Below are positions 1 to 64,000 of a DNA stretch of 64,000 nucleotides, in pieces. Under the pieces are notes generated by a model that saw nothing but the letters and a program-made list of their open reading frames with translations, was not told the DNA's origin and did no database searches. Within the stretch, counting starts at the first letter, position 1; each line of letters starts with the position of its first letter. Source of the stretch: Clostridiales bacterium (GTDB lineage: Bacteria; Bacillota; Peptococcia; DRI-13; UBA5745); the NCBI GenBank assembly GCA_009782505.1, contig WRIW01000001.1:1-64000 (forward strand). The letters run 5' to 3'. The translations under genes were made by a program, and so were the position numbers.

Positions 1-2
1 TG

Positions 3-1565
3 ACGCAGATCGACTTCGCCATGGCGAAGGGCAAGCTCAGCGCCGCCGGCGACTGGGGCTGTCCCGTCGTCAACGAAGAAGGTTACGTCGCCCTCAAATC
101 GGCCAGGCATCCCCTGATCCCGGGCAAAGCGGTGCCGGTCACCGTGGGGCTTGGCCGGGATTTTGACGCCATCATCGTCACCGGGCCGAATACCGGCGGC
201 AAGACGGTGCTGCTGAAAACCATCGGGCTGCTCGCTTTGATGGCCCAGTCCGGCTTGCATATCCCGGCTGAGGAAGGCACGGAGACGGCGGTGTTTCAAC
301 AAGTGTTTGTCGATATCGGGGACGAGCAGAGTATCGAGCAGTCGCTTAGTACTTTCTCTTCGCATATGACGAATATCATTGCCATCACGGAGAAAGCCGG
401 ACGGGACAGCCTGGTGCTGCTGGACGAGCTGGGCGCCGGGACGGATCCGGCCGAAGGCGCGGCCCTGGCGATGGCCGTAGTGGAAGATTTGCTGGCCAAA
501 GGGGCCAGGCTGGTGGCGACGACCCACTACAGCGAGCTGAAGAGCTTTGCCTCCGGCCACGCGCGGGTGGAAAACGCCAGCGTGGAGTTCGACGTGGAGA
601 CGCTGCGGCCGACTTACCGCCTGATGATGGGCATACCGGGAAGGAGCAACGCTTTCGAGATATCGCTGCGGCTCGGGCTTGCCCCGGCGGTCATCGAAGC
701 CGCGAAAGCTTTCCAGTCCATGGAGGAAGCCCGTACGGCCAATCTGATCCGGGATCTGGAGGCCAATCAGCTCTTTACCGAGAAGGAGCGCCGGGAAGCG
801 GAGGATCTGCGCCGGCAGGCGGCGGATACTCTGGCCTGGATCAGGAAGAAAGAGGACGATAGGAAGGAGCGGGCGGCGAAGTTGTTGGAGAATGCCCGGG
901 AGGAGGCCCTGGAGATCGTCGTACAGGCCCGGAAAGAGAGCGAAAGCCTGCTGAGGGAAATGCGGGATATGCGTAAAGCAGGCTACCGGGGCGTCGACGA
1001 GCAGACGGCGCAAAGGCTGCGGGAGGAGTTGCGGAAGCGGGAGAGCGGCTTATACGACCAGATGGATTCCCGGGAGAGGCCGTCCAGCCGGCCGGCCGGC
1101 ATACCGGAGCCGGGGGATATGGTATATCTGCGAAAGCTGAAGCAGAAGGGGCAGGTGCTGACCAAAGCCAACAACCAGGGCGAGCTGCAGGTGCAGGCCG
1201 GGGTGATGAAGCTTTCCGTGAGGCTGGGCGATTTGGAGCTGCTGCCGGATGAAGTATTGCTCGACGGCGCGCCGCAGAAGACCGGCGCCGGCGCCATCGG
1301 CGCCGACAAGGCCCGATCCATCAGCGCGGAGCTGGATCTGCGGGGCATGCTGGTGGACGAGGCGCTGCTTGAGGCGGAGAAGTACCTGGACGACGCCTAT
1401 CTGGCCGGCCTGCCGCAGGTCAGCATCATCCACGGCAAAGGCACCGGCGCCCTGCGCAAAGCGATCCGGGACATGGCAGCGAAACACCCGTTCATCGCGG
1501 GGGCGAGGACGGGGGGCTACAACGAAGGCGGCGACGGGGTCACGGTGATCAGCCTGAAGGTATAG
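3..1565 (+). CDS. mutS2: Endonuclease MutS2, 3' part (5' end outside window)
   Basis: MutS2 is a MutS-family ATPase with a C-terminal Smr nuclease domain; it acts on branched DNA and, in some Firmicutes, on collided ribosomes. The reading frame is open to the window edge (TQIDFAMAKGKL), so the ATG at 21 is internal and the N-terminal part is missing. Visible are the Walker A motif GPNTGGKT (about residues 55-62 counted from that ATG), Walker B LVLLDELGAGTDP (about 132-144), a long charged coiled-coil stretch (about 235-345), and the Smr domain at the end with LDLRG and HGKGTGALR. An extended -10 promoter for the next gene follows the stop. The family call is certain; only the truncation limits it. 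Confidence 0.96.
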   Translation, partial: TQIDFAMAKGKLSAAGDWGCPVVNEEGYVALKSARHPLIPGKAVPVTVGLGRDFDAIIVTGPNTGGKTVLLKTIGLLALMAQSGLHIPAEEGTETAVFQQVFVDIGDEQSIEQSLSTFSSHMTNIIAITEKAGRDSLVLLDELGAGTDPAEGAALAMAVVEDLLAKGARLVATTHYSELKSFASGHARVENASVEFDVETLRPTYRLMMGIPGRSNAFEISLRLGLAPAVIEAAKAFQSMEEARTANLIRDLEANQLFTEKERREAEDLRRQAADTLAWIRKKEDDRKERAAKLLENAREEALEIVVQARKESESLLREMRDMRKAGYRGVDEQTAQRLREELRKRESGLYDQMDSRERPSSRPAGIPEPGDMVYLRKLKQKGQVLTKANNQGELQVQAGVMKLSVRLGDLELLPDEVLLDGAPQKTGAGAIGADKARSISAELDLRGMLVDEALLEAEKYLDDAYLAGLPQVSIIHGKGTGALRKAIRDMAAKHPFIAGARTGGYNEGGDGVTVISLKV

Positions 1566-1582
1566 CGCCGGGATTATTCTTG

Positions 1583-1591
1583 TGTTATACT
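1583..1591 (+). promoter_or_regulatory. Extended -10 promoter for the small acidic protein gene
   Basis: TGTTATACT is an extended -10 element (TG-n-TATACT) between the mutS2 stop and the next start. No good -35 is seen, which is common for extended -10 promoters. It lies 31 bp before the ATG, which has a strong AGGAGG ribosome site. Confidence 0.5.
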
Positions 1592-1621
1592 GTTAACAAA
1601 TCGACAGAGGAGGTATGAAAA

Positions 1622-2023
1622 ATGGCGTTTTTGGATAAAGCCAAGGAACTGGGAAAGAAAGTGGGCGAGACTACAGCCTCGGTAGCGAAATCCGCAGCGA
1701 AGACCGCCAAGGAGAAATCCGAGCAGGCCATAGAGCTCGGCAAGCTGAAAAAGGACATGATGGTGGAAAACAACAAAATCACCAAGCTGTATGAGGACAT
1801 CGGCAAGCACGCTTTCGACATCTATAACAGCTCGAAGGATTACTCCCTGCTGGAACCGCTGTTCGCACAAATCAACGACAGCTTACAGAAGATCGAGGAA
1901 TGTAAGGTCAGGATGGAGGAAGTCAAGACCAATTCCAACCTCACTGATGAGGAGCTATCCGAGTTTGACGACGACCTCGAAGGGGACGCCGATCTCGAAG
2001 GGGACGCCGGCGACGACGAGTGA
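1622..2023 (+). CDS. Small coiled-coil protein with acidic tail, function unknown
   Basis: The gene encodes 133 residues behind a strong AGGAGG site 8 bp before the ATG. I do not recognise a named family. The first 45 residues are an amphipathic Lys/Ala-rich helix (AKELGKKVGETTASVAKSAA). A mixed-charge coiled coil follows (about 45-105). The tail is almost purely acidic with a short tandem duplication (LEGDADLEGDAGDDE). There is no signal peptide or membrane segment, so a cytosolic protein is expected. The helical part resembles clostridial proteins that normally also carry a zinc ribbon, but no cysteine pairs are present here. It has its own promoter and terminator, so it looks like a single-gene unit. 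Confidence 0.75.
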   Translation: MAFLDKAKELGKKVGETTASVAKSAAKTAKEKSEQAIELGKLKKDMMVENNKITKLYEDIGKHAFDIYNSSKDYSLLEPLFAQINDSLQKIEECKVRMEEVKTNSNLTDEELSEFDDDLEGDADLEGDAGDDE

Positions 2024-2067
2024 CCGCCCGAAAGCGAACCGCATAAACAAATAAGCGCAACAAAAAT

Positions 2068-2097
2068 ACCGCCCTCTGCCGCAACAGGGGCGGTTTT
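2068..2097. terminator. Bidirectional intrinsic terminator
   Basis: The inverted repeat ACCGCCC / GGGCGGT, extended by CTG / CAG, is followed by TTTTAT on the plus strand. On the minus strand it is followed by ATTTTTG. It sits between two convergent genes (the small acidic protein and the PBP) and can end transcription from both sides. Confidence 0.8.
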
Positions 2098-2151
2098 ATA
2101 CTTGCGCAGTCCGCGAAGCGGAGGGATTAGAGGTATAGGCGCGGCTTATCT

Positions 2152-5100
2152 TCAGGGGATGGTGGTCCATAGAGGCGAGGATGGCCCAAGGGGCAGGTCG
2201 AGGGTCATATCCACGCCGGCGACGCGGTAGTAATACGTATGGCCGCTGTATACGTTGGTGTCCGTGTATGAGTTGATATTGCCGGTGGAAGTCAGCAGGT
2301 TGCTTGCGTCGATGGCGAAATCCATGCTTTCGGCGCGGTAAATCATATAGACGACGTCGTTGCCCGGGTTTGGCGCGTTCCAGAGGAGCTGGACGCAGTA
2401 CCCGGAGCCGTAGGGGAGCCGGGCGCCGTCCAGCCGAATGGCTGTCTGGGGCCTGTCCCCGGGTTCGCCGCCGTAACCGCCGCCGTAGCCGTAAGGGTCA
2501 TACCCGCCGACCACAGCCCTCGCCTCGGGGGATGTGCCCAGTACCTCCCCGTCTGTCTTGTCTATGGCTTGGATAAAGTAATAGTACGTCCCGTAATCAT
2601 ATGGCTCGAAGCTGTCGTCCACATAAGTGGCGCTGGTATAGTTGAGCACCGCGAGCCTCACCGCAGAGTTGGCGGGGGTGTTGGGGTCGTTCCCCCGGTA
2701 GATATGGAAGACTGTGTTGGCGTCCGCCCTGGAAGCGTACCAGGAAAGGTTTACCACAGGGGCTTCGCCTTCTTCGGCCACTTGCGCATAAACCCTGATC
2801 TGGGTGGAATCGTCATCCGGGTAGGTGATGAAGCCGCCTTCCCCGTGGATATTGCAGAACTCGGAAGGCACTTCCAGCCTGGCGTCCTGGGGGGCGACGT
2901 TTCCAGTCCAGGGCGTCACCCTGCGCAAAAAAGTTTTCATCTCCGTGTGGGGGCAGTCTTCCACCAGCAGCAGCCCGCTTTCGGCGCATACAGGCGCCTG
3001 TATCCATACGTTGGACTCCTCTTCCGGGGCGAAAGCCGCGATAAACTTTTCGGTGATGATAAACTCTTCCGGGGTCAGGGGCGAGGGCAGCAGGCCGGAC
3101 TTGGCGTCTATCGTAACGCTCCGTATGCCCTCCGGCGCGGGAAACTCCTTGTCTCTGACGGGGATATCCCGGTGAGCGACGGTCATGATATCTTTCCAGA
3201 GGGGCGCGCAGTAAGTGCCGCCGAAGACCCCCGGCATCCGCTCAGGCTCGTCGTAACCCATCCAGATGACGCCGGCCAGATCCGTCGTATATCCGGCGAA
3301 CCAGGCGTCCACATTCAAGGAAGTCGTCCCTGTCTTACCCGCGGTGGCCCTGTCCAGCCTTGCCCTGGAGCCTGTGCCGCCGGAGACGGCGGAAATCAGC
3401 ATGTCCGTCATCATGTACGCGGTCTGGGGGGACATGGCGACCCGGCTTTCCGGGCTGTGCTCGTATATGACGTTGCCTTTATAGTCCTCGATGCGGCGTA
3501 TGGCGAAGGGCTTATTGTAGACGCCGTTGTTGGCATAGGTGGCGAAGGCCGCGGTGAGCTCGATGGGGGATATGCCGTGGGTGACGCCGCCCAGGGCGAT
3601 AGCCGGGCCCAGGTCGTTGTACCGGCCTGACTCCACCAGGCTGGTGATGCCAAGCCTTTTCGCGAAGGCTATACCGTTTTCCACGCCGATACGCTCGATG
3701 AGCTTCACGGCTATGGTGTTTAATGAGCTCTGTATCGCCGCCCTCAGGGTGACGAGGCCGCGGTAAGCGTTGTCGCTATTCTGAAAGTCTTTCTCTACCG
3801 TAAATCCGCCGGGGTAGTCGTCCAATACGTTTCCGGGTCCCCAGCCGAGCTCGATGGCGGGCCCGTATACCACGACGGGCTTAAAAGCTGAGCCGGGCTG
3901 GCGGTAAGCGTCGGCGGCGCGGTTGAAACCGCGGACTTCATTGATGTTCCTGCCACCGATCATGGACTGGATGGAGCCGTCGTGGACGTTGACGATCACC
4001 ATAGCCGACTGGATGAACTTGTCTTCGTCTTTGACCTCGGGGAAGTTTTCATCATCGGCGTAGATCTCCTCGATTTTCGCCTGGGTGACCACATCCAAGG
4101 TCGTATAGATGCGGTAGCCGCCGGTAAACATGCGGATGGCGTTGGAGCGGTCGATGCCCAGGATGTCGCAGGCCTCATTGAAGGTGTAGTCCAGGAAGGA
4201 CTGATTGGTGAAATCCCGGTCTTCGATCTGGGTCGTGCTCCGAACGACATTCAGCGGCGCGCTTTTTGCCGCCGCGGCTTCACTTTCCGAGATGTAACCC
4301 ATCTTGACCATTTCGTTGAGTACGATAGCCTGGCGGGATTTGGCCCTGTCCATGTTTTGAAAGGGATTGAACACCCCCGGGCCGTTGACGATGCCCGCGA
4401 GGAAGGCATACTCGCCGATATTTAGATCGTGGATGTCTTTGTTGAAATAATTCAGAGACGCCGTGGCGCAGCTATACGCCCGCTGGCCGTAGTAAACATT
4501 ATTCAGGTAGAAGGCCAGTATCTGCTCCTTGGAGTAGACTTGTTCGAGCTTCATGGCTAGCCAGGCTTCTTGTATCTTGCGGTCGTAGCTCTTGTCGTCG
4601 TTGCCCACGTCGAGGATGACCAGGCGGACCACCTGCATGGTGATGGTGCTGGCGCCCTGGCCCCGGTTGCCGGACTCAAAGTTTGCCCTGGCGGCGCCCA
4701 GGATACGGATGGGGTCGACGCCTTTGTGCTGGAAAAAGCGCTGGTCTTCGATGGAGATGATGGCTTGCTTCATCCGAAGGGGGATGTCCATGGGATCCAG
4801 GGGCACTCTGTCCTTCTCCGAGTGAAAGACGCCGATCTGAACGTCGTCGCGGTTGTACACGTAAGTGGTGAGCTCGCCGGAGAGTACGGTCATGTCCAGC
4901 TCGTCGATGGAGCGGATGATGTTGTAGACGTACCCCCCCACCAGACCTACGCCCACGAAGCCCAGTATGATGAAGACGAGAAGAAGCATCAGAAGCATAC
5001 GGCCCGCGGCTTTGGCCATGAGCCTGCCGCGCCTGACTTTTTTCTTCGCTGAGGTTTTGCCTGGGGCAGCGGCTTTGCTGCCCGCTTGGGTCTTTACGCC

Positions 5101-5301
5101 CGGTTCGCCCACAGCGGCGTCGCCTGCCGCGGCGCTTTTTCCGCTGGCAGCGCCGTTTGCTTTCGTTGATGACGCGGTCTTGCCGCTGCCGGTCTTATTC
5201 GCGCCGGTCGAGGTTTTGCCCCCGAGGCTGCCCCATACATTTGAAGTGGATTTGGCTCTGGCCTTAGCATTGGGATTACCCGCGTCCGCGCCTGTCGCCA
5301 T
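2152..5301 (-). CDS. Class A penicillin-binding protein (PBP1A family) with C-terminal fibronectin-like domains
   Basis: This bifunctional peptidoglycan synthase polymerises glycan strands and cross-links them outside the membrane. At 1049 residues it is long for the family. In order: a cytosolic tail of about 95 residues rich in Ala, Lys, Gly, Ser and Thr; one membrane anchor (MLLMLLLVFIILGFVGVGLV, about 102-121); the GT51 glycosyltransferase with EDQRFFQHKGVD (about 183) and STITMQVVR; the transpeptidase with SAFK (about 468), SLN and KTGTT (about 653). After about residue 850 come two beta-rich segments of fibronectin type III character and a Gly/Tyr-rich spacer (YGYGGGYGGEPG). The ATG has a GAGGAG site. 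It is a single gene, convergent with the upstream unit and divergent from the Nudix gene. ponA/pbpF-type naming is possible, but orthology cannot be settled here. Confidence 0.93.
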   Translation of the reverse strand: MATGADAGNPNAKARAKSTSNVWGSLGGKTSTGANKTGSGKTASSTKANGAASGKSAAAGDAAVGEPGVKTQAGSKAAAPGKTSAKKKVRRGRLMAKAAGRMLLMLLLVFIILGFVGVGLVGGYVYNIIRSIDELDMTVLSGELTTYVYNRDDVQIGVFHSEKDRVPLDPMDIPLRMKQAIISIEDQRFFQHKGVDPIRILGAARANFESGNRGQGASTITMQVVRLVILDVGNDDKSYDRKIQEAWLAMKLEQVYSKEQILAFYLNNVYYGQRAYSCATASLNYFNKDIHDLNIGEYAFLAGIVNGPGVFNPFQNMDRAKSRQAIVLNEMVKMGYISESEAAAAKSAPLNVVRSTTQIEDRDFTNQSFLDYTFNEACDILGIDRSNAIRMFTGGYRIYTTLDVVTQAKIEEIYADDENFPEVKDEDKFIQSAMVIVNVHDGSIQSMIGGRNINEVRGFNRAADAYRQPGSAFKPVVVYGPAIELGWGPGNVLDDYPGGFTVEKDFQNSDNAYRGLVTLRAAIQSSLNTIAVKLIERIGVENGIAFAKRLGITSLVESGRYNDLGPAIALGGVTHGISPIELTAAFATYANNGVYNKPFAIRRIEDYKGNVIYEHSPESRVAMSPQTAYMMTDMLISAVSGGTGSRARLDRATAGKTGTTSLNVDAWFAGYTTDLAGVIWMGYDEPERMPGVFGGTYCAPLWKDIMTVAHRDIPVRDKEFPAPEGIRSVTIDAKSGLLPSPLTPEEFIITEKFIAAFAPEEESNVWIQAPVCAESGLLLVEDCPHTEMKTFLRRVTPWTGNVAPQDARLEVPSEFCNIHGEGGFITYPDDDSTQIRVYAQVAEEGEAPVVNLSWYASRADANTVFHIYRGNDPNTPANSAVRLAVLNYTSATYVDDSFEPYDYGTYYYFIQAIDKTDGEVLGTSPEARAVVGGYDPYGYGGGYGGEPGDRPQTAIRLDGARLPYGSGYCVQLLWNAPNPGNDVVYMIYRAESMDFAIDASNLLTSTGNINSYTDTNVYSGHTYYYRVAGVDMTLDLPLGPSSPLWTTIP

Positions 5302-5359
5302 AGATTATTCCTCCTCATGGACGGATTTATCGACTGCCGATGGTCGCCATGTTTAGGTA

Positions 5360-5368
5360 AGTATACCA
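5360..5368 (-). promoter_or_regulatory. Extended -10 promoter of the PBP gene
   Basis: On the minus strand TGGTATACT is an extended -10 element about 60 bp upstream of the PBP start codon. The -35 region is poor. It is divergent from the Nudix promoter. Confidence 0.5.
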
Positions 5369-5394
5369 TACTACTGACGGAAATGCGGTATGAT

Positions 5395-5424
5395 TTGTTC
5401 CATCACGCCTTTTTGCGGTATAAT
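5395..5424 (+). promoter_or_regulatory. Sigma-A-type promoter of the Nudix gene
   Basis: A perfect -10 TATAAT (5419-5424) stands 18 bp after a weak -35 TTGTTC (5395-5400). The predicted transcript begins about 15 bp before the ATG, leaving a very short leader with AAGGGGG as ribosome site. Confidence 0.65.
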
Positions 5425-5447
5425 AGATCATCAGATAAGGGGGCCTC

Positions 5448-6023
5448 ATGAGCAAAATGAAGTATATCCGGCAAATCGAAGAATTCCAGCCCTCCTGCGC
5501 CCAGGAGGCGGCAGACAAAGCGATCGTCCTGGACATATGCGCCAGGTTCGGCGACATACTGACCAGGGCGAACCTGACCTGCCATATCACCAGTTCCGGC
5601 CTCATCCTCAACGAAGGGAAGGATAAGATGCTCATGGTGCATCACAATATCTATCGGACCTGGACCTGGACGGGGGGGCACGCCGACGGTGAGGAAGACC
5701 TGGAGGGGATAGCTTTGCGGGAAGCCGCCGAAGAGACGGGCGTAGCGGCGGTAGAGCTGCTGCTGCCGGATATGGCGTCACTGGATATCCTACCCGTCTT
5801 CGGGCATGTCAAGAACGGCAAGTACATAAGCGCCCATCTCCACCTCAACGCGTCGTACCTGCTGCAGGCTTCCGAGAAGGAGGCGCTGGCGGTCAGGGCG
5901 GGTGAGAACACAGCTGTGGTCTGGGCGCCGCTGGCCGAAGTGGCGGGGCGATCGAAGGAGCCGGAGCTAATAAGGGTATTCGGCAAGATGCTCAGCCGTC
6001 TGGATATCGCGCTGCCATTGTGA
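5448..6023 (+). CDS. Nudix hydrolase
   Basis: A 191-residue hydrolase of nucleoside diphosphates linked to another moiety. The Nudix box is complete: G-x5-E-x7-REUxEExGU is met by GHADGEE followed by REAAEETGV (about residues 76-99), preceded by a beta strand (MLMVHHNIYRTWTWTGG). The remaining sequence gives no clear substrate. It stands alone between the divergent PBP and yebC, each with its own promoter. The fold assignment is sure; the substrate is unknown. Confidence 0.9.
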   Translation: MSKMKYIRQIEEFQPSCAQEAADKAIVLDICARFGDILTRANLTCHITSSGLILNEGKDKMLMVHHNIYRTWTWTGGHADGEEDLEGIALREAAEETGVAAVELLLPDMASLDILPVFGHVKNGKYISAHLHLNASYLLQASEKEALAVRAGENTAVVWAPLAEVAGRSKEPELIRVFGKMLSRLDIALPL

Positions 6024-6029
6024 TATACT
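6001..6029 (+). promoter_or_regulatory. Promoter of the yebC-ruvCAB operon
   Basis: -35 TGGATA (6001-6006), 17 bp spacer, -10 TATACT (6024-6029) with an extended TGA in front. It overlaps the end of the Nudix gene and is the nearest upstream promoter I can see for the long co-directional series starting with yebC. Confidence 0.55.
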
Positions 6030-6102
6030 GATACAAAGCAAAAGGCGCGCCGGAAACGGATAAGTCAAAACGGAAATCAGACGTCAGATTGAGAGGGTTC
6101 AT

Positions 6103-6855
6103 ATGTCCGGTCACTCGAAATGGTCTACGATAAAGCGGCATAAAGGTAAGATCGACGCGGCAAAGGGCGTTGTGTTTACCAAGCTAGCCAGGGAAATCAT
6201 CGTCGCAGCCAGAGCCGGCGGAGGCAACCCGGAGGGCAACTTCCGCCTGAAGATAGCCGTAGCCAAGGCGAAAGCGTCCAATATGCCCAACGACAATATA
6301 AAGAGGGCTATCGAGAAGGGCGCCGGGGGGGCGGACGGGGCGAACTATGAGGAGCTGACTTATGAGGGTTATGGCCCGGGGGGCACAGCCGTCATGGTCA
6401 GGGCGATGACGGACAACCGAAACCGTACGGCGGGGGAGATACGCCATATCTTCTCTAAGAATGGCGGCAATATGGGCGAGACCGGTTGCGTCGGCTGGAT
6501 GTTTAAGGAAAAAGGCGTCCTCACCGTCGACAAAGAGGATTGTAAGCTCAGCGCGGACGACCTGATGCTCATGGCCCTGGATCTTGGGGCGGACGACATC
6601 CAGGAAGAAGAGGATACTGTGGAGATCACCACCGACCCCGGCGCTTTCCAGGCGGTGAAGGAAGGCATGGAGAAAGAGGGGGTAGTATTCTCCGACAGCG
6701 AGATCACGATGATCCCGGACACCTCCGTCGTGGTCACCGATCTGGAGCAGGCAAAATATGTGCTGCGGATGATGGAGGCTCTGGATGAACATGACGACAT
6801 ACAGAGCACATACACAAACTTTGACGTGCCGGACGAGATCGCGGACAAGCTATGA
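6103..6855 (+). CDS. yebC: YebC/PmpR-family DNA-binding or translation-associated protein
   Basis: A 250-residue protein, the usual family length, beginning with the hallmark MSGHSKWSTIKRHK. The family was annotated as transcriptional regulators (PmpR); recent work also links YebC proteins to translation of proline-rich stretches. It comes directly before ruvC, as in many bacteria, and shares an ATGA overlap with it. The -10 box lies about 75 bp upstream. Confidence 0.95.
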   Translation: MSGHSKWSTIKRHKGKIDAAKGVVFTKLAREIIVAARAGGGNPEGNFRLKIAVAKAKASNMPNDNIKRAIEKGAGGADGANYEELTYEGYGPGGTAVMVRAMTDNRNRTAGEIRHIFSKNGGNMGETGCVGWMFKEKGVLTVDKEDCKLSADDLMLMALDLGADDIQEEEDTVEITTDPGAFQAVKEGMEKEGVVFSDSEITMIPDTSVVVTDLEQAKYVLRMMEALDEHDDIQSTYTNFDVPDEIADKL

Positions 6856-7346
6856 GAGTACTTGGGATCGACCCGGGCACCGCCATCATGGGCTTCGGCC
6901 TCATCGACTACCAAAACAGTAAGCATAAGCCCCTTGCCTACGGCGCCATCCGTACGAGTAAGGACGATAAAACAGAAGACCGGCTGAAGCAACTCTTCCA
7001 CGGGGTCAACCGGCTGCTCGACGAGTATAAGCCGGATGTGATGGCCGTCGAGGAGTTGTTCTTTAACCGCAATACCACCACGGCGATCACCGTGGGGCAA
7101 GCCAGGGGCGTGGCGCTGCTGGCAGCCGGCCTCCGGGAGATACCGGTGGGGGAATACACGCCCCTGCAGGTCAAGCAGGCGGTGGTGGGGTACGGAAGGG
7201 CGGAGAAGCATCAAGTCCAGTACATGCTGACCAAGATACTGGGGCTTCAGGAGACGCCCAAGCCCGACGACGCCGCGGACGCCCTTGCCATAGCCGTGTG
7301 CTACTGCCAGTTTGGCGGAAAGGGCAGCTGGCGCAGCGCGAAGTAG
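6852..7346 (+). CDS. ruvC: Crossover junction endodeoxyribonuclease RuvC
   Basis: RuvC cuts Holliday junctions resolved by RuvAB. At 164 residues it has normal length. The acidic catalytic residues are present: Asp in MRVLGIDPGT, Glu in AVEELFFNRN, and the Asp pair in DDAADALAIAVC. It overlaps yebC by 4 bp (ATGA) and precedes ruvA and ruvB in the classical order. Confidence 0.97.
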   Translation: MRVLGIDPGTAIMGFGLIDYQNSKHKPLAYGAIRTSKDDKTEDRLKQLFHGVNRLLDEYKPDVMAVEELFFNRNTTTAITVGQARGVALLAAGLREIPVGEYTPLQVKQAVVGYGRAEKHQVQYMLTKILGLQETPKPDDAADALAIAVCYCQFGGKGSWRSAK

Positions 7347-7401
7347 TTCAGCACCGCGCCGCCCGTGGGTTGCGGGCCCGGCGTATACAAAGGAGAAAAC
7401 C

Positions 7402-8010
7402 ATGCTTGATTTCATCGAAGGGGAAATCGTCGCCAAAGGGCCCCAAGGGCTCGTGCTTAGGGCCGGGGACTTCGGCTTCAGCCTCAAGGTCTCCAACCAG
7501 ACCCTGTCTGCCCTGCCCCAGGCGGGTAGCCGGGCGCTCTTGTATACCGACCTTCAGCTCCGGGAAGACGATATCAGCCTGTATGGCTTTTCCACAGAAG
7601 AAGAACGTTCGTTCTTCACCCTGCTGACCCAGGTATCCGGAGTGGGGCCGAAGCTGGCGCTGGCCATGCTGTCCGCTTACCCGGCGCCGACGTTGAAAAA
7701 GGCCCTGGTCACCGGGGATCTGAGCTCCCTGACCAGCATATCCGGGATAGGCAAGAAGACGGCGCAACGCTTGATCCTTGAGCTGAAAGACAAGCTGGAC
7801 AAGGAAATGCTTTTCGCCGGCGGCGGAGACGGCTTCGGCGCCGTGGCGGCGGGCGGCGGCGAGGGGGACGCGGGGCAGGCGATCGAAGCTCTGGAAGCTT
7901 TGGGCTATACCCGCTCGGAGATCATGAAAGCCTTCGCCGGCATGGACCTCGGCGATATGGGCGTCGAGGATATCATCAAACTTGGCCTGAAGCAGATGGC
8001 AAAGTACTAG
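7402..8010 (+). CDS. ruvA: Holliday junction DNA helicase subunit RuvA
   Basis: RuvA binds four-way junctions as a tetramer and loads RuvB. The ORF track begins at 7312, but the conserved N-terminus MLDFIEGEIVAKGPQGLVL and an AAGGAG site 6 bp upstream place the start at 7402, giving 202 residues. Domain I is the OB fold. Domain II carries two helix-hairpin-helix motifs (VSGVGPKLA and ISGIGKKTAQRL). Domain III (from about residue 155) is the flexible C-terminal UBA-like part that contacts RuvB. The Gly-rich linker GGGDGFGAVAAGGGEGD is typical. Confidence 0.96.
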   Translation: MLDFIEGEIVAKGPQGLVLRAGDFGFSLKVSNQTLSALPQAGSRALLYTDLQLREDDISLYGFSTEEERSFFTLLTQVSGVGPKLALAMLSAYPAPTLKKALVTGDLSSLTSISGIGKKTAQRLILELKDKLDKEMLFAGGGDGFGAVAAGGGEGDAGQAIEALEALGYTRSEIMKAFAGMDLGDMGVEDIIKLGLKQMAKY

Positions 8011-8014
8011 TGCA

Positions 8015-8060
8015 GCGTCCACGAAATAACTGGGCTAGCGTTGTGATTTCGCGGATACGC
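8015..8060. repeat. Imperfect palindrome between ruvA and ruvB
   Basis: GCGT-CC-ACGAAAT is mirrored by ATTTCGC-GG-ATACGC across a roughly 18 bp loop. No T-run follows, so it is not a standard terminator. It may form a stem in the ruvA-ruvB mRNA. It is not similar in sequence to the larger palindromes elsewhere in the window. Confidence 0.5.
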
Positions 8061-8097
8061 CCGGTAAAGCCTACCGAAGGGATGGAGGAAGCCCCTC

Positions 8098-9162
8098 ATG
8101 GATGATGAGTATTTCGAAGAACGCCTGGTGGCGCCCGGCGTGAGCGGCGAAGATATAGAGGAAAGCAGCATACGGCCCCAGCGCCTGGCGGACTATATAG
8201 GGCAGACTAAGGTGAAAGAGAACCTGGAGGTCTTCATCAAAGCCGCCAGGGAGCGTAAGGAGCCCCTTGACCATGTCCTGCTATACGGGCCGCCCGGCTT
8301 GGGGAAGACTACGCTGGCGATCATCATCGCCGCCGAGATGGGGGCAAGTATACGGAGCACGTCCGGCCCCGCCATCGAGAGGCCGGGGGATCTGGCCGCT
8401 ATCCTCACGAACCTCGAGCCCATGGACGTCCTCTTCATCGACGAGATACACAGGCTGAACCGCTCCGTGGAAGAGGTGTTGTACCCGGCTATGGAGGATT
8501 TTTGCCTGGACATCATGATTGGCAAAGGCCCCAGCGCCCGGACGATACGGATGGATGTGCCGCCCTTTACTCTGGTAGGGGCCACCACCAGGGCGGGGCT
8601 CCTGTCCGCGCCCCTCCGGGACCGCTTTGGCGTGGTGAGCCGGCTTGAGTATTATCGCGAAGAGGAGCTGCTCACCATCGTGACCCGCTCCGCCAGGATA
8701 CTGAACATCGACGTCGACCCCGAGGGCGCCAAGGAAATCGGCCGCCGGGCAAGGGGCACGCCCAGGATAGCCAACCGCCTGCTCCGGCGGGTACGGGATT
8801 TCGCCCAGGTGGGCAACCGCCGCGTCATCGACACTGACGTAGCCGGGGACGCCCTGGACCGCCTCGAAGTGGACGCCCTGGGCCTGGACGCCATCGACCG
8901 TCATCTGCTGCTGACCATCATCCAGAACTTCAACGGCGGCCCGGTGGGTTTAGATACCCTGGCGGCGTCCATCAGCGAGGAGACGGAGACCATAGAGGAC
9001 GTCTACGAACCGTATCTGATGCAAATGGGCCTCCTGCAACGCACCGCCAGGGGGCGCATGGCGACGCTTAAGGCTTATCAATATCTGGATCAGCCGCCTC
9101 CGGCCAACCAGGGGCAAAACCAGGGCAGCCTTTTTGACGCCGGGCAGCAAGGGACGCCATGA
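8098..9162 (+). CDS. ruvB: Holliday junction branch-migration ATPase RuvB
   Basis: A hexameric AAA+ motor of the RuvABC complex, 354 residues. It shows Walker A GPPGLGKT (about 64-71), Walker B FIDEIHRL (about 114-121), sensor 1 [19 protein letters not shown], and the arginine-rich winged-helix end ([15 protein letters not shown]). It starts after an 87 bp gap with GGAGGAAG as ribosome site and overlaps queH by 4 bp. Confidence 0.97.
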
Positions 9163-9725
9163 GCGATAGGCATATTCTCCTGCATAGCTGCTGCGGGCCT
9201 TGCACGATGTACCCCTTGGAAGCGTTGAGGCAGGAAGGCTACCGGGTATCGGGGTACTTCGACAACCCCAACATCCACCCTTACCGGGAATTCCGCTCCC
9301 GTCTTGATGCCTACCGCGTGATGGCGGAGCAAAGAGGGCTGGACGCGCGGATCGAGGAAGGGTACGGCCTGGAAGCTTTCCTGCTGCGGATAAAGGAAGC
9401 GCCCGACGGCGTCTACGGGGCGTTGTCCGCCGAACGCTGCGGGCTGTGCTACCGGCTGCGCATGGAGAGGGCGGCCGCGGCATGTAAGGAAGCGGGGCTG
9501 GAGGCTTACAGCACCACGCTTTTGGTGAGCCCATATCAGCATCACGACCTCATCCGGGAGGCGGGTGAAGCGGCTGCCGAGGCTTATGGGCTGAGCTTCC
9601 TGTACAGGGATTTCCGCCCGGGCTTCCGCCGGGGCCAGGCCATGGCCCGGGAAGCGGGGCTCTATATGCAGGGGTATTGCGGCTGTGTATTCAGCGAGTA
9701 CGAACGATACGGGGACCGAAAATGA
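9159..9725 (+). CDS. queH: Epoxyqueuosine reductase QueH
   Basis: QueH performs the last step of queuosine synthesis, reducing epoxyqueuosine in tRNA; it is the non-orthologous alternative to QueG. The protein has 188 residues. The cysteines expected for its metal and Fe-S cofactors are visible as HSCCGPC near the N-terminus (about 10-15), ERCGLC (about 92-97) and GYCGC near the end. It overlaps both ruvB and the SpoIID-like gene by ATGA and lies two genes before queA and tgt, the two earlier enzymes of the same pathway. Confidence 0.93.
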
Positions 9726-11191
9726 CAATACCGGCTAGATCAATCAAAGCATTTCTTTGTTTCGCCCTATGCCTTGCGCTGCTGTCAGAGGGGGCTTACA
9801 ACCGGACGGAAGGGGCGGCTATCCCCCAGGGTGAAGTCGTCGTCCGCGTTGCCCTGGGCCTGGGGCAAAAAGAAGCGGTGCTGACGGTAAGCCAAGGCGC
9901 TTATGGCATAAGCGACCCGGATAGTGGCGTGGAGGCGGGGAGACTTTCGCCCGGGGAGCGTATCACAGCCTCGCCTTCAGGCATCGGGTTGGTCATATCC
10001 GGCGACGGCGGATATCCGGGCGCAAGCGGCAGCCGTATCCTACTGGCGCCCATGGATGCGGGGCATGGCGTCGTCACCTACGGCGCGCGCTCCTACCGCG
10101 GGGCTATCGTGGTCGAGAACAAAAACGGTTTATTGAATGTGATCAACATATTGGACGTCGACCTCTATCTGCTGGGCGTGCTGCCTATGGAAATGGGGCT
10201 CTCCACCGCCCCCGCAGAAGCGCTGAAAGCCCAGGCGGTGGTCAGCCGGACCTACGCGCTGAAAAAGAAAAACCCAGCCGCTTCTTACGATCTGGTGTCC
10301 GGCTCAAGCGACCAACTCTACGGCGGCTTTGGCAGCGAGAAGGAGCATACCACGGCGGCAGTGGAAGCCACCGCCGGGCAAGGGATATACTACGACGGCC
10401 GACTCATCGAGGCTTTTTTCTCCTCAAACAGCGGCGGATATACCGAGGACGCGGAGAATGTCTGGAACGAATCTCTGCCCTATGCTAAAGCGGTCGCTTC
10501 CCCTTACGACGCTTTCGCCCTGGAAGCCGCCCAGGACGCCAACGGGTATCCCGGCAACACCTATAGCTGGCAGGTGCGCTATACCATAAGCGAGCTGCAA
10601 AGCATGATAGGGAAGTGGAACCAGGACAATCCGTCCTCGCCCATCAACATAGGGAGCCTGCAGTCCCTCAGCGCTCACGCCTTCGCCTTCGACCCCGCCA
10701 CAAGAAGGGTCACGGATCAGGCGAACGAAAGCGGCCGCATCACCCGGCTTGACCTCGCCGGCAGCGGTGGAGCATACTCGCTATACCGGGAAGGCGTACG
10801 GTCGTTCCTGGGCTTGCGCAGCGCCATGTTCACCCTCATCCCGGAAGGGGGCATAGCGGTCAGAAACGGCGCCGGGGCCGTGGTCATGCTGGGGCAGGGC
10901 ATAGCTGAATCCAAGGGTATCACCGCGGGCGGGCAGGCGGAGGATATCAACCCCGGCGGCAATAGTTTTTTCATCGCCACCGCGGACGGGGTCGTCGAAA
11001 TGAGCAAAAATGACGCGGGTACCGTCACGGCTTACGTCTTCGACGGCAAGGGTTACGGTCACGGCGTGGGCCTCAGCCAATGGGGCGCCATCGGCATGGC
11101 GCAAGCGGGCATGACATACGGGCAGATCATCGAGTACTACTATAATCAAAATAAAAACGACGGCAGACTGGCCGTGATGGCGGTACAGTAA
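9722..11191 (+). CDS. SpoIID/LytB-domain protein (secreted)
   Basis: A member of the SpoIID/LytB family, which includes the lytic transglycosylase of endospore engulfment and vegetative amidase enhancers. The ORF track starts at 9677, but the ATG at 9722 overlaps the queH stop as ATGA and directly precedes a signal peptide (IKAFLCFALCLALLSEG), giving 489 residues. Family hallmarks are VLPMEMGLSTAPAEALKAQA, VVSRTYALKK and, near the end, GKGYGHGVGLSQWGAIGMA. The position before queA-tgt is common in Clostridia. It suggests, but does not prove, a spore-forming lineage, because non-sporulating species also hold family members. Confidence 0.88.
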   Translation: MTIPARSIKAFLCFALCLALLSEGAYNRTEGAAIPQGEVVVRVALGLGQKEAVLTVSQGAYGISDPDSGVEAGRLSPGERITASPSGIGLVISGDGGYPGASGSRILLAPMDAGHGVVTYGARSYRGAIVVENKNGLLNVINILDVDLYLLGVLPMEMGLSTAPAEALKAQAVVSRTYALKKKNPAASYDLVSGSSDQLYGGFGSEKEHTTAAVEATAGQGIYYDGRLIEAFFSSNSGGYTEDAENVWNESLPYAKAVASPYDAFALEAAQDANGYPGNTYSWQVRYTISELQSMIGKWNQDNPSSPINIGSLQSLSAHAFAFDPATRRVTDQANESGRITRLDLAGSGGAYSLYREGVRSFLGLRSAMFTLIPEGGIAVRNGAGAVVMLGQGIAESKGITAGGQAEDINPGGNSFFIATADGVVEMSKNDAGTVTAYVFDGKGYGHGVGLSQWGAIGMAQAGMTYGQIIEYYYNQNKNDGRLAVMAVQ

Positions 11192-11192
11192 G

Positions 11193-12209
11193 ATGGATAT
11201 CTCCTTATTTGATTATGACTTGCCAAAGGAGTTGATCGCGCAGAAGCCCATCGAGCCAAGGGATCATTCCCGTATGCTTGTTCTGTCGGAGGGAGGGCTG
11301 GCCCACGACCGTTTTTATCATCTTCCCCACTATCTGAAACCCGGCGACCTTCTGGTCTTCAATCGAACCAGAGTGCTGCCCGCAAGGCTTTTGGGAAGAA
11401 AGGCGGATACCGGCGGCCGCGCCGAGTGCTTTCTTCTCCATCAGGTATCGCCGGAGGTATGGTCATGCCTGGTCAGGCCGGGCAGGCGCATTGCCCCGGG
11501 CGTGAGGCTGGTATTCGGGGACGGAGGGTTGGAAGGGCTCGTCGAAGAACGGACGGAAGGGGGGGGCCGCCTTGTCCGCTTCCGCTGGCAGGGGGATTTC
11601 GAAGCCGCGCTCAACCGGGCGGGGCAGGTACCGCTGCCGCCCTACATCCATGAGAAGCTTGACGACCCGGAACGGTACCAGACGGTATACGGAGATAAAC
11701 CCGGCTCAGCCGCGTCGCCCACAGCGGGGCTGCATTTCACGGAAGACGCCCTTTCCGGATTACGCGCCAAGGGCGTAGAGTTGGCGCAGGTGCTGCTCCA
11801 CGTGGGCCTGGGCACCTTCCGCCCCGTGGATACGCAGGTCGTCGAAGACCACAAGATGCACAAGGAGTACTGCGAGGTAAGCGAAGAGGCGGCTCAAGCG
11901 GTGAACCGGGCGAAGGGCGAGGGGCGGCGCGTCGTGGCGGTGGGCACGACGGCGCTGCGCACCCTGGAAGCCATGGGCAAGACCGGCGCCTTGCAAGCCG
12001 GCGCCGGGTGGACGGATCTATACATCTATCCGGGGTACCGTTTCAACATGACCGACGGCCTGCTTACGAATTTCCACCTGCCCAGATCCAGCCTGCTCAT
12101 GCTGGTGAGCGCCCTGGCGGGCAGGGAGCGTGTCATGGAGGCGTACCAGGAAGCCATACGGGAGGGCTACCGCTTCTTTTCCTTTGGCGACGCCATGCTG
12201 ATTTTATAA
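11193..12209 (+). CDS. queA: S-adenosylmethionine:tRNA ribosyltransferase-isomerase QueA
   Basis: QueA transfers the ribose part of SAM onto preQ1-modified tRNA to give epoxyqueuosine. It has 338 residues, the normal length. Recognisable blocks are FDYDLPKELIAQKPIEPRD at the start, SAASPTAGLHFT in the middle and TNFHLPRSSLLMLVSA near the end. It begins 1 bp after the previous stop and is followed by tgt after 15 bp, so the three queuosine genes queH, queA and tgt are transcribed together. Confidence 0.97.
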   Translation: MDISLFDYDLPKELIAQKPIEPRDHSRMLVLSEGGLAHDRFYHLPHYLKPGDLLVFNRTRVLPARLLGRKADTGGRAECFLLHQVSPEVWSCLVRPGRRIAPGVRLVFGDGGLEGLVEERTEGGGRLVRFRWQGDFEAALNRAGQVPLPPYIHEKLDDPERYQTVYGDKPGSAASPTAGLHFTEDALSGLRAKGVELAQVLLHVGLGTFRPVDTQVVEDHKMHKEYCEVSEEAAQAVNRAKGEGRRVVAVGTTALRTLEAMGKTGALQAGAGWTDLYIYPGYRFNMTDGLLTNFHLPRSSLLMLVSALAGRERVMEAYQEAIREGYRFFSFGDAMLIL

Positions 12210-13343
<1,134 letters not shown>

Positions 13344-13368
13344 AAGTAAAAATTTACGTGTTTTTTTC

Positions 13369-13397
13369 TTGCATACATTTCCATTTTATAGTATTAT
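13369..13397 (+). promoter_or_regulatory. Promoter of the yajC-secDF unit
   Basis: -35 TTGCAT (13369-13374), 17 bp spacer, -10 TATTAT (13392-13397) lie in a strikingly AT-rich 97 bp gap. Just upstream, CGTAAA / TTTACG followed by TGTTTTTTTC looks like a weak terminator for tgt. Confidence 0.65.
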
Positions 13398-13439
13398 TCT
13401 TTTTATAGTCTTACATAAGAGCAGCGAGGAGGTTTTTTC

Positions 13440-13793
13440 GTGCCGGACCAATATTTAACTATTCTATGGGTCGTGGGGATTGGGGCGTTGATGTACTTTA
13501 TGATGATCAGGCCCCAGCGTAAGCAGCAGAAGGCGAAAGCGGCGATGATGAGCAGCCTGAAGAAGGGCGACAGGGTCGTCACCGCGGGGGGTATCTACGG
13601 CATCGTGAGAAGCGTGAAGGACGACAAGGTGACCCTTGAGATCGCTTCCGAGGTATATGTGCAGTTCACCAAAAGCGCGGTGGGGAGCATTTTGCGCAGC
13701 AACGAATCGAAAGCGTCCGCTCCGGAACCCGATACGGTCATGGACAGCGATACCGAAGACGCCGAGTACGTCGTCGAGCAGGATGAAGAATAA
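13440..13793 (+). CDS. yajC: Preprotein translocase subunit YajC
   Basis: The small membrane partner of SecDF. It has 117 residues with a GTG start behind GAGGAGG. One N-terminal membrane helix (ILWVVGIGALMYFMMI) is followed by the family block RPQRKQQK and KKGDRVVTAGGIYGIV. The C-terminus is a longer acidic tail than usual (EPDTVMDSDTEDAEYVVEQDEE). It leads directly into secD. Confidence 0.94.
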   Translation: MPDQYLTILWVVGIGALMYFMMIRPQRKQQKAKAAMMSSLKKGDRVVTAGGIYGIVRSVKDDKVTLEIASEVYVQFTKSAVGSILRSNESKASAPEPDTVMDSDTEDAEYVVEQDEE

Positions 13794-13817
13794 CCCCCGT
13801 GACGAAGGAGGAAGCTG

Positions 13818-15119
13818 ATGAAAACCGGTAAGGCGGCGGCTGTGCTCGTGGTTCTTGTATTGACCATCGCCAGCGCTATCCTGGGGATCACCTATCTAGG
13901 GCAGTATCTAAAGCTTGGTTTGGACTTGAAAGGCGGCGTGCAGGTGCGCGTACAGGCCCAGGGCGACGCGACCAAGGAAGAGATGGACAAGGTCATGTCC
14001 ATCATGAACATGCGTATCAACAGCTTGGGCGTAACGGAGCCCTCCATCCAGCGCGAGGGCGCTAACCGGGTACTGATCGAGCTGCCCGGCGTCCAGGACC
14101 CGGAGGAGGCCATCGCCATGATCGGCAAGACCGCCTACCTGACCTTCGGCATCTTTGATGAAGAGGGCAATGTGGGCATTGTGCTGGACGGGAGCCATCT
14201 GGTCAACGCCCAGGAAGCGCTGCAGCCGGCGAGTACCCAGCCGGGGAGTATGCAGTTTGGCGACGAATATGTGGTGAGGCTGGACTTCGACAACGAAGGG
14301 AAACAGATATTCGCGGAGACCACGCAGTACCTGGTGGATACCTACCCCAACCTGTCCATATATGACGCCTCTTACAGCGGGGATTGGCGCCGCAATATCG
14401 CGATTTTTCTCGATGACGACATTATCTCCGTCCCCTTTGTCAGCGTCGCGATCCCTACGGGCGAAGCGGTGATCACCGGCTACAAGAGCCTTGCGGAAGC
14501 CAGGCAGCTCGCGTTGCTGCTTAAGTCCGGCGCTTTGCCGGTACCTGTGGAAATCGTCGAGAAGCGCACCATAGGCCCCACCCTGGGCGCCGACTCCATC
14601 AAGAAGAGCCAGACCGCCGGGCTTATCGGGCTTGCTCTGGTCATCATCTTTGTCCTGGTCGTATACAGGCTGCCGGGTGTGATCGCCGGATTCTCCCTCG
14701 TCCTGTACAGCGTGCTTCTCCTGTCGGTGATGGCCCTCATCCGGGCGACGCTGACCTTGCCGGGGATACTGGGCATCGTGCTCTCCATCGGCATGTGCGT
14801 GGATTCCAACATCATCATCTACGAGAGGTTGAAGGACGAGCTACGCTCGGGCAAGACCCTTCGCTCCGCGATCAACTCAGGCTTCTCCAGAGCGCTGTGG
14901 ACCATCATCGACTCAAACGTGACCACGCTGATCGCCGCCGCGGTATTATTCTGGAAGGGGACCGGCAGCATAAAAGGCTTCGCCGTCACCCTGAGCATCG
15001 GAATATTGATCAGCATGTTTACCGCCATTGTATATACAAGGTTCCTGCTTAAAAACACCGCCGAGTCGGGGCTTTTTGCCAACCTGGCCCTGTATGGCGT
15101 GAAAGGAGCGGGAAAATGA
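13818..15119 (+). CDS. secD: Protein translocase subunit SecD
   Basis: SecD uses the proton gradient to help pull secreted proteins off the translocon. It has 433 residues. Membrane helix 1 at the start is followed by LGLDLKGGVQV, the signature of the first periplasmic part. The extracellular domain spans about residues 35-265, and five membrane helices follow (for example AGLIGLALVIIFVLVVY) with the family motif GMCVDSNIIIYERLKDEL. GAAGGAGG precedes the ATG. It overlaps secF by 4 bp. Confidence 0.96.
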   Translation: MKTGKAAAVLVVLVLTIASAILGITYLGQYLKLGLDLKGGVQVRVQAQGDATKEEMDKVMSIMNMRINSLGVTEPSIQREGANRVLIELPGVQDPEEAIAMIGKTAYLTFGIFDEEGNVGIVLDGSHLVNAQEALQPASTQPGSMQFGDEYVVRLDFDNEGKQIFAETTQYLVDTYPNLSIYDASYSGDWRRNIAIFLDDDIISVPFVSVAIPTGEAVITGYKSLAEARQLALLLKSGALPVPVEIVEKRTIGPTLGADSIKKSQTAGLIGLALVIIFVLVVYRLPGVIAGFSLVLYSVLLLSVMALIRATLTLPGILGIVLSIGMCVDSNIIIYERLKDELRSGKTLRSAINSGFSRALWTIIDSNVTTLIAAAVLFWKGTGSIKGFAVTLSIGILISMFTAIVYTRFLLKNTAESGLFANLALYGVKGAGK

Positions 15120-15988
15120 AAACAGAATTGAATTTTAACTTTCATCAAAAGCGGAAGTTTTTCTATGTCGCCTCGGCTGTCCTTCTGGTCGTCGGGCTCG
15201 TCTCCCTGATATTTCAGGGCTTGAACCAAGGTATAGAGTTTCAAAGCGGCACTTTGATGGATCTGAAGTTCGACGACAGCGCCGTATCCATGGAGCAGGT
15301 CCGTCAGGTACTGGCGGAGTACGGCTTGGAGAACAGCAGCATCACGCTGGATAGCGAAGGGACCTATGTCATCAAATCCCTCGAGCTAAGCGAGGAGACC
15401 CAAACAAGCGTCATGGCGTCATTCCTTAGCCAACTTGGCGGGTACGATATGAAGAGGATAGAGAGCGTGGGTCCCATCGTCGGGAAGGAACTCACGCAAA
15501 ACGCCATCATCGCCTTATCCATCGCTTCGGCACTGATGCTCGTCTACATATCGATACGGTTCCAGTGGAAGTTCGCCGTGGCTGCTATACTCTGCCTCGT
15601 CCATGATTCGCTGATCATGCTGGGCTTTTTCTCCTTATTTCAGTTCGAGGTGGAGAGCTCTTTCATCGCGGCGGTGCTGACCACGATCGGGTATTCCATC
15701 AACAACACCATAGTCGTATTTGACCGGATACGGGAAAACATGAAGTTGAATCCGAAGTGGAAAGGGGAGGAGCTTATCAACAGAAGCATCAACCAAACCC
15801 TTATCCGCTCCATCAATCTCGCCATGACCGTAGCGCTGGTACTGGGGGCGCTCATCATCCTTGGGGGCAAGACTACCCGTGTCTTCGCCATTGCCCTTAT
15901 GGTGGGCAATATCTCCGGGTTCTATTCGTCGGCGTTTATCTCCGGGAACCTGTGGCTGGAATTCAAACCTGACGTGAAAACGGGTTAG
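15116..15988 (+). CDS. secF: Protein translocase subunit SecF
   Basis: The partner of SecD, 290 residues. Membrane helix 1 (FFYVASAVLLVVGLVSLIF) precedes the GIEFQSGTLMDL block, and the C-terminal helix bundle carries TTIGYSINNTIVVFDRIREN. The pair is split, as in most Gram-negatives and many Clostridia, rather than fused as in Bacillus. Confidence 0.96.
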   Translation: MKTELNFNFHQKRKFFYVASAVLLVVGLVSLIFQGLNQGIEFQSGTLMDLKFDDSAVSMEQVRQVLAEYGLENSSITLDSEGTYVIKSLELSEETQTSVMASFLSQLGGYDMKRIESVGPIVGKELTQNAIIALSIASALMLVYISIRFQWKFAVAAILCLVHDSLIMLGFFSLFQFEVESSFIAAVLTTIGYSINNTIVVFDRIRENMKLNPKWKGEELINRSINQTLIRSINLAMTVALVLGALIILGGKTTRVFAIALMVGNISGFYSSAFISGNLWLEFKPDVKTG

Positions 15989-16054
15989 CGGCGTCCGGCT
16001 TAACCCGCGCCGGCTTGGTAAGCCGATGCGGCAATCACAAAGGGGGTATGATCC

Positions 16055-16642
16055 ATGCAGGTACAACTTATCCTGATCCTGATTTTTGCCATCATCGTGG
16101 CGGCTTTCTCCGTCCAAAACACCATGGCGGTGGTGATACGTTTCCTGTTCTGGGAGGCGAACCTTTCCCTGGTGCTGGTCATACTGGGATCCATCGCCCT
16201 GGGCGCTGTATTTATCTATCTCGTGGACCTGGCGAAGCAGATACAGGTCAAGCGGGAGATGAAGGAGCTCAATCAACGGGTCGCCGCCCTTACCGGGGAA
16301 AAGGAAGCCCTGGAGCGCGCCCTTGCCGGGCTGCAGGGCGCGCCGGAGCAAGCCGGGTACGGCGACGAAGCCGGGACGGGGCAGCAGGATATACCGCCCG
16401 TGCAGTATGAGGCCCAGGCGCCCCCGCAGCATGATACGCCTGCCGGGCAGCCGACGTACGGCGATGAGCTTTCGATGCCGCTCGTTGAAGCGCAGGTTGC
16501 CGAGCTCCAGGCTGTGCCCCAGGCCGAGGCGCAGCCGGCGCCTAAGTTTGACCCGGAGACCGGCTTGCCGCTCTCACCGGGGGAGATCACGACCCTGGAG
16601 GAGCTTGACCGGATGATCGGGAGCGCAGATGACGGGCCGTAA
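16055..16642 (+). CDS. LapA-domain (DUF1049-type) membrane protein
   Basis: 195 residues. Two N-terminal membrane helices (LILILIFAIIVAAFSVQN and LSLVLVILGSIALGAVFIYL) with FSVQNTMAVVIRFLFWEANL between them match the lipopolysaccharide-assembly protein A-like family, which in Gram-positives has no known role. A cytosolic coiled coil (about 58-95) and a Pro/Gln/Ala-rich low-complexity tail follow. The gene begins behind AAGGGGG and overlaps recJ by 14 bp. Confidence 0.8.
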   Translation: MQVQLILILIFAIIVAAFSVQNTMAVVIRFLFWEANLSLVLVILGSIALGAVFIYLVDLAKQIQVKREMKELNQRVAALTGEKEALERALAGLQGAPEQAGYGDEAGTGQQDIPPVQYEAQAPPQHDTPAGQPTYGDELSMPLVEAQVAELQAVPQAEAQPAPKFDPETGLPLSPGEITTLEELDRMIGSADDGP

Positions 16643-19600
16643 GCGCAAGAAGTGGAGAATCAAAGGCGACGCGTCGGCCTCAGGCGTTTCGCCTACCGGC
16701 CCCCTGGGCCTTCTGCCGCTGACCGACGAACTGCTGCGCGGGAGAGGCTTCCGTGAAGCGGGCGAGCAGCTCGGTTTCCTGAAGCATAGCGAGCTTGCGG
16801 ATCTGTCGGATCTCCGGCGGCTGCCCGGGATGGCCGCGGCGATACAGGCGATCAGGGAAGCTGTAGGGGAACGCAAGAAAATATGGATCTACGGCGATTA
16901 TGACGCCGACGGTATGACAGCCACCGCCTTGCTGATAAAAGCCTTAGCTTGTCTGGGCAGCAAGGCGGATTATTATATCCCCCATCGTTTCGAGGAGGGG
17001 TACGGGCTGCACAAGGAAGCCCTTCGCCAGATCAGGGATCAGGGGGCTGAGCTCCTCATCACCGTGGACTGTGGCGTCGCTTCCGCGGATGAAGCCGCTT
17101 TCGCCGCCTCGATAGGCTTGCCCCTCATCGTCACCGACCATCACCGGCCTCAGGATGAGCTGCCCGAAGCTCTGGCGCTCATCGACCCTGAGCTGATGGA
17201 GGAGCCGGGGGAAAGCAGGGGGCTCTCAGGGGCGGGGGTGGCTTTCGCCCTTGCCTACTGCCTCTATCAGGAGCTGGGCGCCGACGGGGACTTGACGGAA
17301 CTGGCCCAGCTAGCCGCTATAGGCTGCCTGGCGGACGGCATGCCCATGATAGGGGATAGCCGTGTGCTGACAGCCCTGGGGCTGGAGGGGATGAACCTCC
17401 ATCCTCTGCCGGGGATTTTGGCCATGGCAGTCAATGCCGGGCTGGACGGCAAAACCATCAACGAAAGCCATGTGGTGTTTACCTTCGCCCCCCGGCTGAA
17501 CGCCTCCGGGCGCCTTGAGGACCCCAACCTGGGCGTGAAGCTGCTCCTGGCGGAAAGCAGGCGTGAAGCCGACCCCTATGTGCAGCAGTTGGAGGCGCTT
17601 AACAAACGCCGCCAGGAATTGGACAGCGGTATCTATGAGGAGCTGGCCGGGCGGATATCCGAAACGCCGGAGTTGGCGGAGCCCCCGGTGCTCATCTTCG
17701 CCGGGGAAGGTTGGCACGTCGGGGTCATCGGCATTACAGCTACGCGGCTTTTGGAAAAGTACCGAAAGCCCGTCATCCTTATCTCCTTTGACGGCGAGAC
17801 CGGGCGGGGCAGCGGAAGGAGCCTGCCGGGGTATTCGCTGCACCAGGCGCTGGCCGGCGCCGCCGGGCTGCTGAGCGCCTTTGGGGGCCATGAGTACGCC
17901 TGCGGCCTGCGGATAGACCGGGGCAACCTGGAATCATTCCGGACCCGGATGCTGGCCTTCGCGCCGGCCCCCGGGCAGGGGCAAGGGGAGGAAAGCGAAG
18001 ATGAGACCGAAGGGGAGATCGAAGCGGATCTTATCGTCTCCCCGGGCCAGATGACCTTGCGTTGCGCGGAGGATCTGGAGAGGCTTGCCCCTTTCGGCGC
18101 CGGGAACCCAAGGCCCCTGTTCGTATTGCTTTCGATGAAGCTGACGGAGCAAAAACCCATGGGGCGGGATAAGCGGCACTATCAGCTTTTCTACAAGCCG
18201 GACCTGCCGGAAACCGCTTCTTTTGTGGCTTTCAATATGGAAGACGCCATTTTTTACCCCCAAGTGGGGAAAGTCTATGATTTGCTCTTCCAGCCGGAGA
18301 TCAACGAATGGCAAGGCCGGCGCTCCCTGCGCCTTGTACTGAAGGATTTCCGCGAAAGCGAAGGCCCATCCGCCGGCAGCGGCAAGGCTTCGGGGAAACC
18401 CCCGGACTGGTCGGTTTACCGGGAGAATATTCTTGGGGCCAAAGACTACCGGGACAAGCAGATCGAGGCCCTGGACGCCCTGGCGGCGGGCAGAAACACC
18501 ATGCTGATGATGGCCACGGGCAGGGGGAAGACGGCTGTGTTTCAAACGGCAGCGGCAGCCATGGGCCCACTGAACATCTGCATCGTCGTCTATCCCCTGC
18601 GCTCCCTGGCCCGGGATCAGATCGGCCGCATGGAGAAAGCTCTGGGACCCCTGGGGATACACGCGGCCCTGGCGTGGGGCGGGCTGGATCACTGGGAAAA
18701 GCGGTTTTTTTTCAACGAACTGTATCAAGGAAGGATACGCTTCGTCATCTCCACCGCCGAATTCCTCCAGGCTCATCTGGATAAATTCGAGCCCGTAGCG
18801 GAGCGTATAGGCTTATTCGTGGTGGATGAAGCCCATCACCTGGGGACGAGCCACCGCCAGGCGTACAGGGATCTGCAGAAAACATGGCATCGGCTGGGGT
18901 CCCCCTTATTTCTTGCCACCACCGCCACCGCCGACGATGCCTGCGCGGACAAGATCATCCGGGACTTCAACATCGCCAGCCTGGTGACCGAGGAGCATTG
19001 CCGGGAAAACCTGACCCTCCGGGACGGCAGGGGCAGGGACAACGAGGGGAAGTTAGCTTATCTCCTGGGCGAGGTACAGCCCGGGGGCAAAATGATCATC
19101 TACGTCAACAGCCGCCCGCTGACGGAAGAAATATGCCGGGCTTTGCAGGACAATCTGCCCTCAATGAAGAATAGTATCGGCTACTACCACGGGGGGTTGC
19201 CGCCTGAATCCCGCCAGGAGGCGGAGAAGGCTTTTCGCGCCGGGGAATGGCAGATACTGGTCAGCACCAGCGCTTTCGGGGAAGGCGCGGACATCCCGGA
19301 CATACGGGATGTAGTCCTCTATCATCTCTGCTTCTCCCGGGCTGAGTACAATCAGCTGTCCGGGCGGGCGGGGCGCGACGGGCAGACCGCGCGGATACAT
19401 CTGCTGTATAATAAGAAAGACGAGGAACTGAACCGGCTGCTCCTGCGGGAGGAAGCGCCGGACAGGGAGGTGCTGGGCGGCTTTTATCTGTATCTGCGGG
19501 AGAAAGCCGCGGTTGCCAACCCCCTGAGCATATCCGACGAAGACATGGCCCGGGAAGTGGCGCAGAGGGGTTATCACGGCTTCAGCGGCAAGACCGCGGG

Positions 19601-19856
19601 GTACTGCCTGGGCATACTGGAGGAGATCAGCCTGCTGCTCAGGGAGGAAACCGAAGGCCGCAGGGACGTCCATATGGCGCCGCCGCCCCCGGCGAGGCTG
19701 GATTTAAAGCAATCGTCCCTCTATATGGAAGGGCAGAAAAATGTCATCCTGTTTGAAGAATACGTGAACCTTGCTTTCTCGCCGGATCTGCCCCGGCTGC
19801 TCGAAGGCGTCAACCGGCCTATACTGCCTGAAAGGAGGCGGAACCATGACGGATGA
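16629..19856 (+). CDS. recJ: RecJ single-strand exonuclease fused to a RecQ-like SF2 helicase
   Basis: One uninterrupted 1075-residue frame holds two enzymes. Residues about 1-590 are RecJ, a 5'-3' single-strand DNA exonuclease of the DHH family: metal-binding GDYDADGMTA (about 89-98), TVDCGV (about 145-150), TDHH (169-172), and the DHHA1 block GRGSGRSLPGYSLHQAL with FGGHEYACGL. Residues about 600-930 are a superfamily 2 helicase: Walker A ATGRGKT (about 630), VVDEAHHL, TTATA, and motif VI QLSGRAGRDGQ, the RecQ-type form. The last 145 residues do not resemble the RecQ zinc or HRDC domains. Ordinary RecJ ends around 560-790 residues. It overlaps relA by 11 bp. apt, often placed between recJ and relA in Firmicutes, is absent. 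Confidence 0.92.
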   Translation: MTGRKRKKWRIKGDASASGVSPTGPLGLLPLTDELLRGRGFREAGEQLGFLKHSELADLSDLRRLPGMAAAIQAIREAVGERKKIWIYGDYDADGMTATALLIKALACLGSKADYYIPHRFEEGYGLHKEALRQIRDQGAELLITVDCGVASADEAAFAASIGLPLIVTDHHRPQDELPEALALIDPELMEEPGESRGLSGAGVAFALAYCLYQELGADGDLTELAQLAAIGCLADGMPMIGDSRVLTALGLEGMNLHPLPGILAMAVNAGLDGKTINESHVVFTFAPRLNASGRLEDPNLGVKLLLAESRREADPYVQQLEALNKRRQELDSGIYEELAGRISETPELAEPPVLIFAGEGWHVGVIGITATRLLEKYRKPVILISFDGETGRGSGRSLPGYSLHQALAGAAGLLSAFGGHEYACGLRIDRGNLESFRTRMLAFAPAPGQGQGEESEDETEGEIEADLIVSPGQMTLRCAEDLERLAPFGAGNPRPLFVLLSMKLTEQKPMGRDKRHYQLFYKPDLPETASFVAFNMEDAIFYPQVGKVYDLLFQPEINEWQGRRSLRLVLKDFRESEGPSAGSGKASGKPPDWSVYRENILGAKDYRDKQIEALDALAAGRNTMLMMATGRGKTAVFQTAAAAMGPLNICIVVYPLRSLARDQIGRMEKALGPLGIHAALAWGGLDHWEKRFFFNELYQGRIRFVISTAEFLQAHLDKFEPVAERIGLFVVDEAHHLGTSHRQAYRDLQKTWHRLGSPLFLATTATADDACADKIIRDFNIASLVTEEHCRENLTLRDGRGRDNEGKLAYLLGEVQPGGKMIIYVNSRPLTEEICRALQDNLPSMKNSIGYYHGGLPPESRQEAEKAFRAGEWQILVSTSAFGEGADIPDIRDVVLYHLCFSRAEYNQLSGRAGRDGQTARIHLLYNKKDEELNRLLLREEAPDREVLGGFYLYLREKAAVANPLSISDEDMAREVAQRGYHGFSGKTAGYCLGILEEISLLLREETEGRRDVHMAPPPPARLDLKQSSLYMEGQKNVILFEEYVNLAFSPDLPRLLEGVNRPILPERRRNHDG

Positions 19857-22086
19857 GCTGTTGATCCACCAGGATGAATCCATAGACTGGCTTACGGAGA
19901 GATATCCCCAGCCCGCGGAATCGGACAAGATACGCAGAGCCTTTGATTTCGCCGCCGAGGCCCATCGGGAGCAGGTACGGAAGTCGGGGGAGCCCTATGT
20001 CACCCACTGCCTGGCTGTAGCCTGCATACTCGCCGACCTGGGCATGGACGCCGCCTCCGTCTGCGCCGGGCTTCTTCACGACGTGGTGGAAGACACCGAC
20101 GTTACCGTGGACGAGATCAGCGGCTTATACGGGCCGGACATCGCCCTGATCGTAGACGGCGTCACCAAGCTGGGTAAGTTCGAAGGGCGCTCAAAGGCTG
20201 AGCGTCAGGCGGAAAGCTTCCGAAAGATGTTTCTGGCCATGGCTAAGGACATCCGGGTCATCCTGGTCAAACTGGCCGACCGGCTGCACAACATGCGTAC
20301 CCTGAGCGTCCATACCCCGGTGAAGCAGAAGGAAATCGCCATGGAGACCATGGAGATATACGCGCCCCTGGCCCACCGGCTGGGCATATTCAGCCTAAAA
20401 AACGAGTTGGAGGACCTCTGCCTGATGTACCTCGAGCCGGAAAGGTACCGGTACATCCTTAAGAGCCTCGCGGACATGCAACTGGAGCGGGAAGCCTATA
20501 TAGACGAGGTGATCGCCATCATCCATGGCAAGCTGGAAGAAGTGGGCATCAAGACGGAGATCCGGGGCAGGCCGAAGCACCCGTACAGCATATATCGGAA
20601 GATGAATGCGCAGAATAAAGACGTCAGCGAGATATACGACCTCATCGCCGTGCGCATCATCGTGGATTCCGTACAGAGCTGTTATGCTTCCGTGGGCATT
20701 ATCCACACCATATGGAAGCCCATCCCCGGTAGGTTCAAGGACTTTATAGCGATGCCCAAGGAAAACATGTACCAATCCATCCATACCACGGTCATGGGGG
20801 ACAAGGGCGAGCCTTTCGAGATACAGATACGCACGGAAGAGATGCACAGGATAGCGGAATACGGCGTGGCGGCCCATTGGGTGTACAAGGAAGGCGCGGA
20901 GAAGGACTACGACCGCTACTTCGAGTGGCTGAGGCAAAGCCTGGAATGGCAGTCCGAGGTGAAGGACACAGACGAATACTTCGAGATGCTGAAGATGGAG
21001 ATGTTCCAGGATATCGTCTTTGTGTTTACGCCAAAGGGCGACGTCATGGAGATGCCCGTGGGGGCCACGTCCCTGGACTTCGCTTACCGGGTGCACACCG
21101 ACATCGGGCACCGCTGTGTGGGCAGCAAGGTAAACGGCAGGATCGCTACATTGGACTACAAGCTGACCAACGGCGATATCGTGGAGATACTCACGTCCAG
21201 GCACTCCACCGGCCCCAAGAGAGACTGGCTGAATATCGTCCGGACATCCCAGGCCCGCAGTAAGATCAGGGGCTGGCTCAATAAAGAGCGGCGCAGCGAG
21301 AACCTGGAGCGCGGCAAAGAGATACTGGAGCAGGCGCTGTCCCGCTACAGCCAGGTGGAGAAAAACCTGCTGAAAAGCGAAATCATGCTGGATATCGCCA
21401 GGAAATCCGGCTGCCATACGCTGGAAGAGCTGATGACCTCCCTGGGCGACGGCGGTACCACGCTAAAGACCCTGCATAACCGCATCCGGGAAGAAATCGT
21501 GAAGTACGCCGAAGCCGCGTCCAGTGACGCGGAGGTAGAAGCTAAGGCGAATGAAGAAGGGGCGAAAGCCGCGAAGAAGCAGGCTGAAGCTTCGGCCAAG
21601 TCCTCCGAAGGCATCGTCGTGCGGGGGGTGGACAATGTGATGACCCGCCTGTCTCACTGCTGCAACCCCTTGCCCGGCGACCCCATCCTTGGCTATATCA
21701 CCCGGGGGCGGGGCGTATCCATACACCGCAGGGACTGCTCAAACGCGCGGCATTACCTTCAGGATGAAAAGGACCGCATCGTGGAAGCCGCTTGGGACGC
21801 GGAGCTGCTGGGCTCCTTCACCTCCGAAGTGGTCATCGAAGCCCGGGACAGGACCAGGCTCACCGGGGACATCCTCGCCGCCGTAGCGGATATGCGGGTG
21901 CCCATACACGCCATCCATTCCCGGGAGATGAAGAACGGCAGGGCCCTAACCAACCTGAAGCTGGAAATCAAGAATATGGAGCACCTGAACTATGTCATCG
22001 AGCGCATAACCAAAGTTAGGGATGTGACGGCGGTGCACCGGGTTGTGCCGGGAAAAGAGGCAGCGGCAGATATCGGTATCATATAA
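19846..22086 (+). CDS. relA: Bifunctional (p)ppGpp synthetase/hydrolase RelA/SpoT
   Basis: The enzyme makes and degrades the stringent-response alarmone. The ORF track starts at 19771, but AAAGGAGG directly ahead of ATG 19846 (MTDELLIHQDESIDWL) fixes the start, giving 746 residues. The HD hydrolase domain has LLHDVVEDTDVT. The synthetase domain has HPYSIYRKM and the RFKD motif typical of bifunctional enzymes. TGS (VFVFTPKGDVMEMPVGATSL), a conserved zinc-finger-like region with SHCCNPLPGD, and a C-terminal ACT domain follow. Both active sites look intact. dtd, the common next gene in Bacillus, is missing. Confidence 0.96.
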   Translation: MTDELLIHQDESIDWLTERYPQPAESDKIRRAFDFAAEAHREQVRKSGEPYVTHCLAVACILADLGMDAASVCAGLLHDVVEDTDVTVDEISGLYGPDIALIVDGVTKLGKFEGRSKAERQAESFRKMFLAMAKDIRVILVKLADRLHNMRTLSVHTPVKQKEIAMETMEIYAPLAHRLGIFSLKNELEDLCLMYLEPERYRYILKSLADMQLEREAYIDEVIAIIHGKLEEVGIKTEIRGRPKHPYSIYRKMNAQNKDVSEIYDLIAVRIIVDSVQSCYASVGIIHTIWKPIPGRFKDFIAMPKENMYQSIHTTVMGDKGEPFEIQIRTEEMHRIAEYGVAAHWVYKEGAEKDYDRYFEWLRQSLEWQSEVKDTDEYFEMLKMEMFQDIVFVFTPKGDVMEMPVGATSLDFAYRVHTDIGHRCVGSKVNGRIATLDYKLTNGDIVEILTSRHSTGPKRDWLNIVRTSQARSKIRGWLNKERRSENLERGKEILEQALSRYSQVEKNLLKSEIMLDIARKSGCHTLEELMTSLGDGGTTLKTLHNRIREEIVKYAEAASSDAEVEAKANEEGAKAAKKQAEASAKSSEGIVVRGVDNVMTRLSHCCNPLPGDPILGYITRGRGVSIHRRDCSNARHYLQDEKDRIVEAAWDAELLGSFTSEVVIEARDRTRLTGDILAAVADMRVPIHAIHSREMKNGRALTNLKLEIKNMEHLNYVIERITKVRDVTAVHRVVPGKEAAADIGII

Positions 22087-22102
22087 CATTAGGAGGTAAT
22101 GT

Positions 22103-22738
22103 ATGGACATCTTTTTTATGCCTGTGGGCATGCTGGGCGCGAACTGCTATATCTTAAGCGAGCCGGAGGCGCCGGAGTGTTTCATGATCGATCCGGGAGG
22201 GGAGGCGCATATCATCATCAACCGCCTCGATTCCCTGGGTATCAAACCGAAATACATACTGATCACCCACGGCCACCCGGATCACATCGAAGCCATAGAC
22301 GAGCTGCGGGAAGCCTGGCCTGAAGCCCGCGTCATGATCCACGAAGGGGACATGAAGACCCTTACCAGCATCGACAGGAGGTTCCCCACCCCTCAGTGGG
22401 CTAAGGAAGGCGCGGGGGGCGTGGACTTCTACCGGGAAGGGGAAGAGATACGCTGCGGCGGCATGAGCCTCCGGCCGGTCTTCACCCCGGGGCACTCCCC
22501 CGGCGGCGTATGCCTGATCAACGACGAGGAGAACTGCGCCTTCACCGGCGATACTTTATTTAACGGCTCCGTGGGCAGGTCGGACTTCCCCGGCGGGAAC
22601 TACCCGGATCTGGAAGCCTCCATCCGCCAAAAGCTTTACCGGCTGCCCAGGGACATGAAAGTCTTTCCCGGGCACGGGCAGGATACCACCATCGGCAGGG
22701 AGATGGAGTCCAATCCCTTTATCCGTGAAGGGTCCTAA
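22103..22738 (+). CDS. MBL-fold metallo-hydrolase (glyoxalase II-like)
   Basis: 211 residues with the binuclear metal motif THGHPDHIEA (HxHxDH), a further histidine in FTPGHSPGG, the aspartate in FTGDTLF and a final histidine in VFPGHGQDT. These are the ligands of a hydroxyacylglutathione hydrolase-like enzyme. The substrate is unknown. AGGAGG lies 7 bp before the ATG. This gene regularly follows relA in Clostridia and overlaps hemZ by 14 bp. Confidence 0.9.
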   Translation: MDIFFMPVGMLGANCYILSEPEAPECFMIDPGGEAHIIINRLDSLGIKPKYILITHGHPDHIEAIDELREAWPEARVMIHEGDMKTLTSIDRRFPTPQWAKEGAGGVDFYREGEEIRCGGMSLRPVFTPGHSPGGVCLINDEENCAFTGDTLFNGSVGRSDFPGGNYPDLEASIRQKLYRLPRDMKVFPGHGQDTTIGREMESNPFIREGS

Positions 22739-24269
22739 TGAGGTGGCCGCGCTAAAGCATCTGCGCTTCGCTTCCAACCACGCGGGGGACCTGACGATAT
22801 ACGCCGACTACATGCGTACGTACGGCTATCTTCTCGCGGACGCCGCCGGGGAGACGCGGTCGGTTGGGATTGACAGCGCCTCCCCGGCGCTTCGGCTTAC
22901 CTGGGCGGCGGGCGTCGCCGGGGTGACTATCGAGTGGGCGGAGGGGGGCGCGAGCTTTTCCCATTATGAAGAGATAAAGCCGGCGGTATTTCAGGAGACG
23001 GAGGAAAACCGCCGCCGCCGCGTCATGCGCCTTGCCTTTCACCATCTCCTGGAAAAAGAACCGGGCCTCCGGGAACAGGAGCGCCTCGCCCCCAGCCCCT
23101 GGGGCATACTCACCGGGGTGAGGCCAACGAAGATGCTTCATCGCTTTCTCGACCAGGGCTTGTCGGATGCGGAGATAACCTTGATTTTACGGGAAAGCTT
23201 CGGTATGGATGCCGGAAGGATAAGCCTTCTCCTGGATGTATGCCTCCTCCAAAGGCCGAGGCTGCCTCTTCTGCAGCAGGGCAGAAAGAAGATCAGCCTG
23301 TATCTGAGCTACCCTTTCTGCCCCAGCCGCTGTGAGTATTGCTCCTTTCCGGGTTATGACCTCAAGCGGTGGCGGAAGTGGCAGGAGCCCTGCCTCCGGG
23401 CTATGGAGCTGGAGATAAGCAGCATCGGGCGGGCTGCCGCCGATATGGGTTTTCAAGTAGAGACTTTTTATTTTGGCGGGGGCACCCCCACCTGCATGCC
23501 GCCGGAAGAGATGGACAGGATACTCGGCGCAGTCGAGGGGAGCTTTGCTTTCCTGCCGGGATACGAGTGCACGGTAGAAAGCGGCCGGCCGGAAACCCTT
23601 ACCCGGGAGATGGTCGGGATCCTTGCCGCCCATCCTGTAAACCGTATATGCGTGAACCCCCAGAGCATGGTGCAGGCTACCCTGGACCGTATAGGGCGGC
23701 GCCACGGGACGGCGGCTGTAGCCGAAGGAATAAGCGCAGCCCGGGCGGGTTTCCCGGCGGACAGGGGCTTGCGCGTCAACTGCGACTTTATACTGGGCCT
23801 GCCGGGGGAGAAGCCGGAGGACGTGGCGTATAGTATCAACGAGATACTGGGGTTGAAGCCGGACAACATCACCCTCCACGGCCTGGCGATAAAGCGGGGC
23901 TCCGTGTACAAAGAAAGCGGCGAAAGCATGCCCGGGTCAGCCGACGGCAGGGAAATGATCAGGCAAAGCCGGGAGATGATGGATGAAGCCGGATACAAGC
24001 CATACTATCTGTATCGCCAGAAGGATAGCCTGGCGGGGGGCGAAAATGTAGGCTACTGCCTGCCCGGGCGGGAATGCCTATATAATATCCTGATGATAGA
24101 GGAACGCCAGACGATACTGGGGCTGGGCGCCGGGGCAGGGAGCAAATTTCTGGAGAAGGGCGGCTGGGCATTGGAGAATATTTACAACCCCAAGGATATG
24201 ATACAATACATCGAAGGGGTCGAAGGGCAGATCCGCCGAAAAGTTGACAAGCTGGCTATTCTTGCATAA
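22725..24269 (+). CDS. hemZ: Coproporphyrinogen dehydrogenase-like radical SAM protein HemZ
   Basis: A radical SAM protein of the HemZ group (related to HemN/HemW), linked to anaerobic haem metabolism. 514 residues. After a divergent N-terminal domain comes WGILTGVRPTKMLHRFLDQG, the HemZ-specific block, then the cluster motif CPSRCEYCSF, FYFGGGTPT and RVNCDFILGLPGE. The start is uncertain: GTG 22725 overlaps the previous gene, and GTG 22743 is an alternative. Its last codons contain a near-perfect promoter for aspS. hisS, usual between hemZ and aspS in Clostridia, is absent. Confidence 0.92.
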   Translation: MKGPNEVAALKHLRFASNHAGDLTIYADYMRTYGYLLADAAGETRSVGIDSASPALRLTWAAGVAGVTIEWAEGGASFSHYEEIKPAVFQETEENRRRRVMRLAFHHLLEKEPGLREQERLAPSPWGILTGVRPTKMLHRFLDQGLSDAEITLILRESFGMDAGRISLLLDVCLLQRPRLPLLQQGRKKISLYLSYPFCPSRCEYCSFPGYDLKRWRKWQEPCLRAMELEISSIGRAAADMGFQVETFYFGGGTPTCMPPEEMDRILGAVEGSFAFLPGYECTVESGRPETLTREMVGILAAHPVNRICVNPQSMVQATLDRIGRRHGTAAVAEGISAARAGFPADRGLRVNCDFILGLPGEKPEDVAYSINEILGLKPDNITLHGLAIKRGSVYKESGESMPGSADGREMIRQSREMMDEAGYKPYYLYRQKDSLAGGENVGYCLPGRECLYNILMIEERQTILGLGAGAGSKFLEKGGWALENIYNPKDMIQYIEGVEGQIRRKVDKLAILA

Positions 24270-24272
24270 AAT
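24244..24272 (+). promoter_or_regulatory. aspS: Strong sigma-A promoter of aspS
   Basis: A consensus -35 TTGACA (24244-24249), 17 bp spacer and -10 TAAAAT (24267-24272) straddle the hemZ stop codon. The roughly 45 nt leader holds a short stem, CGACG / CGTCG, with no T-run. There is no room for a T-box. Confidence 0.75.
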
Positions 24273-24326
24273 AGTGATTTATTAAAGACGGGGCGCCGAC
24301 GCTTCGTCGGGAATCGAGGAATTGTT

Positions 24327-26132
24327 ATGACGACTACAAGCTCCATGCAGGGACTGAAACGAAGCTGCTACTGCGGCCAAATGCGAGCCGCCGACGTAGA
24401 TAAGACCGTGACGCTGACCGGATGGGTTCACAGGCGCAGGGATCACGGCGGAGTCATCTTTGTGGATCTCAGGGACAGGGAAGGCCTTGTCCAGGTAGTA
24501 TTTGACCCCGCCGCTATCGCCCCGGACGTGTTCAATCTTGCGGAAAGCTTACGCAACGAGTATGTGCTGGGGGTCACCGGCAAGGTCAGGCGTCGGCCCG
24601 AGGGCTCCGACAACCCCAATCTTAAAACCGGCGAGGTGGAAATCCTGGCCGCGAGCCTTCGCGTCTTCAGCCCGGCGAAGACGCCGCCGTTCTACATCGA
24701 AGACGACGTAAACGTGGAAGAAAGCATCCGCCTGAAGCACCGGTATCTCGACCTGAGGCGGCCAAAGCTCTACCAGGCCCTGGCACTGCGCAGCAAGGTG
24801 AACCAAAGCATACGCGGATATTTTACCGCCAACGGCTTCCTTGAGGTGGAGACGCCTATCCTGATCAACAGCACCCCCGAAGGCGCCAGGGACTTCCTCG
24901 TGCCGAGCCGCCTCCGGGCGGGGGAGTTCTTCGCCCTGCCCCAATCCCCTCAGATATATAAGCAGATACTCATGGTGGCGGGGATCGACCGGTACTTCCA
25001 AATCGCCCGCTGCTTCCGGGACGAGGACCTCCGCGCGGACAGGCAGCCGGAGTTCACCCAGCTTGATATGGAGATGTCTTTCGTGGAGAAGGAAGACGTT
25101 ATGGATATGATCGAGGGCATGGTCGCGGCGGTGTTTGCCGAAGCCCTTGGCCTCGCGCTGCCGCGGCCGTTTCCGGTCATGACCTGGCAGGACGCCATGG
25201 AGCGCTACGGGTCGGACAAACCGGACACACGCTTTGGCCTTGAGATCGTAGAAGTCGGGGATATCATCGCCGGCACGGAGTTTAAAGCTTTCACATCCGT
25301 CCTGGACAAAGGCGGCAGGGTCAAAGGTATCAACGCCAAAGGCTGCGCCGGCTTCTCCCGGCGGGAGATCGACGACCTGACGAAGCTGGCCGCCGTGTAC
25401 GGCGCCAAGGGGCTGGCATATATCACGATACAGAATGACGGCGAGTATAAATCGCCCATCGTCAAGTTTATGACAGAGGAGCAAGTCGAGGCCATCGTGG
25501 AGCGCATGGAGGGCAAGCCCGGGGACGTCCTATTCTTCGTGGCGGATACTTTCCCGGTGATGTGCGCCGCCCTGGGCCATATCCGGCTGAAGCTGGGCGA
25601 GATACTGGGGCTCATCGACCCGGATAAGTTTGACTTCCTCTGGGTGGTGGAGTTCCCTCAATTTGAGTATTCCCCTGAGGAGAAACGCTATGTAGCCATG
25701 CACCATCCCTTTACCATGCCTATGGACGAGGATCTGGACAGGATGGAAAGTGATACGGGCAAGGTCAGGGCAAAGGCTTACGACATCGTGCTCAATGGCG
25801 TCGAGGTAGGCGGGGGCAGCATCCGTATCCACCAGAGGCAGGTGCAGGAACGTATGTTCCAAGTGCTGGGCTTCACTCTGGAGCAGTGCCGTGAACGCTT
25901 CGGCTACCTGCTTAACGCTTACGAATACGGCGTGCCGCCTATGGGGGGGCTTGCCATCGGCCTGGACAGGTTGGTGATGCTGATGCTGAAGCGGGATAGC
26001 ATACGCGATGTGATCGCCTTCCCCAAGACCCAAAGCGCCATGGATCTGATGAGCTCGGCGCCTTCCGCGGTGGAAGGGAAGCAGCTTGAGGAGCTCCACA
26101 TCGCCGTCGTCGCCAAGGAAGAAGAATCCTAA
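24327..26132 (+). CDS. aspS: Aspartyl-tRNA synthetase
   Basis: A class II synthetase of 601 residues, the long bacterial form. N-terminal anticodon-binding OB fold (VTLTGWVHRRRDHGGVIFVD), motif 1 region (FLEVETPILINSTPEGARDF), motif 2 (FQIARCFRDEDLRADRQPEF), the inserted GAD domain (about 300-410) and motif 3 (MGGLAIGLDRLVML) are all seen. I cannot tell a discriminating from a non-discriminating enzyme by eye. A large palindromic element begins 43 bp after its stop. Confidence 0.97.
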   Translation: MTTTSSMQGLKRSCYCGQMRAADVDKTVTLTGWVHRRRDHGGVIFVDLRDREGLVQVVFDPAAIAPDVFNLAESLRNEYVLGVTGKVRRRPEGSDNPNLKTGEVEILAASLRVFSPAKTPPFYIEDDVNVEESIRLKHRYLDLRRPKLYQALALRSKVNQSIRGYFTANGFLEVETPILINSTPEGARDFLVPSRLRAGEFFALPQSPQIYKQILMVAGIDRYFQIARCFRDEDLRADRQPEFTQLDMEMSFVEKEDVMDMIEGMVAAVFAEALGLALPRPFPVMTWQDAMERYGSDKPDTRFGLEIVEVGDIIAGTEFKAFTSVLDKGGRVKGINAKGCAGFSRREIDDLTKLAAVYGAKGLAYITIQNDGEYKSPIVKFMTEEQVEAIVERMEGKPGDVLFFVADTFPVMCAALGHIRLKLGEILGLIDPDKFDFLWVVEFPQFEYSPEEKRYVAMHHPFTMPMDEDLDRMESDTGKVRAKAYDIVLNGVEVGGGSIRIHQRQVQERMFQVLGFTLEQCRERFGYLLNAYEYGVPPMGGLAIGLDRLVMLMLKRDSIRDVIAFPKTQSAMDLMSSAPSAVEGKQLEELHIAVVAKEEES

Positions 26133-26174
26133 AAAAGCAAAACTCCTGCCCCGTGAACTGCGACATAGCAATGC

Positions 26175-26428
26175 TTACAGTTCAGGAGGTCAGGGGTCCA
26201 AAGCGTGGCTATTTGTAAGCGATGGATTGAACGGCTTCGTCTGCAGATAAGCAATCGCAAGCCTGGCAAATCCGTGGGTGCGACATGGACGTCGCACCAG
26301 ACGGAACGCGACACGAAGTCGCGTTGGAGTCGCTAGGGTTTGCATCGAACGATTGCTATATCTGGCAGAAGCTGTGAACCATCGCGGCAAATAAGCGCGC
26401 TTTGGGCCCCTGACCTCCTGAACTGTAA
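26175..26428. repeat. Palindromic element A (family A/B/C), 254 bp
   Basis: A very long imperfect palindrome downstream of aspS. The outer 31 bp match with one mismatch; each end begins TTACAGTTCAGGAGGTCAGG read inward. Pairing continues inward with interruptions for about 80 bp per arm. The tip holds two perfect hairpins: stem GGTGCGAC / GTCGCACC with loop ATGGAC (26277-26298), and stem AACGCGAC / GTCGCGTT with loop ACGAA (26305-26325). It has no coding capacity and no T-run. It is homologous to element B (inverted, after the ABC-F gene) and, at its core, to element C (after ppdK). It could be a MITE-like mobile element, a structured 3' UTR or a chromosomal binding site. Confidence 0.85.
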
Positions 26429-26459
26429 CCTTACGCGAACACAACCGCACAGGTTTTGC

Positions 26460-26488
26460 TTGAACTTCTCGGCGGATTGTGGTAGGAT
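26460..26488 (+). promoter_or_regulatory. Promoter of the 6S RNA
   Basis: -35 TTGAAC (26460-26465), 17 bp spacer, -10 TAGGAT (26483-26488). Transcription would start near 26495, just ahead of the small 5' stem GTAAAGG / CCTTAC. Confidence 0.65.
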
Positions 26489-26494
26489 TTCTCC

Positions 26495-26712
26495 GTAAAG
26501 GGCGTCTCCTTACACTCTGATAAACAACACACCCTGCGATGACCGTGACCGCGCCCATGTGTTTTGAGCCAACACATTTTGATTGGGAGCCTGACTCTCC
26601 GCCTGTGACTTGCATGCCTGCTGCGGGTAGGAGCGATTAAGCAGGCGGGAAGGCGCCCACCTGCGAGAGCAGGTTCAAAACAAAGGCCTTCACGGCATTG
26701 TGGGGTGATTTT
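26495..26712 (+). ncRNA. 6S RNA
   Basis: A structured non-coding stretch between aspS and tcdA, the locus that holds 6S-1 RNA (bsrA) in Bacillus subtilis. 6S RNA mimics an open promoter and binds the housekeeping RNA polymerase. A closing stem pairs CACCC..ATGACCGTG (26530-26547) with CACGGCAT..GGGTG (26691-26707) and is followed by ATTTTTATT, so it doubles as terminator. Inside are segments of 6S appearance: TTTTGAGCCAACACA, TTGGGAGCCTGAC and GCCTGCTGCGGGTAGG / GCAGGCGGG. The expected length is about 180-218 nt. The call rests on position, promoter and by-eye folding; a covariance search would settle it. Confidence 0.75.
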
Positions 26713-26714
26713 TA

Positions 26715-27512
26715 TTGAATTGGCAAGATCGGAGTATGCGGCTGATCGGCCATGCAGGCGCCGAAAGGCTTAGCCGGGCCCATGTAGCCGTCTTCGGCTT
26801 GGGTGGGGTAGGCTCTTTCGCAGCGGAAGCCCTGGGGCGTTCGGGTATAGGCAGGCTCTCTCTCGTGGATCACGACACTGTAAGTGTGTCCAATCGAAAC
26901 CGTCAGCTCCCCGCTTTATGCAGCACCGAAGGCATGTACAAGACCGAGGTAGCCGGCGCCAGGCTGAGAGACGTCAACCCCGGGCTGGAGCTGCACCTAT
27001 ACTCCTTCAGGATGACCGGGGAAAACCTCGATGCTATACTGTCCGGACCGGGCGGAAAGCCGGATTTCATCGCCGACGCCATCGACGATATCCAAGGAAA
27101 AATCTCCCTGATCCTCGCGGCTAAGAAAAGGGGGATACCCATCGTCTCCTCCATGGGGGCGGGTTATCGGCTGGATCCGGCAAAGCTGGCTCTGGGGGAC
27201 GTCAGCGAGACCCATACTTGCCCGCTGGCACGGAAACTGCGAAGGGGGCTACGGGAAGCGGGTATCGATAGCGGCGTAGCGGTGGTATGGTCCAAGGAGC
27301 CCCCCATCGCCGCCTTGGGCGGCTGGGACGCGGCGGGATCCGGCGTGAACGCTATTGAGCCCAACGCGGACGCGATGGAGTCCGCCGTGGGCGCGGCGAA
27401 ACCCGTTGAGCCTTCCGGGCCCCCGGGACCTGCCAGCATGGTGTTTGTACCGGCGGCTGCAGGCTTGCTGATGGCTTCGCATATCGTCAGAGAACTGCTT
27501 AATCAAGCATAA
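26715..27512 (+). CDS. tcdA: tRNA threonylcarbamoyladenosine dehydratase-like ThiF/E1 protein
   Basis: TcdA cyclises t6A-37 of tRNA to ct6A in an ATP-dependent reaction. 265 residues. The ThiF fold shows VFGLGGVGSFAAEALGRSGIG (ATP loop), LVDHDTVSVSNRNRQ and FIADAIDDIQGK. Near the end an Ala/Pro/Gly-rich insert (about 212-240) replaces the usual short loop. The start is taken as TTG 26715 because residues from there align with family N-termini; ATG 26736 is an alternative. Its ribosome site GGGGTGA lies inside the 3' arm of the 6S closing stem, so only transcripts that read through the stem, or start inside it, can express it freely. Confidence 0.87.
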   Translation: MNWQDRSMRLIGHAGAERLSRAHVAVFGLGGVGSFAAEALGRSGIGRLSLVDHDTVSVSNRNRQLPALCSTEGMYKTEVAGARLRDVNPGLELHLYSFRMTGENLDAILSGPGGKPDFIADAIDDIQGKISLILAAKKRGIPIVSSMGAGYRLDPAKLALGDVSETHTCPLARKLRRGLREAGIDSGVAVVWSKEPPIAALGGWDAAGSGVNAIEPNADAMESAVGAAKPVEPSGPPGPASMVFVPAAAGLLMASHIVRELLNQA

Positions 27513-27525
27513 AGGAGAAAAGGCC

Positions 27526-28842
27526 ATGGCGGACTTATTTTCCGAGATCAATCAGGACAAAGCGAGAAAGCAAATGCCCCTGGCGGCAAGGTTGCGGCCG
27601 GAGAGGCTGGAAGACCTGGTGGGTCAAAGCCACATTCTCAGCCCCGGGATGCTCCTGCGCAGAGCTATCGAGACCGACCAGCTTGGCTCGCTGATCTTTT
27701 ACGGGCCGCCGGGGACGGGGAAAACCACCCTTGCTATGGTGATATCAAACGCCACGGATTCCGCCTTCGTCCGTATCAACGCCGTGACCTCCGGCGTGGC
27801 GGAATTACGACAGGTGGTGCACGAGGCCCAGGAACGGATGAAGTATCACGGGCAAGGCACCATACTATTTATCGACGAGATACATCGTTTCAACAAATCC
27901 CAGCAAGACGCCCTGCTGCCCAGCGTGGAGGAAGGCAAGATCGTCCTCATCGGAGCGACCACAGAGAACCCATATTTCTCCGTGAACTCGCCTTTACTGT
28001 CCCGTTCCAGGATATTTCGCCTGGAGCCTCTGCGGGAAGAGGATATCTTGATCCTGCTGAAAAGATCCCTGGAGGACAAAGAAAACGGCTTGGGGCTCTA
28101 TCATTCGGAGGTGTCAGAGAAGGCTTTGCTCCATTTTGCCGCCGCGGCAAGGGGGGACGCCCGCCAGGCATTGAACGGCCTTGAGCTCGCGGTACGCTCC
28201 ACAGCCCCCGACCGGGACGGCGTTCGCCGGGTGGATATCAAGACGGCGGAGGAATCCATACAGGAGAGGGCCATTGTCTACGACAAGACGGGCGACCAGC
28301 ACTACGATGTGGCTTCCGCCTTCATCAAGAGCATGCGGGGCTCCGACGCGGACGCCGCCCTGCACTACATGGCGAGGATGCTTTCCGCAGGGGAAGACCC
28401 GAGGTTCGTATTCCGCCGAATGCTGATACTGGCTTCCGAAGACGTAGGCCCTGCCGACCCCATGGCTATGGCCGTAATCACAGGGGCGGCCCAGGCGTAT
28501 GAGCAGGTGGGCATGCCGGAAGGGCGTATCATCCTGGCAAACGCGGTGATCTACTTATGCAACGCGCCGAAAAGCAACGCCGCCGTAGTCGCCATCGATA
28601 AGGCTCAGGAGGACATACGCCAGGGTAAATACGGCTCGGTGCCGGCCCATCTTCGGGACGCGAGCTACCCGGGCGCCGCGGGCTTCGGCCACGGGGCGGA
28701 GTATAAGTACCCTCACAGCTTCGGGGGATGGGTGGAACAGGACTATCTCCCTGCCGAGATGAAAGGGACGCAGTACTATAAGCATACGGGCATCGGCCGT
28801 GACGCCGGCCCGGTCATGAAGAAGGGGAAAAAGGCAAAATGA
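27526..28842 (+). CDS. rarA: Replication-associated recombination protein A (RarA/MgsA)
   Basis: An AAA+ ATPase acting at stalled replication forks, 438 residues. Walker A is FYGPPGTGKTTL, Walker B FIDEIHRFNKSQQD, sensor 1 IGATTENPYFSVN. The C-terminal tetramerisation region shows AIKSMRGSDADAALHYMARM in slightly changed form (FIKSMRGSDADAALHYM) and LRDASYPGA. It follows tcdA as in Bacillus (yrvM-yrvN) and overlaps mnmA by 4 bp. Confidence 0.96.
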   Translation: MADLFSEINQDKARKQMPLAARLRPERLEDLVGQSHILSPGMLLRRAIETDQLGSLIFYGPPGTGKTTLAMVISNATDSAFVRINAVTSGVAELRQVVHEAQERMKYHGQGTILFIDEIHRFNKSQQDALLPSVEEGKIVLIGATTENPYFSVNSPLLSRSRIFRLEPLREEDILILLKRSLEDKENGLGLYHSEVSEKALLHFAAAARGDARQALNGLELAVRSTAPDRDGVRRVDIKTAEESIQERAIVYDKTGDQHYDVASAFIKSMRGSDADAALHYMARMLSAGEDPRFVFRRMLILASEDVGPADPMAMAVITGAAQAYEQVGMPEGRIILANAVIYLCNAPKSNAAVVAIDKAQEDIRQGKYGSVPAHLRDASYPGAAGFGHGAEYKYPHSFGGWVEQDYLPAEMKGTQYYKHTGIGRDAGPVMKKGKKAK

Positions 28843-29933
28843 CAACCTGCCATAGCCGGCCGGGGGCTAAGGTGGTCGTCGCCTTAAGCGGCGGCGTGGA
28901 CAGCAGCTTCGCGGCTCTGCTCCTGCAGCGGCGGGGTTACGCGGTGGAGGGGCTCTGCCTCGACCTCTTTGAGGGGACGAAGGCGCCGGAAGAAGCCAAA
29001 GCCGCCGGGGAGCGACTGGGAATCAGAGTAAAGGTATTGGACAGGAGGCAGGCTTTCAGGGAGGAAGTCCAGGAGTATTTCTATCAGTCGTATCAAGCCG
29101 GGCTTACGCCAAACCCCTGCGCGGCCTGCAACCCGGCTGTGAAGTTCCGGGCCTTGAGCGAAGCGGCGGAGGAAGCCGGGGCCGAGTGGATAGCTACCGG
29201 GCACTACGCCCGCTGCGTATACGACGGCGACGCCGGAGGATATAAACTTCTACGGGGCGCGGATCACAGGAAAGACCAGAGCTACTTCCTCTACCGCCTG
29301 GGGCAGGAAACGCTGGCAAGAGTACTATTCCCCCTGGGGGATTTAACGAAAGAAGAGGTGCGGGCTTTCGCCGGGCCGGCGGGGCTACCGGCAGCCACGC
29401 GCAGGGACAGCCAGGAGATATGCTTTATCCCGGAAGGTGATTATCGGAGCTTTATTCAGAATTATAAGACAAGCTGCCCCGCGCCCCGGGGGGAAGGCAT
29501 GCCGCCGGGCTTGCGGCCCGGGGATTTTGTGGATATTCAGGGAAAAGTACTGGGCCGGCACAAGGGGCTGGCCTGCTACACCGTCGGTCAACGGAAGAAC
29601 CTGGGCGCTTCCTTCGGAGACAGGATGTATGTATTGGCTTTGCGCCTGGAGGAAAACCAGGTAGTCGTCGGGCATGAGGACGCCCTGTACCGCCGGGAGA
29701 TCGGCACAGGCTCGAACTGCTATGTAGGCGGGGAAGCGCCGCAAGAGCCGGTTCGCGTGAAAGCGAAGCTGCGTTCGGGCGCCGCTCCCGCCCCCGCCAT
29801 GTACTATCCCCTGGCCGATGGAGAAGGCAGGCTGGTGTTTGACGCGGGGCAAAGGGCGGCGGCCCCCGGCCAATGCGCCGTGTACTATCTTGGGGATCAG
29901 GTACTGGGCGGCGGGATTTTACTTGGTGAATGA
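28839..29933 (+). CDS. mnmA: tRNA-specific 2-thiouridylase MnmA
   Basis: MnmA puts sulfur on U34 of tRNAs for Lys, Glu and Gln. 364 residues. The PP-loop is ALSGGVDSSFAALLL, the first catalytic cysteine is in NPCAACNPAVKF, the second in SQEICFIPEGDY. TGHYAR and DQSYFLYRL are further signatures. The partner sulfurtransferase iscS, often next to it, is not in this window. It overlaps rarA by ATGA. Confidence 0.96.
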   Translation: MTTCHSRPGAKVVVALSGGVDSSFAALLLQRRGYAVEGLCLDLFEGTKAPEEAKAAGERLGIRVKVLDRRQAFREEVQEYFYQSYQAGLTPNPCAACNPAVKFRALSEAAEEAGAEWIATGHYARCVYDGDAGGYKLLRGADHRKDQSYFLYRLGQETLARVLFPLGDLTKEEVRAFAGPAGLPAATRRDSQEICFIPEGDYRSFIQNYKTSCPAPRGEGMPPGLRPGDFVDIQGKVLGRHKGLACYTVGQRKNLGASFGDRMYVLALRLEENQVVVGHEDALYRREIGTGSNCYVGGEAPQEPVRVKAKLRSGAAPAPAMYYPLADGEGRLVFDAGQRAAAPGQCAVYYLGDQVLGGGILLGE

Positions 29934-29973
29934 GGCAGAGCTCACTTTCTTGAGGAAATGGAGGTCGGCGCCG

Positions 29974-31293
29974 GTGAAGGTGTTTCTCGCGACTTACGGC
30001 TGCCAGGCTAACGAACGGGATTCCGAGACGATCCTTGGCTTACTGGCGGAAATGGGATATGAAGAGACGGCGGAAGAACCGCAAGCCGATGTGATCCTGC
30101 TGAACACCTGCTGTATCCGGGAAAAAGCGGAGCAAAAGGTGTTCAGCTATTTGGGCACGCTGAAGCAGTATAAACAGGCGCGGCCCGGTCTGGTCATCGG
30201 CGTCTGCGGCTGTATGGCCCAGGAAGAGGATATGCCTAAGCTGATACGCAGGCGCGCCCCTCACGTGGACTTTATACTGGGCACCCATGTGCTTCACCGC
30301 TTGCCGGACATGATACGGGGCGCCGGGCATGGCGCGGGGCTCCGATGCGACCGGGAGGAGACGGGGGGGATCGCGGAAGGGCTGCCTTCCGCCAGGCGAT
30401 ATCCATTTAAAGCCCTGATCAACATCACATACGGATGCGACAACTTCTGCGCCTACTGCGTCGTGCCCTACGTACGGGGCAGGGAGAGGAGCCGGCTGCC
30501 GCAAGACGTACTGGAGGAGAGCCGCAGGGCGGTAGCCGAAGGCGCTTTGGAGATCATGTATCTGGGGCAGAATGTGAATTCGTATGGCAATACATGGGGC
30601 GCGGCACAAGGGCGCGGAGGTTTCGCCGCATTGCTCTGTCAAGCCCAGGAGATAGACGGGCTGCGGCGGATACGCTTCATGACCTCCCATCCCAGGGACT
30701 TCGGGGACGACGTCATCACGGCGATAGCCGAATGCGACAAGGTAGCCGGGCATATCCATCTGCCGGTGCAGTCCGGGGCGGACCGGGTACTTGCGCGGAT
30801 GAACCGGGGGTACGGCAGGGAGGAGTACTTCGCCCTGATACAAAGCATCAGGCGGCGCCTGCCGGACGCCGTGCTCACCACAGACGTCATCGTGGGCTTC
30901 CCCGGCGAGACGGAAGAAGACCTGCAGGACACCCTTGATTTACTCGAAGAGGTAGGCTTCGACTCCGCCTTCACCTTTATGTACTCCCCCCGGCGGGGGA
31001 CGGCCGCCGCCCTGATGGAAGGCCAGATCCCCCTCGAAGTAAAGAAAGCGCGTCTTCGGAGGGTGATGGAAGCCCAGGCCGCGAGCAGCCTGAGGCTTCA
31101 CCGGCTGCTCCTGGGCAGGGAGCTGGTTGTACTAGCGGAAAGCTGGGAGGAAGGCGTACTATCCGGAAGAGGGGAAGGCAATCAATTGATCCATTTCCCC
31201 GGCGGGCCGCAAGGCGTCGGCTGCTTCCACAGGGTGACCGTGACGGAGGCGCAGACCTGGACGCTGAAAGGGGAAGTACGCGGTGGCGAATGA
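29974..31293 (+). CDS. miaB: tRNA-2-methylthio-N6-dimethylallyladenosine synthase MiaB
   Basis: This radical SAM methylthiotransferase modifies i6A-37 of tRNA, the product of MiaA encoded further on. The ORF track starts inside mnmA at 29818. The GTG at 29974, 8 bp after GGAGGT, yields VKVFLATYGCQANERDSE, the family N-terminus, and a protein of 439 residues. The N-terminal cluster has Cys in TYGCQAN, NTCCIRE and VCGCMAQ. The radical SAM cluster is CDNFCAYC. A TRAM domain ends the protein. TTG 29950 is another possible start. Confidence 0.94.
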   Translation: MKVFLATYGCQANERDSETILGLLAEMGYEETAEEPQADVILLNTCCIREKAEQKVFSYLGTLKQYKQARPGLVIGVCGCMAQEEDMPKLIRRRAPHVDFILGTHVLHRLPDMIRGAGHGAGLRCDREETGGIAEGLPSARRYPFKALINITYGCDNFCAYCVVPYVRGRERSRLPQDVLEESRRAVAEGALEIMYLGQNVNSYGNTWGAAQGRGGFAALLCQAQEIDGLRRIRFMTSHPRDFGDDVITAIAECDKVAGHIHLPVQSGADRVLARMNRGYGREEYFALIQSIRRRLPDAVLTTDVIVGFPGETEEDLQDTLDLLEEVGFDSAFTFMYSPRRGTAAALMEGQIPLEVKKARLRRVMEAQAASSLRLHRLLLGRELVVLAESWEEGVLSGRGEGNQLIHFPGGPQGVGCFHRVTVTEAQTWTLKGEVRGGE

Positions 31294-33976
31294 TCCCGGC
31301 GCGATGACGCCGATGATGAAGCAATACTTCGATATCAAAGAGGAAAACCCCGGCGCTCTGGTGATGTTCCGCCTGGGGGACTTCTATGAGTTTTTCGGCG
31401 AAGACGCCGAGGTCGCTTCCCGGGAGCTGGATATCGTACTCACCGGTCGGGACGCGGGCTTGGAAGAACGCATGCCCATGTGCGGCGTGCCCCATCACGC
31501 CCTGGAGCAATATCTCGGCCGCCTGGTGCAAAGAGGCTACCGGGTATGTATCTGCGAACAGCTGGAAGACCCGAAAGAGGTCAAAGGCATAGTCAAACGC
31601 GGGGTAGTCCGCATCGTAACCCCGGGCACCGCCATGGAGGCAGGGCAGGAGGACGAGAGCCTCTACATCGCGGCGCTGCTTCACGGGGAAGAAAACCGCT
31701 GGGCTTATGCCTTATGCGAAGTCTCCCTTGGGCAACTCAGGATCGCGGAGTTCAGCGGCGGGGAGAGCCTGGCTGTGCTTTCCGGGGAGATGGGCCGGCT
31801 CAAGCCCCGGGAGATACTGGTATCGGAAAACGACTACCTGATATTGACGGAATACATAACCCAGTGGACAGGCGGGGAGAGGGAAAGGAACACAGTCACT
31901 CTGCTGCCGGGTTCCGCCTACGACAGGGCCGGGGGGCGGGAGAGGCTGGCCAGGCAATTTGAGGAGAAAGAGCCTTTATGGCTTGACTACCCATTAGCCG
32001 GTGACTGCGCGGGCGCTTTACTGGCTTATCTGGAGGATACGCAGAAAGCGGCGCCGACCCAAGTAAGAACCCTGGCTCTTGACCAGGCAAGCAGGCGGCT
32101 GATCATCGATCCCACTACGTTCAGAAATCTGGAGATCACCCGAAACCTGCGGACATACGAGAAGAAAGGCAGCCTCCTTGACCTCATGGACAAGACCAGG
32201 ACGGCCCCGGGCGCCAGGCTCCTGAGGAGCTGGCTGGAGGAGCCTTTGATCGAAGGCAGTTCTATCGAAGCCCGGCTGGACGCCGTGGAGGCGCTTCAGC
32301 GCGACTGGAGCCGCAGGCAGGAGCTACGCAGGCTGCTAAATGAGCTGTACGACATGGAACGGCTCATGACCCGGGTGGTATATCGGCGGGCCATACCCAG
32401 GGAGATTCTGGCGCTGAAACGATCCTTTAGCGTGCTGCCCCGGCTTCGCCAGGCTGTGGGCGGACTGCTGGCCGGGAAGGAAAGCGGGCGCGGGGAGATC
32501 CATCACATCTACCGGGGGATCGACGAGCTGAAGGATTTGCATGAACGCCTGGAAGCCGCATTAGCCGAAGATATACCAAACAACTGGAAGGACGGGGGAT
32601 ATATCCGCCCCGGCTACGACCTTCAGGCGGACGAATACAGGGACGCCGCGCAAAACGGCCGCGCCTGGATGCTGGAGCTGGAGCAGCGGGAAAGGGAGAG
32701 CACGGGGATCAAATCCTTGAAAGTGGGATTCAATAAAGTCTTTGGTTATTACTTCGACGTGACCAGATCCAACCTTGCTTCCGTGCCGGAGCGCTTCCAG
32801 CGCAAGCAGACCCTGGCTTCAGGGGAGCGCTTCGTGACGGAGGAGCTCATCCGCCTGGAGGGCATGGTTCTGGGCGCCGAGGAGAAGATGGTCTCCCTGG
32901 AGCACGCGCTCTACCAGGAGCTTCTGGAGTATCTGGGCGAAGCCCTGCCCAGGGTACAAGCCACCGCTGCAGCCCTGGCCAGGCTGGACGTATTCCAATC
33001 CCTGGCGGAGCTGGCGTCGGACGGGCGCTACTGCCGACCATGTTTTAATGATGAAGGCGACCCTTCCATCCGCATCAAGGATCTCCGCCATCCGGTGGTA
33101 GAGCGCATCATGGAACAAAGCCGTTTTGTACCCAATGACTTGGCTATGGACGCCGGCACCGGCCTCTATATCATCACCGGGCCGAATATGGGCGGGAAAA
33201 GCACGTACTGCCGCAGCGTGGCGGTGGCTTTCCTCATGGCGCAGATGGGGTCCTTCATCCCCGCTTCCTCCGCGTCGCTCCCCATCCGGGACAAGCTTTT
33301 TGCCAGAGTCGGGGCAAGCGACGACCTCCGGGGCGGGCAGAGCACCTTTATGATGGAGATGAACGAGGTCGCCCATATCCTGCGCCACGCCACGCAAAGG
33401 AGCCTGGTGATCCTCGACGAAGTGGGCAGGGGCACCGGCACCTACGACGGCATGAGCGTAGCCTGGGCTGTAAGCCGGTATCTGTCGGCGCAAATCAGGG
33501 CAAAGACCCTTTTCGCCACGCATTATCTGGAGTTGACGGATATGGCGGAGCTTTATCCGGAAGTGAAGAACCTGTCCCTGGCCGTAGAAGAGGAAGGGGA
33601 GCGGATAGTCTTTTTGCATAAGATAATCCCCGGCTCGGCGAATAAGAGCTACGGGATCCATGTGGCAAAACTGGCCGGGCTGCCGGAAGAAGTCATCCTC
33701 GGCGCTGAGGCGAAGCTGGAGGAACTGGAGCAGGGAGCGGTGGCGGAGCCTGCGTACGAGCCTGAAGGCAAAACCCAGCTGAGCTTGTTTGGCGAAGGGG
33801 CGGCCCGCGAGCCTTCCCTTGGCCAAGGGCGGGAGCGCCGGCTTGTTGCCCCGCCGCCGGGTAAAGAGCAAAAGGCGCTGGAGGATCTGAAGAAAAAAGA
33901 CGTCTCCTCCATGACGCCCATCGACGCGTTAAACTATCTGTACAAGCTGCAGCAAACGCTGCGGAAAGGAAAGTGA
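31283..33976 (+). CDS. mutS: DNA mismatch repair protein MutS
   Basis: The mismatch sensor, 897 residues, with a GTG start that overlaps miaB by 11 bp. The mismatch-reading Phe-x-Glu is present as GDFYEFFGEDA. Walker A is GPNMGGKSTYC, Walker B ILDEVGRGTGTYDG, and the signature FATHYLELTDM follows. The C-terminal tail includes a beta-clamp-like peptide (QLSLFGEG) and the family end SSMTPIDALNYLYKLQ. It comes before mutL as usual. Confidence 0.97.
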   Translation: MANDPGAMTPMMKQYFDIKEENPGALVMFRLGDFYEFFGEDAEVASRELDIVLTGRDAGLEERMPMCGVPHHALEQYLGRLVQRGYRVCICEQLEDPKEVKGIVKRGVVRIVTPGTAMEAGQEDESLYIAALLHGEENRWAYALCEVSLGQLRIAEFSGGESLAVLSGEMGRLKPREILVSENDYLILTEYITQWTGGERERNTVTLLPGSAYDRAGGRERLARQFEEKEPLWLDYPLAGDCAGALLAYLEDTQKAAPTQVRTLALDQASRRLIIDPTTFRNLEITRNLRTYEKKGSLLDLMDKTRTAPGARLLRSWLEEPLIEGSSIEARLDAVEALQRDWSRRQELRRLLNELYDMERLMTRVVYRRAIPREILALKRSFSVLPRLRQAVGGLLAGKESGRGEIHHIYRGIDELKDLHERLEAALAEDIPNNWKDGGYIRPGYDLQADEYRDAAQNGRAWMLELEQRERESTGIKSLKVGFNKVFGYYFDVTRSNLASVPERFQRKQTLASGERFVTEELIRLEGMVLGAEEKMVSLEHALYQELLEYLGEALPRVQATAAALARLDVFQSLAELASDGRYCRPCFNDEGDPSIRIKDLRHPVVERIMEQSRFVPNDLAMDAGTGLYIITGPNMGGKSTYCRSVAVAFLMAQMGSFIPASSASLPIRDKLFARVGASDDLRGGQSTFMMEMNEVAHILRHATQRSLVILDEVGRGTGTYDGMSVAWAVSRYLSAQIRAKTLFATHYLELTDMAELYPEVKNLSLAVEEEGERIVFLHKIIPGSANKSYGIHVAKLAGLPEEVILGAEAKLEELEQGAVAEPAYEPEGKTQLSLFGEGAAREPSLGQGRERRLVAPPPGKEQKALEDLKKKDVSSMTPIDALNYLYKLQQTLRKGK

Positions 33977-35985
33977 CGGCAATGGGCGAGCAGGCTGATC
34001 CTTCGGGGGCGCGGCGTATACAACGCCTGGACAACATCACCGCCAATCAAATCGCCGCCGGAGAAGTCATCGAACGTCCGGTATCCGTGGTGAAAGAGCT
34101 GGTGGAAAACGCCCTTGACGCCGGCGGGTCGGTCATCCGGGTCGAGTATCGCGACGGCGGCTTGTCGAGCATCCGCGTCACGGACAACGGCGGGGGCATA
34201 GAAGGCGCCGACCTGGCCCTGGCTGTGGAGCGCCACGCTACCAGCAAGCTCAGGGGCATACAGGATTTGGAAGATCTGAGTACTCTCGGCTTCCGGGGCG
34301 AGGCATTGGCAAGCATAGCGTCCGTGGCCGGGCTGGAGATCGAGACCCGCAGGAACGGCGATATCGAAGGGCGTCAACTCCTGGTCAAAGGCGGCGACGA
34401 AGCGCCGCAAGTGCGCACGGCAGGATGCCCGGTAGGGACGCGGGTCACTGTCGAACATTTGTTCTACAATACCCCGGCCAGATTGAAATTCATGAAAAGC
34501 GCCGGATACGAGGGCGGCCTCATCCATGATTTGATGATACAAATGGCCTTGGGGTATCCGGGCGTGGGCTTCCGGCTGGAAAACCAGGGCAAGACCATCT
34601 TCGACACTCTGGACGTGAATAAGATGGAAGACCTGGTGGAGTTGTTCTACGGAATGGAAGCCCGCCGCGCCCTGGTCCCCGTGGAGTCCCCTGCCTCAAA
34701 GGGGCGGCTTTCGGGATGGGTCACGGCGCCCCCTTACAGCCGCGGGTCGAGGAAAGGGCTGCATGTATATATCAACGGGCGAAGGGTCGGCGTCAGGGAC
34801 ATGTTATGGTCCATCGAGAAGGCCTATGAATACTTGCTGCCCAGAGGGCGCTTCCCTCTGGCGATACTAAGCTTCCGCCTCCCCGGAAGCCTGCTGGACG
34901 TAAACGTGCACCCGGGCAAGCTGGAAGTCCGGATCAACGACCCGGATCTGAACCCTTCCGTAACCAGGGTGATACGGACTGCGCTCTCGGGGGGCGGGCC
35001 TGTACTGTCGGCGGAAGGGCTGGGCGGCGTGGTTTCCGGCAGCGCTCCGGATAATGCCGCTTTCTCAGGCACGAAGCCCGCCATGGAGGGCTTGTACGAC
35101 GCAAGGGGAGCGGCTTATACCGGCAGGCAGCAAGACCTGTTTGCGCGGTCGGCGAGGGATTGGGCGTCGCTGTACGATTTCACCGGTGAAGGGGAGCGGC
35201 GGCTGGATGGCTTGATCCACGGCGCTTTCCAAGAAGCCGGGCCTGCCGGCTTCCCGGAAGCGGATAAGACCGCGGAAGTATTGGCCGGCTTGTCGGCGGC
35301 AGCTGCCGTCGCGGAAGAAGCGGAGCCCGGGTATGGAGGCGTCCGGGCCCATACGGAAAAACTGAGGGCTCTGGCAGGAGACCAGGCCGCAGGGGACTTT
35401 TCCTTCGGGCCCCATATCGGCTTCAACATCGCCGGCCAGCTTCACGGTACCTTTATCCTCGCCGAAGTGGGCGCCGGGCTGCTCATCGTGGACCAGCATG
35501 TGGCCCACGAACGTATCTTGTATGAAGAATACGCCGCCCGGGGCCGGCAAAGCGAGCCTGCCCAGATGCTTCTGCAGCCGCCGGCTTTGGATCTGACCAC
35601 AGGGGAGGAGGATATACTTATCCGCCATATCCTGCTCCTGAACGAGCTTGGTTATGTACCTGAGCGCTTTGGCCCGCGCCAGTACCTGCTCCGCTCGGCC
35701 CCCGCCGGCTCCTCCGCCGACCCGGCTGTGTTTCTGGAGCTGCTGGACGACCTGGGGAGGGGGGGGGAGCCTTCCGGCCTCGAAGAAGCGCGGCAAAAGC
35801 TGCTGGTGATGAACGCCTGCAAGGCGGCGGTGAAGGCAAGTACGCCATTATCCACAGAGGAGATGAACGCCCTTCTGGCCGGCCTGCGGAAAACCAGCCA
35901 CCCCATGACCTGCCCCCACGGGCGGCCGATCATGTACCTGCTCCCTTACCGCAGGCTGATCCAGGCTTTCGGGCGTTCGTCGTGA
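33973..35985 (+). CDS. mutL: DNA mismatch repair protein MutL
   Basis: A GHKL ATPase and latent endonuclease coordinating repair, 670 residues. N-terminal motifs are IAAGEVIERPVSVVKELVEN, DNGGGIEGADL, HATSKL and GFRGEALASI. A disordered Ala/Gly/Glu-rich linker runs from about 340 to 470. The endonuclease site is DQHVAHERILYEEY, with Val where Ala is typical, and NACKAAVKA and CPHGRP complete the metal site. The start may be GTG 33973 (overlapping mutS) or ATG 33982. Confidence 0.96.
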   Translation: MTAMGEQADPSGARRIQRLDNITANQIAAGEVIERPVSVVKELVENALDAGGSVIRVEYRDGGLSSIRVTDNGGGIEGADLALAVERHATSKLRGIQDLEDLSTLGFRGEALASIASVAGLEIETRRNGDIEGRQLLVKGGDEAPQVRTAGCPVGTRVTVEHLFYNTPARLKFMKSAGYEGGLIHDLMIQMALGYPGVGFRLENQGKTIFDTLDVNKMEDLVELFYGMEARRALVPVESPASKGRLSGWVTAPPYSRGSRKGLHVYINGRRVGVRDMLWSIEKAYEYLLPRGRFPLAILSFRLPGSLLDVNVHPGKLEVRINDPDLNPSVTRVIRTALSGGGPVLSAEGLGGVVSGSAPDNAAFSGTKPAMEGLYDARGAAYTGRQQDLFARSARDWASLYDFTGEGERRLDGLIHGAFQEAGPAGFPEADKTAEVLAGLSAAAAVAEEAEPGYGGVRAHTEKLRALAGDQAAGDFSFGPHIGFNIAGQLHGTFILAEVGAGLLIVDQHVAHERILYEEYAARGRQSEPAQMLLQPPALDLTTGEEDILIRHILLLNELGYVPERFGPRQYLLRSAPAGSSADPAVFLELLDDLGRGGEPSGLEEARQKLLVMNACKAAVKASTPLSTEEMNALLAGLRKTSHPMTCPHGRPIMYLLPYRRLIQAFGRSS

Positions 35986-36788
35986 AGCCGGCTTACCGCT
36001 GGGCCCTGACTACCAGCGCGAAAGCCGGGGCGGCGCAGATCGGGGCTGCCGCCAGCCTGGCGGAGCGGTACCGGGTACCGTACATCCCCCGAGGGGGGCT
36101 GGGCCTGGGTAAGCTCCGGGAAATCCATCAGATGGACTATCTGGTCACCGTAGACAGGGATATGCGGGTATATATGGAAGAGCCGCCCTTACACTGGCAC
36201 CCCTCCATGGCGATACCCAGATTCCGCAGGCTCATGGAAGGCGGGGAGGATATCTTCCTGAGCGCCGCCGCCCTCCGGGAGGGCGACGAAGTCCTGGACT
36301 GCACCCTCGGATTAGGCACGGACGCCCTTATCGCCGCCTGGGCGGTAGGGGACAAAGGTAAGGTGCTGGGCCTGGAGGCGTCCCCGGTCATCGCTTTGGT
36401 CGCCGAGTGGGGGCTGGGCCATGAGGCAGGGAAATACGACCGCAGAAAGGCGCCGGCTTCGGCAGCCGCCGGGCGTATCGCCGTGCTTGCCGAGGAGGCG
36501 GGGGCGTATCTGCGCGCACAGCGGACAGGGCAGTGGGACGTGGTCTACTTCGACCCCATGTTTCAAAAGCCCAACCCCCGATCCGACGGGATGAATCATA
36601 TACGTCCTCTGGCCTGCTACGAGCCCTTCACCGCGGATATCCTTGGGGAAGCCCTCAGGGTCTGCCGCAAAAGGGTCGTCCTCAAAGAGCGTTGGTTTTC
36701 CGCCCTTTTTCGGGACCTGGGCGCGGGGCGGGTGGTGAAAACGAAGTACGGGCCCGTGGCATACGGCGTCTGGGATAAGGAGGGCTGA
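35982..36788 (+). CDS. Class I SAM-dependent methyltransferase, RsmJ-like
   Basis: 268 residues, start GTG overlapping mutL by 4 bp. The SAM site VLDCTLGLGTDALIAAWAVG and the catalytic-loop sequence VVYFDPMFQKPNPRSD resemble RsmJ (YhiQ), the 16S rRNA m2G1516 methyltransferase of enterobacteria. The N-terminal 80 residues differ. The position between mutL and miaA is common in Clostridia. The fold is sure; an rRNA target is only inferred. Confidence 0.85.
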   Translation: MKPAYRWALTTSAKAGAAQIGAAASLAERYRVPYIPRGGLGLGKLREIHQMDYLVTVDRDMRVYMEEPPLHWHPSMAIPRFRRLMEGGEDIFLSAAALREGDEVLDCTLGLGTDALIAAWAVGDKGKVLGLEASPVIALVAEWGLGHEAGKYDRRKAPASAAAGRIAVLAEEAGAYLRAQRTGQWDVVYFDPMFQKPNPRSDGMNHIRPLACYEPFTADILGEALRVCRKRVVLKERWFSALFRDLGAGRVVKTKYGPVAYGVWDKEG

Positions 36789-36795
36789 GCAAGCG

Positions 36796-37806
36796 ATGGC
36801 TACGCTTTACGCCGTGGTGGGGCCCACGGCTACCGGGAAATCCGATTTCGCCGTGGAGCTTGCGCTGCTTCTGGACGGGGAGGTCATCTCCGGCGACTCC
36901 ATGCAGATATACCGGGGGATGGACATAGGCACCGCCAAGGCGACGGCTCGCGAACGCCGGGGAGTGCCCCATCATCTGCTGGATCTGCGCGAGCCGGGCG
37001 AAAGCTTCAGCGCAGCCGAGTATCAAAGCCTGGCAAGGGGGGCGGTAAGGGAGGTCGCGGGCCGGGGCAGGACGCCTGTATTGGCGGGCGGCTCGGGCCT
37101 GTATATTGACAGTGTGCTATACAATTATGAGTATGAGCGGGAAGCGGCCCCGGGAAGCCCTCTTCAGGGATACCGGGAAGCCCTAGCCGCGGAAGCGGAG
37201 GATAGTGGTCCCCACCTCCTATGGGAAAAGCTCCGCCGGGTAGACCCGGAGTCTGCCGGGCGGCTTCACCCCAACGATACGAAACGGGTCATCCGGGCGC
37301 TGGAGTATGCCGCCGTCCACGGGAAGCCCATATCCGGGAACAAAGCAGCCTTCAAGGCGCCCTCAAGCGTATTCCCTACCGTCCTGCTGGGGCTGAACCT
37401 TCCCAGGCAGCTTCTGTATGGCCGCATCGACAAACGGGTCGACGGGATGATGGAGAATGGGCTTCTGGAAGAAGTCGCCGCTTTATGGGAGGGGGGCGCC
37501 CTCAAGGGGGAGAGCCAGGCCGGGCAGGCCATCGGATACAAGCAACTCATCGCCCACCTGGAAGGTGGGCTGCCCCTGGAAGAGGCGGTAGCCGATATCA
37601 AGAGGGAGAGCCGGCGTTACGCGAAGAGGCAGCTGACCTGGTTCCGCAGGAACCCGGACATCCACTGGCTGGACGCGCGAAAGGTATGGGACGGCAGTGG
37701 AGTGGGCGATTGGGCCGTGGCGCTGGATCTGCGGGCGGATTCTGAAGGCTTCGGCTGGCTGGAGGGGCAGCTTAGAGAGATGGGCTTATCCTACCGGGAA
37801 CAATGA
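36796..37806 (+). CDS. miaA: tRNA dimethylallyltransferase MiaA
   Basis: MiaA prenylates A37 of tRNAs reading codons that begin with U; MiaB then adds the methylthio group. 336 residues. P-loop VGPTATGKSDFAVEL, SGDSMQIYRGMDIGTAK, GGSGLYIDSVLYNYEY, and the C-terminal QAIGYKQL and RRYAKRQLTWFRR are all diagnostic. Confidence 0.97.
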   Translation: MATLYAVVGPTATGKSDFAVELALLLDGEVISGDSMQIYRGMDIGTAKATARERRGVPHHLLDLREPGESFSAAEYQSLARGAVREVAGRGRTPVLAGGSGLYIDSVLYNYEYEREAAPGSPLQGYREALAAEAEDSGPHLLWEKLRRVDPESAGRLHPNDTKRVIRALEYAAVHGKPISGNKAAFKAPSSVFPTVLLGLNLPRQLLYGRIDKRVDGMMENGLLEEVAALWEGGALKGESQAGQAIGYKQLIAHLEGGLPLEEAVADIKRESRRYAKRQLTWFRRNPDIHWLDARKVWDGSGVGDWAVALDLRADSEGFGWLEGQLREMGLSYREQ

Positions 37807-37828
37807 CGACGGAGGCGAGATATACGAT

Positions 37829-39118
37829 ATGCCGGATACGATACACGAACAAGTGAAACAGGAAGCGGAAAAGGTGCTGCTGCTGGGCCTGAGCAACCAT
37901 CGCAAGCCCGGCGAACTGGATCCCGCGGCATCCATACGGGAGCTGGCGGGCCTGGTGGATACCGCCGGCGGGCAGGTCGTGGGGAGCCTCATGGCAAACA
38001 GGGACAAGCCGGACCCGGCACACTACTTCGGAAAAGGCAAGCTGGAAGAAATCATCGGGATCATCGCAGAGAATGAAGCCGATCTGGCGGTCATCGACGA
38101 CGAGCTTTCCGTAAGGCAGCTGAACCAGCTTGAGGAGAAGCTCCCCTGCCGCGTCATCGACAGGACGGCCCTTATCCTGCAGATATTCGCCGACCGCGCG
38201 GTGACAAGCGAAGGCAAGCTTCAGGTAGAGCTTGCCCAGCTGAGCTATATGCTGCCTCGCCTCGCCGGCAAAGGCAAGGCCCTATCCCGCCTTGGGGGCG
38301 GCATCGGCACGAGGGGGCCTGGGGAAAGCCGCCTGGAGACGGACCGAAGGCACATCCGGCGGCGCATCGGCAACTTAAAAGCGGAGATCGAGGAAATCAG
38401 GAAGCAGAGGACGGTCAACCGGGACAGGCGGAAGAAAAATCAAATCCCCGTGCTGGCCCTGGTGGGGTATACCAACGCGGGGAAATCCTCCCTGCTCAAC
38501 GGGCTTACCGACGCCGGGGTCAAGGCGGAAGATAAGCTTTTCGCTACCCTGGACCCGGTCACCAGGCGGCTCAGGCTGGGTGACCGGGAGGCCTTGCTCA
38601 CCGATACAGTAGGCTTTATCCAGCAGCTGCCCCATACCCTGGTCACGGCATTTCGGGCAACCCTGGAGGAAGCGCTCTACGCAGACCTGCTGATCCATGT
38701 GGTAGACGCCGCCCACGATAACCTGGAAGAGCAAATCAAGACCGTGCATCATGTGCTGGAAGACGTCGGCTGCCGGGAGAAACCGGTCCTTCACGCCTTC
38801 AATAAAGCCGATCTGCTCCAGGATCCCCTCGATGTACGGCGCTATCTGTCCGACTACCAGCCGGCCGTGCTGATTTCGGCGAAAACCGGCCAGGGCTTCG
38901 ATGAGCTCCTTGAGGCGGCCGCCGCGCTCCTGCCGGAGCCGGCTGTGACACGCCGCTTTACGCTGCGCCAGGAAGACGGCGGGGTGCTCAACCGCTTCTA
39001 TGAGATGGGAAGCGTCCTTGAGGTCCGGTATGACGAAGAGGGGATGAGCGGCCTCGTTTCGCTACCCGGGCGGCAGGCGGAGCTGTACCGGCAGTATCTC
39101 AGCGAGTACAATGAGTAA
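37829..39118 (+). CDS. hflX: GTPase HflX
   Basis: A ribosome-associated GTPase that splits stalled or hibernating ribosomes. The ORF track begins inside miaA; ATG 37829, 10 bp after GGAGGCGAG, gives 429 residues with a usual N-terminus. The HflX domain contains GSLMANRDKPDPAHYFGKGK and RLGGGIGTRGPGESRLETDRR. The G domain has VGYTNAGKSSLLNGL, DTVGFIQQLP and NKAD. It overlaps the next gene by 8 bp, as ynbA-ynbB lie together in Bacillus. Confidence 0.95.
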   Translation: MPDTIHEQVKQEAEKVLLLGLSNHRKPGELDPAASIRELAGLVDTAGGQVVGSLMANRDKPDPAHYFGKGKLEEIIGIIAENEADLAVIDDELSVRQLNQLEEKLPCRVIDRTALILQIFADRAVTSEGKLQVELAQLSYMLPRLAGKGKALSRLGGGIGTRGPGESRLETDRRHIRRRIGNLKAEIEEIRKQRTVNRDRRKKNQIPVLALVGYTNAGKSSLLNGLTDAGVKAEDKLFATLDPVTRRLRLGDREALLTDTVGFIQQLPHTLVTAFRATLEEALYADLLIHVVDAAHDNLEEQIKTVHHVLEDVGCREKPVLHAFNKADLLQDPLDVRRYLSDYQPAVLISAKTGQGFDELLEAAAALLPEPAVTRRFTLRQEDGGVLNRFYEMGSVLEVRYDEEGMSGLVSLPGRQAELYRQYLSEYNE

Positions 39119-40418
39119 GGGCAGAGGCGGAGGCGCGGCCCCGGACACGCGCCGGTTCCTGAATGAGGCCTGGGGGATAGACCCGGAGGCCGTATCGGTT
39201 ATGGAAGAAGCCGAAAGCTCCCTGGCGGAAGATTTTGCCCAAATCGACAGGCGGGCGGCTTACAACCAGCTGCGTTTGCTCCATGTATTTCAGAAGAACG
39301 GCGTCACGGACTTCCACCTGAACGGCTCCACCGGTTACGGCTACGGCGACGCGGGCAGGGAAGTCCTGGAGTCTGTGTTTGCCGACTACTTTAGAGGGGA
39401 AGCCGCCCTGGTCAGGAGCCAGATCATGTCCGGCACCCACGCCCTGGCCATAGGGCTGTATGGCCTCTTGCAGCCGGGAGACGAACTCGTCAGCGCCGCG
39501 GGACGGCCTTACGATACATTGCAAAAGGTCATCGGCTTGGGGGGGGAAGCCGGCTCACTGCTGAAATCCGGCGTCTCTTATCAGGAAATCCCCCTCAAGG
39601 AGGATATGGGCGTAGACTTGCCTCGCCTGCTGGAGAGCATAAACGAAAAGACAAAAGTTGTCCTGATACAGAGATCGAAAGGATATCAGTGGCGGCCTTC
39701 CATCGATATGCCGGAGATGAAGGGCATCCTCGGCGCCGTGAAGAAGAAGAAAAGCAGCGTCGTCTGCCTTGTGGACAACTGCTACTGCGAGATGACGGAG
39801 GAAGAGGAGCCGGGCGCCTACGGGGCCGATCTGGTGATCGGATCGCTGATCAAGAACCCCGGCGGCACCCTGGCGCCTTCCGGCGGGTACATCGTGGGGG
39901 ATAGCAGCTGCGTGGAAGCCTGCTCCCGCCGCCTTTCGGCCCCCGGGCTCGGCTCCGGGCTGGGGGCGTCCATGGGCTTCAACCGCCCGGCTTTCCAGGG
40001 CTTATTTCAATCGCCGCAAACCGTAAGCCAATCCATGAAGGGCGCCGTGCTGGCCGCTGCTTTCTTCAGCGCCCTGGGCTACCCGGTGATGCCGGAGGGG
40101 CGCCTGGCGGGCAGGGCCGACATAGTGCAGGCCATAGAGCTGGGAGACGAAAGCAAGCTTGTCCGCTTTTGCCAAGCCATACAGCGGGCCTGCCCTTTGG
40201 ACGCGGCTTTCCTGCCAGAGCCGGCCTCGCTGCCGGGGTACAGCCATCCCGTGATCATGGCGGGGGGCGGCTTCATCCAAGGCTCCTCCAGCGAGCTCTC
40301 CGCGGACGGCCCTTTAAAGCCGCCGTACATCGCTTACCTTCAGGGCGGCTTCTCCCTGGCGCAGATACGCCTGGGCCTGCTCCTCGCAGCGAAAGCCCTT
40401 GTCAGCGGCCCGAACTAA
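39111..40418 (+). CDS. Methionine gamma-lyase-family PLP protein (YnbB, 'aluminium resistance' family)
   Basis: A fold-type I pyridoxal-phosphate enzyme of 435 residues. The sequence FHLNGSTGYGYGDAGREVLE, RSQIMSGTHALAIGLYG (cofactor-binding region), VLIQRSKGYQWRPS and VDNCYCEMTEEEEP are typical; the Schiff-base lysine is most likely in GSLIKNPGG. The family is widespread in Firmicutes right after hflX. It is named for an aluminium-resistance phenotype and by similarity to Cys/Met lyases; its real substrate is not established. Confidence 0.9.
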   Translation: MSKGRGGGAAPDTRRFLNEAWGIDPEAVSVMEEAESSLAEDFAQIDRRAAYNQLRLLHVFQKNGVTDFHLNGSTGYGYGDAGREVLESVFADYFRGEAALVRSQIMSGTHALAIGLYGLLQPGDELVSAAGRPYDTLQKVIGLGGEAGSLLKSGVSYQEIPLKEDMGVDLPRLLESINEKTKVVLIQRSKGYQWRPSIDMPEMKGILGAVKKKKSSVVCLVDNCYCEMTEEEEPGAYGADLVIGSLIKNPGGTLAPSGGYIVGDSSCVEACSRRLSAPGLGSGLGASMGFNRPAFQGLFQSPQTVSQSMKGAVLAAAFFSALGYPVMPEGRLAGRADIVQAIELGDESKLVRFCQAIQRACPLDAAFLPEPASLPGYSHPVIMAGGGFIQGSSSELSADGPLKPPYIAYLQGGFSLAQIRLGLLLAAKALVSGPN

Positions 40419-40509
40419 TGTTAAGATACAGAGTAAACGATATTTTGCGAATAATACACGAGTATCCTGTATATTTTTCGGTTTCACAGAGTACTATCGG
40501 AGCGGTGAA

Positions 40510-41829
40510 ATGATGAAATTCCACGGCACAATGACGATCAATCAACATGACCATCTCTCCATCGGCGGCTGCGACGCGGTGGAATTGATCAGAGAGTTCG
40601 GTAGCCCTCTATATGTGATGGACGAGGAGCTTATCCGGCTGAACTGCCGGGCATTCCACAAGGCCTTCATCGAGGGCTTCCCCGGCGGCGAGGTAGCTTA
40701 CGCCTGCAAGGCGTTTAGCTGCCTGGCCATGATGCGCATCGCTTGCCAGGAGGACCTGGGCGTGGACGTGGTGTCCGCCGGCGAGCTCTATACCGCCCTG
40801 GCGGCGGGAGTGGACCCGGCCCGCATCGACTTCAATGGGAACAATAAGACCCCGGAGGAGCTCAGGTACGCGCTGCAAAGCGGCATCGGGCGCATCATTG
40901 TGGATAATTTCACGGAGATCGCCAGGCTGGACGCCATGGCGGGGGAGATGAAGCTCAAGCCGAAAGCCCTCTTGCGGATACAGCCGGGGATAGACGCCCA
41001 TACCCACAAGCACATCCAGACGGGCAAGGTGGACTCCAAATTCGGCCTGGCTATCGGCACCGGGCAAGCCCTGGAAGCCGTGAAGATGATGGGGGAAGCG
41101 GCAAATATTGAGCTAAGAGGCATACACTGCCACATAGGCTCCCAAATATTGGGCATTGATACCTTTACGCGGACGGCGGAAATCATGGCCGGCTTCATGG
41201 CGGAGGTGCGCGGCAGCCTTGGGCTTACCCTGCCTGAGCTGAATCTGGGGGGCGGCTACGGTATCTACTATACCCACGAGGATTCCCCTTCGCCTCCCGA
41301 GGCCATAGCCGAAGCCATAGGCAAGGTCCTCGCCGGAGCTTTCAAGCGAAATGATTTCCCCTTCCCGGAGCGCTTCTCCGTGGAACCGGGCCGCTCCATC
41401 GTCGGCAACGCCGGCACGGCTCTGTATACAGTGGGCTCCGTCAAGCACATCCCCGGCTTCCGTACCTACGTGGCGGTGGACGGCGGGATGACGGACAATC
41501 CCCGGCTTGCGCTATACCAGGCCAAGTACGAGACCTGCCTGGCAAATAAGATGTCCGCCCCCGACGAGATCGTAGCCAGCGTAGCCGGCAAGCTGTGCGA
41601 ATCGGGGGATATGCTGATCCGCGACGTATCCATGCCCCGGGCTGAAGCCGGCGACGTCCTGGCCATCCCCAACAGCGGCGCTTATCAGTACGCCATGGCC
41701 AGCAACTACAACCGTATAGGGAAACCCGCCGTGGTCTTGGTTTCCGGGGGGGACGCAAGCCTTATCCTGCGGAGGGAGACCCTGGAAGACCTTATCCGCT
41801 ACGACCTGGTCCCCGGGCATCTGAAATGA
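40510..41829 (+). CDS. lysA: Diaminopimelate decarboxylase
   Basis: The last enzyme of lysine synthesis, fold-type III PLP, 439 residues from ATG 40510 (the track's start at 40399 is in the intergenic gap). PLP lysine in VAYACKAFSCLAM; substrate and cofactor motifs in RIQPGIDAHTHKHIQTG, IHCHIGSQ, LNLGGGYGIYY and SVEPGRSIVGNAG; the C-terminal cysteine motif appears as KLCESGDML. The 92 bp AT-richer gap ahead may carry a promoter (TTGCGA / TATATT, spacer 19), but it is weak. Confidence 0.93.
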   Translation: MMKFHGTMTINQHDHLSIGGCDAVELIREFGSPLYVMDEELIRLNCRAFHKAFIEGFPGGEVAYACKAFSCLAMMRIACQEDLGVDVVSAGELYTALAAGVDPARIDFNGNNKTPEELRYALQSGIGRIIVDNFTEIARLDAMAGEMKLKPKALLRIQPGIDAHTHKHIQTGKVDSKFGLAIGTGQALEAVKMMGEAANIELRGIHCHIGSQILGIDTFTRTAEIMAGFMAEVRGSLGLTLPELNLGGGYGIYYTHEDSPSPPEAIAEAIGKVLAGAFKRNDFPFPERFSVEPGRSIVGNAGTALYTVGSVKHIPGFRTYVAVDGGMTDNPRLALYQAKYETCLANKMSAPDEIVASVAGKLCESGDMLIRDVSMPRAEAGDVLAIPNSGAYQYAMASNYNRIGKPAVVLVSGGDASLILRRETLEDLIRYDLVPGHLK

Positions 41830-41843
41830 AGGGGCTATGAGCT

Positions 41844-42476
41844 TTGTTTGATTTTCAACTATCCGATCTACTATTCCGCCTGCCGGCTATCATCGTCTCC
41901 CTGACGGTCCATGAGCTTTGCCATGGGTATAGCGCTTATCTACTGGGGGACAACACCGCGCGGAATATGGGCAGGTTGACCCTGAATCCCCTTAAGCACC
42001 TGGACCCCATCGGGTTCATCTGCCTATTGTTTTTCCGCTTCGGCTGGGCTAAACCCGTGCCAGTCAACCCCTACAACTTCAAGTCCATGGACGAGAAGAC
42101 AGGCATGCTCTTCACCGCCCTTGCCGGGCCTATGTCCAACATCGTCTTATGCTTCGTCTGCGTCGGTATCCTGAGCTTCATGCCGGCCAGGCTGCTATAC
42201 GCTTTCTCCTGGTTTTTTGGCTTCCTCAACTACATGATCATCATCAACGCCAGCATAGCCTTTTTCAATCTGCTGCCCATACCGCCCCTGGACGGTTCGA
42301 AGATACTCTTCGGCCTGCTGCCGGATCGCTTCTACCGGGCCGCGCAGATGATCGAGCAGTACAGCTTTATCCTTTTGCTGCTTCTGCTTATGGGGAGCTT
42401 GCCTCAAATGGTCATCACGCCGCTGACCATCGGGCTCATCAACAGCTTCGTGAAGTTTTTCGCGCTTTTTACCTGA
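41844..42476 (+). CDS. Site-2 protease family (M50) membrane metalloprotease
   Basis: 210 residues with several membrane helices. The zinc site is TVHELCHGYSAYLLGD (HExxH) in helix 1 and LLPIPPLDGSKIL (the NPDG-type aspartate) in a later helix, so the peptidase looks complete. The start is TTG (MFDFQLSDLL). This compact form regularly precedes trpS-scpA-scpB in Clostridia. Its substrate is unknown. Confidence 0.88.
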   Translation: MFDFQLSDLLFRLPAIIVSLTVHELCHGYSAYLLGDNTARNMGRLTLNPLKHLDPIGFICLLFFRFGWAKPVPVNPYNFKSMDEKTGMLFTALAGPMSNIVLCFVCVGILSFMPARLLYAFSWFFGFLNYMIIINASIAFFNLLPIPPLDGSKILFGLLPDRFYRAAQMIEQYSFILLLLLLMGSLPQMVITPLTIGLINSFVKFFALFT

Positions 42477-42507
42477 ACCACGACCTATACAAAGGAGAAG
42501 GATAACC

Positions 42508-43500
42508 ATGCCGGACAAACAAGGCGTCATCCTCAGCGGGATGCGTTCCACGGGACAACTGCACATCGGCCACTTGAGCGTACTGGAAAACTGGGCTTTG
42601 CTACAGGATGACTACGAATGCTTCTATATGGTCGCCGACTGGCACGCCCTGACCAGCGACTTTGACGATACCTCCCATATCGAAAGCTACCGGAGGACGA
42701 TGCTGCTGGATTGGCTCTCGGCGGGGCTGGATCCCCGGCGTTCTTCGATTTTCATCCAATCCCATGTGAAGACCCACGCGGAGCTGACCTTGCTCCTGGG
42801 CATGATCATGCCCATCCCCTGGCTGGAACGGGTCCCTACCTATAAAGACCAGATACAGCAGTTCGCTAAAGCAGGCAAGGACATCCAGACCTATGGCTTC
42901 CTTGGTTACCCCCTCCTGATGGCGGCGGATATACTCCTCTACCGGGCCAACCTGGTGCCTGTGGGGGAGGATCAGGGCGCCCATCTGGAGTTTTCCCGGG
43001 AGCTTGTCCGGCGTTTTCATCATTTATATGACACGGAGATCTTCCCCGAGCCCATGCCGAAGTACGCGAAGATCGCTACGCTTCCCGGCACGGACGGCAG
43101 GAAGATGAGCAAAAGCTACCACAATGATATATCCCTTGCCGCTGACGAACCCGAGGTCAACGAAAAGGTGAGGAGCATGGTGACGGACCCGGCAAGGATC
43201 AAGAAGACCGACCCGGGCCATCCCGATATATGCATCGTATTCACTTATCGTTCCATCTACGACGAAGCCGGCATACCCGGGCTGCGGGAAGCCTGCACCG
43301 GCGGGGAGGTGGGCTGCGTGGAGTGCAAGAAGAAGCTAGCCGCTGTCATCAATGAAAGGCTCGAACCCATCCGCGGGAGAAGGGCGGAATTCGCCGGGGA
43401 CGCGGGGCTGGTGGACGACATCATCGCCCAGGGCGACGCTAAGGCCATGGTCCGCTCCGAGGAAACCATGACCCTGGTAAGAGAGGCCATGCGGATATAG
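42508..43500 (+). CDS. trpS: Tryptophanyl-tRNA synthetase
   Basis: A class I synthetase of 330 residues with GMRSTGQLHIGHLSVLENW (HIGH-type signature) and GRKMSKSYHND (KMSKS). The AAAGGAGAAGG site is strong. The leader is only about 30 bp, so there is no T-box. It is followed by scpA after 2 bp. Confidence 0.96.
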   Translation: MPDKQGVILSGMRSTGQLHIGHLSVLENWALLQDDYECFYMVADWHALTSDFDDTSHIESYRRTMLLDWLSAGLDPRRSSIFIQSHVKTHAELTLLLGMIMPIPWLERVPTYKDQIQQFAKAGKDIQTYGFLGYPLLMAADILLYRANLVPVGEDQGAHLEFSRELVRRFHHLYDTEIFPEPMPKYAKIATLPGTDGRKMSKSYHNDISLAADEPEVNEKVRSMVTDPARIKKTDPGHPDICIVFTYRSIYDEAGIPGLREACTGGEVGCVECKKKLAAVINERLEPIRGRRAEFAGDAGLVDDIIAQGDAKAMVRSEETMTLVREAMRI

Positions 43501-43502
43501 CG

Positions 43503-44246
43503 ATGGCTTATCAAGTGGTGCTGCCGGTATATGAAGGCCCCCTGGACCTGCTCCTTCATCTCATCGACACAAACGAGCTGGATATCTACGACATACCCAT
43601 CGCCTTCATCACCGGCAAGTATATGGAGTATCTGCGCCAAGCGGAAGATATCGACCTGAACCTGTCCGGGGAATTTGTGGTGATGGCGGGTACTCTGCTG
43701 GTCATCAAAGCGAAGATGCTGCTGCCGAAGAGGCCCCAGGACGGGCTTGGCGAGGGCGAGGGCGCCGACCCCAGGGAAGAGCTGGTGGAAAAGCTTCTGG
43801 AGTACCGCATCTACAAGGAGAACGCCCAGGAGCTGAAGCGCATGGAGACCGGCAGGACCAAGATATACTACCGGGAGGTCAACGAAAGCCTGCTCCTGTC
43901 CCTTTTTCCCCATCCAAACCCGGTGGAGGGGCTGACGCCGGCTGACCTCTACGGCTCCTTTCGCGAGATTCTCCGCCTGATGGCGGCGCGGAGCCAGGTC
44001 ATCACCGTCCAGAAGGACGAAGCCAGCGTGAACGACAGCATGCTCCGTATCACCCAAGCCATCGACGGGAGTGCGGGCCGCGTGAAGTTTACCCGGATGA
44101 TGGAGGATTGCGTGTCTTTGCTGGAAGCCGTCACCATGTTTCTCGCCCTGCTCGAGCTGCTGGCGAAGGGGCGCGTCCGGGTCACCCAGAGAGGCGTATT
44201 CGGCGAAATCTATATCGAGTCCGGCCAGGCGGCGCAAGAAGCGTAG
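43503..44246 (+). CDS. scpA: Segregation and condensation protein A
   Basis: The kleisin subunit of the SMC-ScpAB complex. 247 residues: N-terminal YEGPLDLLLHLIDTNELDIYDIPI, the middle LVIKAKMLLPKR, and a C-terminal winged helix VTMFLALLELLAKGRVRVTQ that binds the SMC head. Unlike the usual layout, scpB does not follow at once; a 183 bp repeat-bearing gap intervenes. Confidence 0.96.
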   Translation: MAYQVVLPVYEGPLDLLLHLIDTNELDIYDIPIAFITGKYMEYLRQAEDIDLNLSGEFVVMAGTLLVIKAKMLLPKRPQDGLGEGEGADPREELVEKLLEYRIYKENAQELKRMETGRTKIYYREVNESLLLSLFPHPNPVEGLTPADLYGSFREILRLMAARSQVITVQKDEASVNDSMLRITQAIDGSAGRVKFTRMMEDCVSLLEAVTMFLALLELLAKGRVRVTQRGVFGEIYIESGQAAQEA

Positions 44247-44254
44247 TAATGCCT

Positions 44255-44284
44255 GCGGAAGCGGGCGCAGCTCAGAAGCGAAAT
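44255..44284 (+). repeat. 30 bp direct repeat, copy 1
   Basis: A 30 bp word beginning GCGGAAGCGGGCGCAGCTCA and ending GAAGCGAAAT occurs here and again exactly 120 bp downstream (44375-44404). Copy 2 is the right arm of a palindrome; copy 1 looks like the leftover right arm of a preceding unit. Confidence 0.8.
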
Positions 44285-44293
44285 GCAGCACAT

Positions 44294-44413
44294 CGCTTGT
44301 AGATTTCGTTTCTGACAAGGCAAGCGACGACAGACATGAGGGCGCGTACATGGTAGTACGTAACCGAATGGCTGGCGGAAGCGGGCGCAGCTCAGAAGCG
44401 AAATATACAAGCG
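44294..44413. repeat. 120 bp palindromic element D between scpA and scpB
   Basis: The outer arms pair over 22 bp with two mismatches: CGCTTGTAGATTTCG continuing to TTTCTGA at the left, and TCAGAAGCGAAAT continuing to ATACAAGCG at the right. The left arm can also pair with copy 1 of the direct repeat (44272-44284), so two folds exclude each other. The tip has a small hairpin, CGTAC / GTACG with loop ATGGTA (44345-44360). The right arm runs into the scpB ribosome-site region (GGGAGGGGGAGG). Confidence 0.75.
44375..44404 (+). repeat. 30 bp direct repeat, copy 2
   Basis: Identical to the copy at 44255-44284 over 30 bp. The bases before it are also similar (AATGGCTG versus AATGCCT). Confidence 0.8.
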
Positions 44414-44429
44414 AGGGAGGGGGAGGGCG

Positions 44430-44990
44430 TTGATCTTATATCCACAGGAAATCAAGGAGCTTTTGGAAGCTTTATTTCTATGTTCATCCGAGCCTCTCAC
44501 CCTGAGCGCGCTGGCGGAGATCACCGGCTACGAGACCGCGGACGTCCTGGAAGCCCTGGATCTGCTTCAACAGGAGTATACGCAGCAGGGCAGGGGCTTT
44601 GAGATATGTGAGATCGCCGGGGGCTGGATGTATTCCACTTTTTCCAAACACGCCCCTTTCATCGAAAAGCTCGTCAAGCCCAGGTTGACCAGCCTGAGCC
44701 AGGCTTCCCTTGAGGTGCTGTCCATCGTCGCCTACCGCCAGCCGGTGACCAGGGGGGAGATGGAGGAGATACGCGGGGTCAACTGCGATTCGCCGGTCAA
44801 TACCTTGCTGGAGAGGGGCCTGATCCGGGAAGCCGGCCGTAAAGACGTACCCGGCAAGCCCATCATGTTTGCCACCACCACCGACTTTCTGAAATACTTC
44901 GGTATGTCGTCCCTCCGGGACCTGCCCGAGCTTGAGGCCGAGGGGGAGGAGGACACGGGCAGCCTTTTTGAGGACGCCCCACAGCAATGA
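44430..44990 (+). CDS. scpB: Segregation and condensation protein B
   Basis: The dimeric winged-helix subunit of SMC-ScpAB, 186 residues. Start TTG with GGGAGG just upstream. Family blocks: EALLFCSSEPLTL in the form ALFLCSSEPLTLSALAE, LSQASLEVLSIVAYRQPVTR, and IREAGRKDVPGKPIMFATT. It shares an ATGA overlap with rluB. Confidence 0.95.
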   Translation: MILYPQEIKELLEALFLCSSEPLTLSALAEITGYETADVLEALDLLQQEYTQQGRGFEICEIAGGWMYSTFSKHAPFIEKLVKPRLTSLSQASLEVLSIVAYRQPVTRGEMEEIRGVNCDSPVNTLLERGLIREAGRKDVPGKPIMFATTTDFLKYFGMSSLRDLPELEAEGEEDTGSLFEDAPQQ

Positions 44991-45709
44991 AGGAAGGTCT
45001 CCCTTTGGAACGTTTGCAGAAGTACATAGCCCGCTGCGGCTTGGCTTCCCGCCGCCGGGCGGAAGAAATGATCAAAGAAGGCAAGGTCGCGGTGAACGGC
45101 CGCGTCGTCACGGAAATGGGCGTGACTGTCGATCCGGCGAAAGACAAAGTGGTCGTGGGAGGGAAGCGCCTGACGCCGAAGAAATCCCCGACCTATCTGC
45201 TCCTGTACAAGCCGGCCGGCGTGGTGACCACCTGCGACGATCCCCGGCGGCGCAAGACGGTGATGGACTACATACCCCGGGATGAAAGGCTTTTTCCCGT
45301 AGGCCGCCTGGATTACCAGACGGAGGGGCTTGTCCTGATGACCGACGACGGCGAGCTGGCAAATAAGCTGACCCATCCCCGGTATCGGATGCCGAAGACC
45401 TATCTGGTAGAGACGGCAGGGCTCCTTTCCGGGGAGAAAGCGGCTATACTGCGGAAAGGGGTCAGGCTTGAGGACGGGGTCACCGCCCCCGCCAAGTTGG
45501 AAATCGAGTATTACAGCAAAGAAGCCAGCCGGTTTTCTCTGACCATCACCGAGGGCAGGAACCATCAGGTACGCCGCATGTGCGACGCCCTTGGGCTGCC
45601 CGTGACCTACCTGTGCCGCACGAAAATGGGCTTTCTCGACTTGAAGGGGCTCGTGCCCGGGAGCTACCGCCGGCTGAGCGCCGGAGAAGCCCGGCGTCTG
45701 CGTTCCTGA
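44987..45709 (+). CDS. rluB: rRNA pseudouridine synthase (RsuA/RluB family)
   Basis: 240 residues. An N-terminal S4 RNA-binding domain (LQKYIARCGLASRRRAEEMI) is followed by the catalytic domain with VGRLDYQTEGLVLMTDDGEL, holding the catalytic Asp, and ITEGRNHQVRRMC. It probably modifies 23S rRNA near position 2605. The place after scpB is conserved in Firmicutes. Confidence 0.92.
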   Translation: MKEGLPLERLQKYIARCGLASRRRAEEMIKEGKVAVNGRVVTEMGVTVDPAKDKVVVGGKRLTPKKSPTYLLLYKPAGVVTTCDDPRRRKTVMDYIPRDERLFPVGRLDYQTEGLVLMTDDGELANKLTHPRYRMPKTYLVETAGLLSGEKAAILRKGVRLEDGVTAPAKLEIEYYSKEASRFSLTITEGRNHQVRRMCDALGLPVTYLCRTKMGFLDLKGLVPGSYRRLSAGEARRLRS

Positions 45710-45719
45710 CGCTAAGGTC

Positions 45720-45748
45720 TTGCATATTCTGCGGATTAATAGTAGAAT
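45720..45748 (+). promoter_or_regulatory. Promoter of the hutP-like-cmk-plsC-ispH/rpsA operon
   Basis: -35 TTGCAT (45720-45725), 17 bp spacer, -10 TAGAAT (45743-45748), 37 bp ahead of the hutP-like ATG, in the gap after rluB. Confidence 0.65.
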
Positions 45749-45785
45749 GATAATCGGATTAGTTTGAGATGGCAGAGGCGTATGA

Positions 45786-46232
45786 ATGGAACACGGATCG
45801 AAAACAATTTCTTCGGCTGCGATTCGCATGGCACTGACGGAAACACGGGAAGATGAGCAAACCCTAAAGAGAGATTTGGCAAATGTGGGTATTCGCGCGG
45901 TCGCAGTCGATTATGGCGGCGATTTTGCCATGTCCGCGAAAAAAATCATCGAGCGCGCCATCGTGGCGGCTAAGCGGGAAGATGTGATCAAAGACAACCA
46001 TTATGACGAAGGCGCCGTGGCGGGAGCGACCAAGGAAGCCCTGGGGCAGATACTGAACAAGGCTTTCGGGCTCAATGTAGGCGGGAAGCTGGCTATAGCC
46101 CGCAGCGGCGATCATATAGCGGTATGCATCTATCTCGGCATCGGGCTGCTTCATCTGAATGAGATCGCCATCGGCCTCGCCCACCGGGTAGCCCCGGATT
46201 TCCCCGTGGGGGAGGGATCCGTATCCAGGTAA
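45786..46232 (+). CDS. HutP-family protein
   Basis: 148 residues, the same length as Bacillus HutP, an RNA-binding antiterminator controlled by histidine and Mg2+. Family features are the alpha/beta order, TKEALGQILNKA in the middle, DHIAVCIYLGIGLLHLNEIAIGLAHRVAP at the end (quoted in part: AVCIYLGIGLLHL). From memory of the Bacillus protein, the two metal-binding histidines in its ESHALYHATMEAL block are both Gly here (DEGAVAGATKEAL), while the late histidine remains (GLAHRV). There is no histidine-use operon nearby; it stands first in the cmk-ispH-rpsA operon, so it probably regulates something else. GAGATGGCAGAGG precedes the ATG. Confidence 0.8.
   Translation: MEHGSKTISSAAIRMALTETREDEQTLKRDLANVGIRAVAVDYGGDFAMSAKKIIERAIVAAKREDVIKDNHYDEGAVAGATKEALGQILNKAFGLNVGGKLAIARSGDHIAVCIYLGIGLLHLNEIAIGLAHRVAPDFPVGEGSVSR
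46208..46225 (+). promoter_or_regulatory. cmk: Ribosome site and probable AUC start of cmk
   Basis: GGGGGAGG (46208-46215) is followed after 7 bp by ATC (46223-46225), the first codon of IQVSIDGPAGAGKS. No ATG, GTG, TTG or CTG exists in this frame between the stop at 46160 and the P-loop, so a non-standard start or a frameshift from the hutP-like frame is needed. Confidence 0.55.
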
Positions 46233-46906
46233 GCATAGACGGCCCCGCCGGCGCGGGGAAGAGCAGCGTATCGAAAGCCATCGCCTCGGAGCTGGGATTC
46301 ATCCATATCGATACGGGGGCTATGTACAGGGCGCTGACCTGGTTGGCCTTGGAGATGGGGACGGACACGGACGACGGGGAGGCGCTGGGCCGCCTGGCGG
46401 AGTCCGCAGACATCCGCTTTCAGCAGGATCCCGCGGGAGGGGCGCAGCGGGTCTTCTGCAGGGGGCAGGACGTCACCGGGGATATCCGCAGCCATCCGGT
46501 CAGCAAAGCGGTCCCAGGGGTGTCCGCTTTCGCGGAAGTGCGAAAGGCCATCGTCGAGACCCAACGAAAGCTAGCCGCCGGGCACGATGTGGTGATGGAA
46601 GGGCGGGACATCGGCACAGTGGTACTGCCCGACGCGGAGTGTAAGATATACCTCACCGCTTCCGCAGAGGTAAGGGCGGAGCGGCGTCTGCTTGAAAGAA
46701 AAGACACGGACCCCGCAGGCGGGGAAGCAGGCCAGTCCCTGGCAGAAGTCATCCAAGAACTTGAGAAGAGGGATAAGGAGGACTCGACCCGGCCCATCAG
46801 CCCACTACGCCGGGCGGAAGGCAGTATACTCCTGGACACGACCTCATTGAGCTTCCCCGAAGCGGTGGAAGAAGCCCTTCGTATCGTCCGTTCGACACTA
46901 CAATAG
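46223..46906 (+). CDS. cmk: Cytidylate kinase, apparent AUC start
   Basis: Cmk phosphorylates CMP and dCMP. The ORF track starts at ATG 46322, but that would remove the P-loop. Upstream in frame, IDGPAGAGKSSVSKAIASEL and FIHIDTGAMYRALTWLA form a perfect Cmk N-terminus. Other motifs are EGRDIGTVVLPDAECKIYL and the Arg-rich lid RAERRLLERKDTD. From ATC 46223 the protein has 227 residues, the normal size. It overlaps the hutP-like gene by 10 bp in the -1 frame. Alternatives to an AUC start are -1 frameshifting at the GGGGG run (46208-46212) or a sequence error. Confidence 0.88.
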   Translation: MQVSIDGPAGAGKSSVSKAIASELGFIHIDTGAMYRALTWLALEMGTDTDDGEALGRLAESADIRFQQDPAGGAQRVFCRGQDVTGDIRSHPVSKAVPGVSAFAEVRKAIVETQRKLAAGHDVVMEGRDIGTVVLPDAECKIYLTASAEVRAERRLLERKDTDPAGGEAGQSLAEVIQELEKRDKEDSTRPISPLRRAEGSILLDTTSLSFPEAVEEALRIVRSTLQ

Positions 46907-46951
46907 ACAACTTTTCAGTGTTACGAAGTACTAGCGAGGTATCAGCCGTGC

Positions 46952-47584
46952 ATGTTTTATAAGTTCGTATATCATTTCGTCGCCCCATGGATCGTCTGGC
47001 CCTTTCTCAGGATATTCAACCGGATAAAGATCTCCGGCTTTGAGCGGATACCGGCGTCAGGCCCGGCGGTCATCATCGCGAATCACCGGAGCATGTGGGA
47101 TCCAGTCATCCTGTTTTGCCGAATCAGGCGGCGCGTTTACTTCATCGGCAAGGCCGAGTTGTTTGACAACTGGTTCCTGGGTTTTGTCCTTCCCCGCATA
47201 GGCGTCTTCCCGGTAAAGCGCACACAGCTGGATCGGTCAGCCATCCGAAGGGCGTCTGAAGTATTGGAACAAGGGCACGTCCTGGCTATCTTCCCGGAAG
47301 GCACGCGGAGCAAGACAGGGGAGCTCATGCCTTTCAAAGGTGGCGCGGCGCTTTTCGCCCACCGGGCAGACGCGCCGGTGTATCCGGTTTATTTCGACAA
47401 TACGAGGAAAATCTTTCCTCTTTCCATAGGGCAAAAGGTACGCGTAGCCTGTGAAGAACCTCTGGACCTGGCGGAATTTCAGGAGAAGAAGGCAAACGCG
47501 GTAGTCCTTGAGGAGATGACAGCTGCGTTCCGGGGGGCTATCGAAGAGATAGCCGCGGCAGTAAGACAGGAGGCCAAAGGATAA
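46952..47584 (+). CDS. plsC: 1-acyl-sn-glycerol-3-phosphate acyltransferase
   Basis: The membrane-bound enzyme making phosphatidic acid, 210 residues. The catalytic HX4D motif is ANHRSMWDP, the second motif IGVFPVKRTQLDR, the third IFPEGTRSKTGELMPFKGG, the fourth APVYPVYF. A hydrophobic N-terminal helix (FVYHFVAPWIVWPFLRIF) anchors it. cmk-plsC-ispH is the typical clostridial order. Confidence 0.93.
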   Translation: MFYKFVYHFVAPWIVWPFLRIFNRIKISGFERIPASGPAVIIANHRSMWDPVILFCRIRRRVYFIGKAELFDNWFLGFVLPRIGVFPVKRTQLDRSAIRRASEVLEQGHVLAIFPEGTRSKTGELMPFKGGAALFAHRADAPVYPVYFDNTRKIFPLSIGQKVRVACEEPLDLAEFQEKKANAVVLEEMTAAFRGAIEEIAAAVRQEAKG

Positions 47585-47607
47585 GCGAGGTCGGCATAAT
47601 CCGTGTA

Positions 47608-50139
47608 TTGCTGGCGGAAGACGCCGGCATGTGTTTTGGGGTAAAGCGCGCCCTGGCCCTGGCCCGGAGGACGGCTGAGGAGAACACGCGTTCTGGGCGC
47701 GGCGTCTATGTGGTAGGCCAGTTGGTACACAACCGCCAGATATCCGACCTGCTGGCCGAGCTGGGGATACGGGAGATAGGGGAAGAAGACCTAGCCGGTA
47801 TCGAAGGCAAGGGGAATATATTTATTATTCCCAGCCATGGAAAAGGACCCGTGGTTTATGATATAGTAAGGGCGATGGGCGGCCGGATCGCGGACGCGGT
47901 CTGCCCCCTGGTAAGCCGGGCGCTGGAGAAGGCGTTGGAAGCGCGGAAAGACGGATACTTCATCCTGATTTTCGGCGACGGGGGCCACGACGAGGTCAAC
48001 GCTTACCGGGCCTGGCTGGGGGAAGGCTGCCGGGCGGTACAGGACTACAGGCGGGAGCTAAGCGGCTTCACCTTGCCGGCTAAGCTGGCGGTGATAGCCC
48101 AGACCACGGCGGATCAGGACGGATACCTCGGCATGGTAGAATGGCTTCGCGAGCAGGGCCTCGAGCCTTTGGTATTTGACACGATCTGCGCCGCGTCGGT
48201 GGATCGGAGGGAAGCCGCGGCCAGGGTGGCCGCCGCCGCAGACCTCATGCTGGTGATCGGCGGTAGAAATAGCGCAAATACCAGACGCCTGGCGGAGTAC
48301 TGCGAGAGGGCGGCGCCCCGGGTACACTGGATAGAGACCGCCCGCGACGTGGACATGGATTGGTTCAAGGGAACGCATACGGTAGGGATCACAGCAGGGG
48401 CTTCAACCCCTGAGTGGATAATCAAGGAGGTAGTTGACATGATGGAAGAGTTCAAGGATCAGGAGTTAGAAGTATCCCCGGAGGAAACCACGGAAGAGGA
48501 GATCGCCCCGCAAGCCGCCGCAGAGCCGGAGGCTGCCCCACAAGACACGGCCCCCGGCGAGGACGCCCCTTCGGAGGAAGCGGCGCCGATACCGGAAGCT
48601 GAAGCCGAACCCGAGCCCCCCAGGCAGGAGGAAGAGGAGCCGGATGCTGCCGGGCAAAGCGTGGAAGAGCCGGAAAGCCCTCAGGAAAGCGAGGAAGAGC
48701 CGCAGGCCGCCCAGCTGGGCGAGGATGCGCAGGAAGCGCCTGAAGCAGAGCAGGAAGGCGATCCCGAGCAGGAAGCGGAAGGGAATTTCTCGGAAATGGA
48801 AGCGGAAATGGGCTTTCTTGATTTCCATCCCGGCGACGTCATCAAAGGGACGGTCGTCAAGGTTTCTTCAGACGAGGTATTGGTCGACATCGGCTATAAA
48901 TCGGAAGGGATCATACCTGCTTATGAACTCGCCTTTACGAAAGTAGACCCTTTGACGGTCGTGCAAGTGGGCGACGAGATCAGCGTGGAGGTATTGAAGG
49001 AAGACCGGGACGGCAATGTCATCCTATCCCGTAAAAACGCCCTTTTCGAAGAGAAGATCAATTTGCTTGAAGAGCTGTTCGAGAATGGCGAGCCCATCAA
49101 AGCCACCGTCATCGACGTGGTCAAGGGCGGGCTTCTGGTAGATGTGGGCATGCGGGGCTTTGTGCCGGCGTCTCATGTAGAAAGGGGCTTTGTCAAGGAT
49201 CTCAGCGAATACCTGAAAAGGGAGCTGGATTTCAAGATACTGGAGCTCAACCGCTCGGGCAGGAAGGTCATCTTATCCAGAAAGGCCCTCCTGGAAGAAG
49301 AGTACCAGAAGAACAAGGAAGCCTTCTGGGGCAGTATCGAGGAAGGGCAGACAAGGAAGGGCGTCGTAAAGCGCCTGACTGATTTCGGCGCCTTTGTGGA
49401 TATCGGCGGCTGCGACGGACTGCTCCATGTGTCGGAAATGGGCTGGGGGAAGGTCGGGAAGCCTTACGACGTGGTATCCATCAATGATGAGATCGAGGTC
49501 TACGTCCTGAAGATCGACCGGGAGAAGGAAAAAGTCTCCCTTAGCTTAAAGAAACTCCTCCCCAATCCCTGGGATCTGGCTTCAGAGAAGTACAAGGTGG
49601 GCGAGATCTACGAGGGTACTGTGATGCGCGGGGCTTCATTCGGCGCATTTATTCAGCTCGAACCAAGCCTGGAAGGCCTTGCCCATATATCCCAGCTGGC
49701 CAGGTTCCGGGTAAACAAGGTGGAAGACGTGCTCACAGAGGGCATGGTCGTCCCGGTGAAGATACTGGACATCGACTTGGAGAAACGCCGGGTTAGCTTG
49801 AGCATCAAGGAAGTCATCGATCTGCCGAAGCTGGTCAAGGACGAGCCTGAGGACGAAGCCTTCTCCGCCGGGGACGCCGCGGACGACGGGTACGACGCCA
49901 TAGTGGAAACGGTGGAAGAGTCCATTTCCGAGACGGTGGGGTCGGCTGTAGGGGAAGCGATGAAGGAAATGGTAGCCGTAGCCGTGGCTGAAGCCGCCGC
50001 CGAAGCGGCCGACGAAGCCGCCTCCGAGGCTCTCTCCGCCGACGCGGTCGAGGAAGCGCCCGACGAGGATGCAGACGAAGCGGTTATAGAGGCGGATGAC
50101 CCGGAAGACGGGGAAAACGCGGACGAAGAAGCAGAATAA
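47608..50139 (+). CDS. ispH-rpsA: IspH (HMBPP reductase) fused to ribosomal protein S1
   Basis: One frame encodes two proteins. The first 280 residues are IspH, the last enzyme of the MEP isoprenoid pathway (dxs is the first, at the window's end). The three cluster cysteines (GMCFGV, DAVCPLV, DTICAAS) and SHGKG, GGHDEV, QTTADQ and GRNSANT are intact. An acidic Glu/Ala/Pro linker (about 285-395) leads to four S1 repeats (starts GDVIKGTV, GEPIKATV, GQTRKGVV, GEIYEGTV) and an acidic Ala-rich tail. The fusion is known in Clostridia. The annotated TTG is the only standard start; ATC at 47599, 8 bp after GCGAGG, would give MRVLLAEDAGMC and put the first cysteine at position 12, as in Escherichia coli IspH. 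Confidence 0.93.
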   Translation: MLAEDAGMCFGVKRALALARRTAEENTRSGRGVYVVGQLVHNRQISDLLAELGIREIGEEDLAGIEGKGNIFIIPSHGKGPVVYDIVRAMGGRIADAVCPLVSRALEKALEARKDGYFILIFGDGGHDEVNAYRAWLGEGCRAVQDYRRELSGFTLPAKLAVIAQTTADQDGYLGMVEWLREQGLEPLVFDTICAASVDRREAAARVAAAADLMLVIGGRNSANTRRLAEYCERAAPRVHWIETARDVDMDWFKGTHTVGITAGASTPEWIIKEVVDMMEEFKDQELEVSPEETTEEEIAPQAAAEPEAAPQDTAPGEDAPSEEAAPIPEAEAEPEPPRQEEEEPDAAGQSVEEPESPQESEEEPQAAQLGEDAQEAPEAEQEGDPEQEAEGNFSEMEAEMGFLDFHPGDVIKGTVVKVSSDEVLVDIGYKSEGIIPAYELAFTKVDPLTVVQVGDEISVEVLKEDRDGNVILSRKNALFEEKINLLEELFENGEPIKATVIDVVKGGLLVDVGMRGFVPASHVERGFVKDLSEYLKRELDFKILELNRSGRKVILSRKALLEEEYQKNKEAFWGSIEEGQTRKGVVKRLTDFGAFVDIGGCDGLLHVSEMGWGKVGKPYDVVSINDEIEVYVLKIDREKEKVSLSLKKLLPNPWDLASEKYKVGEIYEGTVMRGASFGAFIQLEPSLEGLAHISQLARFRVNKVEDVLTEGMVVPVKILDIDLEKRRVSLSIKEVIDLPKLVKDEPEDEAFSAGDAADDGYDAIVETVEESISETVGSAVGEAMKEMVAVAVAEAAAEAADEAASEALSADAVEEAPDEDADEAVIEADDPEDGENADEEAE

Positions 50140-50191
50140 TAGGCATTTGGTCAGGTAAATCAAAAAGCGTGTAAGGATCGTTTGTACGCGG

Positions 50192-50230
50192 GACTCAGGT
50201 ATCGCCTGACAGGCTGTATCTGAGTCTTTT
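50192..50230 (+). terminator. Terminator or attenuator before the ABC-F gene
   Basis: GACTCAG pairs with CTGAGTC, and GCCTG with CAGGC, separated by a one-base turn and a small internal loop; TTTTCG follows. It ends the ispH-rpsA transcript. Because it lies within 60 bp of the ABC-F start, it could also act as a leader attenuator, a known control mode of some ABC-F genes. Confidence 0.65.
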
Positions 50231-50249
50231 CGATGGAGTGGACCTTTCT

Positions 50250-52196
50250 ATGGCATTCGTACTGGAAGCCGAACAGTTGACAAAATACTTCGGTTCGTCC
50301 CGTATATTCGCGGATATCCGCCTGAGTATCCGAGAAGGGGAAAGGGCGGGGCTCGTAGGCGCAAACGGCGCGGGCAAGACCACGCTCCTAAACTGCCTTG
50401 CCGGCAGGGAAAGCATAGACGCGGGCATGGTAAAGCTGGCGCCTTTCGCTTCCATCGGCTTTCTTGAGCAGTCCCAGGACAGCGGTGAGGACACTTTGCT
50501 GTCTTTCGTCATGGCTGTTTTTTCCGACGTCTTCGCCCAGCGGGAGCGCTTGGGCGAACTGGAGATGGCTATGAGCAAAGCCGAAGGCAGGGAACTGGAA
50601 GATATACTTAGCGAATACGGCAACGAACGTGAAGCTTATGAGAGGGCCGGCGGGTTTTCCGCGGAAACGCAGGTCCGCCGCGTACTGAGCGGCCTGGGCT
50701 TCCGGGAAGACCAGATCAACCGCCCCGTGGCTAGCTTCAGCGGCGGCGAGAAGACCAGGATCGGCCTTGCCAGGCTGTTGGTCAGGGAATTCCCCCTCCT
50801 GTTCCTGGACGAGCCTACCAATCATCTCGACCTTGATTCCGTAGAATGGTTAGAGGGCTTCCTTATGGATTACCCCGGCGCCCTGCTGATCATCTCCCAT
50901 GACCGCTACTTTTTGGACAAGATAACCGAGACGACCTTCGATATGGAAGACGGCGGGCTCAAGCGTTACCCGGGGAGCTACAGCGCCTACGCCTTCCAGA
51001 AAAGCGAGGAGATCAAAGCCCAGACCAGGGCTTACGAAAAGCAGCAGAAGGAGATAAGCGAAACGGAAGCCTATATCCTGCGCTATAAATCCGGCATCAA
51101 AGCGAAGCAGGCCAGAGGGAGGCAGTCGATATTAAATCGAATGGAGAGGTTGGACAAGCCCTCCCGGCAGCGTGGGATGAACATGGGCAAAGCCGAAGTG
51201 CTCCTGAAAGCCGGGGAAAAGGTCCTCACCATCGACGGCTTAGGATATGGCTATACCGATGAACACTTGTTCTCAGGGATTAGCGCGGAGATCCGCGACG
51301 GCGAGAAAGTGGCGCTCCTGGGCCCAAATGGCGCGGGCAAAACCACGATCCTCAAGCTGATCACTGGGCGGCTCAAGCCCGGCATAGGCGGCGTCTATCT
51401 GGGCCCCAGCGTGAAGCCGGCTTATTTTGACCAGGAGCATCAGAATCTGGAACCTGGGCATACTGTGCTGCAGGAGATCGTTTACAGCTATGACCTTACC
51501 GTCGAAGAAGCGAAAACCCTTCTGGCCAGGTTTCTGTTTTTCGCCGAAGATATCGACAAAAGCATCTCCAGCCTCAGCGGGGGAGAGAGGGGGCGTCTAT
51601 CCCTCCTGAAGCTCACTCTGGAAAAAGGAAATTTCCTTATATTGGATGAACCGACGAATCATTTGGATATCTATGCCAGAGAAATCATGGAAGATTATCT
51701 CAGCGACTATCCCGGGACTTTGCTGATGGTTTCTCACGACCGATATTTCATCGATCGGCTCGCCGACCGTGTGCTTGAGCTTACCGCCGGAGGCCTGGTT
51801 TCTTACCCGGGCAACTACAGCGAGTACCGTGAACGTAAGGAGCGCGCCAGGCTCATAGGGCTCAGGGAGAAGTCGGAGGAGAAAACAGATAAAGATGGCA
51901 GCGGGAAAACCACCGCCGTAAGCCGCCCAAACGACAAGCGGCCCTCTAAGCAAGGTGACCGCTTTAACCGGGCAAGGCTGCGGCAGCGGCTTCAGGCGCT
52001 GGAGGAAGAAATCAACCGCCTTGAGAGGCAGGAAACGGATACGATAGAAGCCCTGGGTGATCCGGATACTTACGGCAAAGATGATTCCGGCGGTCTACCC
52101 AGGGAACTGAACGAAAAGCTGAAAGCCATCCAGGCAAGGCTGCCGGAAGCGTACCGCGAGTGGGAAGAAGCCGGCCGCGAGCTGGAGGAGGAATAA
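50250..52196 (+). CDS. ABC-F family ATPase
   Basis: A cytosolic twin-ATPase without membrane parts that acts on the ribosome. 648 residues from ATG 50250, 11 bp after GGAG (GTG 50238 is possible). Domain 1 has GANGAGKTTLLN, SFSGGEKTR and DEPTNHLDLDSVEWL. The linker (KSGIKAKQARGRQSILNRME) is the arm that reaches into the ribosome. Domain 2 has GPNGAGKTTILK, SSLSGGERGRLS and DEPTNHLDIYAREI. A C-terminal coiled coil (about 575-648) resembles Uup/YdiF. Antibiotic protection or a general translation role cannot be told apart. Element B starts at the base after its stop. Confidence 0.92.
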   Translation: MAFVLEAEQLTKYFGSSRIFADIRLSIREGERAGLVGANGAGKTTLLNCLAGRESIDAGMVKLAPFASIGFLEQSQDSGEDTLLSFVMAVFSDVFAQRERLGELEMAMSKAEGRELEDILSEYGNEREAYERAGGFSAETQVRRVLSGLGFREDQINRPVASFSGGEKTRIGLARLLVREFPLLFLDEPTNHLDLDSVEWLEGFLMDYPGALLIISHDRYFLDKITETTFDMEDGGLKRYPGSYSAYAFQKSEEIKAQTRAYEKQQKEISETEAYILRYKSGIKAKQARGRQSILNRMERLDKPSRQRGMNMGKAEVLLKAGEKVLTIDGLGYGYTDEHLFSGISAEIRDGEKVALLGPNGAGKTTILKLITGRLKPGIGGVYLGPSVKPAYFDQEHQNLEPGHTVLQEIVYSYDLTVEEAKTLLARFLFFAEDIDKSISSLSGGERGRLSLLKLTLEKGNFLILDEPTNHLDIYAREIMEDYLSDYPGTLLMVSHDRYFIDRLADRVLELTAGGLVSYPGNYSEYRERKERARLIGLREKSEEKTDKDGSGKTTAVSRPNDKRPSKQGDRFNRARLRQRLQALEEEINRLERQETDTIEALGDPDTYGKDDSGGLPRELNEKLKAIQARLPEAYREWEEAGRELEEE

Positions 52197-52487
52197 TTCA
52201 AGTTACAGGAGCCAAAAGCATGCCTATTTGCTTCGATGGTTCACATCTTCGGCCAGATACAGCAATCGTTTAATGCAAACCCTAGCGACTCCAACGCGAC
52301 GAACGTTACGCGCGCTTGTGCGTTTCGGTTAGCGGACTGGAGGTTCGTAGAACCTGGGCGCGTTCCGTCTGGCGCGACGTCCATGTCGCACCCACGGATT
52401 TACCAGGTTTGCGATTGCTTATCTGGCAGACGAAGCCGTTCAATCCATCGCAGCAAATAGGCATGCTTTTGGCTCCTGCAATTTGAA
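52197..52487. repeat. Palindromic element B (family A/B/C), 291 bp, inverted relative to A
   Basis: It begins at the first base after the ABC-F stop. Its ends are 34 bp inverted repeats with two mismatches (each containing GCAGGAGCC or ACAGGAGCC, then AAAAGCATGCCTATTTG). Read on the minus strand it aligns with element A along most of its length, sharing CGATGG, GCAATCG, AAATCCGTGGGTGCGAC, CCAGACGGAACGCG and GTCGCTAGGGTTTGCAT. Hairpin 1 is kept with one G-T pair (52371-52392). Hairpin 2 is replaced by a 72 bp branched insert (52293-52364) that contains AGGTTC / GAACCT. Confidence 0.85.
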
Positions 52488-52556
52488 CTGTGGCAGATGC
52501 GCTTCTACTTTACAAAAGACTTATTATCGGAAGTAGTATTTTCGCAAATATTCGGT

Positions 52557-52562
52557 TATAAT
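52557..52562 (+). promoter_or_regulatory. Possible -10 box before lexA
   Basis: TATAAT lies only 12-18 bp before the candidate start codons, with no convincing -35. If used, the lexA mRNA would be leaderless or nearly so. The remaining bases from 52488 show no clear LexA box; TTCGCAAATATTCGG is at best a weak relative. Confidence 0.35.
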
Positions 52563-52579
52563 GGTTACGGGTGATGAAA

Positions 52580-53284
52580 ATGACGAATTACGAACAACTC
52601 CCCTCCAATCTTCAATCTATACTTAGCTTCATCGAAGCCTATATCGCGAATCGCGGATACGCCCCCTCGGTCAGGGAGATCTGCGCCGCGGTGGATACGC
52701 CTTCCACATCCACCATACACGGGCGCCTCCGCCAACTTGAAGAAGCCGGCATGCTCCGCCGGGATCCTTCACGCCCCCGGGCTATGGTCGTCCAAAAAAG
52801 CCCTTCAGAAAATAAGCCAGGTGATAATACCCTTGGCGATACTTTTCAAGGGCTTACAGGGCAATCTGAGCAGCCGTTTTCCCAGGCGGATCATCAGACG
52901 CTGCGATGTCTCCCTTTTGCGGATATCCCCGACGCTTTGTCCGGCGAGGGAACAAAAAACCCCGGCGCGATCCAGACGTGGCTGCTGCCTCAGGGTTTGT
53001 TGAAAAATTCGGATTATTTTGTCACCGTCATGCCGGACGACTCCATGATCAACCGCCAGCTTAGCGCCGGTGACCATCTGATCATCCGCAGACAGGTTAC
53101 GGCGGACAACAACGACATCATCATCGGCCTGCTGGACGGCGAAGTCCTGATCAGGACATATACGAAAGGTTTGCGCCAGGTGAGGCTCCAAGTCGAAGGC
53201 GATGATTTTGTCGTAGTGTCTATCGACCCCGAGGATCTGACCATTTATGGCGTCGTGGCCGGCCTCCTCCATTCGCTGGGATAA
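52580..53284 (+). CDS. lexA: LexA-like repressor with altered autoprotease
   Basis: The SOS repressor family: winged-helix DNA-binding domain and self-cleaving S24 domain. From ATG 52580 (site GGTGA) it has 234 residues; GTG 52571 and ATG 52574 are alternatives. The DNA-binding part is typical (YAPSVREICAAVDTPSTSTI, HGRLRQLEEAGMLRRDPSRP). The protease domain keeps the serine (PDDSMINRQLSAGDHLII). At the catalytic lysine (EVTVKRL in E. coli) it reads EVLIRTY, so Arg replaces Lys. The Ala-Gly cleavage site is not found; the matching region is LPFADIPDALSGEG. It may be cleaved slowly, differently or not at all. Confidence 0.85.
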   Translation: MTNYEQLPSNLQSILSFIEAYIANRGYAPSVREICAAVDTPSTSTIHGRLRQLEEAGMLRRDPSRPRAMVVQKSPSENKPGDNTLGDTFQGLTGQSEQPFSQADHQTLRCLPFADIPDALSGEGTKNPGAIQTWLLPQGLLKNSDYFVTVMPDDSMINRQLSAGDHLIIRRQVTADNNDIIIGLLDGEVLIRTYTKGLRQVRLQVEGDDFVVVSIDPEDLTIYGVVAGLLHSLG

Positions 53285-53302
53285 AATACCAACTATCCTG
53301 TT

Positions 53303-53740
53303 TCAGAAGGAGGAGACTTTTTCCCCAGAAGGAGGCTCCTTCCCCGCGAATTCATCATAATAACGTAAATGCGCCAATTTTTGGCAATACAACCCCATAA
53401 GCTCCGGCCAGTGGGCGGGAGGCTCGCGAAGCAGGCTTTGGCAGGCTTGCTCCATGATATGCTCGATCATCCCGCGGTTTCTGTCGTTGTCGTAGGACAA
53501 CGCTTCTTTTGTGATGTAATTTATTTGCACTTTGCAGTCCCAGTAGTCGTCAAGTACGGACAAAAGGCGGAGCAGCCCAAAGGGCCTTCTCGCCAAATAG
53601 GATAATACGACTTTCTTTAGTTGAAACGCCGTGGTTCGTCCTTTGATCCTGCTGTGGGGGACGCCCAAATCCCGGCAGAGGAGCTCCCGGGCAGGCCAGT
53701 CATGTTCTAAGGTGTCGATGTAGACTTCAAGCTGAGGCAA
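53303..53740 (-). CDS. Hypothetical protein, 145 residues
   Basis: I do not recognise a family. The start is TTG with AAAGGG 8 bp upstream, only 13 bp after the lipoprotein gene's stop, so the two form an operon. The protein is soluble and mostly helical, rich in Leu, Arg and Tyr (LKKVVLSYLARRPFGLLRLL; HWPELMGLYCQKLAHLRYY), with no signal peptide. It is convergent with lexA, the two stops 18 bp apart with no clear terminator. Reality is supported by the site, the operon spacing and the lack of a competing gene. Confidence 0.65.
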   Translation of the reverse strand: MPQLEVYIDTLEHDWPARELLCRDLGVPHSRIKGRTTAFQLKKVVLSYLARRPFGLLRLLSVLDDYWDCKVQINYITKEALSYDNDRNRGMIEHIMEQACQSLLREPPAHWPELMGLYCQKLAHLRYYDEFAGKEPPSGEKVSSF

Positions 53741-53753
53741 GGCGTCGGCCCTT

Positions 53754-54491
53754 TCAATAGTTCATCACCACATCGGAGGGTATCTGGAATTCGCTTTCCG
53801 GCAGCTCGTCGAGGCGGATATCCCTAAGCTCCAGGCTGTACCAGCCGTTGTCGTCCGTGCCGATGTACTTGACCGGCAGGCCGAGGGCTTTGCTGATCCA
53901 TATCTTGAGGGCGCCGGATTCATCTTCCGTCTCTACCACCAGGCATAGATGGCCCGAAACGCTCTCTTCCCCCACCGAAAGAAATGTATAGAAATCCTCA
54001 TTCAGCAGGGCGTCGACGCCGGGCAGATCCCCCATATCGCCGCCTGTGTCCATGAGGGTGTGGCCTACTCTATCCGGCAGGCTGTAAAACACCGTCATAT
54101 AACCGTCGCTGATGGATACGTACTGGGACTCTTCTTCGTAGGATATGATTTTTGTCAAATCGCCCCGTTTGTAGTATTCGTAAGTCGATTCGCCGTCTTC
54201 GTTGTGGAAGATGGCGGTGTAGCTGAGATTTTCGATCGCGGCGCCTTCTTCCAACAGGTTCCGGATATATTCGGGACCCTGGCCGGGTGTAATGCCGGGC
54301 TCTTCCGGTTCCCGGGGGCCGTCCGCCGCCGGGTCGGCGCCGGGGTCGTTTGCCACAGGCTCTTGATCACCCGCGTAACCCTCGTCCGGGGCGGGTACGG
54401 GCGCCGGCGCGTCGACAGCGCCGCCTTCGCAGCCGGAGATCAGGAAAATAGCGATGATAATTAATAAGATGAAGACGGATGCTTTCTTCAA
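53754..54491 (-). CDS. Lipoprotein, LolA-like beta-rich domain
   Basis: The ORF track's 423-residue frame starts inside ppdK; TTG 54491, behind AAGGAGGGGGG, gives 245 residues starting MKKASVFILLIIIAIFLISG followed by the lipobox cysteine (LISGC). A Pro/Asp/Glu-rich spacer (about 25-70) leads to a beta-rich domain (YEYYKRGDLTKIISYEEESQ; LKIWISKALGLPVKYIG) reminiscent of LolA-type or DUF4412-type lipid-binding folds. It is probably attached to the outer face of the membrane. It diverges from ppdK and precedes the 145-residue hypothetical gene. Confidence 0.75.
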   Translation of the reverse strand: MKKASVFILLIIIAIFLISGCEGGAVDAPAPVPAPDEGYAGDQEPVANDPGADPAADGPREPEEPGITPGQGPEYIRNLLEEGAAIENLSYTAIFHNEDGESTYEYYKRGDLTKIISYEEESQYVSISDGYMTVFYSLPDRVGHTLMDTGGDMGDLPGVDALLNEDFYTFLSVGEESVSGHLCLVVETEDESGALKIWISKALGLPVKYIGTDDNGWYSLELRDIRLDELPESEFQIPSDVVMNY

Positions 54492-54513
54492 CCGACCCCC
54501 CCTCCTTTCGTCC

Positions 54514-54522
54514 ATCATATCA
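54514..54522 (-). promoter_or_regulatory. Extended -10 promoter of the lipoprotein operon
   Basis: On the minus strand TGATATGAT is a TG-n extended -10 element just upstream of the lipoprotein's ribosome site. The -35 is weak. Confidence 0.4.
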
Positions 54523-54559
54523 TGAAACGATTGTTCAGGAAAGAAAAAACCCGCTTTGC

Positions 54560-54588
54560 TTGAAATTTTAAAAGAACGGCCATATAAT
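54560..54588 (+). promoter_or_regulatory. ppdK: Strong promoter of ppdK
   Basis: -35 TTGAAA (54560-54565), 17 bp spacer, perfect -10 TATAAT (54583-54588). The roughly 50 nt AT-rich leader ends with GAGGAG. Confidence 0.75.
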
Positions 54589-54645
54589 TGAATAAGTGAG
54601 CCCCATGGCCATATTATATTATTTATTATAGAGGAGTGTAATGCG

Positions 54646-57291
54646 ATGACTGAGATGAAATTTGTGTATCTGTTTGAAGAGGGGCAGGCTGATAAAAAGG
54701 CTTTGCTCGGCGGCAAGGGGGCGAATCTTGCCGAGATGACCAATATCGGGCTGCCCGTCCCTCCCGGGCTTACGCTGACCACGGATACCTGCAACGCGTA
54801 CTTTAAAGCCGGCAAAGTGTTTCCCCAGGGTATGGAAAAGCAGCTTTGGGAGAAGCTGGCGGATGTGGAGAAGAAAATCGGTAAGACCTTCGGCGACGTT
54901 AACGACCCCCTGCTGGTATCGGTGCGCTCCGGCGCCCCCATATCCATGCCGGGCATGATGGATACCATACTCAATCTGGGCCTCAACGACGAGACGGTGA
55001 AAGGCTTGATCAGCGCTACCGACAACCCCCGGTTTTCCCTGGACAGCTACAGAAGGTTCATCCAGATGTTTGGCGACGTCGTCATGGGCGTCGAGCACGG
55101 GAAATTTGAGGAAGCGCTGGAAAAGCAGAAAAAAGCCCAGGGCGCGAAAGAGGATAAGGATCTTAACGCGGATTCCCTCAGGGCGCTCATCGACGAGTAT
55201 AAGCAAATCGTCACGCGGGAAGCCGGTGAAGACTTCCCCGTGGAGCCCAGGTTGCAGTTGCTGAAAGCCATCGAAGCGGTATTTGCCTCCTGGTTCAGCC
55301 CCAGGGCGGCCGTCTACCGGCAGATCAATAAGATCCCGGAAGACCTGGGCACCGCCGTCAACGTCCAGTGCATGGTATTTGGCAATATGGGGGATGATTC
55401 CGGCACAGGCGTGGCATTTACCAGGAATCCCTCCACGGGGGAAAACGTACTCTATGGCGAGTATCTGATGAACGCCCAGGGCGAAGACGTAGTAGCGGGG
55501 ATCAGGACCCCTCAGCCCATCGCCATGCTGGAGAAAGACTCCCCTGCGGTGTTCGGCCAGTTTGTGAACGTCTGCTCCACGCTGGAAAAGCATTACCGCG
55601 ACGTACAGGATATCGAGTTTACCATCCAAAACCAGAAGCTCTTCGTCCTGCAGACGAGGAGCGGCAAGCGCACGGCCCAGGCCGGCATCAACATCGCTGT
55701 GGATATGGTCGGCGAAGGGCTCATCACTAAGGAAGAAGCCCTGCTTCGCGTCGCCCCCGCCGATCTTGAGCAGGTCCTGCACCGTCAGGTCGACCCAAGC
55801 GTCAAGTTTGACGTATTGGCTACCGGCCTGCCCGCTTCGCCGGGCGCCGCTTCCGGCCATATCGTCTTTGACGCGGATACGGCCCAGGCCCGGGGCAACG
55901 ACGGTGACAAGGTCATCCTGGTGCGGACAGAGACGACCCCGGACGACATCCATGGCATCGTCATGGCCCAAGGCATACTCACCAGCCGGGGCGGGATGAC
56001 CAGCCACGCAGCGGTGGTCGCCAGGGGTATGGGCAAATGCTGCGTCTGCGGCTGCGACGCCTTAGATATCGACTTGAACGCGAAGACCATCACCGTCGGC
56101 TCGACGGTGCTGAGGGAAAACGACTTGATCTCCCTGGACGGCAGCACCGGCCGTGTGATCCCGGGCCAGGTACCTCTCATCGACCCTGAGCTCAGCGAGG
56201 CTTTCCGTACGTTCCTGGGATGGGCCGACGAAGTCCGGAGCCTGGGCGTATACGCCAACGCCGATACGCCGGAAGACGCGGCGAAAGCCCTGGAGATGGG
56301 GGCCACCGGCATAGGCCTCTGTCGGACAGAGCATATGTTTATGCAGCAGGAACGGCTTCCCATCGTGCAGAAGATGATACTTGCCGGGACGCTGGAGCAG
56401 AGGCAGGAAGCCCTGGATCAGCTGCTTCCCTTCCAAGAGGACGACTTCTACGGCATCCTGAAGGCTATGGACGGACGGGAAGTCACCATACGCCTGCTGG
56501 ACCCCCCTCTCCACGAATTCCTGCCGGATATGGAGAGCCTGGTAGTGGAAGTGACCACTCTGAAGCTGACAAACGGCGACAAAGGCAAGCTTGAGGAGCT
56601 GGAGGCCTTGCTGCGTAAGGTCCGCGCCCTCCATGAGGCGAACCCCATGCTTGGTACCAGGGGATGTCGCGTGGGTGTCCAGTATCCGGAGATCTACCGG
56701 ATGCAGGCCAGGGCCATCTTCCAGGCTGCTGCCCGGCTGAAGAAAGAAGGCTTCGATCCCAAGCCCCAGGTAGAGATACCCCTGGTGATCGACCCGGGCG
56801 AGCTGACCTTGCTCAGGGGAGCCATCGAGGAAGAAGCGAAGCTGGTCGCGGGTAAGGCCGGCATTGCCCTGGAATGCCTCGTCGGGGTCATGCTGGAGCT
56901 GCCCCGGGCATGCCTCATGGCGAAAGAGCTGGCGAAGCACTCCGATTTCATGACCTTCGGTACCAACGACTTGACGCAGACGGCTCTGGGATTCAGCAGG
57001 GACGACGCCGAAGGTAAGTTCCTGACCCACTACCTCGATCACAAGATATTCGCCGAAAACCCCTTCGCCGTGCTTGACCTCAGCGGTGTAGGCGAGTTGA
57101 TGGATATAGCGGTATCCCGGGGGCGTTCGGAGAAAACCGGCTTGAGCTTCGGCATCTGCGGCGAGCATGGGGGCGACCCGGAGTCCGTCCACTTCTGCCA
57201 TAAAGTAAATCTGAGCTTTGTAAGCTGCTCGCCTTTCCGGGTGCCGGTAGCCAGGCTGGCGGCAGCCCAAGCCGCCCTGGAAAGCAAATAA
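54646..57291 (+). CDS. ppdK: Pyruvate, phosphate dikinase
   Basis: PPDK interconverts pyruvate, ATP and Pi with PEP, AMP and PPi; in anaerobes it serves glycolysis or gluconeogenesis. 881 residues, the normal length. N-terminal ATP-grasp (LLGGKGANLAEMTNIGLPVP; SVRSGAPISMPGMMDTILNL), swivelling phosphohistidine domain (GGMTSHAAVVARGMGK) and C-terminal TIM barrel (GLCRTEHMF; FGTNDLTQTALGFSRDD; the acid cysteine in GICGEHGG) are complete. It is a single gene under a strong promoter; element C follows 19 bp after the stop. Confidence 0.97.
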   Translation: MTEMKFVYLFEEGQADKKALLGGKGANLAEMTNIGLPVPPGLTLTTDTCNAYFKAGKVFPQGMEKQLWEKLADVEKKIGKTFGDVNDPLLVSVRSGAPISMPGMMDTILNLGLNDETVKGLISATDNPRFSLDSYRRFIQMFGDVVMGVEHGKFEEALEKQKKAQGAKEDKDLNADSLRALIDEYKQIVTREAGEDFPVEPRLQLLKAIEAVFASWFSPRAAVYRQINKIPEDLGTAVNVQCMVFGNMGDDSGTGVAFTRNPSTGENVLYGEYLMNAQGEDVVAGIRTPQPIAMLEKDSPAVFGQFVNVCSTLEKHYRDVQDIEFTIQNQKLFVLQTRSGKRTAQAGINIAVDMVGEGLITKEEALLRVAPADLEQVLHRQVDPSVKFDVLATGLPASPGAASGHIVFDADTAQARGNDGDKVILVRTETTPDDIHGIVMAQGILTSRGGMTSHAAVVARGMGKCCVCGCDALDIDLNAKTITVGSTVLRENDLISLDGSTGRVIPGQVPLIDPELSEAFRTFLGWADEVRSLGVYANADTPEDAAKALEMGATGIGLCRTEHMFMQQERLPIVQKMILAGTLEQRQEALDQLLPFQEDDFYGILKAMDGREVTIRLLDPPLHEFLPDMESLVVEVTTLKLTNGDKGKLEELEALLRKVRALHEANPMLGTRGCRVGVQYPEIYRMQARAIFQAAARLKKEGFDPKPQVEIPLVIDPGELTLLRGAIEEEAKLVAGKAGIALECLVGVMLELPRACLMAKELAKHSDFMTFGTNDLTQTALGFSRDDAEGKFLTHYLDHKIFAENPFAVLDLSGVGELMDIAVSRGRSEKTGLSFGICGEHGGDPESVHFCHKVNLSFVSCSPFRVPVARLAAAQAALESK

Positions 57292-57310
57292 AAGTTCGAT
57301 AGCGTATATT

Positions 57311-57531
57311 AAAACCGCCTGAAGCCGCTGTATATCCGGCGACTTTGGACAACGTCGTCTCAAATCACACGGACAATCAACCAAGTAAGCCGTAAAGCAG
57401 ACAGGATGTCTGCTTAGGCGGAGCACGACACGATGTCGTGTCGTAGCCGTTAGGCTTTGTACCGTGATTGACGTGATGATTTGCGGAGGTTGTCCAGGGA
57501 GCCAGATAAACAGCGGCGTTAGGCGGATTTT
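57311..57531. repeat. Palindromic element C (family A/B/C), 221 bp
   Basis: It lies between the convergent ppdK and xerD. The arms start AAAACCGCCTGAAGCCGCTG at the left and, read inward from the right, AAAATCCGCCTAACGCCGCT, and keep pairing with gaps for about 80 bp. Two tip hairpins are perfect: AAGCAGACA / TGTCTGCTT with loop GGA (57395-57415), and CACGACA / TGTCGTG with loop CGA (57424-57440). The core between and after them (GGCGGAGCACGACACGA; GTAGCCGTTAGGCTTTG) aligns with elements A and B, while the outer arms have diverged. The right end may extend transcription termination for either gene, but no T-run stands out. Confidence 0.82.
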
Positions 57532-57542
57532 GTATGCCCAAA

Positions 57543-58439
57543 TCAGGCTCTTGGGTGGCTCTTTTTGTATGCCTCCCGGAGCCGCTGATCCGTCAAATGC
57601 GTATACACCTGGGTCGTGGAGACGTCTGAGTGCCCCAACAACTCCTGCACGGAGCGGAGGTCCGCGCCGCCGATGAGCAGGCTTGTGGCGAAAGAATGCC
57701 GGAAAGTATGGGGGCTGACCTGGGCTTGTATCCCCGCCCTGCCGGCTCTATCCCTGACCATACCCCAGAGCCACTGGCGGCTCAAAGGTTTCCCCCGCCG
57801 GTTGAGGAATACGGCCCTTTCGCCGGGATCGGCCGCCGCCACCGGGCGGCAGGAGGTCAGATAATTCCTGATGGCGGTGATCGCTTTCCCGCCTATGGGT
57901 ACGATGCGCTCCTTATTGCCCTTGCCTATGCAGCGCAGATAACCCAGATCCAGGTCCAAATCCCGAAGCTGAAGGCTTAGCAGTTCCGAAGCCCTCAGGC
58001 CGCCGGCATACAGCAGCTCCAGTATAGCCATGTCGCGTATGTCCGCGAGGCTCCCGGGCGGATCCATACTGTCCAGTATCCGCTCCACATCCTCATTGGA
58101 CAAAGCCTTGGGGAGTATCTCCGCCTTTTTTGGGTTATCCATAAAGGCGGCGGGGTCGCTTGCCATCCGTTTTTCTTTCCTCAGATAATGAAAAAAGCCC
58201 CGCAAAGCGGAAAGCTTCCTGGAAATCGTGACCGGCTTGACGCCTTTGCTTCTCAAGTCATGAAGGTACGTCGTCATCAACGATAAGTCAACGGAATCCC
58301 ATCCGTCGATATTCTTTTGACTCATATAGCGGACAAAACCCATCAAATCTCCGCGATAACCCGCAGCGGTGCTTTTTGCCAAACCGATTTCCACGACCAG
58401 GTACAAGGCGTACTCTTCCACAGCCTGCTCAAAATCCAT
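57543..58439 (-). CDS. xerD: Tyrosine recombinase XerD
   Basis: XerD resolves chromosome dimers at dif together with XerC. 298 residues, normal length. The N-terminal SAM-like core-binding domain (VVEIGLAKSTAAGYRGDL) precedes the catalytic domain with Arg in AGGLRASELLSL, Lys in CIGKGNKERIVPI, His-x-x-Arg in HTFRHSFATSLL, His in LGHSDVSTTQVY and the nucleophile Tyr in the same stretch. It overlaps recN by 11 bp. Its place in the recN block and its length argue for a chromosomal XerD rather than an integron or phage integrase. Confidence 0.93.
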   Translation of the reverse strand: MDFEQAVEEYALYLVVEIGLAKSTAAGYRGDLMGFVRYMSQKNIDGWDSVDLSLMTTYLHDLRSKGVKPVTISRKLSALRGFFHYLRKEKRMASDPAAFMDNPKKAEILPKALSNEDVERILDSMDPPGSLADIRDMAILELLYAGGLRASELLSLQLRDLDLDLGYLRCIGKGNKERIVPIGGKAITAIRNYLTSCRPVAAADPGERAVFLNRRGKPLSRQWLWGMVRDRAGRAGIQAQVSPHTFRHSFATSLLIGGADLRSVQELLGHSDVSTTQVYTHLTDQRLREAYKKSHPRA

Positions 58440-60117
58440 CGGTCGCCCCCCCCTGCTTCAACATGCTTTCCGCGTGGCGCCGTAAGTCCTCCGAAGCCAT
58501 ATCGCCGCTCAGCATACGCATTAGCTCCCGCACCCGGCCCTGCCCGTCCAGCTCTTTGATCCCGGTAGTGGTCCGGCCTGCCTGCTCCGCTTTCTCCAGC
58601 AGGAAATGCTGGCCTGCTTTAGCCGCTAAAACCGGCGAATGGGTAACGCAGACGACTTGCTGATCCGCGCTGATGGAAAAAAGCTTTTCCGCCACCGACT
58701 GTATGGTGACCCCGCCGATACCGGAGTCGATTTCGTCAAAAATCAAAGTCTCGCAGGTATCGCTGGAAGCCAGGATGCGTTTCACCGCCAGGGTGATCCG
58801 GGAAAGCTCCCCGCCGGAAGCGATTTTTGCCAGGGGCAGATAGGGTTCGCCGGTATTGGTGGAGATGAGGAATTCCACTTCATCCGTGCCTTTTGGCCCA
58901 GGGGCGTGACTCCGTATATCCACTTGGAATCGCGCGGCTTTCATAGCCAAATCGGCAAACTCCCCGTTGATTTCCGCCTCCAGCTGTATCCTTACCTCAG
59001 ACCGGAGACGGGATAACTCCGCTGCATGGGTCTCATATAAGACCTTCGCCCCGGCTTCGTTCTCCGCCCATTCCTTTTCGTTGTGCCCATACTCCTCCAT
59101 CTCTTCCAGCTCGGCGGCGAGGGAAGAACGGAACTTCAATATGGCCTCCGTCCCTTCCCCGTACTTCTTGCCCAGGGATTTGATACGGTATAGGCGGTTT
59201 TCCGCCTCCTCAAGGCGCGCGGGGGACATGTCCATCTGGTCTTTATACTTGTCGATTTCCCTGGATATCTCGTCTAAGATATAGGAAGCGGGCTCCAGTC
59301 GCTCATACATGCCTTCCAGCTCCGGGTCGTATTTCTCCAGATCTTTGAGTTGCTGCATCGCCTTTGATAACAGGTCGTAGGCGGATTCCCCCTCCTCGTA
59401 CTGAAAAAGGAAGCGGTAGGCCTGGTTCAGCTGTTTGACTATCCTTTGGCTGTGGGTCAGCCGCCGTACTTCTTTCTCCAGCCCCTCTTCTTCCCCGGGG
59501 CTGAGCCCGGCGTCGTCGATCTCGCCCATCTGATAGAGAAGGAAATCCTTTTTCGCGGCGAAAGCCTGCTGGTTTTCCCGCGCCTTTTGCAGCTTGCTCT
59601 CAAGCTCCTTCCAGCTCGCATAGGCGTCGCCTGCCTTACCCTTTACTTCAATGAGCTTCCCCCCCCCGTAGGTATCCAATATATCCAGCTGCTTATGGCT
59701 CTGCATGATCTGCTGGTACTCGTGCTGCCCGTGGATATCCAATAATCCCGCCGCCAGCTGGCGGTACCGGCTGAGAGTCACGGTACAGCCATTGATCCGG
59801 CATGTGTTTTTGCCGCCTTCGTTCAGCTCGCGGCTGAGGGTGAAAGAATCCTCCTCCCCCTCCCAGCCCCCATCCCGCAGGGCCGGGTACACCGGATGGC
59901 CGGCGCGTAAGCTGAACACCCCCTCGATATAGGCTTTGCCGGCGCCATGGCGTATCATTTCCCCGGAAGCGCGCCCCCCAAGGAGTACGGATACGGCGTC
60001 GATGAGGATGGATTTCCCCGCCCCCGTCTCGCCGCTCATCACGGTAAAGGGGGTTCGGAAGTCGATTTCCAGATAATCGATGATCGCGAATTGTTTGATC
60101 AGCAAACGCTCAAACAT
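58429..60117 (-). CDS. recN: DNA repair protein RecN
   Basis: An SMC-like ATPase acting early at double-strand breaks. 562 residues. Walker A GETGAGKSILIDAVSVLL near the N-terminus, two coiled-coil arms (about 155-370) and the C-terminal head with KIASGGELSRITLAVK and IFDEIDSGIGG. The argR gene is 15 bp upstream. Confidence 0.96.
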   Translation of the reverse strand: MFERLLIKQFAIIDYLEIDFRTPFTVMSGETGAGKSILIDAVSVLLGGRASGEMIRHGAGKAYIEGVFSLRAGHPVYPALRDGGWEGEEDSFTLSRELNEGGKNTCRINGCTVTLSRYRQLAAGLLDIHGQHEYQQIMQSHKQLDILDTYGGGKLIEVKGKAGDAYASWKELESKLQKARENQQAFAAKKDFLLYQMGEIDDAGLSPGEEEGLEKEVRRLTHSQRIVKQLNQAYRFLFQYEEGESAYDLLSKAMQQLKDLEKYDPELEGMYERLEPASYILDEISREIDKYKDQMDMSPARLEEAENRLYRIKSLGKKYGEGTEAILKFRSSLAAELEEMEEYGHNEKEWAENEAGAKVLYETHAAELSRLRSEVRIQLEAEINGEFADLAMKAARFQVDIRSHAPGPKGTDEVEFLISTNTGEPYLPLAKIASGGELSRITLAVKRILASSDTCETLIFDEIDSGIGGVTIQSVAEKLFSISADQQVVCVTHSPVLAAKAGQHFLLEKAEQAGRTTTGIKELDGQGRVRELMRMLSGDMASEDLRRHAESMLKQGGATDGF

Positions 60118-60132
60118 CTGTCCATCCCCGCC

Positions 60133-60585
60133 TTACTGCTCAATCATCTCCCGGAGCCTGTCCATCATGACCGCCACATGGTCTTTCGATTTCGCCACGA
60201 CCAGGATCGTATCGTCGCCGGCCACCGCCCCCAGATACTCTTCCCACTCCGCCCCGTCTAAAAGGGAACAGACGCTATTTGCGTTGCCGGGTAAAGTGTG
60301 GATCACGATGATGTTTTCGCTTTCGGCGATACGCAATACCGCGTCGCGGAGTATCCTCCTCAGCCGCGTATTATCCTGTATGGACGGCTGCCCGCTGGGC
60401 AGGCCGTAGGCGTATCCGTCGCCCCTGGCCACCTTTACCAGGCGTAGCTCCTTTATGTCCCGGGAGACCGTAGCCTGGGTAACGCTGATGCCCTCGTTCA
60501 AGAGATGCTGCGCCAGCTCCTCCTGGGTCCCGATAGGCTCCTGATTGATGATTTCCATGATTCTCTTCTGGCGTTTGCTTTTCAT
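60133..60585 (-). CDS. argR: Arginine repressor ArgR
   Basis: An arginine-binding hexameric repressor. ATG 60585, 8 bp after GGGAGG, gives 150 residues; the track's earlier TTG lacks such a site. Winged helix: EELAQHLLNEGISVTQATVS followed by RDIKELRLVK. The C-terminal arginine-binding domain has AGDDTILVV. No arginine genes lie in the window; the argR-recN pair is conserved across Firmicutes. Confidence 0.94.
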   Translation of the reverse strand: MKSKRQKRIMEIINQEPIGTQEELAQHLLNEGISVTQATVSRDIKELRLVKVARGDGYAYGLPSGQPSIQDNTRLRRILRDAVLRIAESENIIVIHTLPGNANSVCSLLDGAEWEEYLGAVAGDDTILVVAKSKDHVAVMMDRLREMIEQ

Positions 60586-60603
60586 CGTCAACCCCTCCCC
60601 GTA

Positions 60604-61470
60604 TCATTCATAACGCACTGCGGTATCGCTGCCAAATTTCGTCTTGAGCAAGGAGAAAAACTTCAATGGCGCCAACCGGATAAATATCGCCTTATAAGGA
60701 GCTTTCTTAATGAGTATCCGGTCTTTTTCCTGTAGAGGTTGGCTTGCTTGCCCGTCCACGGTGAGCAGCACCTCGCTGGATACGTCCTCCAGCTCGATGG
60801 TGCAATGCTTATCCGGGGGGATGACTGTGGGCCGGGCGGTGATGGTATGCGGGCAGATCCACGTCTGTATCATCACTTCAAGGGAAGGGTGGACCACAGG
60901 CCCTCCCGCGGAGAGCGAGTAAGCCGTGGAACCCGTCGGCGACGCGATGATGATGCCGTCCCCCTTGCAGCTTCCGGCAAAATCGTTCTCCACCCAGAAA
61001 TTGATCTCCAAAAGCCGCGATAATGCGCCTTTGTGTATCACCACGTCGTTTAACCCGCACATCTCCCGTATGGTTTTCCCGTTTCTGCGAACCTCCACCT
61101 GGAGCATCATACGGTGGTCTTCCGTATACTCCCCTCTGAACACCTGTTCGAGCCCGCGATATAGATTTTCCGCCTCGACCTCCGTCAGAAAGCCCAGGTT
61201 CCCCATATTCACGCCCAGTATTGGTATGCTGTGAGGCGCGGTTATCCTCGCCGCGCTAAGCAGCGTCCCGTCGCCGCCCATGGCGACCACCATATCGGTA
61301 TCCTCCATCAGGGGCTCCTCGCTGGGCGCCGCCAGATCCGGCGGCGCGTCTTCCTGCCTTGCCAGGGCATAGGACTGATATCCATGGCTTGCGAGCCATC
61401 CGGCGAGCCGCGCGGCGAACTCCTGGGCTTTTTCCTGCCGCACATTCGTAATGAGGCCGATTTTCTGCAT
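60604..61470 (-). CDS. nadK: NAD kinase
   Basis: It phosphorylates NAD to NADP. The track begins at 61524; ATG 61470 with AAAGGA upstream and MQKIGLITNVRQEKAQEFA fits the family, giving 288 residues. Motifs: VAMGGDGTLLSAAR, GVNMGNLGFLTEVE, SPTGSTAYSLSAGGPVVHP. Confidence 0.94.
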   Translation of the reverse strand: MQKIGLITNVRQEKAQEFAARLAGWLASHGYQSYALARQEDAPPDLAAPSEEPLMEDTDMVVAMGGDGTLLSAARITAPHSIPILGVNMGNLGFLTEVEAENLYRGLEQVFRGEYTEDHRMMLQVEVRRNGKTIREMCGLNDVVIHKGALSRLLEINFWVENDFAGSCKGDGIIIASPTGSTAYSLSAGGPVVHPSLEVMIQTWICPHTITARPTVIPPDKHCTIELEDVSSEVLLTVDGQASQPLQEKDRILIKKAPYKAIFIRLAPLKFFSLLKTKFGSDTAVRYE

Positions 61471-61498
61471 ACATATCCTTTCCTTAGACGAGCTGCGC

Positions 61499-62395
61499 CT
61501 ACATCTTAAGCGGCGTGTAAACACCGCTTTTCGGGCGCTTCAGCGCCGCGAAGGCTTCTTCGATGATTTCGCCGCATAAGCGGGGATCGATCCCCCCGCC
61601 GCCGCTTTTGCCATCCGGGCCGGCTGCCTTCCCGAACCACAGCAGATACTCGATATTGCCTTGCGGGCCCGTGACCGGCGACCACGTGGCGCCGTATGCT
61701 TCCAGCCCTACCCCGGGCAATACGGCAAGGACTTTTTGGAACACTTCCCGATGAGCCGAAGGATCCTTGACTACGCCTTTTTTGCCTACCTGCCCCCGTC
61801 CGGCCTCAAACTGCGGTTTGATCAACGCCACCCCGGAGCCTTGCGCGCCCAGGAGCGCGGGGACGGGAGGCAAGACTTTGTCCAGGGAGATGAAGGAAAC
61901 GTCTATGGTGACGAAATCCACATCTTCCCCGATGGCGTCCGGGGTCAGGTAGCGCGCGTTCGTCTTCTCCAGGACGACGACCCTGGGATCCTGCCTAAGC
62001 TTCCAATCCAGCTGCCCGTAACCCACGTCCACCGCGAAGACCTTAGCCGCGCCGTTCTGCAAGGCGCAGTCGGTGAATCCACCGGTAGAAGCGCCGATAT
62101 CCAGGACCACCAGGCCCGACAAGTCGATGGGGAAAACCTCCAAAGCCTTCGCCAGCTTGAGGCCGCCTCTGCTCGCGTAAGGCGTCTGCCGCCCTTTGAC
62201 CCGCAGCTCCTTGAGGACGCTTATCATCTCTCCGGCTTTGTCGATGCGGTTCGCGCCCTCGTACACCTGGCCGGCCATGATTTGGGCTTTGGCCTTCTCT
62301 CTGCTGGGCGCCAGGCCCTGGCGGACAAGCAAGATATCAGCCCGCTCTTTGTCTTTGGCTTTCTCCGGCCCCTTGCCCTCGCCGCTCACCGGCAC
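61499..62395 (-). CDS. tlyA: TlyA-family rRNA methyltransferase (hemolysin-like)
   Basis: 298 residues with an N-terminal S4 domain (ADILLVRQGLAPSREKAKAQ) and an FtsJ-type methyltransferase with DIGASTGGFTDCALQNGAAK and DVSFISLDKVLP. The family 2'-O-methylates rRNA; some members were named hemolysins. The start is GTG 62395, overlapping the dxs stop by 10 bp. Confidence 0.92.
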   Translation of the reverse strand: MPVSGEGKGPEKAKDKERADILLVRQGLAPSREKAKAQIMAGQVYEGANRIDKAGEMISVLKELRVKGRQTPYASRGGLKLAKALEVFPIDLSGLVVLDIGASTGGFTDCALQNGAAKVFAVDVGYGQLDWKLRQDPRVVVLEKTNARYLTPDAIGEDVDFVTIDVSFISLDKVLPPVPALLGAQGSGVALIKPQFEAGRGQVGKKGVVKDPSAHREVFQKVLAVLPGVGLEAYGATWSPVTGPQGNIEYLLWFGKAAGPDGKSGGGGIDPRLCGEIIEEAFAALKRPKSGVYTPLKM

Positions 62396-64000
62396 ATATC
62401 CCGTATGGCGCCCATCATACCTTCCGCGTCCAGCCCCAGCCGCTTCCTGAGCTCCTTCTGGCTGCCGTGGGGTATAAACTCATCCGGCAGGTGGAGGTTG
62501 CGTATCTTTCCATGGTAGCCGGATTCAGTGAGAAGTTGCGTCACCGCCATGCCCAGGCCTCCCGTGCCCGCGTTCTCCTCCGCGGTAAGGGTCATGTTGC
62601 ACCATCTGGCGGCTTCCCATATGCCGTCGCGATCCAGGGGCTTTAGGAAGCAGGGGTCATACACCGCCACTTCAAGCCCTTCCTCTTCCAGCGTCTGCGC
62701 CGCGACCAGCGCGTCGTAGACCAGGGGGCCCGCCGCTATGATCATTACCTGGCTGCCCGTGCGAAGCATCTGCCCCTTGCCCCAGGAAGGCGCCCCGCCC
62801 AGTCTCGGCAGCAGCATCTCGATGGCGTCGGCGCCCAGGCCTCTGCCCTTCGGATACCGCAGCGCCACGGGCCCGCCTTCGTGGCCGCAGGCAAGGCGGA
62901 GCATGTGGGACAGCATGTATTCGTCCCTGGGCAGCAGGACGGCCATGTCCGGGATATGATTCAGGTAAGAGAGGTCGAAGGCGCCGTGATGGGTAGGCCC
63001 GTCCTCCCCTACCAGCCCGCTCCGGTCTAAGGCGAATACCACTGGGGCGGATTGCAGGGCGGCGTCCTGGATCAATTGGTCGTAAGCGCGCTGCAGAAAG
63101 CTCGAGTATACCGCTACTACCGGCTTGTACCCGTCCAGGGCCAAGGCGGCGGCGAAGCTCACCGCCGTCTGCTCCGCGATGCCTACGTCGAAGAATCGCG
63201 AGGGGTACCGCCTTCGGAACTCCTCCAGCCCGGTACCGTCCGCCATAGCGGCGGTGACGGCCACGATCCGCGGCTCCTCCGCCGCCAGCCCGGTCAGGGC
63301 TTGGGAAAAAGCTTCCGTATACGTCGGCGCCTGGGCGGCGCTGTCTGTACTGACCTTCCCGGTCTCCAAGTCGAAAGGGGGCGTGCTGTGGAAAGCCGTG
63401 GCGTCTTCCGCCGCCGGTGGGTAGCCCCTCCCCTTCTCCGTCACTACATGAAGCAGCACCGGCCCCTTGAGTTCCTTCACCTGCTCCAGCATAGCGATGA
63501 CTTCCTTCAGATCATGCCCGTCTACCGGGCCGTAGTATTGGAAGCCCAGCTCGCTGAAAACCACACCGTTTACCATGATATACCGTAAGCTGTCCTTCAT
63601 GGTCTCGATCAAGCGGATGAGGCCGGCGCCCACCAGGGGGACCTTCGATAAAAATGACCTCACCGCCTGCTTGCTCCCCGTATACGCCGGGGACGACCGC
63701 AGCTTACTCAGATACCGGGATAGGCCCCCTACATTACGCGCGATGGACATGGAGTTGTCGTTCAGGATGACAAGGACGTCCGTATCCAGCTCCCCCGCAA
63801 GGTTAAGCGATTCGAAAGCCTGCCCGCCGGTCATGGAGCCGTCCCCGATGACTGCGACGACCTTGTGGGTCTCGCCCCTGAGGTCCCGCGCCTTGGCGAA
63901 ACCCAAAGCCGCCGCGATAGAAGTGCTGCTATGCCCCGTATCGTATGGGTCGCTGATACTTTCCGCCCGCTTGGGGAAACCCGACAAGCCTTCCCTTTGC
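62386..64000 (-). CDS. dxs: 1-deoxy-D-xylulose-5-phosphate synthase, 3' part (5' end outside window)
   Basis: The first enzyme of the MEP pathway, condensing pyruvate with glyceraldehyde 3-phosphate using thiamine diphosphate. The frame is open to the window edge (QREGLSGFPKRAES), so the TTG at 63987 is internal and about 100 N-terminal residues are missing. Visible are DTGHSSTSIAAALGFA, GDGSMTGGQAFESLN (cofactor motif), YGPVDGHDL, DVGIAEQTAV and GEDGPTHHG. The last enzyme of the same pathway, IspH, is also in this window. Confidence 0.95.
   Translation of the reverse strand, partial: QREGLSGFPKRAESISDPYDTGHSSTSIAAALGFAKARDLRGETHKVVAVIGDGSMTGGQAFESLNLAGELDTDVLVILNDNSMSIARNVGGLSRYLSKLRSSPAYTGSKQAVRSFLSKVPLVGAGLIRLIETMKDSLRYIMVNGVVFSELGFQYYGPVDGHDLKEVIAMLEQVKELKGPVLLHVVTEKGRGYPPAAEDATAFHSTPPFDLETGKVSTDSAAQAPTYTEAFSQALTGLAAEEPRIVAVTAAMADGTGLEEFRRRYPSRFFDVGIAEQTAVSFAAALALDGYKPVVAVYSSFLQRAYDQLIQDAALQSAPVVFALDRSGLVGEDGPTHHGAFDLSYLNHIPDMAVLLPRDEYMLSHMLRLACGHEGGPVALRYPKGRGLGADAIEMLLPRLGGAPSWGKGQMLRTGSQVMIIAAGPLVYDALVAAQTLEEEGLEVAVYDPCFLKPLDRDGIWEAARWCNMTLTAEENAGTGGLGMAVTQLLTESGYHGKIRNLHLPDEFIPHGSQKELRKRLGLDAEGMMGAIRDMCR

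Follow-up and report, generated by a model that had tools for sequence, protein, structure and literature searches.

Elements A, B and C, three long intergenic palindromes in the analysed window (the whole stretch of 64,000 nucleotides), are probably MITE-like mobile palindromes that carry a diverged TwoAYGGAY RNA at their tip. A transposase supplied in trans would recognise the paired ends and move the DNA, so that the long arms would be mainly terminal inverted repeats. In source copies the GGA-hairpin tip would be active as RNA, most likely through CsrA binding, and loops and pairs would thus be kept while individual insertions decay. Mobility of the palindromes is well supported, and so is the homology of their tips to TwoAYGGAY (RF01731).

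The three palindromes described in an earlier sequence-only reading were found at the coordinates given there, except that C, placed by it at 57311-57531, is slightly longer (about 57304-57537). Element A (26174-26428, plus strand; CTTACAGTTC to GAACTGTAA) was delimited by its BLASTN copies, its ends, its fold and a match to RF01731. Its left terminal arm (26174-26215) pairs with the right terminal arm (26388-26428) and is 90% complementary to it; between the arms, on the same strand, lie hairpin 1 (26277-26298; GGTGCGAC-ATGGAC-GTCGCACC, with an AYGGAY loop) and hairpin 2 (26305-26325; AACGCGAC-ACGAA-GTCGCGTT, in which GGA is lost). The length of A (about 255 bp), its terminal inverted repeats and its lack of coding capacity are those of a MITE. 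Element B (52197-52487, minus strand) is an inverted A-family copy, and element C (plus strand; tip at 57387-57457) is a C-family copy with outer arms unique to its locus. The tip of B (52278-52400) has about 60 nt extra in the loop of hairpin 2, common to four A-family copies (B, L017, L024 and L061). Against dinucleotide shuffles, the folding energy of A has a z score of -15.1, that of B (folded as the minus strand) -10.7 and that of C -10.8; no shuffle was as stable as A, B or C.

Within the window, A and inverted B share repeats of 95 bp (87%) and 67 bp (96%) and therefore form one family. Element C, although it has the same tip, belongs to a second repeat family. Between A and C, five of the eight pairs of hairpin 1 differ, with both sides changed, and one pair of hairpin 2 differs, as had been reported. 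A plus-strand stop codon precedes each element (at 41 bp, 0 bp and about 12-19 bp from A, B and C, respectively), which agrees with the claim that all three lie downstream of a gene, although B is antisense to that gene. The right-hand neighbour of A is a 6S RNA (RF00013, 97 bits; 26528-26710, plus strand) that begins about 100 bp downstream of it. A plausible promoter (TTGAAC...TAGGAT) sits between the two, so the insertion of A seems to have spared it. Convergent with C is a tyrosine recombinase gene (57543-58439; Phage_integrase PF00589 with a SAM-like N-terminal domain), probably an ordinary Xer-type gene.

The host genome, a Clostridia MAG of 1.98 Mb in 73 contigs (83% complete), was searched by BLASTN. 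Element A retrieved 30 near-full copies and partial ones, and element C about nine. A covariance model of the tip (71 positions, built from A and C copies) gave 45 matches, five of them of a third type, D; one type D copy (C22:4994-5242) has A-like ends. No match to family A was found by BLASTN in 59 relatives, congeners included. When brought into one orientation, family A copies have common ends, GTTACAGTTC...GAACTGTAA, outside which similarity is fully lost. A core-less palindrome of 93 bp (G000:C37:13270-13362) has the same ends, so the ends of family A can apparently exist apart from the TwoAYGGAY tip. Six half-elements (L059, L060, L062, L064, L065 and L068) have internal deletions with matched outer arms kept or renewed, and L068 is flanked by a direct repeat, CAGGGGTGCTT.

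The 9 bp before GTTACAGTTC and the 9 bp after GAACTGTAA were compared in 24 family A copies. They are identical at 108 of 216 positions, as against a mean of 57.6 (sd 7.1) with shuffled flank partners (p < 5e-5). The identity is limited to nine positions, at least seven of which match in 9 of the 24 copies, with lower values in the other 15. As a group, family A thus has a 9-bp target-site duplication, as MITEs do. At copy A no such duplication is seen (its flanking 9-mers match at 1 of 9 positions), so the evidence for its own mobility is an empty site, located among relatives picked via aspS. In JAHDPO010000004.1 (L196, a Clostridia MAG whose AspRS is 83% identical), the 6S RNA and the ThiF gene likewise come after aspS. 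Between aspS and the 6S RNA there are about 67 bp without a palindrome, compared with 395 bp in the window, where A occupies this gap. The earlier guess at a non-autonomous mobile element is borne out by copy number, conserved ends, the 9-bp target-site duplications and this empty site. Bacterial MITEs and palindromic repeats (RUP, SPRITE, QMITE and ERIC-like) are likewise short, non-coding, multicopy and intergenic, with inverted-repeat ends and target duplication. The elements described here differ from them in having an RNA tip conserved across the phylum and in that no parent insertion sequence was found. A review describes sRNAs born from QMITEs (PMC10969869); the terms CsrA and Rfam do not occur in it.

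Several candidate sources of the transposase were considered. REP/RAYT was ruled out, as the host genome has no Y1 transposase, and the DDE_Tnp_1_6 domain of an IS1182-type parent is also absent from that genome. The DDE_Tnp_1_6 genes of two other genomes (G162 and G295) were rejected as parents since they lack element ends. When the host genome was scanned for the end pattern of family A, the pairs spanned only about 90-290 bp and solo ends were also present; no autonomous parent with the same ends was found in the 83% complete MAG.

At gathering thresholds, Rfam returned the 6S RNA alone from the window. Elements A and C score 36.1 and 33.4 bits with RF01731, below its gathering cut-off of 43 bits, and TwoAYGGAY was seen only after Rfam was run with an E-value threshold and on the sequences of relatives. 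Matches to the tip model reach other families, orders and classes, and the stronger ones are huge palindromes with two GGA hairpins; Rfam with an E-value threshold assigns five of these matches to TwoAYGGAY RNA (43-75 bits). Five sister copies in the host genome pass the RF01731 gathering score (44.7-46.9 bits). The tips in the window are accordingly read as diverged members of this class, and the guess at a structured RNA class was correct in that the elements carry TwoAYGGAY. The covariance-model check suggested in the sequence-only reading, run genome-wide, gave about 45 copies with strong covariation; it also led to an RNA class already described, an outcome which that reading had named as grounds for refutation.

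TwoAYGGAY RNA came from a screen published in 2010 (Weinberg et al., PMC2864571) and was proposed to bind CsrA from motif matches (Gardner and Eldai, PMC4333381). The elements share with it a two-hairpin tip on a covarying stem, GGA loops and occurrence in Clostridia. The unpaired tip bases CCGT, AGNCGGA and AGNCG..AGG are invariant or nearly so in A and C copies, while stem bases change in pairs. Tandem G-A pairs in one stem have been reported for TwoAYGGAY (PMC4333381); at hairpin 2 of the elements, a GG(A)/GGA internal loop was observed. The loops are ANGGAN (6 nt) or A[CG]GAN (5 nt), nearly always one of each, in either order, in family A. The window copies (ATGGAC and ACGAA in A, AGGAT and ACGAT in C) do not have the two AYGGAY loops of the class; they score below the cut-off, and one loop is usually ACGAN. 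The elements also differ from TwoAYGGAY as described in that pairing continues for 100 bp to defined ends, and in having tens of copies per genome and target duplications. The RNA class was thus already described; its travel on mobile elements has no published link in the literature searched, in which no paper was found that tests the function of TwoAYGGAY or ties it to mobility.

RF01731 was found at E <= 0.001 in 51 of 399 genomes of the phylum, many of which hold at least six copies, the number scored for each genome. In these other genomes the copies within one genome are alike and have sharp ends. The ends are CAGACTG.AGACAAA or close to it in G162, G295 and G153, and this end motif occurs 120, 53 and 20 times, respectively, compared with 5, 1 and 0 for reversed-pattern controls. 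In the same three genomes, 9 of the 13 copies tested lie between direct repeats of 20-29 bp, each a duplicated stem-loop particular to the locus, and all nine score above every one of 48 mispaired controls. T-rich sequence often adjoins one side of the duplicated stem-loops, as at intrinsic terminators. One pathway in the model proposed for IS1272 would leave a copy of the entire target stem-loop at each end (PMC5678879), as is observed for TwoAYGGAY copies of G162 and G295; IS1272 itself, however, carries a transposase gene and takes the place of the stem-loop, with no duplication (PMC5678879). Repeats of the GGGGACGGTTCT type lie beside four TwoAYGGAY elements (L007, L008, L138 and L139) in two different genomes and are possibly a second repeat family.

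In 20 full A copies, 97.8% of cells pair, and 35 of 96 pairs are changed on both sides. Double-change cells number 139 (10-24 with slid partners), and none of 500 shuffles reached any of the covariation measures. Covariation alone is no proof of RNA function, because correction between the two arms of a palindrome can also produce it. A test that distinguishes the strands was therefore applied, in which G-U and A-C mismatches are expected to be equal without RNA constraint. The ratio over all cells (111:40) is confounded by shared ancestry, and states were accordingly split into shared and private ones. G-U:A-C was 20:2 in states common to at least two copies and 17:14 in private states (Fisher p = 0.006; small numbers, with paired columns taken from a method that tolerates G-U). 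Mismatches of the 1x1 type outside the structure were checked and did not overturn this result. The near-equal private ratio makes single insertions look unconstrained. The two ratios together suggest that RNA pairing was selected in the lineages giving rise to copies, with neutrality after insertion. The earlier statement that the fold is under selection or copied as a fold is therefore right in part: the shared states, but not the private changes, bear the mark of selection for pairing on the RNA strand.

The private ratio is also what would be seen if the elements were purely DNA-level MITEs, the palindrome serving only for transposase binding, template switching or repair creating the paired changes by copying one arm onto the other, and the tip having no RNA function. 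This reading is possible, if on the unlikely side. It fits the random gene orientation seen in other genomes (below) and the arms of the C-family copies. The inner part of these copies is common, and the outer 30-60 bp are wholly different from copy to copy and yet are near-perfect inverted repeats, so that ordinary terminal repeats do not explain them; the candidate causes are arm copying and insertion within the loop of a hairpin already present. In one copy (L032, G000:C4:48356-48533) the arm extends over the final codons and the stop codon of the gene upstream, as arm copying predicts. Repair at the DNA level does not, however, predict the strand-specific excess of G-U among shared mismatches, and a purely DNA-level origin is at odds with the conservation of loops and unpaired tip bases in A, in C and in Clostridia of other families.

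One CsrA gene is present in the host genome (PF02599, 60.7 bits). CsrA was found in 49 of 51 genomes with TwoAYGGAY and in 236 of 348 others (p = 4e-6), and at genus level in 38 of 40 versus 157 of 227 (p = 0.0004), the counts of 49 and 38 being tallied by hand and relatedness being partly controlled. CsrA is common across the phylum regardless of TwoAYGGAY. The co-occurrence is in line with the published decoy proposal, with binding predicted from the motif. Stand-alone sRNA genes acting as CsrA decoys (Gardner and Eldai, PMC4333381) and multiplied by duplication would account for it, as for the ANGGA hairpin loops and the match to the published motif. Such loops are also found in the CsrA-decoy sRNAs CsrB, RsmY and RsmZ, but these are single genes with many GGA sites, while the elements are a repeated mobile palindrome with one or two. 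One loop of family A is almost always without GGA, which would make a weaker site for the CsrA dimer and argues against a simple two-site decoy. Target-site and stem-loop duplications, the empty site and sharp terminal-repeat ends mark transposition, not gene duplication, and with one GGA loop lost in many copies they leave an origin as sRNA genes improbable.

Orientation relative to genes was also recorded. In the host genome, a gene in sense orientation precedes 34 of 47 copies (p = 0.003), all nine C copies among them, a distribution that would follow if the host maintained the copies as structural 3' elements of its mRNAs, either terminators or stabilisers. In other genomes, sense and antisense orientations number 25 and 22. 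A rule of sense orientation, weak in the host genome and absent elsewhere, was rejected, and the random orientation elsewhere does not support a general role in mRNAs. Private changes that look neutral and the absence of copies from the relatives searched by BLASTN also count against 3' elements, which are very unlikely to be the explanation.

For the Clostridia at large, it is tentatively proposed that TwoAYGGAY, rather than being an ordinary sRNA, is the conserved tip of a widespread class of mobile palindromes whose insertion sites are terminator stem-loops or positions next to them, with the stem-loop being duplicated in the process. Their amplification would depend on the RNA fold, with CsrA or a different protein that binds GGA as the mediator; from species to species the paired arms would be free to diverge, and the tip would be conserved. 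Since its description in 2010, no function of TwoAYGGAY has been tested, and its role as a CsrA decoy stands as a proposal; its presence on mobile elements changes how that role should be tested. If mobile elements carry TwoAYGGAY as cargo or as a control region, then its copy number, the genomic context of the copies and their apparent covariation need to be read anew, and CsrA may regulate a transposon or be exploited by one. The stem-loop duplications offer a readable and testable record of structure-targeted transposition.
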